Of a DNA stretch of 64,000 bases, positions 1 to 64,000 are shown one piece after another. A program made the translations under genes and the position numbers. Position 1 is the stretch's first letter. Each line of letters opens with the position of its first letter. The notes under the pieces are model-generated. The model worked only from the letters and a program-made list of their open reading frames with translations. It had not been told where the DNA came from and made no database searches. This DNA is from Spinellus fusiger (lineage: Eukaryota; Mucoromycota; Mucoromycetes; Mucorales; Phycomycetaceae). The DNA is taken from assembly GCA_025094145.1 (NCBI GenBank), contig JALLLS010000027.1:310001-374000 (forward strand), given 5' to 3'.

Positions 1-1856
1 ATTCACGCAACCGCTCTCTTTCCTCTGCCTCCTTTTCTCTTTCTCTTTCACGTTCTCTTTCTTTGATTCTTTCTCTGTCATTCTCACGGCCACGGTTGGA
101 TTCTCTGTTATGAATACGCTCACGCTCTCTGTCTCTTTCACGCTCTCTTTCTCTTTGGTATTCCCGCTTCTTGGCCTCATTCTGCCATCGAATCTGTTCA
201 GCTGCTTGTCGGTCTCTTAACAACTGACCCTCTGTTGGCTTGGTGATAAATCCCTTTTGACTAAGAAGAGACAGTGTAGAAGCAATGCCAGAACTAATCA
301 AGGGCTCTTCCATAACAGCACCAATGTTCTGGTCGGTTGGCTCTGTTGTTTCTGTTGGCTCGATCTCTTGGTAGGATGTTGCCTCACTGCTGGGGTCTTC
401 CTCCAATGCCTCTCCTTCTTCCATTTCCTTGTGTTGTTTTACGCGTACCTCTTGCACTGGCTGATCTTCTGGCTGTGGTGCTATGGCAATTTCTCTCTGA
501 AGTGGCTCACGTATAAATGCAGGCATATTGCCCAAGGAATTAACAAACTCTGATGTTTGTGACAATACCAATCCATTCTCTGACTCTGGCTCATTCTCCT
601 CGGGTGTCTCTCTGTTCTCTGCAATAGAACGAGCAATTTCCTCGGGTGACATCTTCTTGATGAGTTTTTGTTTTTGTTTGTTGGCTGCTCTTCTTGCTCG
701 TGAAAGAGCTTCTTGAAGATCATCGTCATCCACAAAATTGCTTTCTCCAAGCCTCTGTGTCTCACGTAATGGTGGTGATTGTGTTGTGGTGGATGTTTCG
801 ACTTGTTTGTTACTCTCATCAATGCCCTCCTCCTTCTCCTTCTCCTCAACAACTCTCTTTCTCATCTTCTTCTTCTTTGTCTTTTTAAAGGTGAGGTTGA
901 TTTCCTCTTGGGTATAATAATCTTTAATTTCTTGCATCTTCTCATACGCCAATGTCTGTGCCTTTAACTTTTCAGAAACACTTCTTTCGTCCTGTCCTTC
1001 TTCACTCAACACAACCATACCACTGGATCCAATGCTAAATCCCTTTCTCTCTTCTTCATCTTCATATTGCGGTAGAACACTCTTTTTGGCTCCTCCCATA
1101 ACAAACTCATCATCATCGTATGGATTGTAGGTAGGCTTCTTCTTTTTGTTATCAAGGTTCTTCTGTAACCGTTCTTTATCTTCCAACTGAACATTCGTCA
1201 ATTCATCATCGTCGTCGTCAGAATTCCCCTCTTCGCCTTCTCCTCGTTTACTAAGAATGTTCTTGTCTTTGAGCGTCAGAATCATCTCACTGCCCACATT
1301 GAACTCTTCTATATCATGGGCAATCTTGAGTCCACTAAGATGAGCTGCATCGTACGCTACAGCAAAGGAGGCGTCCATTTCTTCCAATTCTTTGGCTCTT
1401 TTGACTGCCAATGCCTTTTCTCTTTGTCGGCTCTTTCGAATCCAATCTAAAGCACTGTCTTCTCCATCCTCCTCCCCTAGTCCTTTTCCTTTGAGTTTTT
1501 CGAGGTTCTTTTTTCGATTCTTAGATCTAAAGAGCAAAGCAAATGATGAATAAGTATCTCTTTTGTGGCTATTTCTTTTTCTTTTGTATTTTATTGGTAG
1601 CATTTCATTAGTAGCATTTCGATTTTACTTTTCAATTCTTTCTTTAATTTCAGCGGCTTTGGCTTCCTTGTCATGTTGACTCTTGAGGGTTTGGAAGTTA
1701 TCAAACGCCTCTTGATCAGCGTCTATTACACCTTCACTCTGCTCAATGGCAGGAAGACCCAGCTTCAGTCTCAGAGCACTATTGGAATAAGAGTTAGATA
1801 TTATTAGTGTTAGACAAGGGTTACTTTGTCTCTTCAAGTGAGAGTGAATCAGCCAT
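1..1856 (-). CDS. SART1/Snu66 family U4/U6.U5 tri-snRNP protein (5' part, runs off window)
   Basis: This is the N-terminal part of a SART1/Snu66 homologue, a nuclear tri-snRNP component needed for spliceosome activation. Three exons read through canonical introns: 1856-1825, 1778-1629 and 1526 to beyond base 1. The start is the ATG at 1856, giving MADSLSLEETNALRLKLGLP, the typical SART1 N-terminus. Further in are EEFNVGSEMILTLKDKNIL, the hallmark of the family, and KKKPTYNPYDDDEF. After these come acidic and Lys-rich stretches, and near the window edge a long Arg/Glu (RERE) tract around bases 1-180. The conserved C-terminal SART1 domain lies outside the window. No other gene overlaps it; transposon debris begins about 400 bp upstream. 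The family call is confident; the length is unknown because the gene is cut by the window edge. Confidence 0.88.
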
Positions 1857-2251
1857 AGTAAAGTGAAGAAAAGAGCTAGGCTAGAGGAGATGAGGGAGGG
1901 GTGTGGAGGAAGTTGGTGTATATTTTCAAAATGATTGGAACTCCGTGTGGTAAGTGAGAGAGCTGTTGTGTGACTTACTTTTATGCCTTTTTAGTTTGGA
2001 TACATCCTGCTGTTTTCTTATTCTGTTGGTACTGTCGATAGAAAACTATTCAAATTTAGTATTTTCATGCTGATGTGACATATAACCATTCATAGGTTAT
2101 TTTCAGAGGAAAAAGGTGTGTTGTTCTTGGACTGCTCGTGCTAAACTGTCTTCTTCTTTAGATATAGACAGTCACAGTTAGAGTGGTGTGAGAGAAATAC
2201 ATAGAGTGACCCGACAAATGTAATCGACCATTTCAGATACAGATATCCTTT

Positions 2252-2715
2252 TTTTCATATTATACTTTATCTTAGTAGTGTTATCACTTTATGAATTCAT
2301 TAGCTAAAGACGTGAAAATTTCAATAGATATATAGAATAGTGTTGGTAATACATAAAACAAGTTTTTATTACAAGGTTGTCTAGTAACTGCCATCAGTCT
2401 TTGGCATCTACCACTGCGCGACATCTCCGCTCTATGCTGGCAATGAGGGTGTCTGTTGCCTTTGATATTTTGCCACACTACAGCATCAGGACTGTCTCTC
2501 TAACCATTCTTTGGTAGGATACACCATCTTGTCCTTCCTGATGATATTCAATTAAGCCCACAGATGATCCATTGGATTGAGATCAGGGCTTTGCAGGAGC
2601 CAGTAAAGAGTCATTACTATACCACTTACTACTCTCTCATTGAGTTGTCTTGCTCGTATGGGGTCTAACAGTGTTTTTTTTTCTGTAGGTAGTAACTGAC
2701 TCTAGGGTTTATGAG
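2252..2715 (-). mobile_element. 3' fragment of Tc1/mariner-like element, left arm of a large inverted repeat
   Basis: On the minus strand this segment reads as the C-terminal end of a Tc1-like transposase gene plus its 3' flank. It includes the phrase SPDLNPMDHLW around the third catalytic acidic residue. It is the reverse complement of 7255-7714. The rows I compared (about 2252-2300, 2461-2580 and 2636-2715) were identical, and the translated 64-residue reading frame is identical in both copies. No N-terminal part is attached. Confidence 0.85.
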
Positions 2716-2779
2716 GCATATGTAGATATAATCCTATGTAATATACGAGTGAATGGCAAGTTAATTCTTATTTTTGAAA

Positions 2780-3590
2780 AGAAAAAAAAAGACCTTAACT
2801 AATGAAAATCAGCCGAATCCTAGCCAAGAACATAAAGATAGCCCCATCAAAAGAAGAGAGCATGCTATGATTATTATTGATCAAATCATAGGACAATGGA
2901 AAAAGACATGCTACTTATCATTAAATTGCTGACGATCTTGACATCCCAGAGAGCACAGTGGGCAGGAATCTCCCATTGTATAAAAGCAAAGACACATTTC
3001 AACTCAAAATACGTACAGGAAGACCTGAGGTGTCATCTACTTCAAAACTGGCCATCGTTTTGTCTATTCGCAGAAACCTTATGCAAACAATTGCATATCA
3101 TTTGAAGAATATAAATGATGTAGGTGTGAATATTTGCCATAGAACATTTCTAAAAATACATGAATGAACTCGGAATTATTTCATGCTCACTATCAAGAAA
3201 ACCTCAAAGAAACCATACTCTTCCAAGAAGGCGCTTCACTGTGATTTTAAAATAAAGACTTTGCTACATAGTACCGATCAATATTTTTATAATAAAAATG
3301 TAGAAAGTCATCTAAAGAACAATTGTTTTATATCTTGTGGTATTCCATAAACTTTTTATTATGAACAACTTGGACTGATAAACAACATCATTACCAGCAT
3401 GGGGTGGAGATGTCAAGCAGTGATAGATGCCAAAGACTTATAGTAATTACTAATTAACCTTGAAATAAAACCGCTATCATGTAGTATCAACGCTCTCTTA
3501 TTTATTTATTGAAACTTTCACGTCTTTATATAAGGAATTCATAAAGCGATAACACTATTAAGATAAAATATGAAACTGAAAAAGAAAATA
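2780..3590 (+). mobile_element. Chimeric, internally deleted Tc1-like element
   Basis: Bases 2880-3180 encode broken pieces of a Tc1 helix-turn-helix N-terminus. They are homologous, in reverse complement, to 23640-24010. Bases 3260-3370 match the 3' flank of the element at 23220-23320. From about 3375 to 3590 the sequence instead resembles the 3' end of the 2252/7714 family (AGCATGGGGTGGAGATGT, then a CATAAAGCGATAACACT end). The central catalytic region is missing. It is a dead remnant with two parental families joined. Confidence 0.65.
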
Positions 3591-3726
3591 TACATTCAAA
3601 AGGCCTCATTACTTTTTCCAAAATACTTTAGATAAAAAGCAGTTTTTTTTACGAGCCCCTGGTAACGAAAACACTCAACTAGACACACCTACACAAACAA
3701 ATATCAGTAATAGATTACTAGAAATA

Positions 3727-4383
3727 TTAATTCTGCAAAGTTTTAATAGTAAATTGTTCAGATTCAATCGTTGTTATTCCACCATGATAGTCATCCACCA
3801 AGAGTAAAAGAGTGTAATTTGCTTCACCATTAGGAAGAAGTGGAAGGCTAGCTAGTATAGAACCCTTGTTGATATCAAAATCACTGACAAGGCTCCACAC
3901 TAAAAAAAACATAACAGTGTTAGCTTAGTTTTTATTATTATTATTTTACCATCTGTATCTTCAGGATTTTCAGGATGGACATGTAAAAGCTCAAGAAAAG
4001 TACTAGATATATCTATATGAATAAAGGCAGATCATGGCATGTCCATGACTTACTGGATTTTCTTGGGAAATTTAGTACCATCTGGTACTCTCCTATACAT
4101 AGACAACAAAATAAGACAGTTAGGTATACAATAAATACATACAAGAAGTTTTTTTTTACCATTCAACAATAGTCTTATCGGTTATCCATACAGTTTCACT
4201 TGTGGGACTAACGCTGGATTTTTATTTTTTTATTTTTATTTTTAAAGAAAAAAGTTTAATCAAAATAATATAAATAAGATGAACAAAAAGAATAACTTAC
4301 AATGTAATATTCCATTTATTAGGATGGGCAGAGGCAAGGGAGGCCGCCAATGCAAAAATAGAGATCAGAGTTAGCTTTACCAT
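3727..4383 (-). CDS. Small secreted Kre9/Knh1-like (Ser-Thr-rich GPI-anchored family) protein
   Basis: Five exons (4383-4301, 4213-4160, 4092-4054, 4002-3950, 3899-3727) join in frame to about 133 residues. The N-terminus is a clear signal peptide: MVKLTLISIFALAASLASA, then HPNKW. The mature part begins NITFVSPTSETVWITDKTIVEWRVP, the start of the Ig-like Kre9/Knh1 N-terminal domain. It ends with a strand pattern (SILASLPLLPNGEANYTLLLLVDDY) typical of that domain. The protein is short, with no Ser/Thr-rich tail or C-terminal GPI hydrophobic stretch, so it is probably soluble in the secretory path or cell wall. Members of the family have been linked to cell-wall beta-glucan assembly; the role here is inferred. 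The gene lies between inverted transposon arms at 2252-2715 and 7255-7714. All splice sites are GT-AG and phases match. Confidence 0.72.
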
Positions 4384-6860
4384 AATACCCTAAAAGATAG
4401 AAAAGAAAACTGTCAATTCTAATGGTAAATAAAAATAATGATAGCTTATAGTCTCACCATTTTTATACTATTTTTTTTGGATGTTTGTGGATTGTGGCTG
4501 CATCATTTACATTACTACATCTTTGTCACTGATGTTTGTTTAAGGAATTTTATCTACTGTTAAACAATTGCTTTTTGAAGACTTAGTTTTTGGAGATTTT
4601 TCGTTCTCTTTCTCTGAAAATACTAACATTAACAAAGACAAGTGTTTTTTATTTTATTCAGTAGTCTATGGGCACAGCTCTTTGAATCCGTGGGTTGATG
4701 TTCTATCTTCCTTCTCGCCCCTTTATTTTTGGAGTTACTACCTTTAGTTTGTCTACTGAAAGATGACAGTTTTATTTTTAATTGGGGCTAGCATACGATC
4801 AAACAATGGTGATATAGCCATTATAGGCATCAATACATATTGGTATAGCACATCATTCTTATTAAATGAATTCGATCAAAGCTATAAGAAACAGATCAGA
4901 TATACTACGTACTCGTATCACAAGCATCTGCACTACGATGTATAAATGTGTTACTTTATTCCCATATCAAGTTCTATTGCTTTCCAATAAAACAGCATAT
5001 ATCTAACGGTTGATCATTTGGCTAACCAGATTTTATTCTATTCTTGAACATTATTAACCTGTCAATAGTCAACTATAAACAAAGTATGTTATTATTCTAT
5101 TATTTTTATAGTTAAAATACTATTAATATCCCTGCTATATGTAATGTTGTTATTTGCTATTATGTTGGCACAAACTCACCAGTTCAAAACACGAGCAATA
5201 GTGGTTATTAAAAAAAGGTTTATTATCAAACTTTATTTCACACCTGAATGTGTAATTTTCTATTCACAAGAATAATGCGGAAAAATTAGTTATAAAAAAA
5301 ACAGCAAGCAAAGTCGTGAATTTATCGATAATTACACCCAATAGATTAGTATAGTATATTTAATTTGTGCAAACGCATAGTTAGAGTTCAAATTATTTTA
5401 TCTTTTTGATACTGTGTTGCTACCCATACATCGTACATGAAGGTCAACCAACAGGGGCTTGTGAACTAATAATGAAAATGAGAATGAGAATAGTAATAGT
5501 AATAACAAAAGTATACATATAGACCATTCAGATTATAATAGTAAAGAATAATTAGTATGAAACTTCTGATGAGAGAAGAACTAAAGAATACTTGAAAGTA
5601 TAAATGATGATCAAGAATAAGACTTTCAAAATAAAAACAAAGAAATATGAAGCATCCCAATGGATAAATAGTCTTCTATTGCAATTGGAACTCCAGAAAA
5701 GAGAATGCTACTAACAAATTGGAAAAATGCAAAGATAAATAAAAGTGCAGTGGTTATACTAACGGCCTCTTTCCTTGTTGAATAAGTGAGTGGTAAGTGC
5801 TAAAGAGAAGATTTGAAATAATGAAAAGACTAAAGGTTCATTTGAATAAAATAAAAAATGCAGAAATTCCTGTGCAACCTACCCATTAGCAGTCTCGGTA
5901 AGCAAAGAGATGATAGCCCTACTAAAGACTTTTTAGTAGACATGGTTTGATTCATTACTTTCACAATGATTAATAAATTGAGTTAATAATCTTTCTACAT
6001 AAAATATTGAACTTTGAATAGAAAGAAATTACAACAGTGATTGATAGTATTTCTATTTTAGAGTAGTGCAGAAACTAGGAAGAATAATAAATAAAACGTT
6101 CTTGATCAACCCATAGGCATTCAAAGAAGTATTCATGACTAGTAAGTTGAATAAAAGAAATAGTCCACTCTTTTCAAATTCCAAGTTGCTATTGTAATTA
6201 TTTAAACAAGATACACTATTACTTTTGTTTCTTATAATACTTTAATTTCCATCATCTCTACTTCAACCACCAACATACGAGATTTATTAAGATTGAAGCT
6301 AGAAAGTTGTTTATTATGGAGGTGCAAGTTGAAGTTCAAAAAGTACATTGATATGCTAATGGTTTAAATGAGATGCAACTAACTAAAGAGTGAGCTCTGA
6401 TCCTTATCTCTAGCATAGAATAGAGAAATCAGGCTGAATTAAATACTAACAGTGGCCAAAAATAGTTATTAATGAGCTTGTTAACAAGCCATTATTCTAT
6501 TGTAAAAAAAAAGTACTCTCCACCTTTAATAGTCATGCCTTGAGTCGATCACTAAAGAATCCATAAAAAGATAGATGGGTTTTGATATAGTATGAAAGTA
6601 GTGTTAAGAATCCTTGAGCAAATGGTGTACTGTTTGGGTTTAAAAGAGTATATTTCTCAAAGATGCAAAGGGTGCATCTGCTCTCACTATTTATGCTATT
6701 CTACATTTTAAATATATGGAAACACTATAATAAGTTCTCCTGAAAAAGGTAACCAGGTCTCTCTATTTCCAACAGTAGAAAAGGAATATTGTTTATAAAG
6801 AAAGTCAGACTTTCTTCTTTCTTTTCATAAAGTGACCAAAAAATGTAATAGGATTTTATT
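4384..6860. other. AT-rich region with no recognisable gene
   Basis: About 2.5 kb upstream of the Kre9-like gene. Its reading frames are short, low-complexity and not conserved-looking. It probably includes the promoter of the Kre9-like gene. I see no RNA gene or further transposon terminus here. Confidence 0.6.
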
Positions 6861-6869
6861 TAATTTTCA

Positions 6870-7714
6870 TAGTTTTTTTTCTTCTTCATATAATGTCTAA
6901 ATCATCTAACACTGAAAACATCTTCACCAAGAAGAACACAGAGTCTTGATTCTAGTGGACCCAAGAACTCATCAACTGGACATACGAGCAATGGCAGCAG
7001 ATAGTCTGGTCCGATGAGTCCAGAGATGAGCTGATGATCTATGATAGGGGGTTAAAAGTCATCAGGCAATGTGGTACGGCCTTTCAACCAAATAATTTTC
7101 TGGAGTTGAGGAAGTCTGAAGGTAGTGGAGTGATGGTATGTATTGTGTTAGTGATGAGGGTGTTGGAAGATGGATCGTAGTGGAGGGTAGAATAAACGAC
7201 AAGTGCATTGAGTTGTCTTGAGAGAAGCCCGCTGCCATAAACTCAAGTAATCCTCTCATAAACCCTAGAGTCAGTTACTACCTACAGAAAAAAAAACACT
7301 GTTAGACCCCATACGAGCAAGACAACTCAATGAGAGAGTAGTAAGTGGTATAGTAATGACTCTTTACTGGCTCCTGCAAAGCCCTGATCTCAATCCAATG
7401 GATCATCTGTGGGCTTAATTGAATATCATCAGGAAGGACAAGATGGTGTATCCTACCAAAGAATGGTTAGAGAGACAGTCCTGATGCTGTAGTGTGGCAA
7501 AATATCAAAGGCAACAGACACCCTCATTGCCAGCATAGAGCGGAGATGTCGCGCAGTGGTAGATGCCAAAGACTGATGGCAGTTACTAGACAACCTTGTA
7601 ATAAAAACTTGTTTTATGTATTACCAACACTATTCTATATATCTATTGAAATTTTCACGTCTTTAGCTAATGAATTCATAAAGTGATAACACTACTAAGA
7701 TAAAGTATAATATG
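6870..7714 (+). mobile_element. 5'-truncated Tc1/mariner-like element with DDE domain, right arm of inverted repeat
   Basis: The plus strand encodes a broken Tc1-like catalytic domain. It shows WSDESRDELMIYD (first catalytic Asp) near 7008, a middle part around 7080-7200 in shifted frames, and SPDLNPMDHLW (third acidic residue) near 7390. The last ~460 bp are the mirror copy of 2252-2715. No helix-turn-helix part precedes it, and stops and frameshifts make it inactive. Confidence 0.8.
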
Positions 7715-8230
7715 AAAAATAAAATAAAAATAAAAAAGGGAGGGATCTGCATTTGAAGAATAAGAAAGACCGGTTACTTATTGAGAGACACTTTAATTGT
7801 AACAGTAGATTAGTAATAGAAAAGAGTATAAAAGAAGTAGATAGCTCTTTGAATAAGCATTAGAGTCCTATTATATGTTAACTCTCAATATTATTTTGAT
7901 ATTAAGATCAAAGACTACACTAAAGATAATTACTTCTATTCAATATACAAAAGATGTTTCATATATTTTGATTATCCATCATCACCATTTATATTTTAAT
8001 TTTGTCTGATTCTTGTGTTTGTTCTACTGACTTTTTATCCTCTTCATAAAATACACTCTACACACCTTTACAATAGCATTCATTGGTGATGATGCTCTTA
8101 TACAGCCATTTCTATTATAAACATCTCTACTGATATTACCAAGACACTAAGGATGACTAAACATATATAAACAAATAGTTTAGAATTTAGTCTATGTCAA
8201 CATCTGTAGTAGATGTTCATCTTGTTATTT
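7715..8230. other. Intergenic region downstream of the kinase gene
   Basis: AT-rich spacer between the transposon arm and the 3' end of the CaMK gene. No coding or RNA feature was recognised. Confidence 0.55.
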
Positions 8231-9893
<1,663 letters not shown>

Positions 9894-9972
9894 GATAGAA
9901 AGAGGATAAGTAGACAGAAAAGAATACGAAAAAAAACAAGACCACAAAGTATAGACCGACCATATGAGATGT

Positions 9973-10078
9973 GTTTAGATACAGTCACACAATTGTAGAT
10001 GTTTAGATACAGTCACACAATTGTAGATGTTTAGATACAGTCACACAATTGTAGATGTTTAGATACAGTCACACAACC
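9973..10078. repeat. 28-bp tandem repeat, nearly 4 copies
   Basis: Three exact 28-bp units starting GTTTAGATACAGTCACACAA follow one another from 9973, and a fourth, partial unit ends near 10078. The array begins 80 bp upstream of the CaMK start codon, inside the CaMK-HMGR intergenic region. The core TACAGTCACACAA equals the outer tip of the Tc1-like element ending at 23215. Confidence 0.95.
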
Positions 10079-11438
10079 GTCGTCGTCCCTGTAAAGAACA
10101 GAAAAGAAGAGCGGAAACTCTACTCATCATTGATCCATTCTTACACAGGCAATGAGTGAGGGATCGTATTCCCGTGGAATGGACACATCAGTTGTGTGCA
10201 TACAAGAGCCATCTATCTATAGAGAGTAGCTACTGAAATACCAAATGATAGAATCGAATCTAACTTAAGCATACTCTCAAGGAAGAATAAATAAAGAGTA
10301 TGTGTGTGTGTGTAACAAGAGCCCATCCTCTGCCATGCACTTTCTGCCTTATGTACTGTCCTAAGTTCATAGTGGTTATTCTTTTGACGGTATTTCTTTA
10401 TCTGTTGCTTATAAAGAGTATAAAGGAAGGAAGCCCCCGAAGCCTATAAATACCAGTCGTACTAATACTGCACTTAATAGAGGCAAATGCTGAGCCACAA
10501 AAACAAAGAGAATGAATGAATAAATGAATGAATGAATGAATAAAATATTAAATAAAATATTAAATGAATGAATAAAATATTAAATCTGATATACCTATAT
10601 TATGCACAAAAGACTTCATTCGGATCTGATCCACTGATCAACAAGGATTCTTAGTACCGCACGACACACCCAAATAGACACACCCACCCACACCCAAATA
10701 GATACAGCTGTGACTTGGTTTCCTTTCTATGCTGTGGTACTTTCTCTTCTGCCATTTCAAGTATGCCCACTATTTGTAATCTAGAGATGGTTAGATAGGG
10801 TAACTATGTCACACAAATAATATGACATATTTGGGGAGGATATCAGCAGTGTTTTTATAAGGAGCCACGGACTCTGAGTTCATGAATGATAACCTGCAGT
10901 GTTCCCCAAAAAAAAAATTCGAGCCAGTGTTTTCTCCTGCTTAGGGGCAAGCCAATCAGTGAAGCTAGAGTAGCCTTATTGAATTACAGTAGCAGAGAAC
11001 ACAATGAATCTGAATTCAATCTAGCCAATTAAAAAAAAAGGTTTATTATAAATTACATAGTCAATGGCCAATCCTTTACATTTGATCTACTTTCCACCCA
11101 ATCATAGCAAGGTATTAAACTACTAAAGTTCTCTTCTACTGAATAGCACTGTAAATTATATTGACATAAGGTTTTATCTTATCACTTCCTGTCACGCCTA
11201 GTGTCATTTTTCGTATGTTTTTGTGTACTTCCTTTTCTGGATTGGACATGAGTTTTGACCTGCAGTAGCAATAAAGAGGAACAGACGTTATAATTATTCG
11301 TCTATTTAATTCGGACATTCAACTTTGCTCTTTCACTTCCTTCTCTCTCATTTCCTTCCCTTCTCCCTCTTCTTTCTTTTATTTCTACGCTTGTTTCAAC
11401 ACAACGCTTTATCGTCTTGCCTTTTTGGATAAGTCGTT
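10079..11438. promoter_or_regulatory. Shared upstream region of CaMK (-) and HMG-CoA reductase (+)
   Basis: Together with the tandem repeat, this is the spacer between two divergent start codons. It contains a GAAT/AAATATT-type simple repeat near 10508-10586 and short CACCCA-rich repeats near 10670-10705. A strongly pyrimidine-rich stretch (11325-11400) lies just before the reductase start and is probably its core promoter or leader. Individual factor sites cannot be called by eye. Confidence 0.5.
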
Positions 11439-14400
11439 ATGAAATCCCACTTCACAGGCACCACTGCCTTCAAGTCATTTTCTCAAATGGTTGGCATTGG
11501 TATAAAGAAGGCTACCAAGATGTCGAGTCGCAATCCCATCGAGATGATTGTCGCCATCCTCATCTTGTCCTCGTTCAGCTACTTTTACCTGTTCAATCTT
11601 GCTCGCACATCTGATATCTTCTCTGGCACTGTGACTCGTCTCTACCCCACCTCTGTCTATGCCTCCTTACAGTCCACCACCTTTTCCCAAGTCGATAGAG
11701 CCGTCGAAAACTCTATTCCCAAGAATGCTGTCAAGGTCAATGTCCATCAAATCCTTGTCTCTGATCCCAAGGGTGTGCTGAACCATCAAACACTCAGCTC
11801 CGTGCTAAGATTCCAACACAAGGCCGAGAATGAAATTTACGTACCCGATGGCACCACGACCCGCCAGTTCGCCTTTAATAAAGATCTGTGCTACAAGACC
11901 TCTCTTCCTACTCAGAACAACAGTGATAGCAATGATAAGGCATGCTTCACAAAGGCAGTGACAGATATTTGGCCAACAGAGAAGTCTCTTCAAGCAGACA
12001 AAGACATTCGATCAACTCTGGAGGCTCATTTGGAAACAACACAAGAGGTGTTTGGTGATTTGGAACTGAAGTCTACGTATGCCAGCTCCATTACATTGAC
12101 CTATGCTTTTAATGCCACGGGCGACTACCGTGAGCATTTGGTGGATCTATGGAAGCACAAGGTGGCCACCCTTCCTGCAGGTGAACTTGTCTCTCTCTTC
12201 AACACGGGAAGTCAGGAAAGTCTGTTTACTTGGGTGTTTATTGTTACGCGCAATGTTGTTTTCCGTATCAGGGAGTTGATAGAGGTAAGAGATGATGCAT
12301 GGGATGGGAGGCCTGGTATCTAATCTCTTTTGTGTCTATCTCTGTGTCTGTATTATAGTTGGCAGATAACATTGATATTATTGTTATTCTCTTGGGATAC
12401 ATAATGATGATTTCTACGTTTATTTCTCTCTATCTGAACATGCACAAAATGGGCTCTCGCTATACATTGGGTAAGGGAGGAAAATAGGACAAGAGAGCCA
12501 GCCATTACTCACTGTACACATGCATGCATATGTATGTTTCCACTTTGTATGTACTTGTAGCCACTGCTGTTGTATTCAATGGCTTTTTTGCCTTTATGGC
12601 TGCATTGCTGACTGTACGTGCTTTGGGTGTTGATGTTTATCCCGTAGTATTAGCGTAAGTCACTTAATGCCCAGACAAGACATTTGTATCTTTGTACTTG
12701 CACTTGTATATTCATATGGACTGTCTTCTATTTCATTAGTGAGGCCATTCCCTTCTTGGCAGTCACTATTGGCTTTGAGAGACATGTAAAGCTCACTAAA
12801 CGCGTGTTCCAGTACAGCAAAGAAGTTCCCTTGACAAAACAGGACATTCGCACCACGGTGATGCGTGCTGTGGATGCTGTAGCCTTGCCTATTGCCAGAG
12901 ACTGTTTTATGGAGATTATTGTGTTGGTACTTGGTGCAAAGTCAGGCATTTCTGGTCTGAAGGAATTCTGTCTCCTCAGCGCCATTCTTCTTGCTTATGA
13001 TTTTATCAGTATGTTCACTTGGTACACAGCTGTGTTGGCACTGAAATTAGAGTTGTTGCGTATCCGTGCTATCAATACTACACTGGGCAACACTAAACAA
13101 GATTCTACCCACACCAATACAGGCTATGTTCGTCGCACAATTATCAAGGCCTTTAGCGATGACCATGCTGTGAGCAATGTTGAACAAAAAGCAGAAGTTC
13201 TTGTGATTGGACGTGTTAAATTACTGATGATTGTTGGTTTTGTCATTATGCATACCTTCAAATTCTGCACCACCTTCCAATCCACCGGTCCTCAAGTGAA
13301 TGTCCAGGATCCTCATATTGCCACTATTCTATCCCAACTATTGGATCAGCACAAGGTATCAGCCCAGGCCTTGTCTCCTTTGGTTGTGCAAGTGTTCCCT
13401 CCTCTTCCCTTCCATGTAGCCCCCACCAGCAAACAATTTGTGCCTTTGGCTATTTCTCGTCCTTTTGAAACCCTTGCAGATACATTTACCGTCTACATCC
13501 AGCATCCTGTCATCAGCAAGTGGTTGACAGTGGCTCTGTTTGTCTCTCTTTTCCTCAACACCTATCTCTTCAATGTCGCCAAACAGCCCAACCAGACTGA
13601 AGAACTTTCTCAGTCAGAAAAACAGGTCGACACATCTGGATCCACTGCCACTGAGACCACCACAGTCGTAGCATTGCCTCCTCATCCTGTGCCTGTGAAG
13701 CAGTACACTCATCTTCCCAGCTCAGGCGTCATTCGTCCATTGGAAGAATGTTTGGCTCTTATCCGTACACCTGAATTGCTTGAAGATGAAGAAGTTATTA
13801 CCCTTGTTCAGGCTGGCAAAATGGCCTCTTATGCTCTTGAGAAAGTGTTGGGTGATTTCCAACGTGCTGTCAGTATTCGTCGCTCTCTTATTTCTCGTAG
13901 CTCCATGACAAAGACACTAGAAACCAGTGCATTGCCTCTCGAGAACTACTACTACGACAAAGTGATGGGCACTTGTTGCGAGAATGTTATTGGTTACATG
14001 CCTATTCCTGTGGGCATTGCGGGTCCTATGAACATCGATGGTGATATGATTCATATCCCTATGGCTACCACTGAAGGCTGCCTAGTGGCTTCAACCGCCC
14101 GTGGTTGCAAGGCCATCAATGCTGGAGGAGGAGCTGTGACCATTGTTACTGCTGATGGTATGACTCGTGGACCCTGTGTTGAATTCCCCTCTATTCTGCG
14201 TGCTGCTGCCTGTAAACAATGGGTGGAGCAAGAAGGCAGTGAAGTGGTCATGAAGGCATTCAACTCTACTTCTCGTTTCGCTCGTCTTCGTAAACTGAAG
14301 GTGGCATTGGCTGGCAAACTTGTCTTTATCCGATTCTCTACTACAACAGGTGATGCCATGGGCATGAACATGATTTCCAAAGGATGTGAAAAGGCCCTGT

Positions 14401-15104
14401 CTGTGATTACCGAATACTTTCCTGATATGCAGATCATCTCATTGTCTGGTAACTACTGCACAGATAAGAAGCCTGCCGCTATCAATTGGATTGAAGGCCG
14501 TGGTAAATCTGTGGTATCTGAAGCCATTATTCCTGGCGACGTTGTCCAGAAAGTACTCAAGACAACTGTACCTGACCTAGTAGAGCTCAACATTAGCAAG
14601 AACTTGATTGGATCTGCTATGGCTGGCTCTGTAGGTGGCTTCAATGCCCATGCTGCCAATGTGTTAACGACCATCTACATTGCTACTGGACAAGACCCTG
14701 CCCAGAACGTAGAGAGTTCAAACTGTATTACTCTGATGAAGGCTGTCAATGATGGAAAGGACCTTCATATCTCATGTACAATGCCCAGTATTGAGGTTGG
14801 AACCATTGGTGGTGGTACTATCTTGCCTCCTCAACAATCCATGCTCGACATGCTTGGCGTTCGAGGCCCCCATCCCACAGAACCTGGTAAGAACTCACAA
14901 CGACTAGCTCGTATCATTTGTGCAGCTGTGATGGCTGGTGAACTCTCTCTCTGTGCTGCACTGGCTGCAGGCCACTTGGTCACAGCACACATGGCCCATA
15001 ACCGTGGCACTCAAGCCCCTGCTTCTAATGCTGCTCCTGCTTCTATTTCTAATGCTGCTCCTGCTTCTAATGCTGCAGAGCCTGGCACCTGCATCCGCTC
15101 ATAA
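11439..15104 (+). CDS. 3-hydroxy-3-methylglutaryl-CoA reductase with sterol-sensing domain
   Basis: The ER membrane enzyme reduces HMG-CoA to mevalonate, the committed step of sterol and isoprenoid synthesis. Four exons (11439-12284, 12359-12470, 12561-12654, 12740-15104) give about 1138 residues. One TM segment lies near residue 45. A sterol-sensing-domain-like multi-TM block spans exons 1-4 (ELADNIDIIVILLGYIMM to AEAIPFLAVTIGFERHV), and a Ser/Thr-rich linker follows. The catalytic domain shows ENVIGYMPIPVGIAGP, ATTEGCLVAST (catalytic Glu), TTGDAMGMNM (cofactor motif), DKKPAAINW (Lys), GQDPAQNVESS (Asp) and LVTAHMAHNRG (general-acid His). All catalytic residues are present. The C-terminus adds an Ala/Pro/Ser/Asn repeat tail not seen in most homologues. 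Feedback control through the sterol-sensing domain is likely by family knowledge. Confidence 0.96.
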
Positions 15105-17692
15105 TTATTATCTTAATTCTAGTTTTATAAACCTGTCCAATTCATAAACCAACTCTATAAAGTTCATCTATTCAAACTTCAATTATTATTATTATTATTC
15201 ATTATTCCATACAATCCTATATCTCATTATGTTTATGGCTTCCAACCTCCCATCTCAGTCTTACTCTGCACTTGTTTGTTTGTTTGTTTGTCTATCTGTG
15301 TTTGTTTTCTTTCTTTTTCTCAGTGTCTCCTTATTTGTATATTTTCCTACTTTACTATCCCTGTTGATGCTTACATGTGCCTATTTGTCTTCTATTCTCA
15401 TTACTATCATCTCTATAAAAGTGCAGAAACATAGAGAATAGGAGCAACAGCAAGAACAAATATGAGGTAGGAGGTAGAATATGTGACACAAGCATCAATA
15501 CTTGTTTTTGCATCCTTACTTGTATTCTGTATCTTAAAGATAGTTCCGTACATTCAACTGCAGCTAAATGAGAATAGGCACAATTGTTATTTGCCTTTTC
15601 ATTCAATACAATATGAGTCTATACGCCATATCAAGGGTTGTTGGATTAGGAAAATAAAAATAACATTTAACCTTTTTAGAAGAGAAGAAAGAAAGAAAAT
15701 CACTAAACCCATTCCAACTTCTACATTCGAAATAGTCCACTTCTTATCTTAAGGCCATGCACTCTTATTTTTATTTATTTAAATAAAAAAAAGATATCAA
15801 AAAGTATTTTAAAATAAGCGGATAGGAATGCCAATTCATAAGGATTTTTACATTTATAATCCTTGAAATGCAAATGATAACATTCTCATAAAGCCCATGA
15901 AGAGCTGAACTTAATTCTTGTTATGTTATTCTCATTTTCATTTTCATTTTCATTTTCATTTTCATTTTCATTTTATTGTAGTTTTATTTATTTATTCTGG
16001 AATACTCATACTCCGATGTTGATTGGTAATAATGAGTGAGGATATGCGACAAAACACACTAGGGCAATGAAAAGGGAAACACTCTGAGAATAGAATAAAT
16101 ACTAGTGCAAATGGAAGAAAATGAGCTCATTTACACTCTAATTTTTCTTTTTTTTTTTCTTTTTTTTAATTTACTGTTGGCGCCACCTACCACTAGTGAA
16201 CATCCTTATGTCTACATGTCTACTACTCCATGTCAATTTTACCATCTAAAAATGGGGTTGAAAATGAAATTCAATAGATATGCTGCTTAGTTTAATAAGG
16301 GGATATATGAATTTTCTTTCATTATGTAAGTCATAAACTAGTTTTTATCTAGAAGACAGAGATGTTCATTATGACAGAACTATTAGGTGATAGTCGTTGA
16401 GTAAGGTTGACTAACCTATATTTTCAAAAGAACCTAGCATGTGTAATGGTCCAAACTAAATGCATTGTAGACACAAGACCAAATCAATAGAAAAGCTTGG
16501 TCCGAGCTTCTTTTTATAGCCTGCTTCTATTCATGTCATCTCAATTCACATCAGCACTATCTGAAAGATAGATAGAAAGAAAGAAAGCCATGATAAATAC
16601 AGTAGAAGTGTTGGTATTCTCTTGCCATAACATTTATGCAAAAGCAACTATAAAGCTTGTGCATTGACATATTGCCTTATAATAGGGCCAGCACAGAATG
16701 ATAGGCCTAGTTCATATCTGCTCTAGTCTATAGGTGAGGCTGCACATAGCTTAACAATGCAATGAATTCACTGGATCCATATTCCATGGCAGCCCAGCTT
16801 TGTGAACCCACCCTGCTCCACTTATTCTCAGAATCTGGCTTGAGGGGTTTTCAATTGAATGAGTTATTTTGATTCATTATTGCTGTCTAAGTTGAAATGA
16901 TACTAATTACTCAATAAAGAATACAAAAAAATTGAAATAATACTAATCCTTTATCAGAGACAAAACTGCCATTCTAGAATCTAACACTATGGTTAATTAA
17001 ATAGCTAAGGTAGATTATCAAATAATGTTTGCTTACAAGCTTCATCAAAAGGAATACAAGATAATGCATCTCATACAAAAACAGCTGATAAAACACTCTA
17101 CCCAAGAGACACAAGAGACGCTACTTTCGGCACTGTGTAGCATCGTGCTGCTTAGAAAGAAGTGTAAACTCTATTCAAGATATAAGCTATCTTTTACCAA
17201 CAGCATTTCATTTTCCTTGAGTTTTATATATTAATAAGAAATAATATTGTTTTTAGACTTATTTTTTTTTCTTTACCTATTTTCCATACTGTTAACATAT
17301 CAATCTTTTGAGGTTATTATTCCAAGCAAGTGAATCCCTTAGTCCACACTGTGTACTACATTGAACTGTGGTTGTTCTTTCTTATGTTCAGACTTATTCT
17401 TTAAAAAAATAAAAATAAAATAAAAACAAGCCCTAACATAGAATACTCCAAGTGATCACATAGTACAGGATTTTAACATAAAATTAGACGATTGGTATTA
17501 TTATTATTATGGATAATCAGAAACTAAAAAAACCAGACTTTCTATATTTATTTTCTGGATGTAGACACATATTAATTAGACACATTCATTCTACTGGACG
17601 TAGTATCTTTTATCGTTGTTGTGGGACCATTCTCTAAAAATGGATATTTACAAGTTGCAATTCAGAACAGCCAAAAGGAGAAGGTTACTCTG
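15105..17692. other. Intergenic AT-rich region after HMG-CoA reductase
   Basis: About 2.6 kb without a recognisable gene. Bases 15934-15974 carry a CATTTT hexamer repeat. The remaining open frames are short and Leu/Phe/Ser-rich, as expected from AT-rich noncoding DNA. Confidence 0.6.
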
Positions 17693-18005
17693 TATTGGTT
17701 TTCTTTTTCTAAACGATCTGCGCATTCGATTTCTAGGTTTGCGTATAGTATTCCATGAAAGAAAAAGATAGACTTTCTACCATTTTACTGTTATTTTTCT
17801 AATAATTTTCAAAGGGTGGCTAGCCCTTGAGCTAGAGATTTAATCATTTTTACTATAAATGAAATTTGATCTTTGGTACAGACAGTAAAAGGGTAGAAAG
17901 CCTTTCATTTCTTTCATGGAATACGCGAATCTGAAAATTGAATGCGCAAATAAATAAACAAATAAGATGCGCAAATCGTTGGGAAATAGAAAAAGAAAAC
18001 CAATA
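17693..18005. mobile_element. Foldback MITE-like element
   Basis: A ~313 bp unit with ~110 bp imperfect inverted arms. The left arm begins TATTGGTTTTCTTTTTCTA and passes through CGTATAGTATTCCATGAAAG to a poly-Lys-like block and TTTACTGT near 17800. The right arm repeats this in reverse complement, from ACAGTAAAAGGGTAGAAAG near 17881 to GAAAACCAATA at 18005. The short centre is noncoding. Confidence 0.75.
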
Positions 18006-19690
18006 TAGGTTATCACTATAAATATCTCAGATTCAAACCTTTAACTTACAATGAAAAAGAGAGCGTTTTTTTATTTTATTTTTCATTTGCAGGGATCATC
18101 CAATTAGCAAAAACTATTAAGTATTAGGTATCCTCACCTTTAACTTTTAGCATATACTCTGGCATTTCTACTCTATACTAGTAATAACAGGAAGATCTTT
18201 TGAGTAAAAACATTTTCTTTATCCCAACGGCATAATGGTTTCTAATACCAGTTGGCTGGTTTAGAAACCCCTTTGTTCATCTATTCTTGGAGTAGAGACA
18301 ATAAAATAGAATGTATTGAGAGTAGAAATATAGGATAGTTTTTTTATCGTATTATCGGTCATTGCACATTTGTCATTTTAAAAATTGAAAGGTCTTTTTT
18401 ACAATGGTTAAACGCTCTATTGTCTTTAATATTAATATCAAAGGAAACCCAATCAATATTCATATAACTATCTACTTTTCTATACTTCCTTTTAAGTATA
18501 CTAGTTGCTCATTCTTTACCATAGACGTTTATCCACAAGTTATAATGTCTCCATCTATGAGAGAGTTTTTTTTGTGAGTATCTGATGTAAACAGTCATCT
18601 TTCTTTTTTTTGTTAGTTATTTATAATACTTACTATTCTCTATGGAAAATGAATTAATGATAGCTCATTGGAAGAGATTATATGGACAAGACACAGATTG
18701 ATTTATGCTTACCAGTGTCCTATTGAGAAATAGACAAATAATAATTAATGGAATCTTAATCTGGACTTTGGGACAGTATCGGAAGAATAGGGTCGAGACC
18801 ATTGGTGGTCGCTTTCCCTCCACTCTCTGGTTTGTTCTTCATCTCTTGCATAAAATTCTAAGATCGATCTTTTATAAACAAATCAATATCTTTAGGTATG
18901 TAAGAGTTGAATAAAGAGGAATAATAAGTAAAACCTAGGGAAACTCATATTTTCCAAGACACCCATGTTTTTAATGTTTCTCTTGCCCTTTATCATGTCA
19001 TTTGATGCCATAAGCAGCCTTATGTTTTTTTTTGTGAGACACAGATCGACCGAGAAGGAAAACCAATGGTTCATATCATTCTTATCACATAACAACCGTC
19101 ATTTATTGGCGTTGGCACATATTTCAACACATGAAATCAAATCATAAAATATCAACGATAAGTTTATTCAAAGATACACGAGATTTCAATAAATCAGTAC
19201 ATATGTGATCGTGTGTGTCTCTGTGTGTATGTCTTTAACAAACTTGAACCATTATTCGATTTACAACATATGCCAGCATTTGAACTTGCTTGTTAACGGT
19301 GAACTCACTCACACTGAATAAACAAATATACTTCTTGTTGGGGGTCTTGTCAAGGAACATATGTGTTGGTAGATAAAAAGGACATACTATATCAGGTAGA
19401 ATTAAGTGAATTAGTACATCTGGAAGGCAACTCTTACGAATCTAAAAGAGTGTCCCGGAAAATTGAAGTCGAATAGGCTTTCAATATAGGTGGCTTTGCA
19501 TATTTAGGTAAATATTATGCCAATATATGACTGATTCGAAACTAAAAGAAAAAAAATAAGGTTCAAGACGTTTTCTTTAGGGAAGAAGCCCTATTGGTTT
19601 TATTATTTGATCTTTTTTGCATGATTGAACATCCTAATCTTGTACTTTTATATATTTTTATTTATTAAAAAAAAGTTATATTTTTGTCTA
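18006..19690. other. AT-rich spacer with a short perfect hairpin
   Basis: No gene recognised. A 33-base inverted repeat lies at 18237-18269: GGTTTCTAA pairs with TTAGAAACC, and TACCAG pairs with CTGGT around a TTGG loop. Confidence 0.5.
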
Positions 19691-20994
19691 CACTCTTTCC
19701 GGAAATTATTGGTACAAAAATAAAAATGAATTTGGTTCATTCCATTTTTGCACTAAGTGCATCAAATAATTGAATTTATTATAAACATTTTCTTTCTAAA
19801 CAATCGTCAAATCTGGACTGGGACTATCTACAGAATCTTTGTAAGACACTGAGCAGCACTTTATTACAAAGAATATGAGATCGTTAAGGATAATGTTTTC
19901 TTATCCAAAAGAACTTCTCTTTTGAGTCTACTCTTTACAACTGACTAGAATTGATCAATAGGATGAAGCCCAGGCGAATAAGGTGGGAGATAGACGCAGC
20001 CATATCCTCTACTTTCAATGTAAAGCTGAATGTCCCTGTTTTAATGGATAGAGGCATTGTCCATGATCAAATACAGTCCTACCTTTATCTTTTTGACTCT
20101 GGATGGGACCAATTACTGCCTTTCATTTCTTCAAACCTGCTTTGTCAATGAAAGCACAGCTGCTCAAGAAATTCATGTTAGTTTTCTGCCAACGAGTAAC
20201 CCAGTTGTACCCTTCTTCAATCTTTTCGGGACTGTTTCGCTCTACCAAATGAAAATGAGCTCTTTTAAGTGTGAAATGACATTTCTTGGTAAGGAAGTTA
20301 TGCAAAGTATATTTTTTGATTTCAAGACTCATAAACCGGGCATTCAACTGCTCCATCATTTCCTCCAAGACAATATCTGGCTTTTCATCTATCATGTCAA
20401 CCACAAAATCCTTGTGTTCTTTGCAAAGTTTAGGTAGTCTTCCAGCCGAATTACTATTAGAGCTGCTACCATCTTTCCTGTGAGGTAAGTCTTCATTCTT
20501 ATTTAAACACTCTGTTCCTTTTTTGAACAAGTTTTGACCAGTGCTAGGAGGTATATTGACCTTTTTGTAAGCAGCACGGACACTAAGTTGCTTCTCATAC
20601 ACCCAATAAAAAAAACCTATTGTTATCCTCTTATTTATATGAACAATAGCTCGCTTTTTCAACTTGTTCATTTTTAATAATGCTATCATCTAAGTTGTAA
20701 AGTTTATTGTCCTTGGCCTGTTTTTCTGGAGGCTTCAGTTCCATGTAGTGTCTAAAGTTTGTGGCGTTGTGCAGCGGGTATTACTCATTGTCCACTTCCA
20801 TATCTAGAACAGCAACTGAACCCGCCTTTTCGTTGTGAAGATTTTCACTTTCATCTTCGTAAATAAATTGATCCGTGTTCAATGTTGAATGGGGGGGGGT
20901 TTAAAAAAATCAGTATAAAAGTGCACCAATTTTCACAACTTTTTTTGCACCAAATTCATCTTTATTTTTGCACCAATAATTTTCGGAAAGAGTG
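19691..20994 (-). mobile_element. Full-length but defective Tc1/mariner-like transposon
   Basis: Both ends are visible: CACTCTTTCCGGAAATTATT from 19691, and its reverse complement (ATAATTTTCGGAAAGAGTG) ending at 20994, each next to a TA duplication (19689-19690 and 20995-20996). Similarity of the arms continues for about 65 bp. The transposase lies on the minus strand. A 188-residue N-terminal frame (20689-20123) has a helix-turn-helix and ends near FIDKAGL, the first catalytic Asp. The second and third motifs, IMDNASIH and LPPYSPGLHPIDQF, follow in other frames with stops. It resembles the fungal IS630/Tc1 type rather than the element next to it. Confidence 0.85.
20123..20689 (-). pseudogene. 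Tc1/mariner-like transposase, N-terminal fragment
   Basis: This is the longest surviving frame of the transposase in the 19691-20994 element. It contains a helix-turn-helix segment (SVRAAYKKVNIPPSTGQNL) and a second one (ILEEMMEQLNARF-like region), then the HFHLVERNSPEKIEEGYNWVTRW and FIDKAGL blocks. A stop immediately follows, and the catalytic remainder is frameshifted at 20120-19930. The protein would lack a complete active site. Confidence 0.8.
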
Positions 20995-21866
20995 TATCTG
21001 CATTAAAAAATGAATCTATCTCTTTGGTGTCACTTGAAAGACAAAGCCTTATCCAGATAAAAAGTAAACTAGATCTTATGTTTCCTTTTTTCCTCGTGGA
21101 GAAAGTAATATGAATTTCAGCTGAAATAATGATATTGATAACAAATTATTTGATTTTGAAAAGAATATCAGCGATAGGGTGTGTCTTTTCTTTTTAATAA
21201 TACCGGGGTGATTTAATAAGCATTCTTAATAGATACTCTTTTTAACTGTGTTATGTCTTTCTATTACAATGAGTAAAAAAAAACACTAGCGAATTTTAGA
21301 TTTTATAACTCTATTTTTAGTGTTATTCTATCTGTTTGTTATAGAAAATACACACACACACAGTAAATAGACATTAAATGTTTTATATCTATATAAAACA
21401 TAGATAAGGTCAACAGAATAATAGATTGAACAAAATTAAGGCAATTTTTTTTGGGTTGAGAAATCAAAAAACTTGTTAGTGATTCTATTACTCACTATAT
21501 TTTTAAACTCTAATATTCTTATACCATAAGAAACGTTCTAAATTTTATAGCACAATTATAATTTTAGAATGATCTTCTTCTACATAATATATTGCTGTGC
21601 ATTAAATATAATTTACGTTCTGAATCTATTATATATTTTAAATGATTTTCATGTCTTAAATCTTAAACATATCCTAAAATTGTAACTATGTTTAGTACAA
21701 TGATTATTACTTCTGTTTTTTTTTTAAAAAAAAATAGTGTTTGTATAAGATCATTGGAATATGTTTTATGCATAATAAATCTAGATATGTTAGAACGTTT
21801 CTCCAGGAGATATAATTAATATAATTATACTAAAAGACAATTATTACACTTTTATATCAGGTACTA

Positions 21867-23215
21867 CAGTCACGCAAAATTAGAAAGTATACGATTTTCA
21901 TTTTTTGAAATCCTGAAAAAAAACATGCTTTACGGATATAAATGTTACGACCTCAAAACACATACTAATGACTTCAAATTCAACACAAAGTTAGTTTAAC
22001 ATATTTTTTATATTAATATATATAAAAAAGTTTTTATTTAATATCTTGTTGGGCCACCTTTGGCATCAATAACTGTCTGGTATCTATCTGTTATGTTTTG
22101 AATTTATTGTTGTGCAAGTTCAATACCAACTCACTCCTACTCTTCTGCAAGTAGAGTCTTCAAACATTCTACATTTGGTAATAGATACTCTTCTTTCCTC
22201 AATTTGTCTTTCCAAGGCCCACCCTATGTGTTCAATTGGGCTTAAGTATAGTATTTGTGCGGGCCAGTAAGCAAAGCCCCTAATCTGATGTGTCTCTTTT
22301 CCACCATGTTGTATAGCCACTTGTATGGCAGATAGCTTCATCTTCTTGGAATATAAAGTCCTTATCCTCCTTCTCATTCAATTCAATGAACCATGGCAGA
22401 AAAATTTCTGCCAAAATGTTGACATATACGTCCTGATTCACAGTGCCATCAACAAAGACCAAAGGCCCAAATCCACCCGCCCACAAACAACTCCAGATCA
22501 TTATGCTGCCTTTCCCCCATTTGGTTGTTGTTATGATATGAGCAGCCTTATACCTCTCTCCGATCTTTCGAATCACTCTGGCTCCTCCCTGGTAACCCTC
22601 TACTTCAAACCGTGACTCATCAGACCATACAACGCGTCTCCAGTCCTCAGGAGTCCAATTGACCCGTTCCTTGGTCCAACAAAGCCTTCTTCTTCATGTT
22701 TTCTTCAGACAGCCTTAGATTGTGTGGTGCGAATTAGGAACCAAACCCGATCTAATGTATATATCTGTTGAATGTTGCTCTACAGATGATTATCCCATGT
22801 GCCTCAAGTTCAAAATTTATGTAGTTATAGAAGGCAAATGGGTTGCCTCTTAGAATGGCCTCAAGTCATCTGAGGTCTCTCTTGTTAAGTTTTTTTGGTG
22901 CACCAGAACTAGGTCTTGGTAGAGGTGTACCGTTAGTCTTTATTCTACTAACGATCTTTTGGATAGTAGACTTGCTAATGCCAATGAACTTTGAAATGGC
23001 ACCCATGGAGTATTTTTCTTTTTTAAGCCAGTAAACACCCCAGTACTCTCTTTCTTCAAGCTTATTATAAACTCTAGAGTTTTTAGTTGAGGATTCTGCG
23101 TTTGACATTTGAGAATGCTTAATGGAATGTGATTCAGTGGTAAAAACAAGAAGAAGAATCATGTTTAAAAATGTATAAATTATGGGCTCGTATACTTTCT
23201 AATGTTGTGTGACTG
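21867..23215 (-). mobile_element. Full-length Tc1-like transposon, defective transposase
   Basis: Terminal inverted repeats are CAGTCACGCAAAATTAGAAA at 21867 and, in reverse complement, TTTCTAATGTTGTGTGACTG ending at 23215. Both are flanked by TA. Minus-strand transposase pieces are: an N-terminal paired-type helix-turn-helix (23162-22866, YSMGAISKFIGISKSTIQKI), DDE block 1-2 (22576-22280, with KWGKGSIMIWSCLWAGGFG and FQEDEAICHTS) and the third motif (22377-22120, LYLSPIEHIGWALE). The pieces lie in different frames with stops, so the element is inactive. It is the best-preserved copy of the family also seen at 26474 and 40500. Confidence 0.88.
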
Positions 23216-23219
23216 TATA

Positions 23220-24117
23220 AGATGTTCATAGTAAAATATTCATGGAATAACACAATATTTGGAACAGTTTTTTTTTCGATGATTTTCTATATTTTTATTA
23301 TAAATATATTGCTCATTACCTTGCAGCAAGACCATTATTCTTCATCACAGTATAGTACCTCCTTGGAAGAAAGTATTTGGCAAGTACATTGACATAGTTG
23401 TCTTGATTAACTGATCCCTCCAAGAGTACAAGAGGCCCTGCACCTCGTGCCAAAAACAACCCCAAACCATGACCCAGTCCTTGCCATATTTGTATGTTTA
23501 TTGTTTATGACGCTTTTCATACCTTTCACCTTTCTTACTGATTACTCTAGTCCTATTATTATTGCCCATAACTGTAAAACAGGACTCATCAGACCAAACA
23601 ACATTAATCCACTTCTCCACTGACCAATCAGTCTTTTTTTACACCATTCCAATTGTCTTTGCTTGTGAGTAAGTACCATCCCAAGTTTTCTTGATGGTGA
23701 GCATGAAAACCCTAAGTTCATTCATGTATTTTAAAAATGTGCTATGGTAAATATCCACGCCTGCATCATTCATATTTTTCAAATGATATGTAATTGTTTG
23801 TATAGGGTCTATATGAATAGACAAAAAGATAGCCAGTTTTGAGGTAGATGAAACCTTTTCAGGTCTTCCTGTACGCAGTTTGGGTCAATTTATGCCTTTG
23901 TTTTTATTCAATAGGATGATCTTGCCCACTGTGCTCTTTGTGATGTCAAAATCGTCAGAAATATCTTGATAAGTAGCATGTCTTTTCCATTATCCCATGA
24001 TTTGACCTCTAATAAACATATTATGCTCTCTTCTTTTGGTGAAACTATCTTTGTGTTCTTGGCTAATATTTGGCTGATTTCCATTGATTGAAGTCGTTTC
24101 TTGAATAAGTTATAAAA
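23220..24117 (-). mobile_element. Degenerate Tc1-like element copy
   Basis: The minus strand carries remnants of a Tc1 transposase: N-terminal helix-turn-helix and ISEDFDITKSTVG-like region near 23900-24000, and catalytic region near 23400-23600 (VWFGLFLARGAGPLVLLEG in broken frame). It is homologous to the 5' part of the chimeric copy at 2780-3370. It abuts the preceding element and ends near an LTR fragment. Confidence 0.7.
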
Positions 24118-24189
24118 GAAAAGAAAAAGACTTCTATTTTATTTTTGAAGAATAAAAATAGAAATTTATTTTTTGCAGTCACTTATTAC

Positions 24190-24454
24190 ATAGAACTGTA
24201 TACCGACCATAAGGTCAAAGAGAATGAACTCTACCATAAGTTATAATGTCCTCACCAACCATAAGGTTGTATTTATGAAGAAGCCATAAGGCTGACTATC
24301 ATGACTACCATAAGTTAGAATAAATTATCCTACCATAAGGTAGAAGCCACTGAAAGATAAGCACACACAAAAGGTATGAATAATGAACCTTTCTTTACTC
24401 AATAAAAATTATCTTTGTTAAGTTTTGTTAATCCTACCTGTCCAAACAATCTCA
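24190..24454 (+). repeat. Truncated LTR (family A), 3' part
   Basis: It matches the last ~265 bp of the LTR at 36376-37031. It contains several CCATAAGGT motifs, then ACTCAATAAAAATTATCTTT, and ends TCCAAACAATCTCA. The 5' portion is missing. Confidence 0.75.
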
Positions 24455-24599
24455 AAGAGTACTCTATTGAATATCAAAAGATGTCAATAGTTCATAGTAG
24501 TTCGATAGTATACCTCTGAATCTATACCATTAGAAAAATTATAAAAGACATGGTCATTCCAATCAATAAACAACAGACTTTAACTATATATTCTACTGT

Positions 24600-25203
24600 T
24601 CCATATATCTTTGGACTAAACCCCCAAAGACGACAGAGAATACAATTTGATATTGAAGTATTCTACAAAAATAAATTCTTTTTTTTGGATATCCACAAAC
24701 CTTTTGATATTTTTTTAATAAAGAACACTATGGTTATCAACAGGACTGCTAGAGAGATAAATTGGTAGTATTTCGGTCTCTAGTAGGGACGACGAAATAG
24801 AGTTTTGACATAAATTTTGGTTTAAGAAATTCCAAGGGGTACGGGAGCAGGGACACAACACACGGTTTGAACACAACAGGTAACTAGGCAACTATTATTT
24901 AATCAAACCTTGCTTCTCTCAACAGCTTCAACAATATTTAACGCTAACAAAAAAGATAATGCTTTATTGAATGTTCAGATTATGTGGTTTTTATACACTG
25001 TTTCCTTGTGTTGTTAGCTACATCTACTTTTATCTCATGCACCTCCAACATCGTACATGCATGGTGAAAATTTTGAGTATCTATACAATGGCCGAGACTA
25101 TATCACAATTTTAATCACTATTCCATATAAGGTAAGATATTTTCTGTCTCAAAAGAGAGATATCACTGCCTAAAGGCCAGAAAAATCTCTTAGTGTGTAA
25201 TAA
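24600..25203 (+). mobile_element. Plavaka-like terminal fragment with nested LTR (family B)
   Basis: Bases 24640-24710 resemble the subterminal part of the Plavaka element near 32785-32850 (AATTTGATATTGAAGTATTC, then CACAAACC). Bases 25110-25203 resemble its right terminus (CCAGAAAAATCTC, then TGTGTAA). Between them, about 24715-25108, sits a minus-orientation copy of the LTR found at 45219-45609. Confidence 0.6.
24715..25108 (-). repeat. LTR family B, copy 1
   Basis: Reverse-complement homologue of 45219-45609 over its whole length. It ends with ATATCACA (reverse complement TGTGATAT). On the minus strand it contains a GTATAAAAACCACA TATA-like box and an AATAAAG poly(A)-like signal, as an LTR promoter and terminator would. 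Confidence 0.65.
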
Positions 25204-26473
25204 ATATATAAAAGACTGCTGCTTATGTAAATAAGACTATTTAAATTATGGACTTAAGCACATGTGTAATATAATTCTCTCAACTACCTTAATTTTAAGA
25301 AAGTATATGTTTTATATTTTAGTGGATAAAAACCATTAAAATATTATAATTTTACTATGAAATGCAGAACGCTTGTCTGTGACTTAATCATGACTGCTGA
25401 GTAAACCACAGGAATTGATGGTTGAAAATAAGGATAACCTGTTGCAGTGGTAGAACTAAGAGAGAAAGTTTTCATCGATTTCTGTGTGCTGATTGATACG
25501 TCCTATTGGCTGTGGAACATTGTGGCTTGTTCTGTTGACACAGTGATGAATGTGTCTTTTGATAGCAGAAAAAGACCCTTATGGAATTGGAAGAAGCAGT
25601 CTGTTCTGTAGTTTTATTAAATGTATTATCTTCCTTGTATTATCTTCTCAGCCATTTCATCCATTTAAGCTCAGTCAGGGCACTGAGTATCTGTGTGTTA
25701 AAGAAACAAGCTCAATGGTATGAATCGGATATCGCAATTCAGTCAAATAGGCCTTTCTATTTCAGTAACCGACACCCTTCTCTCTCTCTAGACACTACTG
25801 TTTGGTTGTGAGACTCATTGAATATCACTTTACTCTAACATTTATTTTATTAATTGCATTGTCTTACTACTTATCCCATTGATACACTCCCCAAAAATTA
25901 AAGCCATCTAAGACTAATTCAGATGATGCTTCAAATAAAACCTATGCTTATTGTCAGTGCTAGGACCTCAGTTACTGTTACCAGTAATGTGGATTATCAG
26001 ACAGTCTATTTAACCCAGACAACTGTCTAATTATGCAGACACTGTAATGTTTGAAACTCATATACAACAAGACTCTATTAGCCTCACATAAAAAAATAGA
26101 GTCTGTGGATATACCATAGACACTACTTGTGAATCAATGCTCCCATTAGATATACATTGCTCATGGCTCTGTTCTCAGGCGTATACTCATCAGTGCAAAG
26201 GAATAACATGACAAGTACGCATCATTCTCTTCCAAATCTGACTACTATTATAAGCCAATAATCATGCATGAAGAACGACATAAAAAGACGGTATGATCTG
26301 TATATTCAAAATTTTAATATCTGATAAAGAATACTATTCTTTCTATCTGTTGAAGATACGATACCTATTTCTACAGATCCCATAGAGCTATAGTCATAAT
26401 AATGAAGCGGTCAAGTGGAGAAAAGTCACACTGAGTTCAAAACATAATACCTTAATTTGTATCTCAGTCTATA
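25204..26473. other. AT-rich spacer, no gene recognised
   Basis: About 1.3 kb with only short frames and no transposon terminus that I can identify. One 76-residue frame (25581-25811) has no recognisable domain and looks fortuitous. Confidence 0.5.
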
Positions 26474-27860
26474 CAGTCACACACCATTGAATTTAATACT
26501 TTTGAAAATAAATTTCAGGACAAAATATTTAGGATATGTTCAACATTACATAAAACACTCCACATTTTATATAGAAGCTTCAAACTTTCACACACAAAAG
26601 CTTAATATCTTTAATTGTAGAAAATAAAATAATAATAATATAATTAATATTTTGTATGGCCTTCTTTGGAACCAATGACATCCTGGCATCTGTCTGTAAT
26701 ACTCAGAACTCATCGTTTTGCAAGTTCAATAGTAACTTTCTCAACCCTGACCATGTTTTGACAACGGCAGATCACTTGGTCTCCAAGCTACAGGTCGAGT
26801 TGAACCTGGATAACTATATTTAATCATAAAACACAAAACACCCAAAAAAACAACTAGAAAATACAAAAATACAAAAACAAGAGTTGTGATATTTCCGTAT
26901 ATAGTGAATTCACAATAAAAACGAGCTATGCTCCTTACAAAAAATACTAACTTTCTATATTGGTAATAGATACCTTTCTTTTCTTAATTCGTCTTTTCAA
27001 TGCATATCAGACGTGTTCAATTGGGCTCAAGTCAGGACTTTGTACATATCAGTACTCAAAGCCCCTAATTTGATGTGTCTCTTTCCATCATCTGTCATAG
27101 GACCCAATATGATAGCTAGCACCATCTTCTTGTAACAGAAACTCCCTATCCTCTTTATGATGCAATTCTATGAACCAAGGATGGAACTCAACAGCCAAAA
27201 TCTTGATATATTTGTCTTAGTTTACAGTGCCATCAACAAAGACTCATGGGTCAAATCTGCCCACCCAAAAAAAGCTCCAAAGCATGACCCCTCCGCCACT
27301 AAACTTTGTTGTTAGAACACTATGATCAGTATCATACCTTTCTCCAGCTTTTCTGATTACATGGGCACCTCCATCGTTCCCTTTTATGGTGTACCTGGAC
27401 TCATCAGACCAGACAATGCCTTTCCACTGGTCATTTGTCCAATTGACATATTCCTTAGCCCAACAAAGCTACTTCTCTTTGTGCTTTTCAGTTAAGGCTG
27501 GCTTGTGAGCTGGAGAAAAATATCCAAACACTAACTGCTTACAGTAACGGATAATGGTGTTTCTAGATACATCAACCTGAATCTTTGACATTTCCAATTT
27601 CAGCTAATTATATGAGGCAAATGGGTTCTCTCTAATGACCTTTTCCAAGTGTTTGAGGTTCTTCTCTCTGTGAATTTTTAGGTCCTCCGTGATTCTTCAA
27701 ACGTAATAGTGACCCACATTCTTTGATATTTTTGATAATATTTTGAACTGTGGGCTTTTTCATTGCAAACGTAGTTGAGATGTCAGTCAATTTTAAGACA
27801 TTGAGCCATAGAGTAGAATGGTATGATGGTTCAAGTACATTTTTTGCTACATGGCTAGTG
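26474..27860 (-). mobile_element. Tc1-like transposon copy, 5' end lost at an LTR
   Basis: The left end begins TA-CAGTCACACACC at 26472, the same tip as the 21867-23215 element. Minus-strand transposase remnants include the third-motif region near 27000-27090 and the catalytic block near 27240-27430. N-terminal helix-turn-helix pieces (KPTVQNIIKNIKECGSLLRL) lie at 27660-27790. Numerous stops. The other terminus is replaced by the LTR starting at 27861. Confidence 0.78.
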
Positions 27861-28385
27861 TGATTATTCAGACAAGTAGAAAATAACAAGACTGAACAAA
27901 GGTAATTTTTATTAAGTGAAGAGTGGTTCATTATTTATACTTTTTGTGGGTGCTTATCCTTCAGTGGCATTCTACCTTTTGGTAGTTAATGATTAGTCCA
28001 TGGTGTAGCTTATTGATAGATGCAACTGTATAGTTGGTGTAGATGAGTTATCCTATGGTAGTTTACATAGGTGTAGCTTTATGGTTGGTTCATTGAATAA
28101 GCACACCATTATAGAGCCATATATTATGTCTTCACTTTTAATTGCCTTTGATAGGTCTTATTTAATCCACTAAGGATTTATAGATGAAGGCAGCTCATAA
28201 GTGTCCAATAATAATTTGAGCTTAGAAGGTTGATTTGTAGTTATGACCAATCAGTGGAATGATACAGAGATGTACTATGGTACTTGTGTGCACTCAAGCT
28301 TTCATAGAGTATTCTGAATGTCACAACATACTACTCATGTTGACCAATTCATAAAGAATCTTTGGATTGAAGTCAGAACACAACA
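27861..28385 (-). repeat. LTR family A, minus orientation
   Basis: On the minus strand it begins TGTTGTGTTCTGACTTCAAT at 28385. It ends with CTTTGTTCAGTCTTGTTA followed by a diverged terminal ~20 bp at 27861. It is homologous along its length to 34279-34705 and, inverted, to 36376-37031. It has the CCATAAGGT-type motifs in reverse (ACCTTTTGGT, CCTATGGT). Confidence 0.72.
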
Positions 28386-28794
28386 TATTGTATGTATTTC
28401 TTCTCTTATTTATACTAGTCTTCTGCTATGGATCTAATAGTAGCTTTTCTTCTATATGTTTTCCTTTTTCTATCTACTGTAGTCTTCTTCACAACACTTT
28501 TTGTTCTTTGTCTATATGTCAATTTGTCTGGTCATGATATCAACATGTGAATTGTAAGTCCGGAATGGATCAACCATTATGTGTAGGTTACATACTCTCT
28601 TTTGGACTTCTATCACTATTGTTGGTGAACAATATTTGGTCCCCGTTATCACTCTTTCTGAATTAGCAGAAAGACCACTACATTAAGTACATCCCCCAAT
28701 TCCCTCTTTTGTGTACAGTCTTTGTGTTGGTAGTCAACCTCTCTCAAGACCTACATACCTCTTAGATCAACCACTGCCTTAAATTACAATATCA
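28386..28794. repeat. Retroelement leader-like segment (copy 1)
   Basis: Bases about 28570-28755 are a direct repeat of about 34110-34275, sharing GGTGAACAATATTTGGTCCC and the flanking text with few differences. In neither place is an intact reading frame visible. Probably a remnant of a retroelement internal region. Confidence 0.6.
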
Positions 28795-31700
28795 AATAGC
28801 AAAAAGGCCTTTTCAAACACATTATTCAATCATAATATTATTGTGACTTAATTCTCAGCATATTTCCTATACACAAGGAGATTTTTGGGATATATAAGGA
28901 AAAATTCTGAGGATAAAATCAAAATCTTCTTATGATTGGCTAATGTGTTTGAAAATGCCTTTTTGTTGTCCAGAGGGTCGATTTCAAACTCTGCCTGCCT
29001 ATCAGAACAAAGATAATTGACTTTGCAATTATAAAGTAGAAAATTGGCTGTAAAGACAAGAAATAGAACAAGAATTTTCTTAATTTTATAACTCAGTCAC
29101 TGATATTCCTCTCTTAACATAATATGTTACCCTTAAACCCACAGTATGTGCAGCATAACAATGTTTAAAAATATTTATTGTGGGACTCACACAGAATTAA
29201 CTCCAGTGGTCATTGTCTAAAAGAGAGAGCCAAACTTACTTACATTGAGCACAGTGCATTCATTCATTGACTGAATGTCAACTGCCTCTACAACTACTAC
29301 ACCATCATAGCTCACCTTAACAGTGGTGCTCAAGGGCAAGACAACATTGTTTCCAATGTTATCTTTAAGGCCAATGGCAAAAGCCAGATGTTGTGAGTGA
29401 GTGAGTGAGTTTTGGTCAGAGGCTAGTTTGAAGTTGTATGGAAGAATTGTAGCAATATTCTTCTCAATGGCAACAATCTTACCAAAGATAGGCAAGACAG
29501 CAGAAGACAACAAAAACAAATCAGCAAGACCAACAACAATACTTTTGGAGCTGCTGTTATTATCAGCAGGCTCATGGGAGAGAACAAGAGGACAAAACTG
29601 TTGGAACAGCTTAACCTTGGCACCAGCAGTGAGAAGACCACCATAGCCTGGTACCTGCCAGTACCTACCTTGGAAGATATGTACCAACATGTACTTTTTC
29701 CCAAAGGAAACAGCAACATCTCAAGAGGGCAAGCATCTGTTGGTGAAGATTATCCTTTCATAGATAAACTTGTTGAATTGCTTGCCTCTTTCTGTTTTAT
29801 AATGAATGGGCAAGGCAAAGCAAGTAATGTCTTCACAAAAATGACCAAGCAAATGCAACTTGAGAGTGCTGCCAATGGTTGCTTTCTTTGCAGACTTGCT
29901 GGGTGCTGCCAATGCATTGTAGTTGGCAATTGATCTCTTCAAATTTGTGACAATGGACTCCACATTGTTCAAATAAAAATCTAAGGATGTTTTAATTCTT
30001 TGCATGTATAACAGGGATACAAGAGAACCAAGCTTAACAAAACAATCAAAAATGATTGCCTTTGAAGTATTGTTGCTGATGAGTTGTTTTTGAATTAATT
30101 AATTCAAAATGGTGGGCATCTGCTGAACAATGATCTTAAAATCTCTTCCAAGATATGAGCCACAGAGGCAAAAAGTTGTGCAGTGCTTTCTTGTGAAAGC
30201 CTTTGAGTTGTAGTTGAAGAAGCTTTCTTCCAAGTGCTTGACTTCTTTTTCTGTGTAAAATGGCACCATACCAATCACAAGGTGTTTGGCAACACCAAGG
30301 AAGATAGTATGCAAGATTTCTACTGGGCAATCCTTGAAGGGATCCCACAACCGGAGAGACAAGAGGGCTTCACCACCAGTTAGCTTATAGCCAGTGCTGG
30401 GGTTACTTCTGGGGCTGGCATTGTTGGGGTTGTTGTTGTACTTTTGGCACATCTCCACCAACTCTTCTCTTCTTCTGGCAGGGGCACCATCCACTACTGC
30501 ACTTCCACTTCCCTTCCTCCAGAAACATTTTCTACATGGTAGATTTGCACTTGTACCAAGACTACATGTCACAGCTGCATGCATAGGATTGTCTGCCATG
30601 ATGAGGTGAAGTACACCAACAACAAGGGCATATTCTCTAAACTCCACATCAAACATCCTGACACCTCTCTCCAACATCTCCAAGTCCTTTACCAGCTCTG
30701 GAAGCATCTCTATTGCCAACAACTTGTTGCTGGTGCAAAGAAAGAACATATTCTCAACCCTGTTTTGTTCTTTGAATGCCATTGCAGCAGGAGACATCAC
30801 CCAACTCTCAAACTTATTCCACTTCTTGGTGGTGTTTCTACTTGTGTCATATAAGAACAAGTTCAGAGGTACAATTTTCACTGGCATGAACTGTCTTCTG
30901 GAGCTAGTAGTGACTCTTTTGAGAGGGTGGTGGTTGGTGGAGTTAATGTGGGTAGTGGAAGAAATCTTAATGTCTCTAACAATGTCAAGAATGACAATGC
31001 TGCCAACAGAGAAACCAGGTGTTGCTTCATAAGCCTCAGCCATCAGTCTACCATGTTGCATGAAGAAAGAGGCAAGCTTGTATGTTGTTGTTGTTGTTGT
31101 TTCACCAAGAGAGGCATGCACAATGTCTCCAACCCAGAGATCAACAGAAGTACCATTGATGGTAACAGTGACCATGGGGTGCTGAAACAGCAGGTGAGTT
31201 CTCTACTTCTCTCCCTGAGTTACAGAAACTTGTTGATTTGGAGTTCTGTCTGGCAGGGCAGAGAGCATCTTTGTCTTGAGGGGGTTGGTGGTGAGGAGCC
31301 TCAAATGCTTGGAGGGTTTGTTCATAGATAACTGGTGGATGGTGGTGGTGGGGGCAAGCCTTTGCAGGCTTCAACCACTGTAACATTATGGGTGGTGGTG
31401 GGGAACTTGGGGACATGGCTTCTCACCCTCTTCTTGAGGTTAAGAACCCTGTTTAAAGCAGGAACTTTCTCCTGAGGATTGGCAAGACAAGCCTCTCTTA
31501 CATCTTTGCACAAGGTGATGATCTCCCCTGCAAATCTTCTTGAGATATATTCCTCATTTTTAGTAAAGAAACAATGTATGATCATCTCCAGCTTTGTCAA
31601 GAATGGGAAGATACCATCTACAGAGGCAGCCTCCTCAAAGGTGTTGTTACTGCTGTCAAAATCATCTTCCCTGGTAACCCAAAGAGGTTCTTCTTCAACA

Positions 31701-32990
31701 ACTTCCTCATCTTCAACAACTATCTCCTGGTCATCATCACCTTCCTCTTCTACATGGAAGACTGTGGTGATGGTGGGGAGAGGTCTGTAAACAATAGAAA
31801 GAAATCATGATGAGCTTGGTTCTTATCATTCTATGCTTCTGTTTCTATAATAAATACCCAGAAGAAGACTCAGGCATAGAACTATTCATAGTAGAGAATG
31901 AGCAACATTACTTTTAGACTTGAGATTATCCTTACATTTTATGAGTAGAAAGGTGTGATTTCAGATTTTCCTTTGTTTTGAAAATCTTCTGGCAGACAGT
32001 GCAGATGGGAATTTTATTCTTCTTGAAGTTGATGGTGGTGAGGGACATGGTAAAAGAGATTTCAATATAAAAACAGAAAGAGAGTGAGCTGTTTGACTTA
32101 TGAGTTTTGACTTAATAAATTATTGAAAAGTGGAGGCTAAAGTGATATGTTACCAAAATGAAAATATTTTATTATTCTTTGGTCTGTTATTATTTTGTTG
32201 TTTTTCACACTGTCCATAATATTTGATACTTAATTACTCATCAAGATGAGCATAAATAAGCAAGGTAATGTGTGGTTATTAACAAAGAAAAACGATAGAA
32301 GGAGGTGATAGACACTACCAAAGGCTATTTTTGAGATAAAAAGGTAAGCAGTGTCATCATCTGGGCTTGAGCTCATTGTAATCTACAAGACATAGTACTG
32401 ACTCTTCTTCTAATAGATGATAGATGGCTTATTATTCTCAAGACAAGTATTAACTAAAAGGTAAGCATACTATCTCTCTTGATTGAACTATCACTAATAT
32501 ACTCTTCTGTTATTAGATAAGTTAAGACTCTTCTCAAGTCAGTCTCAAGTGGTCTTTTTCCTTCTATACTGTCTAAGGTGTCTAGGCTGTCTAGGGTATA
32601 CTCCTGAGCATAGTTATCTATCTCCCAATATTAAAGCACAAGGCTTCTAGGGTATAGATTCTATTGCTATGAAGGAATATACCTAGAACAGCAGTAGCTA
32701 TAGTAATAGTATATTATTAGCTACAGTATTATTAGCTATATTATTATAATAAACAATTTTATTCATAAACAATATTTTTATTGATAATATAATTTGATAT
32801 TGAGGTATTCCATAAAAGGTAAGAAAATTTTGGATACTCACAAACCTTTGATTTCAAGTACAGTTCCATAAAAGGCAGGAATTTTTCAGTTTTAAATGCA
32901 GTTCCATAGAAGGCAATAATTTTTCAGTTTTAAAAGGCGAAGATATCATTGCTTAAAGACCAGAAAAATCTCCTGGTATGTAAAATAAAG
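28795..32990 (-). mobile_element. Plavaka/KDZ-like DNA transposon, decayed autonomous copy
   Basis: The right terminus (CCAGAAAAATCTCCTGGTAT, reading to ~32990) is an inverted repeat of the left terminus ACAAGGAGATTTTTGGGATA at ~28873. Minus-strand coding pieces in order: C2H2 finger (32050-31936), acidic linker and coiled region (31790-31322), core domain (31175-30099), conserved C-terminal block (30005-29721), and tail (29690-29217). Bases 28795-28870 hold a second left terminus in the opposite direction. Subterminal regions recur in the deleted copy at 44084-45721. Confidence 0.8.
29217..32050 (-). pseudogene. Plavaka-like transposase (C2H2 finger N-terminus), frameshifted
   Basis: The first exon, from ATG at 32050, encodes MSLTTINFKKNKIPICTVCQ, a CxxC...H..H finger ending STHKM, then a GT donor. 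The next piece (acceptor near 31787) is acidic and ends at a stop at 31322. The main block (31175-30099) has SVDLWVGDIVHASLGE, AVTCSLGTSANLPCRKCFW and GGEALLSLRLWDPFKDCPVE, followed by ILHTIFLGVAKHLVIGMV. Then come KLHLLGHFCEDITCFALPIH, TERGKQFNKFIYERIIFTNR and CLPS-DVAVSFG, a pattern I know from Plavaka/Tnp2-type transposases of fungi. Several joins need frameshifts or unusual introns and a stop falls inside one of them, so I treat it as inactive. The superfamily assignment is from memory of motifs, not a search. Confidence 0.72.
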
Positions 32991-33065
32991 AAAAAAAGTC
33001 AACACAGCAAAATAAATAATACTCATAAAAGAGTTTATTTGACCAAGTTCAATTAAATTTAAAAA

Positions 33066-33137
33066 GCCCAACGGGGGGGTCGAACCCCCAACCTTGAGAT
33101 TAAGAGTCTCACGCTCTACCGATTGAGCTAGCCAGGC
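33066..33137 (-). tRNA. tRNA-Lys (anticodon CUU)
   Basis: A 72-nt cloverleaf on the minus strand. The acceptor stem GCCTGGC pairs with GTTGGGC, using G-U pairs. D arm GCTC...GAGC; anticodon stem TGAGA/TCTCA with loop CTCTTAA (anticodon CTT); T arm GGGGG-TTCGACC-CCCCC. No intron. It lies 76 bp from the end of the Plavaka element. Confidence 0.95.
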
Positions 33138-33291
33138 TTCTTGGCTCTTGTCCGTGCTAGACACTGTCCTGTCAAATAGACTAATACTATTGGCTGCACA
33201 TGTCTTCCCTTTTTGGAACACACATTATCCTGTGTGGATACACACAGATAATATAATATAATTAATAAGATAAATGCTAATGCAATATATT

Positions 33292-33337
33292 GTCTTGGCT
33301 TAACATGTTCTCTTCAGTGAACATGTTAAGCCAAGAC
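33292..33337. repeat. Perfect 19-bp-stem hairpin between two tRNA genes
   Basis: GTCTTGGCTTAACATGTTC (33292-33310) is followed by an 8-base loop and its exact reverse complement, ending at 33337. With a bulge, pairing extends into flanking AT-rich bases (about 33280-33348), giving arms of roughly 30 bp. It may be a foldback insert or a small structured RNA; the sequence cannot decide. Confidence 0.85.
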
Positions 33338-33548
33338 ATATATATGCAATTGTACACTGTAGAATTTAGTATAAATAATCAAGTGAATTCAATGAATAAA
33401 CATTATCTTCTATCTTCTCTTTTATTCTTCCTCTTTGATCTATGTGGGCTTCAGTCCAAACCAAGAACCACTAGCTATTCCACTCTGTGCACATACCTCC
33501 GGGCTTAAAACTATTCTTTACAAATTAGGGAAATGCAGAAAGAGAGAT

Positions 33549-33621
33549 GCCGCGATAGCTCAGCTGGGAGAGCGTTAGACTGAAGATCTAAAGGTCGTGT
33601 GTTCAATCCACACTCGTGGCA
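33549..33621 (+). tRNA. tRNA-Phe (anticodon GAA)
   Basis: A 73-nt cloverleaf. Acceptor GCCGCGA pairs with TCGTGGC, then A at the discriminator position. D arm GCTC-AGCTGGGA-GAGC; anticodon stem TTAGA/TCTAA with loop CTGAAGA (anticodon GAA); variable AGGTC; T arm GTGTG-TTCAATC-CACAC. No intron. Confidence 0.95.
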
Positions 33622-33702
33622 TATTCTAATCTTAATAAGATTAGTTGTGTTAATATAATTTTTATAATATTATTATACCATCACAATATGAATTTTTTTT
33701 GA

Positions 33703-33817
33703 TTACACATTCAAAGATTTTCTGGTCTTTAATTAGTGATATCTCCCTTTTATGAGGGTTCTAATTTTTGCCCTTATATGGAACTGTGTTTAAAATTAAA
33801 AGGTCTGAGGATATCTG
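33703..33817 (-). mobile_element. Plavaka-like terminal fragment (inverted)
   Basis: It reads TACACATTCAAAGATTTTCT, then GGTCTTTAA and GTGATATCTC, then CCTTATATGGAACTGTGTTT. This corresponds in reverse to the right terminus of the copies at 45610-45721 and 25110-25203. It stops at the beginning of another LTR-like unit at 33818. Confidence 0.6.
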
Positions 33818-34108
33818 TGATATACAGTGTAATGATAGGCAAGAATGTCTATCTGTCAACTTGGAATGTTATGAGATGTTGAAATGTTAAATCCAAATAT
33901 CTAGTATTAGAGGACTTACATTCCATTAAAGATATTGTGTATATAAACCATAGTATAGACCTCTTTAATAAATATTGAATTTCCTTGGCATCTTTTGAAT
34001 TGTATTGTAGAGGCTATGCTTGCTCTAAATATCAAAACAAACAGTGCTTCTTATTTCTTCACCCTTTTTCTATTTTATCACTAACTCCTTTCCTTTCCCT
34101 GTAACACC
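33818..34108 (+). repeat. LTR-like unit with TG...CA ends
   Basis: It starts TGTGATATACAGTG at the equivalent of the insertion point used by the LTR at 45219-45609 (preceded by a shared GTATC/ATATC flank). It ends CCCTGTAACA. Inside are a TATATAAACC box and an AATAAATATT signal. A leader-like segment, repeated at 28570-28755, follows directly. Boundaries are tentative. Confidence 0.45.
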
Positions 34109-34278
34109 ATAGGTTACATACTCTTTTGGACTTCTGTCACTATTGTTGGTGAACAATATTTGGTCCCCATTATCACTCTTTCTGAATTAGCAGAAAGACC
34201 ACTCTATTAAGTACATCCCCCAATCCCCTCTTTTGTGTGCAGTCTTTGTGTTGGTAGTCAATCTCTCTCAAGACCTAC

Positions 34279-34705
34279 TGAGATTGTTTAGACAGTTAGA
34301 CTAACAAGACTGAACAAAGATAATTTTTATTAAGTGAAGATTGGTTTATTATTTATACTTTTTGTGGGTGCTTATCCTTCAGTGGCATTCTACCTTTTGG
34401 TAGTTAATGATTAGTCCATGGTGTAGCTTATTGATAGATGCAACTGTATAGTTGGTGTAGGTGTTCTACCTAATGGTGGACTACATGTTGGAGCCTTGTG
34501 GTTGGTTCATCAAATAAGCACACCATTATAGAGCCATCTATTATGTCTTCACTTTTAATTGCCTTTGATAGGTCTTATTTAATCTACTAAGGATTTATAG
34601 ATGAAGGCAGCTCATAAGTGTCTGATAGTAAATTGAGCTTAGAAAGTTGATTTGTAGTTACAACCAATTCATAAAGAATCTTTGGATTGAAGTCAGAACA
34701 CTACA
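34279..34705 (-). repeat. LTR family A, minus orientation
   Basis: On the minus strand it begins TGTAGTGTTCTGACTTCAAT at 34705 and ends TGTCTAAACAATCTCA at 34279, with TG...CA ends. It shares nearly all sequence with 27861-28385, minus a ~100 bp internal deletion. No matching target-site duplication is obvious. Confidence 0.78.
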
Positions 34706-34890
34706 TTTACATAAGGCCAATTTTTTTTTTATAGAAAACACCAAATTCCATAAGCTTGACTGTATCTTAATTGTTCAAAATCTCTCATAGGGTGACTAAT
34801 GCACCCAATATGCAAATAGCATTTTACACAAAAAAATAAATACTTTGAACTGTATTCTCATGAAAGGCCTAAAAAATTACAAAAATGAAT

Positions 34891-34962
34891 GAGACTACCA
34901 GGGGTCGAACCTGGAATCTCCTGATTCGTAGTCAGACGCCTTGTCCATTGGGCCATAGTCCC
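34891..34962 (-). tRNA. tRNA-Arg (anticodon ACG)
   Basis: A 72-nt cloverleaf on the minus strand. Acceptor GGGACTA pairs with TAGTCTC; D arm GGCC-CAATGGACAA-GGC; anticodon stem CTGAC/ATCAG region with loop holding ACG; T arm CCAGG-TTCGACC-CCTGG. It follows the body plan of fungal tRNA-Arg(ACG). No intron. Confidence 0.92.
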
Positions 34963-35062
34963 TATTCATATTTGACACGTGGTGTTATGATCTTGATTGC
35001 CTTAGTGACTGCCAAGTGTAGTGCAGGGAATTGACTTTACAAATTTCTCTGTTCCTCAACTA

Positions 35063-35152
35063 TTTCCTTTTTGGTTTTGTTTCTCTTTCTTTCCTTTTTG
35101 GTTTTGTTTCTCTTTCTTTCCTTTTTGGTTTTGTTTCTCTTTCTTTCCTTTT
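35063..35152. repeat. 27-bp tandem repeat, about 3 copies
   Basis: The unit TTTCCTTTTTGGTTTTGTTT followed by CTCTTTC repeats three times with the last copy diverging. It is pyrimidine-rich, and any frame through it codes only for low-complexity peptide. Confidence 0.9.
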
Positions 35153-36207
35153 TTGTTGATCTTCTCTTTTCTTCCTCTTTTGGAAACCAATATGTTTCTG
35201 ACATTTTCTGTATGTGGTAAAGAGATCAATGCTCTTGTCCCACAATCCTTTTCCTTTCTTTACTCTTTTTCTCATACTATTCTGTTTTCTACCTAAACTT
35301 GTTTTCTCTTTTCTATGATGTATTTCTTTATGCTATTTTAGTTGCTTTTGTAGTGGATGACTTCATTACTATGAGTTCACCCCAATGGAACTATTTTAGT
35401 TTCTTTTTCTTTTTTTGTTTTCTCCTGAAGAATCATCATTATGATATATTCTTGTAACAATGCTAGTATAGTCTATTAAATTTGTAGTTATTATTCACCC
35501 ATGATGTAGTAACAATGCAATTGTCATAATTCATTTTCTCTAAGATTGATTTCTTATGAAATCATTCTCTATTTTAACATTTAGTTCTTTAGTATAAATA
35601 TCCCATTAACCAAGAACTGAAATAAATTGTCAAATACTACTCCAAGATCCTCTATTATCTTTTATTCTTCTGTTATTCTCTTTTGATATCTTCTGATACA
35701 AGTTGTGGGCAGTGCTACTGTGTTTTCTTGTGAAGTATCATTGTTATTTACAAATCAATTCTTAGCAAAGTATTGATTGCATTCTGTTATTTTGTACCTG
35801 CGTGTACTGTTTTTCCCCTTTTATCTGTTTTCTTTTGCTTCACCATTGTGTTGCAAAATATCATTCTTATTTGTTTTCATAGTCTATTCAATTGAACAGA
35901 CTATTCCCCTACCCTTTTTATTTGTTCACAAACCCTACCTCCAATTTCTATTCTGAACCCTTTTCTTACCCTATTACTCTACCTTTCTATCTATCATACA
36001 CACACCCATAAGTACCACATGCATCACTTTCTGCTAAGCAACACTTTTTTCAAAAGGAAAATTGTAAGTCTATCCAAATTTGAAAATCATCCATCACCAA
36101 AATGCTGCATCCATCAAAAAACACAATCTATCCATCAACATCACCCACCTCCCCACCTACTGTCCAAGTTTTAGGTCAACACCACTTGAATAGCAGTAGA
36201 TACACCA

Positions 36208-36375
36208 TGTTTGCCAATTCTGCTGAACAACAGCATAATGCTTCGACCTAGGCTGAGATCTTTTCGGCCCTTCAATTTCTGAGCTCAGAAATAACTCAGA
36301 TAAAGCAGCAGCAACACCAGCAACAAAGACTGGAGGCATTTGAGGCCATCATGGAAGAGAACATGAGACTCAAGG
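36208..36375 (+). pseudogene. Gag-like N-terminal fragment cut by an LTR
   Basis: The plus-strand frame from 36208 reads MFANSAEQQHNAST, a stop, then AEIFSALQFLSSEITQIKQQ and a Gln-rich heptad stretch ending EAFEAIMEENMRLKV at the LTR boundary. A short coiled-coil N-terminus like this is common in fungal gypsy-type gag proteins, but the match is by general look only. The LTR at 36376 ends it. Confidence 0.4.
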
Positions 36376-37031
36376 TGTTGTGTTCCAACTTCAATCCAAA
36401 GATTCTCTATGAATAGGTCAATATGAGTAGTGTGCTGTGACATTCAGAATACTCTATGAAAGCTTGAGTGCACACAAGTAACATAGTACATCTCTGTATC
36501 ATCTCACTGATTGGTCATAACTACAAATCACCTTCTAAAGCTCAGTGTACTATTGGACACTTAACAAGAGCCATCTTCATTAATAATCCTAACAGAACAA
36601 TATTAACCTATCAGAGTCAATTGAGTAAAGACTCATAATAATTAATGGTTTCAATAATGTAGTGCTTATCCCAGGAACCAACCATAGGGTTGAATCTAAT
36701 AATACTACAACTAAGTAAAACATATGAGCCAACCATAAGGTGGCAGTTATTAATACTACCATAAGGTAGTAATATAGACACCAACCATAAGGTCAAAGAG
36801 AGTGAATTCTACCATAAGGTAGAATGTCCCCACCAACCATTTAGTTGTAATTGTGAAGCAGCCATAAGGTTGACTATCATAACTACCATAAGGTAGAATA
36901 GATTATCCTACCATAAGGTAGAAGCCACTGAAAGATAAGCACCCACCAAAAGTATAAATAGTGAACCTTTCTTTACTCAATAAAAATTATCTTTGTTCAG
37001 TCTTGTTAATCCACCTGTCCAAACAATCTCA
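36376..37031 (+). repeat. LTR family A, longest copy (656 bp)
   Basis: Begins TGTTGTGTTCCAACTTCAAT and ends TGTCCAAACAATCTCA. Bases 36670-36935 hold about nine copies of an ACCATAAGGT-like core (many TACC-ATAA-GGTA). A poly(A)-like ACTCAATAAAAATT lies near the end. Immediately downstream is the RNase H part of a gypsy element in the opposite orientation, so it is not that element's own LTR in simple arrangement. No 5-bp duplication is visible. Confidence 0.78.
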
Positions 37032-39235
37032 GGTATGGACTGTTCCACTAAGAATGTACCAACCACTTCTGGGTCTTCAGTCTCTTTTGACTTTCTTTTC
37101 TTTGGGGTTTGAGGCCTGTCCAGGACATGCAAGAGCCAGTCTGCAGTCAGTTGTGTCTCACCAGATTAGTAGACCACCATATGTTGATGTACTCCCAGGC
37201 TGCTCAATTCTGCTCTGAATCTGGAGAGGTCATCTCTACAGTTTTTAGTTTTGTGAGTGAAAAGTCCTAAAGCAGTGGTGGCATCTGTTTCAATAGTCAA
37301 GTTAGCACAGCCATCCAGATATGGGTAGAAATGATTGACAGCTGCAACCATGCCATAGGCCTCATGCCAACCTGGATGTCTACTGCCTTGTGCACCATCA
37401 AATGCTTTGGAATAGTAGGCCACAGGGGCAACATTCTCCTGGTCTTGCATTGGATGTGCCAAAAGAACTGCTCTAATTCCTGATTCAGCAGTGTCCACAT
37501 GCAAGGTGAGAGGTGCTCCTGACTTTGGTACAAAGAGATGCTTTATGTCAGTCAGTGCATTCATCAGGGCACTCCAATTTGGTCTTAGCAAGTTTTTATC
37601 ATCTTTGTTAAGGCAAGTCTTTTTTCCAATCAATTTGTAAAAAGGCAACAGAATGAATTGAGACCATGGTAGGTGCTCACTAATAGCATTAATGCCACCA
37701 CACATCCTTTGTATACCTTTTACTGTCTCAGGCATTTTCAATGACAATAATTTTTTGATCCTATGGTCTGGTACTTTTCAACTTCTGTTTTTACTCCATT
37801 CTCTTCCTAGTACTGCAATATTTTTCTCTCCAAAGAAGACACTTTTCTTTATATTGATTAGAAGATTTGCTTCAGCTAAGCAATGGGCTACTTCTTCAAT
37901 ATATTTTATGTGATCTGAGGCACTTCCAGTGGTAGATTTTAGATATATATTGTCTATATAGATGAGGAGTTTGTTGGTTATGTTGTGGGCTTTTGACAGG
38001 ACGTGTTGTAGAAAAGCCTATGCAATAGCAGGGGATTCTGAATTTCCTTGTACTAGGCATCTAGTCCTTAGTTTTCCATTGCTCCCACAATCAAATGTCC
38101 AATAGTCTCTCACTTTCTTGTCTAGTCTTATTGCTGTGAAAAAGGATGCTAGATCCAGTGAGGTTATCCACTTTGCATCTCTTACAAATAGGGCACATTC
38201 CATTGGAGTTGGGAGTTGTAATCCCACCTTCTGTATGTTGATGGTGCTGTTTGAACTGTCATCAAACAACACTCTTCTGTCAGTAGTCCCAGGTTTTTCC
38301 ACAGAGAAAACAGAAACTTGGGCACAGGCTTCACTTGGCTCATTGATACCAAATTCAATGCATGTTTTCACAAAGGCCTCTCTAGCCTCATAGGCAGCAA
38401 TGCTCAGGGTATGCTGCACAACAAAAAGCAGTTTTGAGTCTTCTTTCATGGGTGGAGTGATGGAGGCATAAGCTGCAGGAGGTGGACAGCCACTAGGGTA
38501 TTCTCTTAGTGCTGAGCAATGTGGCCATAGTGTTTTCAGTAAAAGTGCTTTTGTTGTTTCATTGCAGTGTGAGATAAGTCTGGATGCAATGTTTTGCTTG
38601 TCTACACCTGGATACATAGTATTATACTTCTTAAAATCTTCATCTATCTGAGGTCAGAAGAAACTATCAGGTAGTCCCAATGATGCTTGTATTCTTCTCT
38701 GAACAACTGGCATCTTCTCCTGCTTTTCAGTTGTGAGGTCTGGATTTTCTGATGATTCAGTAGCTATGTCAAAAGTGGGCTGCAATTTGTTCTATTTCTC
38801 TACTGCAGAGCTCTTCAATAAAAAACCTACACTCTCCAAAGTCTTTTATCCCAGAAGAAGTTCCCAGTCTGTCTCAAAATCTACCACAACTAGCTTTGTC
38901 CATTTTGCAGGGCATCCATTCACTTTAATCTTTGTATTGGCTCTTCCATATGCTGTATATGGTTCAGGGTTCCACAAAAAATGCAATTTAGGCAGTGCAC
39001 CTTTTTTAATATAAAGCCCTAGGTGATTGGCAGTGTTCCTTGTGATGAGATTGGTGACAGTTTCTTGGTCAGCCATAGCTTGGACTTCCTTTTCTCCAAT
39101 TACAGTTTTGAGTAAATTAACCCAATGTGTGGATGTCTTCCTTTTATTTGTGCAATACATATGATCACCAGTGGTAGACTTTAGTTTATTTAATACAAAA
39201 GATCCTACCACTAGAGATGAGGGTGTGCATGTATT
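37032..39235 (-). pseudogene. Ty3/gypsy-like protease/reverse transcriptase/RNase H remnant
   Basis: Minus-strand pieces follow the gag gene. A protease-like region lies at 39211-38846. An RT fingers/palm part (38617-38018) has KWITSLDLASFFTAIRLDKK, which holds a catalytic Asp. The YxDD box near 37960 reads LLIYIDNIYLKS, so the second Asp is Asn. The thumb/RNase H part (37747-37166) has LHVDTAESGIRAVLLAHP and PVAYYSKAFDGAQGSRHPGW. In-frame stops interrupt at several points (for example after ESPAIA). Integrase and a downstream LTR are absent; sequence stops at an oppositely oriented LTR at 37031. Retrotransposition-incompetent. Confidence 0.82.
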
Positions 39236-39237
39236 GC

Positions 39238-39981
39238 TTAGTCTTTTCCTGAAGAAATCTTGCTTATTTGCAGTGTAGGTGCTTTTATCTGTTTCTCAAG
39301 CTCAGAATAGCAACCCCCATTCTCCCTATTTCTCTGTCTGTGGGCAGGCCTTGTGGAATGTGTCTGTGATATTTGTACATATGACCTCTGGGGGTTCTGT
39401 GCTTGACGTGGCTGCATCTTTGTCAATGCCTCATTCCTTTGGGGTGTTGTGGCAGGAGCAGGAGCAATTTCTGCATAGACCTCAAATTTCTTAAAGGTCT
39501 CTTTGAAGTTATCCTTTTTCACACTGAAGGCTGATACTCCAGTGAGCACCCATATGTAAGGAAAAGCTTTGCTAGCAGCAATGGCTATGGTATTTGCAGA
39601 TATGTTGGTATCTCCCAATACTTTGTTTAACCTCCTTGCCTCTTCAGCACAGTCTATTGCCTCCATGGAATTGAAGCATGCTCCTTTTGCCAGCTGGCCT
39701 TGTACTTCTGCTTGATATCTGTAAGTTGGGTATTTTCCTTTCAGGAAAGTGAAGACATCTTCAGGTTTATCAAATGACCTCAAGGCTACTACAGTAGCAG
39801 CAGGACCCTCCAATTTTGCTGTGACCATGGTTGCTGCAACGTAATTTGTAATATGGCCAAAGAGGTCCTTCTCCCATTTCTTGATTTCAGTTACCCAAGT
39901 GTCCACGTCCTTGGACAAGGTGTCTCCAGTGAATACTGGTGCTCTCTTTGAGAAGAGGTTACTGGAGGTAGTGACATCCAT
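39238..39981 (-). CDS. Ty3/gypsy-like Gag protein of decayed retroelement
   Basis: An uninterrupted 247-codon frame starting MDVTTSSNLFSKRAPVFTGD. The capsid-like middle (DVDTWVTEIKKWEKDLFG, LEGPAATVVALRSFDKPEDV, FTFLKGKYPTYRYQAEVQGQ, AEEARRLNKVLGDTNIS) is the helical retrotransposon Gag pattern. The C-terminus is basic (PAHRQRNREN) with no CCHC zinc knuckle visible. The stop at 39238 precedes the protease region. The frame has survived although the downstream pol is broken. It is transposon-derived and I see no sign of host use. Confidence 0.7.
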   Translation of the reverse strand: MDVTTSSNLFSKRAPVFTGDTLSKDVDTWVTEIKKWEKDLFGHITNYVAATMVTAKLEGPAATVVALRSFDKPEDVFTFLKGKYPTYRYQAEVQGQLAKGACFNSMEAIDCAEEARRLNKVLGDTNISANTIAIAASKAFPYIWVLTGVSAFSVKKDNFKETFKKFEVYAEIAPAPATTPQRNEALTKMQPRQAQNPQRSYVQISQTHSTRPAHRQRNRENGGCYSELEKQIKAPTLQISKISSGKD

Positions 39982-40500
39982 GTTAACAAAAGGGGTTTAC
40001 TTGGATTGTCTGTTTAAGGCGAAATAAGTGTTCAAAAAATCAGAAACAAAAGGTGTGTTTGTAATATAAGAAATATATTTTGCAAAGCTTTCTTCTATCT
40101 AATAGATGGATAGCTTATATACTTTCTCTATCTGCCACATTAGTCTATATAGAATTACAAAAGCAATCTCTTTCAAAAACATAGGAAAGATTCCTAGCAT
40201 ATTAATATGCCAGGGAAATATATATTGACCAGATATATACGGAAAACACAAAGAGATCAAAGAACATAAACGAGCAGAACAGAACGAAAGAAAAAACAAA
40301 ACAAGACTTAAACAATTACTTAGATAGCCGAGCTATTAAGTGCAGTACACAGCAAACAGATAGGAAGAACTTCGATTATTTATTAAGGTCTTCAAAGGCT
40401 TTCTTATATACCTTTTTACAATGCTTTCTAACCCTTCTAAACCCTTAATTACTACGTCTCCTATTACTTTAATTCGAAACAGTGACTGCAGAGTGTCAGT
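39982..40500 (-). other. Upstream (leader/LTR-like) region of the gypsy remnant
   Basis: On the minus strand, upstream of gag, there is a TATA-like GGTATATAAGAAAGCC near 40410 followed by CTTAATAAATAATCG near 40385. This layout fits a decayed 5' LTR promoter and poly(A) signal. Ends cannot be defined, since no second copy is in the window. Confidence 0.35.
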
Positions 40501-41280
40501 GGAACCTGACTACCTCTACATCAAATAAAACACTTTACATTTAATCTATAGGCTTCAAGCTTAAGCACACCAAGGCACAACATATTTAACTATAGAAAAT
40601 AAAATAAAAATAATACAATTACTATTTTGTATGGCCTCCTTTGGCATCAATGACTGTCTGGTATCTATCTATCATACTTTGAATTTATTTTTGTGAAAGT
40701 TCAACACCAACCCTCTCTCACTCCTCTTCAAGTAGAGCCTTTAAGCCTTCAATATTGGAAATAGATGCCTATGTTTTTTTAAATTCGTTTTTCCAAGGCC
40801 CACCAGATGTGTTCAATTGGAGTTAAGTCAGGGAATTGTGTGGACCAGTACTCAAAGTACCCTAATTTGATGTGTCTCTTTTCACTATCTAATATAGTCC
40901 CTAGTATGAAAGCTATCACATTTGCACCATTAAGTCATTTCTCCTTTTGTTTTACAGTCAAGGCCAGAGAAAGATCTGAACCCCAACTGCTTGCAGTAGC
41001 TTATAATGGCATTTCTACATACATACATATCAAACTTCAACATTTCCAATTTCAGTTGATTATATGAGGCAAATGAGTCCTTTCTATTAACACTTTCTAG
41101 GTGTCTTGAATATCTCTCATTCACTTTTTGGGGTTTTCAATGACTCTCCAAATGCAATAGTAATCTACACTCTTTATTCTTAATACTATTCTAAACTATA
41201 GGCTTTTCCCTCTCAACTACACTCATAATCACAGCCAACTCTAATCTAGCTGTAAACTGGTAATAGATGCCCCATCATCT
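40500..41280 (-). mobile_element. Internally deleted Tc1-like element copy
   Basis: Shares the 3' region with 22030-22250 and 26570-26720 (TGTATGGCCTCCTTTGGCAT, GACTGTCTGGTATCTATC). It also shares the N-terminal coding side (41030-41250, homologous to 27590-27800). The central catalytic domain between about 40920 and 40980 is deleted. Same family as the 21867-23215 element. Confidence 0.7.
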
Positions 41281-42078
41281 TCTATCTTTTGCCTTGTCGT
41301 ATTCTACACGAGTGTGAGTTTCTGAATATCTATCTAACATGTTGTGTTGTTTTAATAATATTTAGAAAGAAAAGGAGTTTTATACAAAAACAAGTATCTT
41401 TTTTATTAAAATCTAGGCAAGTATTTAATCCAATGGGGTGTAACTGTATTATAAATACACCTTTTTTTTCTGATTTATTGAACAATATTGTTTGTAAACT
41501 CAAACACAAGAAGTGTTTATTAAGTAGACAAAAATAATATCTTTCAAAGCTTCATTCAATGAATCTAAAGACTACTTATATATATATTTTCTAAGGTATA
41601 GCCAATATAGGACTAATTATTCAACATTATCCTCTTTCATAATGCATGAGCAGTGTTCTCTTAATATTTTCCAGGGATAGAGTATTCCCTCATTTGTAAC
41701 AATAAATACTGTGAAATAGGAAGGTAATGTATCTCAATCTGTATGGATAAAAGTAGATGAGTTGGGACACAGGGAAAGAGAGAGAGAGGGGGATATAGAG
41801 GGTTGTTAGGTTATTGGCATGGCTCTTCTCATAGACATATAGGCCTGCATCTATACTTTAATAAATAACTTGATCCGAATAATAATTTGGCGTCAATAAT
41901 CAATTACTAGACTCTAAGGCATAAGTAATTGACTGTTTTCTTTGTTAGTCTCTTATGACAAGCGTTCTGTATTTCATAGTACAGTTGATATACTCTAATG
42001 ATCTTTACCAAATAATAGACTAGTATGTATTGTATATGATGAACGTTTAAAAGTCTTTATTTGTTTTGAATAATGTAA
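41281..42078. other. Spacer downstream of the P450 gene
   Basis: AT-rich with a short GA-repeat near 41775-41795. No coding or RNA gene seen. Confidence 0.5.
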
Positions 42079-44020
42079 TTATTTTCTATTTTCAACAAAC
42101 ATCTTCATGCCATTCTTCATTGCTAAAGTCAAAGACCGTCGATAGGTAATATTTTGATTGGGAACAAGAGTAAATTTGTAGCGCTTGATCAAGAAGATCA
42201 TAGCTACTAATGCCTCAAAAGTAGCAAGAGTTTGACCTATTCAACAAAGATAAAAGAAAGAGATTAATTATACATAAGGATAGACATATCTACTCCTTGA
42301 TATTCGGTGAAACTATGGCTTACCAAGACACACTCTTGGGCCAGCGTTAAATACAGGCCACAATCCTTGAGACTCATGGCGTAGAGTACCATCTGGAGTA
42401 ATCCAGCGCTCAGGCTTAAATTGTGTTGCATCCTCACCCCAAAGAATAGTTGAGCGACCCATAGAATAGGAAGACCAACATATATAGTCTCCCTTATGAA
42501 TTTGAGTACCATCTGGCAAGACATCGTCTTCTACTGCACATTTCTGATTACTGGGAACTGATGGATGAAGACGTAATGTCTCGTAAAATCTAAATAAAAA
42601 GGTTATCAATGCTATTTATATTCCTATCAACTCATATATAAATAAACCTACACAGCATGAGCATAGGTCAAATTCTTCACAGCCTCATAAAGTACTGGTG
42701 CATTATGCATATCCTTATCAAAATTTTTACTGTTAACCTCATCCAATAGTTTCTTCTCAATATCAGGATACAGCGCAAGGTTGTAGAATTCCCACGAAAT
42801 AGCCTGTGCTGTAGTATCACGACCTGCAATAACAAAATTGATAATGATATCGCGTAATTCTTTGTTGTTGAGAGTTTCTCCTTTTTCATTCACTGCTGTC
42901 ATAAAATGGGATAGCAAATCATGGTGCTCTTCTCCCATGGCTATTTGTTCTCGACGGTGTTGAATCACATTCTCGGTAAATTTGTCCACTATTTTCATAT
43001 GGTCATTTATATTTTTCTTCCATGGCCTGAATATAGAGCTTATTGCCGTAGTTAAATCAATAAATGGATTTATGAATTTCGTAATAATATATTCTTGACA
43101 TATATCTATTGATTCTGCAAAAGGTACAATTCCATCAGTCTTTAGTGATTCCAAGTTGATACCAAAGCCAATTCTGAAAATAGATCAAGTCAGGGTTTTG
43201 TACTGTGTGGGCTCACTTACAAAACAAACGAGTCAAGTGTGTATCTGTTCATAATTTCAGAAAAATCGATGGGCTGATGGCTGGAGACTGCCTTATCAAG
43301 TATGTTTGTACACATGATTTCTATTTCACTCACAAAAACCCTATTCAAAAGTGGTGTGTTGGTACAAATGAAAATATAGCAACTATGATGTGTATCAAAA
43401 GTATCTGATACTTACTCTGTACAATGATTTCGGAGGTTTTGGATATTGAATATATGACTAGCTGCTTTACGTTGCCATTTCCACTGCTCTCCATCTGCAT
43501 TTAAGATTCCATGCCCAAGAAGATGCTTGACTGATTGATTAAACTGTGGACCTTTGATGTAGTTATCAAAGTTGGCTAGGAAAATGCAAATGATTAAAGT
43601 CTGTAGAAATCTATGAACATTTCAAATAGACATACTTCTCAATATATGTTCAACAATAGCTGGGTCAATAGTAATGATTTCAAAGGGTAGACCTAGGGAT
43701 AATAATACACTGTACAGCGACTATGAACACTTACTCACAGATGAACAGAGTATTTACATTGACTTTTTACCCGAGTTTAGAAAAAGATTGTATATTATCT
43801 CATGACCTATGTCGAATTTTGATATTGCTTCATAAAGGTGTCCAATGATGGGCAATCCTGGTATATAGTATATTCCAGGACGCTTTTCTTGGAATAGACC
43901 GCGATCAGGGTACTTGAGAGCCAAGAGAGTAGTGAAAGCAGCAATTGCAGCACTTGCCATGCCAATCTTTTGACCAAAAGTAGGACGGCTTTTCATAGAT
44001 AAATTGTATAGAATATCCAT
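42079..44020 (-). CDS. Cytochrome P450 monooxygenase
   Basis: A haem-thiolate monooxygenase, ER-anchored. The chosen start at 44020 gives MDILYNLSMKSRPTFGQKIG followed by a hydrophobic anchor (MASAAIAAFTTLLALKY) and the proline hinge RPGIYYIPGLPIIGHL. Later exons give GILNADGEQWKWQRKAASHI (C-helix WxxxR), RYTLDSFVL then IGFGINLESL, AGRDTTAQAISWEF (I-helix), YETLRLHPSVP (ExxR), FKPERW, and FNAGPRVCLG plus Q in the last exon (haem-binding Cys). All catalytic signatures are present, with about eight exons. The RYTLDSF/IGFG and AGRDTTA patterns are like fatty-acid hydroxylase-type P450s (CYP52/CYP86/CYP704 look), but the substrate is unknown. A transposon derivative lies about 60 bp upstream of the start. 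Confidence 0.9.
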
Positions 44021-44083
44021 GATGCTATAGAGAAAGAAGAAGAAAAGAGAATACAATACCACAGAATCCAGGTCATTGATACA

Positions 44084-45721
44084 CACCAGGTGATTTTTGG
44101 GATATATAAGGAAATATCCTGAGAATAAATTTGCAGTATTCTTATGATGGCTAATGTGTTTAAAAAGGCTTTTTCGCTGTCTAAATGGGCTGTTTTAAAC
44201 TCTACTTAGCTGTTTTAGCAGTGACAATTGACTTTGCAATTAAAAAGTATAGAATTGGCTGTAAAGATAAGAAATAGAACAAGAATCCACTTAATATTAC
44301 AACTCAGTCACTGCATTTATTGTTTAACATAATGTGTTAACTATAAGCCCACAGTATTTGCAGTATAACACTGCTTAAGAAAGATGTTTATTATAAGACA
44401 CACAATGAATTAACTCTAGTGGTCATTGTCCATAAAATAGAACCAAACTTACATTGAGAACAGTGTATTCATTTATTGACTCACTATCTATAATCACCTC
44501 AATTATCTTATTGTAACTGGTATTAACAGTGGTGCTTAATGATAACAAAGCATTGTTTCTAATATTGGACTTTAGGCTCAAGGTAAATAGAGTGTGAATT
44601 GTTTGACTAGTAAATTTGACGTGAATTTGACTTGTGAATTTTATGAGTGGAGGCTAGTGTATACATCACTAGAATAATAGATGAAACATTATTATTTGTT
44701 TTGATATTCCCATCCTTTTGTTATTTCTCACACTGTCCATACAACTTAACACCCAAGTACTCATCAAGATGGGCATAACTGAGCAAGGTAATGTGCTATT
44801 ATTAACAAAGAGAAACAATAGAAGGAAGTGACAGACACTACCAAGGACTATTCTAGTGATAAAAAGGTAAGCAGTGTCTTCATCTGGGCCTGAGCTCATT
44901 ATATTCCACAAGACACTCATTGTATTGTTATTAGACAATTAAAGACTCCTTTCAAGTCAGTCCCAAGTAGTCATCTATACTGTCTAGGGTCTCTGGGGTA
45001 TACTCCTGAGCATAGTTATCTATCTCCCAAGGATAAAGCACAAGGCTTTCAGGGTATAGATTCTATTTCTATGAGGAAATTCACTTAGTCAGTGGCTATA
45101 GTCATAATATAGTATTATCTATACTATTAAAATAAACAATTTTATTCATCAACACTATTCTATTGATAATACAATTTGATAGTGAGGTATACTACAAAAG
45201 GAAACAATTATTTAGATATGTGATATAGCAGTGGCTATAGTGTGGATAGTCGACGAAGTTGCCAAGATAGACGGTGTTAAATGTTACTGAGATTAATAGA
45301 TATAGATAACAACACAAGGAAACAGTGTATAAAAACATCATCAATTGAACTTTTAATAAACATCGACCTTTTGTGTTTACGTTAAGTATCGTTGGGGCCA
45401 TTAAGAGAAGCAAGGATTGCTTAAAGAATAGTTGCCTAGTTACCAATTGTGCTCAAATCGTGTGTCGTATCCCCGCCTCTGTACCCCTTGGTTTTTCCTG
45501 TATCTAAGTTTGTGTCTAAACTCTGTTTTTCTGTCCCTGCTAGAGACCGAATATCTTCACATTCATCTCTCTGGTAGTCCTGTTGATAACCGCAGTGCCC
45601 TGTATTACAGATACTTGCAAACCTTTGATTTTAAACACAGTTACATAAGAGGGCAAAATATTTCTAGACGTAAAAAGAAAGAGATATTACCGCTTAAAGG
45701 TCAGAAATATCTCCCGGTGTA
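44084..45721 (-). mobile_element. Non-autonomous, internally deleted Plavaka derivative
   Basis: The left part (44084-44585) is homologous to 28873-29375. The right part (44590-45215 and 45610-45721) is homologous to 32080-32990. The ~2.7 kb transposase region is missing. Termini are CACCAGGTGATTTTTGGG and, in reverse complement, TACACCGGGAGATATTTCTG. Possible duplication TCATTGA / TCATTTGA at the flanks. A 391-bp LTR sits inside at 45219-45609. Confidence 0.8.
45219..45609 (+). repeat. Solo LTR family B, copy 2, nested in the Plavaka derivative
   Basis: Begins TGTGATATAG and ends CTGTATTACA, giving short inverted ends TGTRATAYAG. Flanked by GATA on both sides (45215-45218 and 45610-45613). 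The other Plavaka copy at ~32830 has the uninterrupted site (GGATACTCACAAACC). Inside lie GTATAAAAACATC and TTTTAATAAACATC signals. A homologous inverted copy is at 24715-25108. Confidence 0.8.
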
Positions 45722-47615
45722 TATCATTTGAATCCATCTTATACTGTAGTTGTATTGATGTCATTACATGCACCACAAAACACACACCAGAACAAAGAAG
45801 CCCTTGTTATTTGTGATAAAAGCAGAGAATTTAGGCATTAGCACTTTTAGAATCTTTGGAGACTGGTGGTTGTCAGAAAAAGAAAAACTATTCAAGACAC
45901 AAAATGTCACAAATATGCCAAGGTTTGGGGATGTGCTTAGCAGAGTGGGCTTTATGATTTGATAGGAAGACAATCAGCATAGTAATAACGGGTATGCATA
46001 TTTGTAGTGGCGAGTAGAACAAGTAGTGTAGCCAATATAGGAGATTTTAACTGTAGAATACAGAAAAATATATAGAAAGGAGAGGATAGAGACCTTTAGA
46101 ATGCATTTGTTCAATCATCAGAGCTATTTTGCCTCTAAAAACCATTTCCTGAAAGAATCCTGAAAAAGGTGCTGGTTACTTCAGAGTGAAGAATAGTTGA
46201 TTTTATTTGATTCAATTAATTATTAATTATCTGCCATATTGATACCACAATGTCCATGGCATGACAAGTATGAGTTTTGTAAAGTATCTTACATACCATG
46301 ATCCACTGTGTAACTTAATCAACCACCGCCACAACTACATGGATTTCAGAGAAATAAATCCAATCACTAATGAGACTTCTACTTTATAATGTCATCTTTA
46401 CAATGTCATCTTTATGAACATTGATAGTAGAGCCATACAATAGGGTTAAGACTCAAACAACCAGAATACTGATTCATTGAATAGTGAGTTATTTTTTGGA
46501 GATGTTGTATAGGCATCTTATGAACAGCATCAATAATTCTTGCTTCAAGTGTTTCAGTGTCTGAGCCGAACGACTGTATGACAGACAGCAAGTAACTAAG
46601 TCATAGAAGGAAAAAGTTGGTATAAATAACCGTAGATGCTGTTACAAATAAGAGAATATATAGCCCCTCGTAATTCATCAAAGATAGACTATTGCCTCTG
46701 TATTTTAGAAGAAAGTGCTTTAGAATAATTGATCTTGAAACGGCTATGCCTTGGAAGATGTAGATAAGTAGTTGCTACGGCTTAATGGACACGGACACTG
46801 TAGCATTGGCCATGAATGATTATTTAAGAATTAATTGAGATCCTGGTTGATGACAGGCTCACAACAATCTAAACATGACCTAGATTAGGATAATACGCCA
46901 TCAATTAATTTCAAGGTCATGGTAGAAGAACGCATTCTTTGTGCAAAGTGAAAAACATATACAGTACAGCCTTGGATGCACTTGAGACAAAACGTGTTGC
47001 TATCACAATAAGACCTTTGATCAAGTATAGGATCCAACCTTTGAGTAGACTTTAAGTTGATGGCATTCGAGTGTCTGTAGTGTAGAAAAGGCCTCTATTT
47101 CCTTACATATAAAAGCAAGACAGCAGACTAGTAATGCAAAAGATGATAGTCTCTTGTATGAATTGCAGTTGAATTGTATGCTTTTATGGTACATTAAAAA
47201 GACCAGTCTGCTTACTGTTGCTTGGTGATACCCATAAGAGAGAAAAGGCAACTTGATATGCGTCTATGGTTTATTGTGAATAGCACACTAAATATCTACT
47301 GCATTGAACAGAATAATGTGAAAAATGAAGAACACACTTGAAGGATAGCTTATCATCATCACAATAAGTCTTAGTAAAGCAGTGGGCTGTTTACTTACAT
47401 TATGTGAACATATATTTAAACTATTCTCTATTGTTTAAATTGATATATCTGTTTTTGTTTCCGTTTCAAAAACAAACATAATGAGCTCCTACAGTATCTT
47501 CTATTTTATATGACAGAAGGAAAGTTTAGTTTATTTTTACAATTAAAATACAAGTGGTACTGCTGGATCTTCAAACACTTCATTGGAGTGCCAGTACACA
47601 TTGGTTATCCAATCT
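45722..47615. other. AT-rich spacer, no gene recognised
   Basis: About 1.9 kb. Several frames of 60-76 residues on both strands lack domains and codon-level coherence. I see no transposon terminus. Confidence 0.5.
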
Positions 47616-48024
47616 TTATCTTTCTCCACAATCAATGTCTTCCATTTTGTTCTCAACAACAACAAACTCGCCATTCTCTAATACTCCTCTGATTTGAGAA
47701 GACAAATTCTAAATGAAAAATAGAGATGATGTAAGCTTCTGTTACCATTGTTGCTGGTATCTAGTTGACTTACCTCAACCAACAAGAGGCCCTCGTATAT
47801 CCTCTCGATAGCACCATTACGAGGATCTTTACTTATTACCAGAAAGTACATGGAATATACCTTCTGTACAGTATGTATCCCAGGAGTAATCAGGGAGACA
47901 ACAGAAATAGCAGCCTAATAATAATAATCAGCTATGTAAAATAATATTTTAGACAACTCCAGAATAGGATACACACCAATGCATGTACTTGTGTATATGT
48001 GTCACAAGTAATGTCTTTTGACAT
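47616..48024 (-). CDS. Hypothetical small protein (93 aa), three exons
   Basis: Three exons, 48024-47977, 47914-47774 and 47708-47616, join with phase-0 introns (GTGTGT, GTAAGT donors; TTAG/TTAG acceptors). Exon lengths of 48, 141 and 93 nt are all multiples of three. The product begins MSKDITCDTYTQVHALAAIS, continues with VVSLITPGIHTVQKVYSMYF and LVISKDPRNGAIERIYEGLL, and ends VENKMEDIDCGER. It alternates hydrophobic strands with charged turns, has no signal peptide, and is acidic at the C-terminus. I do not recognise the family. The neat splice structure and lack of stops argue for a real gene; without a homologue it stays tentative. Its neighbour, the PABA synthase, is divergent with about 0.9 kb between starts. 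Confidence 0.55.
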
Positions 48025-48946
48025 TCTGTAAATGTAGCTGCTTAGAGGTTTATCTATCTGTAGAGATATTGCATTTTTTTATTATTATTATTACAACATA
48101 ACATCTATCATAACCAAGGTTGCTATTTGAGTATTTGTCTTCCTTTATTTTTATTTTATTTTATTTTTATTTTTGATTTCTCATTGGGTTTTTAGGCCAA
48201 GAGTATTTATAATAGAAGAAAGTGTAGTTGAAATATGTTGTTTGTTGATTGGAATTAATATGCATTATACACCTTTTTCTAATGATATTGGCTTCAAGAA
48301 CATACCATCGAAATGCTATGAACCATTGATATCCTTTGGTGTTTGACAGAGTCCCCTTCTTAGTTTAGTAATAGATGAGTCCTAGTTCCCAAAAGAGTGA
48401 TCCTTCCAATTATGGTAAGGATATTTACCATATAATTATCAGAAGAATTATTAAGAGGTACTGAAACCCTTATTAAGAGCAGAATAAAAGATGATCAAGT
48501 TCTGCCAATCAGATAGCTTTGTTCTGATCATTTTGATCTCTTGTTTAGACACTTTAACAGTAGTCTAACTTCTCTGTATATGTCATAATAAGCAGAGCTC
48601 TGCAATAATATAGACTACCTTTTAGGTGGTTTACTCATCTCCTTCCTTTGAGTGCCATGATAGTAGAGCACAAAGGACAAATGGTTTTTATCATTGATCA
48701 TTGATCATTCTCTATATTTACCATTTACTATATTTATCATGTCTTCATTTATGAGATATAATGCCTAGCTTCCGTACAATGTCACACACTCTCCTACTAG
48801 TTCTGATCAAGAATCCACAGTGGACACAATGACTTGCAAGGGAGAGAAAACTAAAAACAGAGAATTGTCTCTCTGTCTCTGTCTACAGATTGAAAGACCG
48901 CTATATATTTTTCTTTCTTTTGCCTTTCACTTCTATTGTAAGAGTC
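48025..48946. promoter_or_regulatory. Divergent intergenic region upstream of PABA synthase
   Basis: Contains a short self-complementary TTGATCATTGATCAT stretch near 48694-48712 and otherwise AT-rich DNA. Presumed promoters for the small minus-strand gene and the plus-strand synthase; no factor site is assigned. Confidence 0.4.
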
Positions 48947-51900
48947 ATGGCAGCTCATGAAACAGTGGCAGACGCAATCAAAGCCTTAAAGACACTTATT
49001 ATTGACAATTATGACTCCTATACCTTCAACTTATTGAGGTTGTGCGAGAATAAGGAGAATGTAGTTGTGATCCGCAACGATCAGTTCGACTGGTAAAACC
49101 TATCCTTGGCTCGTAGTCAGCTTATGTATTGACAGAGAGAGAGAGAAATAGGCATGAGTTCAAGACTAGAATCCTACCCCATTTTGATAATGTAGTGATA
49201 TCTCCAGGACCAGGAAGGCCCGAGAAAAGTACAGTAGGTAGCCATAGTCGCTACAGGATTCTTATTCATCAACTATAGGACTTTGGTATTTGTGCACCCT
49301 TGCTGCAGGCACAATCAGATCCAGATCAGAAAGAGTGCCATAGACCTATTTTTGGTGTTTGTTTAGGACATCAAGGAATAGCCCATTATCTGGGTGGAAA
49401 AGTAAGTGAAGAACAAGCAAGTCAGAGGGGGCATAGATACAGATAGATGATAGATAGATAGATGATAGATAGACAGATAGATAGACAGACAGATAGATAA
49501 ATGGACAGATAGATAGACAGATAGATAGACAAATAGATATAGCAAGAGGATTCTTTCTTATATTTGCTCCAGGTAGATTATGCACCACGAATTATGCACG
49601 GAAGAATGTCCCAAGTCAATACCATCAGTCACCCTACAACCCACTACAAAGACATACTCCATGGATGTCCTTCTCCCTTTTGGGCTGTAAGATATCATTC
49701 TCTTATTGTTGAAGAACAATGTAAGAATACGCTCTTGATCATGCTACTTATCCCACTTTAAGCATTGCCTGAGTGTCTTCTCGTCACTGCTTATTGTTAC
49801 GAAGACAATACTGATGTAGAGGCACTCAAGACATCTGCTTATCTCGAGGATAGCCCAGAAACCAACTCTTTAGACACACAGCAGCAAGACCACTTCTTGT
49901 CACACCCTTCTACCAAGACTTGTCAAAATGGCAAAAGAACTATCATGGGATTTCAACACAAAGTACTTCCGTTATGGGGTGTACAGTTCCATCCAGAGTC
50001 AGTATCCACTGAATACGGTGCACTCATGATGAAGAACTTTGCTCAACAGACTCTTTGTTGGTTGCAGCAGGTGTGTGGTAGAAGGACTCTCATTCGTTAT
50101 TCATCTATCATAGAATGGAAAAGAACCACCACAGCCTACTACTCTGTTAAGTTCAACTATTCTCAACATATCAGTGGCACACCCAAAGATGTCTCGTACG
50201 AATTCAATGAAGAACAACCCACCCTTGCTTGAATTGTATTCAGTAAAGACCGAGTATCCTAGTTGGGTCAATCCAGAACAACTAGTGGAGGAGCTTATAG
50301 CCACACCCCACCCACACCCACTGTCTATTAAATCCATCAGTTGGTTGGACAGCAGTAGAGTGAGTAAAGAGGACAGATCGATGAATGCCAACTATCTGTT
50401 AATGTGACTCATCCATGTTTTCATAGAAATCATCTCCTTATGCTAAAATGTCTATTTTATCCATTGATCCTGCATTGACCTTTACCTATTCTACTCTTCA
50501 TCGCCAAGTCAATATTCAGGACAGAGCAGGAAAAACAAGCCAATGCATATTGGAAAAGGAAGAAACGTTCTTTGACTATCTCTCAGACATTCTTGGAAGC
50601 TCAGACGCCATCTCTACACACCCCCTCAACCACACAAGTCCTCTTGGATTCAAGGGTGGACTTATTGGCTATTTTGGCTATGAGATGAAACGAGAAAGCT
50701 TAGACGGCTACAAGACACCAGAGGAGCAGATGTGTCCATGCCCTCACTATGCTGCTGATGGCTGTACTTGCTCAAATGAACCTGATGCTGCTTTCCAGTA
50801 TATTGATCGGTTCTGGCTGTTTGATCATACGCACCACCACGTCTATGCATGCTGTCTTGCTCGTACTCCTTCCTTTCCTACTGCACAAAACACAACAAGA
50901 GACTTCACAGTAGGCATGAAGACAGAAGCAGCCCATCAATGGCTCAAGCATGCTGAACAGGCTATTCTCCAAACAACAGAATCAATACGCCAAAGGAAGC
51001 TCATCAACGACTATGCCAGCTTGACTCCTGCATCTTCTGCACGTAGCAGCCCACAGCCCACACTATCCACCAACATTGCTCATTCCGACTGTTCTCTGCC
51101 AATGTCCAACACAATGCCTACCTGAAATCCATCCAGAATTGCATTCATGAAATTAAAGAAGGAGAGTCTTACGAGATATGTCTTACCACTCGATTCCGGT
51201 GCCAATTACCAAAAGAACTCCAGTTGACAGTGCAGGATCCTCACCTATGGAAACTGTATACGCGTCATCTGCGCAAAAAAAATCCTGCTCCCTTCTCTGC
51301 TTTATTGACATTTGCTATGAAGGATCTTGTAGTGATGAGCTCAAGTCCAGAACGTTTTTTGAGTATTAAGAAGGGGATAGCAGAGATGAAGCCTATCAAA
51401 GGCACCATTGGAAGAGTGTTACAGTGTGTTTGTGCAGAAGACACGTGCGATAGATCTGTTCTTTGTGAGGAGAGAAAAGAGAGAAAAGACGGTGAACAAA
51501 AACAAAAGTTATGGCAGGATGTAAAAGAAAGAGCAGAGAATCTTATGGTAGGTTTAATATTACTAGTTTAGTCGCACTCTTTTCTATTTCTTTATTTCTA
51601 TGTTATGTTATGTTATGTTATGTGTCTATCAGCATAGTCACCTTATGGATGTATCTAATTATTTATTGTTAGATTGTAGACTTAATTCGTAATGATCTTG
51701 CTCAAGTCTGTGACCCTAGCAGCGTACAAGTGCCCAAGTTAATGCACATAGAAACCTATGAAAAGGTCCACCATCTTGTATCTACAGTGTGTGGTCGATT
51801 AAGGCCTCACATCAGTAGCATAGAAGCCTTACGCAAATGTTTCCCACCAGGTATTTGTCCTCCTCACTTGCTACAAGACACAGTATCCACTGTTATATTT

Positions 51901-52453
51901 ATATATTTACACTATGTATTGAATTGATAGGTTCCATGACAGGTGCACCCAAGTTGAGATCAATCCAGCTATTAGATCAATTTGAACAGCATAAACCCAG
52001 AGGAATCTATTCTGGCTGCTTGGGATACTTTTCACTGGATGGCAATTCTGATTTCAATGTAGTGATTCGAACAGCAGTGATTAAACATCAGTCAGATCAT
52101 GGTAAGTCTTATGCAATGCAGCCACCCTTCCTTGTGAATAGATGTAGATGTAGATGTAGATGTAGATGTAGATGTAGATGTAGATGTAGATATAGATATA
52201 GATATAGATGTAGATGTAGATGTAGATATAGATGTATAGATGTATAGATGTATCTATTAATGACTCATTGCTGATATTGACATGGCCTTTCTTATGCTAG
52301 TTGAAGTATCAGTGGGTGGTGGAGGAGCAATTACCTTTTTATCTGATCCTGAGCAGGAGTGGGTGGAGGCATTATTGAAGACAAAGAGTGTGGCACCAAG
52401 GTAAATACAGAAACAGGAAACATTCTTTTTAAAGCAGCTTCCATGTAGTGTAA
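48947..52453 (+). CDS. ABZ1: Aminodeoxychorismate (PABA) synthase, fused glutaminase and synthase
   Basis: A bifunctional enzyme joining PabA-type glutaminase and PabB-type synthase. It makes 4-amino-4-deoxychorismate from chorismate and glutamine for folate synthesis, in the cytosol. The start at 48947 gives [20 protein letters not shown] then [10 protein letters not shown]. The glutaminase has [28 protein letters not shown] (Cys nucleophile) and WGVQFHPES (His/Glu). The synthase half has [15 protein letters not shown], a [10 protein letters not shown] block, [11 protein letters not shown] (catalytic Lys), [26 protein letters not shown] and [20 protein letters not shown]. About ten exons; the exon after 49092 starts at 49152 ([13 protein letters not shown]). 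Two introns or exon-flanking stretches carry long simple repeats. The last exon is short and its end (52453) is uncertain. Anthranilate synthase is less likely because of the fused order and the PIKGT motif. Confidence 0.92.
49432..49545. repeat. GATA/GACA microsatellite in an intron
   Basis: About 110 bp of AGATAGATAGACAGATAG-type tetranucleotide repeats between two PABA synthase exons. Confidence 0.95.
52139..52250. repeat. TAGATG hexanucleotide repeat in an intron
   Basis: About 18 hexamers of GATGTA/GATATA sit between the exon ending near 52101 and the one beginning near 52302 in the PABA synthase gene. Confidence 0.95.
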
Positions 52454-52766
52454 AGGAGTTCATCGATGAACAGTAAGAACACCTGTATGGTGTATATAGA
52501 TGTGTATGAGTATAAGAGAAAGTGTGTGTATTAATATAAATTTACTTAATGATATGAAAACAATGGATAGTAAAATAGGATCTCTTTGCTTATGAACTTC
52601 AGTCATTTCCTCATATCTTTATTGTATTCCTTTTGTTGTTGGCAATAAGATATCTCTCTATTCTTTAGTATCTACCACTAGGATGGAACTGTAACCACAG
52701 TACATAAGATAGAATGAGATAGAATAAGATAGAGTAGTACAACACAGAATAGAATAGTTTATCTTT

Positions 52767-53822
52767 TCATAGTTCTACAACTTGATCACTTCCCACAAAC
52801 AAGGGCACCTTAAACCCATACTTCTTTGCCAACAAGGGCGGAACGAAACGACCTCCAAGATAGTGATGCTCTCCTTTGAAATGGTTTGCGCACAGTTTGG
52901 GTGCTGTAAGAGAGACAAGCACATGAGGCTGGAAAGATGAACCACTGACTGGTCCCTTTTCAACATCCCAGCCTGAAGGAATGTCTACTGACAGTACAGG
53001 CTTTGTTGTTTCTTCAAATGCCTGAATCACTTCAACAAAGGGCTCTCTTACAGTGCCATGAAAGCTAAAGCCAAAGACTGCATCTACGACTACATCAGAG
53101 GCACTGAGATGCATCGGAAAAGAGATGTTATGGATAGGAATGTCGAGATTCTCACATTGTCTTAGTAGACGCTAATATCCAGTGTAGAGCCATACATTAC
53201 TCATTAGGTCATCCACCAGACGTATACACTGGCATGCTTCTAGACAGCATAGGCAGTCGTATTTACCTGGTAAGGTTCTCTTTTGGGTTGTTTTGGGTAG
53301 TAGAGAGAAGGCTTGAATCCAAAATGATAGAGATGACGAGCAGCAACAAGACCTTTTATATGCCGTTAGTCTTCTATCTGTCTATCTGTCTATTGATATA
53401 GACTATTGAGGCATCTATCAACACACTCACCATCTCCACCATTATTGCCTATAGACATAGTACCACTACATAAGTTCATTCAATAGAACAAAGCTTTCTA
53501 TGTAGATTTACCTGGCCCCACACACACTAATACTCGAGGATATGTCTCTACAGGATATGTCTTTTGTACAGCCTGAGCAACACTCAATCCAGCTACACAT
53601 TGGTCAATCATGCATTGTAAGCTGAGTCTCATTCTTTGCCCTTATTCCTTTACAGTGGACACATATTACCCAACTCCATAAGCTGGTCTATGGAGAAACC
53701 ACCACTCGCACTCATTAGCTCCTCGTCAATAGCCTTTGCCACTGTTTGTGATAGAAACTAGAGTGTGTTTATGACTGAGTCCATATTAAACTGGAGAAGA
53801 CCAAAACTACCTTGAACGACAT
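52767..53822 (-). CDS. NAD(P)HX epimerase (YjeF N-terminal domain)
   Basis: A metabolite-repair enzyme that interconverts R and S epimers of hydrated NAD(P)H, so the dehydratase can restore the cofactor. A tiny first exon (53822-53811, MSFK) joins one at 53757 to give FLSQTVAKAIDEELMSASGG then FSIDQLMELAGLSVAQAV. Next come VCVGPG-NNGGDGLVAARHL, the family signature for nucleotide/K+ binding, and HLSASDVVVDAVFGFSFHG (catalytic Asp region). The C-terminus is PVLSVDIPSGWDVEKG, LVSLTAPKLCA and FKGEHHYLGGRFVPPLL. About six exons; the full domain is present, about 240 residues, with no fused dehydratase. No mitochondrial leader is visible. Stop at 52767. Confidence 0.9.
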
Positions 53823-54366
53823 GAATGAGAATAAGAAAGAAAACACACGCTAATTAGCTTAAGACTCAACTGTGAGTCCTTTTAGGTTATTATTGTAGGG
53901 AAGCTGAGCTCAGATGCATTGACTAGACTTGTAACTAAATAAACACTGGTTTCTCATGACAGATAGATGTGCGTATATCTCATTCAATAAGTAGAGAGTC
54001 TATCCTAGATATTCACCACAAGAAGAATAAGAGCAAGAAGAACAAGTCAACAGGGGTCCCATAGAGCAATGTGACTCGTGTTTGAGGACTTGCTCTCTCT
54101 TCAGGCACACCTCACGGATTCCAACGCGTCCTTGCACTGTAAGTTCTCTGTTTGCAGTCCACACACACACACACACACTCTCTCTCTCTCTCTTTATGAT
54201 ATGATATGATTCTTCTACTCTGCACCATCCACTCTCTCACAAGTACACTCCTATTAGAAATACAGACCATAGACTGCACATGCAATATATAAATTGGTTT
54301 GTATTAATGAGGACTGTCAATAGGTATTGGGTAAAATAGAGAGAGAATAACAGTTGTTTTTCTTGC
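53823..54366. other. Spacer with CA/CT dinucleotide repeat
   Basis: A (CA)n(CT)n tract lies at about 54160-54195. Nothing else recognised; it probably contains the NAD(P)HX epimerase promoter. Confidence 0.5.
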
Positions 54367-54909
54367 TTATTTCTTTCCGCTCTTCTTAATACCACCACTC
54401 ACTATAAAACAACAACAAAAGATAGATGAGCATACACCAATGCAACTGGTTGACGCATCAATAAAGATAACTTACACAAAGGACCTTTACCAGCAGCCTT
54501 GCCCTGCATTTCCTTGAGCTTCTTGGCTTCTTCAGCTTGTCTCTTCTTGAAGGCAATATCTTCTTCCTATATACCCGTGCATAGCCAACAGAGAGTGAGA
54601 CATGGATCTATAAAGAGATATCCTCAAGTTCAGTGTCTTACATCTTCATCACCAGGCTGCTTCTTCTTGGGGGCCTTGAGAGGCTTAAGTTTTCCACCTA
54701 GACATATATTCTTTTAGTCTTTCTTGTTAAAAAAAACACACACACACTAGGGTGTTTTATTTTATTTTTATTTTCTTATCAACGAATACTATCCTATTCT
54801 TTCTTTCTCTCTTTCTCTCTATACATGCATATATATATATTTATAAAAAAAAAAGAAAAAAAAAGAAAGGCATACTGGGCTATTTCTTTTTACCTTGTCT
54901 TCCAGACAT
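54367..54909 (-). CDS. TMA7: Translation machinery-associated protein 7 (TMA7/CCDC72 family)
   Basis: A very small basic, ribosome-associated protein of uncertain biochemical role. Four exons: 54909-54894, 54697-54642, 54566-54478 and a last exon ending at 54367. The product starts MSGRQGGKLKPLKAPKKK, continues EDIAFKKRQAEEAKKLKEMQ and GKAAGKGP, and ends GGIKKSGKK. This is the full family pattern at about 64 residues. The last intron uses a GTGTAAG donor and a GTGAG acceptor, chosen because only this pair keeps the conserved GGIKKSGKK end in frame. Confidence 0.92.
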
Positions 54910-55414
54910 ATTTGAAAAGTTATACAAGCAAAAATCTGTCTCGACTAAAAAAAAGAATTGGATTTGATATTAAATATTGGCTGTGGATGTCATTTGCTGG
55001 GCTTATTCTCATTCTGTCTTGAAAAATTTTCATCTCCTTTTTTCATTGGATGCAAAGTGACAAGGACTGTTTTTCTATCACTTTGGGCAAGGTCGGAGAA
55101 TAAAAACAGTAAGTGGTAATGATAGAGTGCTGAAAATGTTGAGGAACTGAATCTACGCATTCCAAGAGACATTGCTATTGTAGTTTCAATTAGTACAGCC
55201 AGAAAATGTATAAAAGCAGTTGTAGTTATTGTAGTCTATAGTGAGAAATACAAATATTTATTACCAAACACACTTTTTGTTTTGAGTATTTTGAACAATA
55301 GTGATACCAGCAATCGTAGTAGCATTAGTAACAATAATAATATAACACTGTTATAAACAAATACTCTCTCAATAAATAATAATAACAGTAATGGTAATAA
55401 TAATAATATCCATC
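54910..55414. other. Spacer between TMA7 and AVL9 genes
   Basis: AT-rich; holds an ATA/AATA-rich stretch (55330-55410) after the AVL9 stop. No gene recognised. Confidence 0.5.
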
Positions 55415-58400
55415 TTATCCTGGAGAAAGAGAATTCTTGGAATGAGAGGTAGGCCTAGTAGCTACAGAGGCGTCTTCTGAAAGTGTAGGCGTAGGCGTAG
55501 TAGCAGTAGGAGTAAGAGGAGGAGGAAATGGATACATGGCAGCCACATCCACAAAGGTACTGGTGCTATCATCATCACTTGCAGCAAATATCACAGGTGA
55601 TTCTGAACGAGAGATACTCTTGTGTTTGATGGACCCCAAAGACTTCTCAGTGGCTGTCTTTGGCTCTGCTACTGCTTCCTAAAAAGAAAGGGTTAACTAT
55701 GTAGATAGGGATAGGCCAAGACATATCTTACTTACATCCATGGCCTGTATAAACTCCTTTTGTTTACGACTCAGAAAAGAAGAAAAGTTGGAGAAAAGAC
55801 CACCAGCATGTTGGAGATTGGGTTCGATGAAGGACGAGGAGGAAGATGAAACAGTTCCAGCAGGACCTTCCTTCTTCTGTTGGCCATTGACTGAAGAGGT
55901 GTCTGAAAGGGGAGGGTCTATTGACAGAGATAGAGTGACAGAAAGGCATTATCAGAGCCAAATTGATGAGCTTATCCTCATGGACATCTATAAAGGACTG
56001 TTTCTTACATTCTTTTCTACGTGCTTCTGGTTCTGAACGGGGCAATGGATCTCCTGGAGTCTCTTGGTCACTACTGATGGCTGTGGCTGTATCATGAGAA
56101 GCACGTTCAATTTCTGTCCACAGAGCATCCATTCCTTTTAATAGCTTTGATCTTCCTGTAAACACGGCCTTGGCACCACCCGACATTGCCTTTGAGAATG
56201 TCTGTCGTAAGGGAGCCAGGTTCTGTCTCAACTGTAAGTCCTTTAATCGACTGGTAATGTCATTGTAACCATTGTAGGTGGAAATGGAATGCGTAGGCTT
56301 ATGTTAGTACTTGTCAGAACATGCATCATCATCTATTCCTACTTTGAGAGGGTATTTTGAATGTCGTTGATCGAGATATTGCCCATGCCTGGATGTCTAT
56401 TAAAACCATTAAGAGTCATAACAACGTATTCATAACTAAAAGGGGCTCACAGACAGCAATGCCCAGCATTACTTGTACTCATGCCAACTTACCCTGGTTC
56501 TATGATCTCATAAATCTCATGGTCAGTGTACTTATTCCAAAGCCTAAAGTTATTTGTCTCTCTCCATGCCATGGCCCAATTCATGCCATAGTCAGACAGG
56601 TAGTTACGTTCTGTTAAATAGTATCCAATGGATTAATCCTGTACACAGACATGGAAATAGAATAACACTGCCGTCTTTGATTTACCTCTATCATCATCTC
56701 TCATGACATCTTCTGGTGTAAGTCCTCCTAGTGAAAACTCTCTTTCTTCCTCATTGAATAGATGAGAGGCCTGAGCATGTTTCATACTGGAGAGTAAAGA
56801 AAGTATGTACTCTTCAAATCGTACTCTAAGATAGTCATCAGAGCCATAGAATGTGTTTTTTAAAGGTCTTCCAGGATCTATGGTGCCATTCCATCCACAT
56901 AAAAGAGTGAGTGGAGAGTCCATTGAGTATCAGAGATGTCTTGTTTACCATTTGTATCCCAAGTATCGTTTACTACTTTGACGATCTTCTCCATCCACCG
57001 ACGATCTGCCATGGTTGTATGGACAATGGAAGCCAGATGTTGGTTATAGAATTCAATAGTACCTGTCTCAACCTTTTCAGCTTATATGAGATTTGAAAAG
57101 AACACAAGACATCACCTTACACACACCTATACCCTACACCCTACACACCCTATACACCTTACACAACCACTCACACCAACCTACCTATACATGTCTCTAT
57201 AAGGATGGTTTTTCTTTGTTTTTCTTTTATTGTATTGTATTGTATTGTATTGTATTGTATTGTATTGTATTGTATTGTATTGCATTGCATTGTATTGTAT
57301 TGCATTGCATTGCATTGTATTGTATTGTATTGTATTGTATTCCATTGCATTCCATTGCATCACACTATACCCCTATTTAATTCACTTACATTGACAAGTA
57401 CATCGATGTTGGTATCGCTTTTATGATGGAAGAAGATTTGGTTGGTAGTACCAGCAAGATATGACTTTGTCTTTTCAGACGACAGCATATCAATCTGCTG
57501 TAGTGGCAAGTAGGGCTGAAAGAAAGATCCCTAGAAGCTGGTAAGATCTATCATAGCCCCAACACTGGGGATGTACCTTTTCGAATATTCGGAGAGGAAG
57601 ACCCATGTAGCGTAATAGACTTGATTTTACACCATCTGTGAGTTCCTTTGCCTCTGTTATTTTTAGTGTGCTTTCATCAGTATCAAGATAGGGTGCTCCT
57701 GAATTCTGAAGACAGCATAGTAGACCTATTCTCATCAAAGATGGCTTTAGTGTTCCACTTTATGGATAGACGGATAGATGGGTGTATATTCATATACCAA
57801 ACATCTCACATTCTAATGTTCTTACCAGGAAGTAATGATATCAAAGAGTATTGGAATGTACACAATGTCTCTACTGGGTATCCATAAAACAGTATCTATG
57901 ATATCTCCACTTGTAAGTGCCTTATTGATACAAACACTACTCTTGCTGATGATCTTACTATGACTACTACTACTATCACAAGCATCCTCATCATTTACCC
58001 TCTTTTCTAGCAGCAGGAGCTTAAGAAGAACCAATGTCTTTCCTTTGAATCGATGTAATAACTCTCGAAGGGAGGTTCCTAATAAGATACAGTCATTCCT
58101 TCCATTCTTAGCCATGGACAGATTCACCTCACTTTTGTATTGAATTCCACTTACCCATGTACAGTGTTGAGTCATCAATAGGACCATAGAAAGTGCTGTT
58201 TAAGCTATTATACAAGTTCTATACAAATGAACCATTATCAACTCCATGGAAGAAAAGAGCATACGGTCTTATACTCTCTCTCTCTCTCTTCTTTCTTACA
58301 TAGAGAATGCCAATTTTTGTAAAATCCCTTTGATTGAACCATGCTGCAGTAATCACTGCTAGTTTCTGTCGTAAAGGCCCAAAGATAGGCTGTTGAAGAA

Positions 58401-59199
58401 AAAGACGCTTAGCTGCTTCCTTTCTTCTTTTCTTAGATGTACCTGTCGTGCTAATACCACCACTGCCTTTTGTACTATGGATCGTGTAATATCTGGTGTA
58501 GTAACAAGTAGATCCTAATAATAATAGATAATAGATCATAAATAATAATAACCACAAGGTTTCTCTTCTATTCTACTCTGGATTCCACACACACACACAC
58601 ATTGCATCTCTATCTGTCTCTTTCTATAGTGGCCCTGTCAAGGTCACACTGCCCGACATGTAAGAAGCCACCTTACCTTGGCTGGAATCTGTCGATTGCA
58701 TGAAATACCAAAGAGAGTTGTTTCTGCTACTGACCATCCAGACACAGGCGGCAGATGAAAATACGCAAAATCCTCATCCTTCTGGTGAGCACCGTCTAAG
58801 CAGAAAGAAAATAAGAGTCAGTCTTCCTTCTTCTGCTTCTTCTAGGTGACAGGACGGCTCGACTAGGATATTTGTCAATGTACCTGGCAGAGCAAGAAAG
58901 GGCAAGAAACTCCATTCTTCTGGCAGTTCCAATTTCTCAAGGGAGGTCTGGCTTTGTGCCAAGAAAGCGGAACTCCCCATAAGAGACTCGTGCAGTTCTG
59001 TGCGCTGGGGGAGAGGTGGTACACAAAACTCAACAATAGGTCCATAGGCATGATGAAAGCCGACGACAAGAATAGCGGCAATAGGTTGGTTGATGTTCTG
59101 GTCTAATGAGAGTCGGACAGGTGGAGTGTCATGTGTGGTGTTGGTGGTGTTGGTGGCAGTATTTCTTGGTGGACTGCGGTAGGTGGGAGGTGAATCCAT
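55415..59199 (-). CDS. AVL9: AVL9-family (DENN-like) protein of late secretory traffic
   Basis: A homologue of yeast Avl9/human AVL9, DENN-related proteins acting in exit from the Golgi. The start at 59199 gives MDSPPTYRSPPRN, then AILVVGFHHAYGPIVEFCVP, LPEEWSFLPFLALPDGAHQK and DEDFAYFHLPPVSGW, ending that block with TLFGISCNRQIPAK. Further blocks are QPIFGPLRQKLAVITAAWF, GTSLRELLHRFKGKTLVLLK plus LLLLEKRV, and LPLRIFEKVHPQCWGYD. Then comes a region of TADQIDMLSSEKTKSYLAGT type, and FYNQHLASIVHTTMADRRW with a following WTLHS block. The C-terminal third is Ser/Pro-rich and probably disordered. At least ten exons; intron 57232-57350 has a pentanucleotide repeat. Exon joins in the middle are not all resolved. 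Confidence 0.85.
57232..57350. repeat. TGTAT/TGCAT pentanucleotide repeat in AVL9 intron
   Basis: About 24 pentamers of TTGTA / TTGCA type. They produce long artificial frames on both strands. Confidence 0.97.
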
Positions 59200-59744
59200 A
59201 ACAGAGACAAAAGAGTAGTTGGAATAGCACTGGGAATACAAAGAGAGAGAGAAAGAGAGAGAGCAGGGTAAATGGCCAAGATCAGACTAAATTTGGGTTC
59301 TCCGTTCCTTAAAAATAGAAATTACAAGGGAGGGAAATGGGCGTGTCTTTTTTTTTTCTTCTTTTCTCCATGGAAAAGGCATTGAACAGCACGTGTATTT
59401 GAGGTGATGTATGAATTGATGTTATAGACAGTAGTTGAGTAATAAACCATAGGGTTACCCTTGCTTCTTCCTAATGATAACCCTATAGGACATTGACAGG
59501 CAAAAGGACAAAGCAACTAACTATAAGCAACTCAACAGTAGTTAAGGATGAATACAGTTTAATAGATTACAGAGTGCAGGACTATTCATTAGAAGCAATG
59601 TATTTAATAGTTTATCTTTTCATTTGTTCTCTGTGAGTAGATGAGTGAATGAACAGGTGAATAAGTGAGCAAATGAACAAATACGTGAATAAATAGATGA
59701 GTAAATACGTGAATAAATAGATGAAAGGGAGTGAGGGAGTAGTA

Positions 59745-61964
59745 TCAAATAGTGGGAGGAGATAGAATGGGTTTCTTGCGTGGAATCGATCTCATGGATC
59801 TTCTGGATCTTTTAATGCTTGTCATTGCTGAGTCTTCAATAGATTGGCTAGGTGGAGTAGATGGAATGGCTAGAGTAGGAGAAGTAGGCTGACTGTCTGT
59901 AGTAGACTGACTTGATGAGATGGTTTGGCTCGATGGATTAGACCGACTCGATGGATTAGGTGGATTAGGTGGATTAGGTGGATTAGACTGAGCTGCTAGA
60001 GTAGACTGAGCTGCCAGGAGACTCGCAGAAACAGGTGGGTAGCCTGGCTGTAGTGTGGGTTGAGGGGAGAATGGAAGATACGCTGAAGTCTGACTTGGCA
60101 TGGCAGGCATGGGTAAATTACTAGCAAATGCATGACTACTCTGGGATCGATAATACTGCATTTGTGATCTGTATTGTTCAGTCTCTGATTGAGCCATAGA
60201 AAGCTCCAATCGATGTTGCTCATCATTTACTCTTCGATTCACCTAAGAATCCCCCATAAGTAAACAGGTAGATGGCATGGGCACTATGAAACAGCCCCGT
60301 AATATACTCACAAACGATCTTTGCAGTCTATCGTTCTTAATCTTGAGTTCTGATTTGAGATCAGACACTTCCTCCTGTAGAGAATATGAACAAAGAATCA
60401 TTGAACATCTCAACAGACTAGTCACACAGCACAACCCATATTCAACTCATTTACCTTGAGTTCCAGCACTTTGGACTAAGCACAGATCCATACAGACAAA
60501 AGGCACAAGTATCAATCCATCAGTAGACAATTCCCTTCTTTACCTTCATTTCACTATTAGATGTCTCGAGTGCTCGGTGTTTTGATGCCAATTCATCATA
60601 ATCTTTTTGAAGTTGCGTATTAGTTGTAACAAGTTCTTTGGTTTGGTCTTCTTTAGTATTGAGCCTCTCCTATTCCATAGGATGACCGTATAAGTAGCTG
60701 CTATAGAATCAATAGTGACTTGGGCTACCTGTGTCTTTAAAGAAGAATACTCCATAGAGTCCATTCGACGCTTATAAGCCACTATTGAATCAAGCAGTAA
60801 AAAGAAACATGAGATGCACATACATGCAAATATATACATGTTAATTATTACATAATTCAACTCTCGTCTCTCTAAAGTCATTCTCTTCTTGTAAACGAGC
60901 CCTTTTATAATCACACTCGAGTATTGTTTCATGATATTTCTGTACTTGCTGCTCCAGTGTTACCTATAGATCAAAGAAATAACATGAGAGTCCATGTCAT
61001 TGGCTATTTGAATCACTCACCAACTCATATTTCTGTTGAATGTATTTGTACTTGTACTCATGCTCCTTGCACATATTTTGTGTATAAAGTAATACACTAT
61101 TGGCAGCCTTTAGTTTCACTTCAAACCCTTTGAGTCGGTTCTATCTCCCATAAAAACAACAATAATAATAGAATGTCCATGGATAAATATGCGTTTATTC
61201 TAGTCTCCACCCACAATACACATTCTCTCTCTGTAGTTTACCTCTGTGTGTATGTGTTTTTGTTTTTCACTGGTCAAAAGTTGTATGTATTCATCAATAC
61301 GGTCATCTGGTAGATTCTTCATGGCAGTACATCTTATTTTCTGTAGCAGCTGTGAAAAGACAAGGGCCTCATGGGTTTCTTCTATATATTTGGAATGTTC
61401 CTGATCCATCCGAGTCTATCAAATGTCCCATCTTCTATACCATGTCCTTACATCAAAATGCATAAACACAATGCATTTACTCTTGCCACAAAAATATTCT
61501 GATAGGAGTTTTGTCAGCACATTATTGTCTGTGGCCATAGGACCCGTATAATCAGGATCAGCAACGGCTGTGACAATATCCTCTGTATGCAGATCAGTGA
61601 TCCATTCCTTTCATATGCTACTACTGCTACTAATAATAATTCTAATGCTAATAATACACCTGTCTACTATGGATCCACTTACTTAGTTTAGAAAGTGAAT
61701 AATGGAAGTTATGACGGAGTGACATGCTGGCAGAAGCCATTAATTTAGGATTATATAAATCACATAGCACAAGAGTACCAAGAAATGTATGGGCATCTGT
61801 CAATCGTAATTTGATAATATACGGGAACTTGCACCCTCTCTTTATATCTGCCCATACTTCATTGACTTGGTTGACTCTTGTAAAGAAAGGACTGAGTCCA
61901 TTGGCCAAAACATAAGCGTCTAAAAAAGAAGAAATAACCTCATCTCATTAACCTATTTCTATCT

Positions 61965-61997
<33 letters not shown>

Positions 61998-62765
61998 AGA
62001 AGAATATATACTTACTGTCAATCCTCTCTACATTGTTGATGTCATAGCAATCGTCATCTGTGATTCCTAAATAGCTTAACACAATACGTTTATCCATCAT
62101 ATCCTGCATACTGTTGGTTTTTCTTTTTTACAGATAGGAAAAAAGTAAAACAATTGAGCTATACTTACGCATAGTCCAATTCAATAGTACTCTGGCCATT
62201 TGTGGTTCGATGTCGATTGGCTTTGGTGAGTTCAGCATCCAAACATTGAATAATCGAGTGCATTGTATCTATTCTATACAGATCAGCAGTACAATCGTCA
62301 GTACAATCGTATGCACTGATGGGAAATGTCTTTTATATGCTCCTTTTAGAACATCACCTACTTGTGTTGGAAAGGATCTGATTCACTATGGAAAGTGGGA
62401 TGAGTTTTCTTTCTTTTTTTCTTTCTTTGTCTATTGATAAACAAGCTTTACCCGACAGAAACAAAGGCAGCGGCAGTGTTATAACCTAAACATTTCCATT
62501 CAATACCAACTTAATACATCTCTAAAGAAAGAAAAAAGCATATTTCCCAATATATTGTATTATGTTACGCTTTGTTTACCTTGAACAGCAAGACTGGCCA
62601 GTTGTTGTGCCTGTTTCTGACATGTCTCCACAGAACTAGGCGCGTAGTAGCATTCTGTCATTGCATACCGTGCTCTATTATTTTCAATAGTGGAATTAGT
62701 CAATGTGCTGTTTGTACCCGGGAATAGTACTTACTGTCGCGGGTAGCCTGGTTTACCGTCTATTT

Positions 62766-62813
<48 letters not shown>

Positions 62814-62978
62814 AAACAATACGCTCAGACTTAAGCATGTTTCTCATAATCACATCATGTTACCTATATTAGACATGGTGATGGAGTGATCGCTATTTTT
62901 GGACAGTCGCATAATCTCATTAGGTCCACTTTCTTTGGAATGAATCCAAGCAAGCACATTGATAGAGTCTAGATCCAT
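59745..62978 (-). CDS. Divergent kinesin-like protein without ATP-binding P-loop
   Basis: Reading from ATG 62978, the exons give MDLDSINVLAWIHSKESGPN (like the first kinesin strand) and ARYAMTECYYAPSSVETCQK, then QAQQLASLAVQG|YNTAAAFVSVG|IDTMHSIIQCL. Kinesins have GYNGTVFAYGQTGSGKT at this place, so the Walker A loop is missing. Next come RIVLSYLGITDDDCYDI (kinesin SYLEIYNE-like strand), NAYVLANGLSPFFTRVNQV then NEVWADIKRG, and YIIKLRLTDAHTFLGTLVLC ending DLYNPK where kinesins have the DLAGSE switch II. RHNFHYSLSKLSKWITDL follows, then NNVLTKLLSEYFCGKSKCIV, which corresponds to SKLTRLLQDSLGGNSKT. After the motor-like domain a long coiled coil (from 61400 to 60250) precedes a Ser/Pro/Asn/Gln-rich tail with a basic end (SIKRSRRSMRSIPRKK). 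About twelve exons, none with obvious stops, so it is probably functional as a microtubule or partner-binding protein rather than a motor. Confidence 0.7.
62764..62815. repeat. AAAT/TAAA microsatellite in first-intron region of the kinesin-like gene
   Basis: About 12 tetranucleotide units (AATAAATAAATAAATA) between the first and second small exons. Confidence 0.95.
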
Positions 62979-63671
62979 CAAGGAAAGAATCAAGCAAAAA
63001 AGAAGACGCTTTATGTCTTCTTTGATTGTGAATTTGTTATGGTTTGAACTAACTCAGCTATTGGCTCAATTAACAGTGACAGCCCATTTTGCATTTTACA
63101 GACAATTTCTCAAAATATAAAATTAGTCCATTGCACTAATAGTTATTGAGTGTACATTTCTACACTCTTATCTCTTTCTCTTTATTGAAAAAGAGGTTGC
63201 CTCTACTAGAAATATAAATTTTCTCTTTATTTACCTAAATTTACATTGGTTCAATTTGCCTTATCTTCAATTTCCTTTTAATACATTTACTTTAGGAACG
63301 ACATACAATCAATTTTTTTTTAAAAAAAAAGGAATATCCCAAAAAGAGAATAGATTCCAGTTCATGTTTTCTTTTTTATTTTATCTAAAAAAAACACATG
63401 TCCCTGTAGAAAAATATTATAAGTTTATTATACAAGAATAATGTGTTTCTGACTTATCAATCAATATGAAAAAAGTGTATTTATATTTTAGCATTATAGA
63501 TAATGTGGGTATAACTTGATATCATTAAATAATAACATAATGACAGGTAAAAGAAAAGAAGTAAATAAACAGATTGAACCATAACAAAATAAAACAAAAC
63601 AAAGCAGTAATAATAATAGTAATGCTCACTCATTCAGTCAGTCAATACACGGAAAAAAGACTATAAAGTCA
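62979..63671. other. Intergenic region upstream of the kinesin-like gene
   Basis: AT-rich, with no recognisable gene. A 61-residue frame at 63256-63441 is low-complexity. Confidence 0.5.
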
Positions 63672-64000
63672 TTACAGTATTTCAGGAGAACGCACCATAA
63701 ATACTACTGACACATCTTTAGAATGCACTGTGTACATTTGTTTTTTAACACAAAATCCAAAAGATTTGAAGAATAGAATAGCCATTGGATCTGTGACCTG
63801 AACAACAATGGCGTACTGGGATGTATTGGCTTTTTCAATGAGGTAACATAGCAAAGCAGAGCCATACCCTTTGCGTTGTTCATGAGGGAGAATGCCCATG
63901 TAGTTAATAGTAATGTAACGCTCATAATCCTCTAAAACATCATGGCGCATTTTAGAAAGGGTAGCTGGCAGGGTAATAAGAGTAGAAAGAGCAGCACTCC
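63672..64000 (-). CDS. GNAT-family N-acetyltransferase, C-terminal part (cut by window end)
   Basis: The readable part has ALSTLITLPATLSKMRHDVL, then YITINYMGILPHEQRKGYGS ending ALLCYLIEKA. This is GNAT motif A, with the RKGYGSA acetyl-CoA pyrophosphate loop. It is followed by VVQVTDPMAILFFKSFGFCV (motif B) and a stop at 63672. The frame is open to the window edge, and the N-terminal half is outside. The INYMGILP.EQRKGYG form resembles Naa50/Nat-type and other small-molecule or protein acetyltransferases; the substrate cannot be given. Confidence 0.8.
   Translation of the reverse strand, partial: SAALSTLITLPATLSKMRHDVLEDYERYITINYMGILPHEQRKGYGSALLCYLIEKANTSQYAIVVQVTDPMAILFFKSFGFCVKKQMYTVHSKDVSVVFMVRSPEIL

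Follow-up and report, generated by a model that had tools for sequence, protein, structure and literature searches.

The window analyzed here is a stretch of 64,000 nucleotides from Spinellus fusiger (Mucorales, Phycomycetaceae; assembly GCA_025094145.1, contig JALLLS010000027.1, positions 310,001-374,000 of the forward strand). On its minus strand, from an ATG at 62978 to a stop codon that ends at 59745, lies a gene of 16-17 exons whose product of 655-663 amino acids consists of a kinesin-like head (residues 1 to ~305), a coiled-coil rod, a tail rich in serine, threonine, and proline, and a basic end. Our splice gives a single open frame across 16 exons, with GT-AG borders at 15 of 15 introns. 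The 17-exon version adds a mini-exon from the public model of the gene, BDF14DRAFT_673129 (P0001), for which the annotated protein is only 213 amino acids long. The gene position and the stop-free coding exons claimed by an earlier sequence-only reading are thus borne out by a continuous spliced frame. The exons are as follows.

62864..62978, minus strand: exon 1, first strand region (MDLDSINVLAWIHSKESG...); same in P0001
62735..62759, minus strand: exon 2, 25 nt; in our splice and in P0001
62580..62674, minus strand: exon 3, ARYAMTECYYAPSSVETCQKQAQQLASLAVQ, counterpart of the kinesin FxFDxVF...QxxVY segment
62452..62485, minus strand: exon 4, 34 nt, GYNTAAAFVSVG, counterpart of GYNxTxxAYG
62362..62385, minus strand: mini-exon 4b, 24 nt, ESDPFQHK; from P0001, at the place of the P-loop exon, skippable in frame
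62169..62273, minus strand: exon 5, IDTMHSIIQCLDAELTKANRHRTTNGQSTIELDYA, alpha-2 and the next strand
62016..62074, minus strand: exon 6, YLGITDDDCYDINNVERID, counterpart of SYLEIYNExxxDLL
61683..61919, minus strand: exon 7, switch I (NxxSSRSH) deleted; LGTLVLCDLYNPK replaces the DLAGSE strand (switch II); alpha-4 begins
61452..61582, minus strand: exon 8, KDIVTAVADPDYTGPMATDNNVLTKLLSEYFCGKSKCIVFMHFD, alpha-4, alpha-5, and the last strand
61242..61415, minus strand: exon 9, alpha-6 (EETHEALVFSQLLQKIRC) and neck
61140-61021, 60963-60852, and 60781-60729, minus strand: exons 10-12, coiled-coil rod (rod exons 10-15 span 60312..61140)
60669-60544, 60475-60455, and 60374-60312, minus strand: exons 13-15, coiled-coil rod
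59745..60242, minus strand: exon 16, rod end, Pro/Ser/Thr-rich tail, and basic C-terminus (KRSRRSMRSIPRKK)

The start of exon 6 at 62074 gives LDYA-YLGITDDDCYDI at the junction and is the same in the public model and in the paralogue described below. A start 36 nt earlier, at 62110, as in a 667-residue version of the protein, is wrong. Our splice reads in frame through each of three segments singled out earlier (GYNTAAAFVSV, IDTMHSIIQ, and DLYNPK). The second had been described as following directly on the first; in the public model, the junction reads VSVG-ESDPFQHK-IDTMHS. The coiled coil and basic tail are indeed intact (exons 10-16). The heptad contrast of the rod was equalled by none of 200 shuffles.

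This gene is not alone. A second Spinellus copy, on contig C79, is ~30% identical to the window copy and has the same exon plan, and a relative in Phycomyces blakesleeanus (P0002; E 6.8e-57 in a protein search with the paralogue head) has a rod region predicted by AlphaFold to form long helices. Because this relative is 54% identical to the C79 copy, the comparison suggests that the duplication predates the split between Spinellus and Phycomyces. The conservation in relatives that the sequence-only reading had set as a condition is seen in part: the paralogue has a Phycomyces relative, and an orthologue of the window copy was not found. Among the three members, 52 of 238 shared columns are identical, 19 of them with a residue found in no canonical motor.

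The family is known here from two Phycomycetaceae. The search with the paralogue head returned 2 of 905 candidates (the Phycomyces relative and the paralogue's public model), a two-sequence profile returned 1 of 7,383 at E <= 1 (the window gene's own public model), and the whole 667-residue version returned nothing at E <= 0.001 among 7,993 candidates scored; such searches need shared exact words, so relatives in other Mucorales could escape them. Within the Spinellus genome, head matches to either copy fell only on C118 and C79, such counts being minimum values. Weak rod matches on C1 (E 0.02) and C19 (E 2.5) were taken as unrelated coiled coils. Exon 2 (donor GTTAGT), introns 8 and 9 (GC donors), and the rod exons of the paralogue are predictions with hand-chosen splice sites. 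The three public models found are named hypothetical proteins and, compared with our splices, are short or lack exons; that of the Phycomyces relative (F4703DRAFT_1209039) seems to be missing exons 2-5.

The head of the window protein descends from a kinesin motor domain, as had been proposed. When the three family members were used as a profile against the PDB, the best 14 of the 16 matches listed were kinesins (best E 1.3e-6), including AGR253Wp, which we take to be a Kar3. A two-member profile gave kinesins in 5 of 5 matches (best E 0.0034), and the window sequence alone gave Kar3 in 5 of 5 (best E 0.0025). An hhalign comparison returned P 3.1e-7 and a probability of 93% over 250 collinear columns. 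Furthermore, an HMM of 21 Spinellus motors scored the window protein at 12.7 bits and the paralogue at 23.6, and because the best of 400 shuffles reached 5.7, chance resemblance can be ruled out. These 21 motors, also used for the tree and intron map, come from 30 spliced by script, several of which lack the N-terminal part; seven degenerate kinesin-14-like copies (L027, L037, L044, L047, L048, L049a, and L049b) and the fragments L045 and L046 were left out, and family names were presumed from motifs.

Assignment to a particular kinesin family is less distinct. With single-family HMMs, the window copy never exceeded the best shuffle (0 of 9) and the paralogue did so in 2 of 9 cases, led by kinesin-4b (10.1 vs 4.4 bits) and followed by kinesin-1 (4.5 vs 2.6 bits); all single-family hhalign probabilities were <10%. 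The Pfam Kinesin profile (PF00225) matched the paralogue at E 6.7e-6 and 25.7 bits, under its cut-off of 29.3, and was absent from the three public models (E <= 1) and from the 667-residue version of the window protein. The head had a pLDDT of <50 in AlphaFold (one model, two sequences aligned), so this model does not confirm the kinesin fold.

What the head has lost is the ATP site, in agreement with the earlier claim that this site was erased. The P-loop pattern GxxxxGK[ST] occurs in neither of the two Spinellus copies, the members to which this comparison is limited because the Phycomyces public model is without that part, and it occurs in 20 of 21 canonical Spinellus motors, the remaining one (L021) having been mis-spliced at the P-loop by the script. 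Switch I, NxxSSR(SH), is present in all 21 of these motors and deleted in all three family members. In switch II (DLAGSE), the D-L pair is kept and followed by YNPK, MNPY, or WNHPF in the three members, such that the glycine and glutamate are gone. A pattern scan of 63000-59700 in three minus-strand frames, which would miss intron-split motifs, likewise found no P-loop, GSGK, DLAGSE-like, or NxxSSR motif. The microtubule face has also changed. In kinesins, a conserved arginine of alpha-5 points toward the microtubule; all 21 canonical Spinellus motors have it, and the three family members have D, D, and E. Given this acidic replacement, the head probably lacks the usual mode of microtubule binding, and any microtubule link would be made by the basic tail or by a partner.

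The two Spinellus copies also carry signs of selection, as had been anticipated. They differ at 169, 117, and 201 of 313 codons at codon positions 1, 2, and 3, respectively, a pattern as under purifying selection. The proposed dN/dS check could be made only between these two paralogues (NG86), with dN 0.71 and a saturated dS of 2.77. The copies share 103 of 313 aligned residues and agree in 15 intron phases, and five head exons have the same length in both. The agreement in phase cannot count as fully independent evidence, as the window gene was consulted when the paralogue splice sites were chosen. Neutral simulation produced a mean of 10 stops, and none of 500 runs was stop-free. A sister copy persists both in this fungus and in a relative of another genus, so the window gene very probably encodes a functional non-motor protein and is not a dead gene.

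From which kinesin did the family arise? In the tree, its stem of 3.4 substitutions per site lies beside kinesin-6 at a support of 56, a long branch that this tree does not place. Intron places point weakly to kinesin-4. All seven Spinellus kinesin-4-like genes (L022, L034, L028-L031, and L035) have introns at the GYN and AYG codons with a small exon between them, and L028-L030 have an additional intron just ahead of the IVPR segment. The window gene has introns at the same places, but the phases agree only in part: phase 1 at the GYN codon as in L022 and L034, and phase 2 at the AYG codon as in L028-L031 and L035. Otherwise these local genes differ from the family, since the P-loop, switches I and II, and the alpha-5 arginine are all still present in them. 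The 24-nt exon at 62385-62362 occupies the place of their P-loop exon. In the C79 paralogue, the stretch aligned to it, in intron 4, carries an in-frame stop, and the similarity becomes weak after correction for eight intron pairs.

The ancestor was likely an N-terminal kinesin and perhaps a kinesin-4, and the ATP site was likely lost when a separate P-loop exon decayed to this 24-nt remnant while switches I and II were remodelled. We can also offer a more specific speculation, tentative at this stage, in which a Mucorales kinesin-4 lost its ATPase by such decay and gave rise to a two-member family maintained since before Spinellus and Phycomyces diverged, its head lacking the nucleotide pocket as well as the usual way of contacting microtubules. 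The remnant would then persist as a cassette whose splice sites still work. It keeps the frame in the window copy and bears a stop in the paralogue, where it might act as a poison exon whose inclusion could set the protein level.

We consider it moderately probable that the family consists of non-motor kinesins derived from an N-terminal kinesin, perhaps a kinesin-4, in which ATP binding and stepping would have been lost. The head might instead serve as a protein-binding scaffold or partner on a coiled-coil dimer, formed by one copy with itself or by the two paralogues together. Rather doubtful, by analogy, is a role like that of Vik1/Cik1, in which the protein would form a coiled-coil heterodimer with an active kinesin and its silent second head would steer or tether the motor. 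According to PMC3544905, Vik1 is likewise fungal and couples a coiled coil to a head of kinesin origin that lacks an active ATP site; in addition, the best single PDB matches are to the kinesin-14 Kar3, and 21 motors with canonical motifs were spliced from the same genome. However, the same paper places the motor-homology domain of Vik1 at the C-terminal end, paired with Kar3, whereas the window protein has its head at the N-terminus. The Vik1/Cik1 comparison is not supported in the form first proposed, and the likeness is one of analogy only. The acidic alpha-5 residue in all three members also speaks against it. Although the paralogue matches the Pfam family Microtub_bd (PF16796; E 9e-4, 19.6 bits, under the cut-off of 27), this match is not specific because canonical Spinellus kinesins have it too, and it was not among the Pfam matches of the 667-residue window version. 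It also seems unlikely that the protein is a static cross-linker or brake that binds microtubules independently of nucleotide through its head or basic tail. Kinesin ancestry and the basic C-termini of both Spinellus copies would suit this role, but the alpha-5 arginine is lost, the two tails are dissimilar, and short basic ends are common.

The remaining alternatives fare worse. The loss of ATP motifs, the exon remnant, and the short annotated protein might suggest a decaying pseudogene that is open by chance. This is very improbable, given that 655-663 codons remain open despite copies that differ at 52% of aligned sites, a result reached in no simulated run, and given the common exon plan and the relative in a second genus. 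Truly decaying kinesin-14 copies in this genome look different, with 3-5 stops in each of the seven spliced. An active kinesin whose P-loop exon was overlooked by both our model and the public one is scarcely credible. The sequence-only reading had pointed to 62440-62270 as the interval where such an exon might lie, and an additional exon does occur there (62385-62362), but it reads ESDPFQHK. The motif is missing from all three minus-strand frames (intron-split motifs aside), and the aligned stretch of the paralogue is interrupted by a stop. Nor would a P-loop by itself suffice for a motor, as switch I is deleted and switch II has changed.

Other known systems may also be compared with the non-motor scaffold that we favor. 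Costal-2 and KIF7, of the kinesin-4 branch, are animal Hedgehog-pathway proteins with an N-terminal head and a long coiled coil that act as scaffolds more than walkers. By description, the Mucorales family resembles them in both features and differs in that its P-loop and switch I are deleted; KIF7 was the match in row 14 of the three-member PDB search (E 0.73). Yeast Smy1 and KIF26/VAB-8, which also serve non-motor functions, have a degenerate head that is N-terminal or close to that end; they are alike by description in this type of head, but they belong to different kinesin families.

To our knowledge, ATPase-less kinesin heads are few, and most belong to the yeast partners of kinesin-14 or to certain animal proteins. 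In the literature on Mucoromycota, Spinellus, and Phycomyces kinesins, non-motor kinesins, and fungal kinesin phylogeny (titles and abstract openings, among the matches listed), we found no treatment of this family. New here are the C79 copy, the Phycomyces relative, the codon pattern like that of purifying selection, the 24-nt exon at the P-loop place, and the alpha-5 change. The family escapes present annotation, as all three public models are hypothetical proteins without a Pfam kinesin match. An early-diverging fungal family in which all three nucleotide-sensing motifs have been lost or changed is a natural experiment on how a kinesin fold could be used without ATP. The exon-wise comparison suggests that the decay of a single exon can cost a motor its engine while the remainder is still under selection.

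The gene in the window, on the minus strand at 62978-59745, was spliced by hand. Our first model has 16 exons, GT-AG borders at all 15 introns, and a single frame of 667 aa from ATG to stop. A protein search returned its public record, the 213-aa hypothetical protein BDF14DRAFT_673129 of Spinellus fusiger (P0001), which differs from that model in the start of exon 6 and at two further places:

62385-62362, minus strand: 24-nt mini-exon, an extra exon in P0001
61778-61727, minus strand: intron inside exon 7 in P0001, truncating it to 213 aa

The intron is held to be a model error, because the part it removes is conserved both in a second Spinellus copy on contig C79 and in a relative from Phycomyces blakesleeanus. 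Counting the mini-exon, the corrected gene comprises 17 exons and encodes 663 aa (655 aa without it), and P0001 agrees with it over the first 199 of 213 residues. Exon 6 starts at 62074 in P0001, and the paralogue has the same start. Parts of the head are likewise missing from the public models for the paralogue, at 342 aa, and for the Phycomyces relative, at 529 aa. Neighbors in the window are a GNAT acetyltransferase domain (63672-63998, minus) and the N-terminal part of an Avl9 transport protein (58774-59286, minus).

The sequence-only reading recognized the segment order of a kinesin head, and pooled profiles bear this out. Among PDB chains, a single-sequence search to E 10 gave five matches, all Kar3 (best E 0.0025), and a profile built from both Spinellus copies also returned five, every one a kinesin (best E 0.0034; among them 3t0q, listed as AGR253Wp, a Kar3). 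With the Phycomyces relative included, 16 sequences matched to E 10; kinesins took the first 14 places (best E 1.3e-6), followed by two unrelated proteins at E 1.2. From the same genome, 30 kinesin motors were spliced by a protein-to-genome script, and an HMM of the 21 used scored 23.6 bits (E 4.5e-7) against the paralogue and 12.7 bits (E 9e-4) against the window's copy, with 5.7 bits the top of 400 shuffles and reversed sequences near -2. Profile-profile alignment of the family with kinesins gave P 3.1e-7 over 250 collinear columns.

Other results count against this. Among nine single-family kinesin HMMs, none placed the window's copy above its best shuffle and two did so for the paralogue (kinesin-4b, 10.1 vs 4.4 bits; kinesin-1, 4.5 vs 2.6 bits), and single-family hhalign probabilities were below 10% in every case. 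The Pfam Kinesin model scored the paralogue's head at E 6.7e-6, short of the curated cut-off; with the limit relaxed to E 10, two of the three heads matched. It matched neither our first model of the window's gene nor, at E <= 1, a single one of the three public models. The one structure prediction made has a head pLDDT below 50, too low to serve as fold evidence. Descent of the family's head from kinesin is well supported by the pooled profiles and the collinear order, and the window's copy taken alone is a weak kinesin match.

The proposed erasure of the ATP site holds as well. The P-loop is absent from both Spinellus copies (the Phycomyces public model lacks that region) and present in 20 of the 21 canonical splices, the exception, L021, being mis-spliced at that point. 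The switch I columns (NxxSSRSH), filled in all 21 canonical motors, are deleted in all three members, and DLAGSE is replaced by DLYNPK and DLMNPY in the Spinellus copies and by DLWNHPF in Phycomyces. Two residues found in 21 of 21 canonical motors have also changed: the E of YLEIYNE is G in all three members, and the alpha-5 arginine (R278 in kinesin-1 numbering) is D, D, and E. The next lysine, replaced by V, L, and I in the members, says little because it is missing from four kinesin-3-like motors too. All three members have a residue in 238 columns, and they share the same one in 52 of these. In 13 of the 52 the shared residue is the one that most canonical motors carry, and in 19 it occurs in no canonical motor. 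At the level of sequence, the identical non-canonical columns are a shared set of new constraints.

The fate of the P-loop exon can be approached through intron positions. In Spinellus genes that we label kinesin-4-like, a small exon carries [FY]NxTILAYG and the next opens with the GQTGSGKT stretch. The window's gene shares its phase 1 intron at the GYN codon with L022 and L034, and its phase 2 intron at the AYG-equivalent codon with L028-L031 and L035; both places carry an intron in just these seven of the 21 motors, and some others have an intron at one of them. A third intron in L028-L030, directly ahead of IVPR, falls close to the mini-exon's end here but in a different phase. The GYN strand indeed runs on without a P-loop, and the interposed mini-exon, occupying the P-loop exon's place, reads ESDPFQHK after VSVG. 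Intron 4 of the paralogue holds a similar stretch, at a score reached by 14 of 2000 shuffles; among eight intron pairs compared, only this one fell below 1% (4/500), which is weak given eight tests. This counterpart has AG before it, GTAAGA after it, and TAA in frame, so the paralogue must skip it to make a full-length protein. We read the mini-exon as a remnant of the P-loop exon on the basis of its place, since it is too short to establish descent by sequence.

The paralogue (L050) encodes 768 aa and is 30% identical to the window's copy over 333 residues (E 1e-46, two-sequence comparison). Mini-exon aside, the first 15 intron phases are equal (1,2,1,2,2,1,1,0,0,0,1,0,0,0,0), as are the lengths of exons 3, 4, 5, 6, and 8 (95, 34, 105, 59, and 131 nt), an agreement that is not wholly independent because the window's gene guided the choice of the paralogue's splice sites. 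Within the head, however, open frames allow few alternative sites. Apparent GC-AG introns, a rare type whose splice choice is predicted, occur at L050 positions 2631 and 2288 (donors GCAAGT and GCAATA).

An uninterrupted reading frame had been taken as a sign of selection. Across 313 aligned codons the copies differ 169, 117, and 201 times at positions 1, 2, and 3. When the paralogue's 313 codons were evolved neutrally to slightly more than half the observed divergence, stops averaged 10 with a minimum of 3, and 0 of 500 simulated copies were stop-free. The suggested dN/dS comparison could be made between the two paralogues (NG86, dN 0.71, dS 2.77), but dS is saturated. The same genome provides a decay comparison in seven spliced kinesin-14-like copies, each with 3-5 in-frame stops:

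C131, C173, C154:49500, C169, C32, and C141 (two): stop-bearing kinesin-14-like loci (L027, L037, L044, L047, L048, L049)

Their P-loop is altered, mostly to GHTGSEKK, and the two C141 copies are inverted, with starts about 3.4 kb apart. L021 on C159 is a stop-free copy beside them, and search alone indicates five further similar places (C120, C160, and three more on C154). This is an odd motor-gene amplification, perhaps carried by a mobile element.

Conservation in relatives was found in part. Phycomyces F4703DRAFT_1209039 (P0002) matched the paralogue's head in a protein search (54% identity, 59% of query, E 6.8e-57), but no relative is assigned as an orthologue of the window's copy. In a tree, the three members group together (support 100) and the Phycomyces relative joins the C79 copy (support 99), which suggests that the duplication predates the separation of the two genera, a reading qualified by the very long branch that carries the root. 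One neck segment is near-identical in the C79 copy and Phycomyces and differs in the window's copy:

P0002 about 227-245; L050 exon 9 (2450-2289): neck segment NKxDIRTKYYRQKAAxSLR

Perhaps it is a binding site retained by one branch.

The coiled coil and basic tail of the sequence-only reading were recovered. Of 200 shuffles, none reached the rod's best heptad contrast for the window's copy (6 did for the paralogue, 7 for Phycomyces), and long helices are predicted for the Phycomyces rod (block pLDDT 50-88). Both Spinellus tails have a high content of P, S, and T, with basic residues at their ends.

A literature search found no paper on the family, with most subscription journals outside its coverage. 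The comparison with Vik1/Cik1-type partners does not carry over to membership. Vik1 has a kinesin-like fold that lacks an active site, pairs with Kar3, and has a C-terminal motor-homology domain (PMC3544905). Cik1 presumably shares the fold and the pairing, and the likeness is one of kind, because the Spinellus head sits at the opposite, N-terminal end. Smy1, Costal-2, KIF7, and KIF26/VAB-8 are presumably nearer in layout. We class the family as probable non-motor kinesins, so far known from two Phycomycetaceae. In the simplest mechanism, for which we infer the steps from ATP-site loss to function, the protein would act as a dimeric scaffold or partner subunit whose head may bind protein without a nucleotide cycle.
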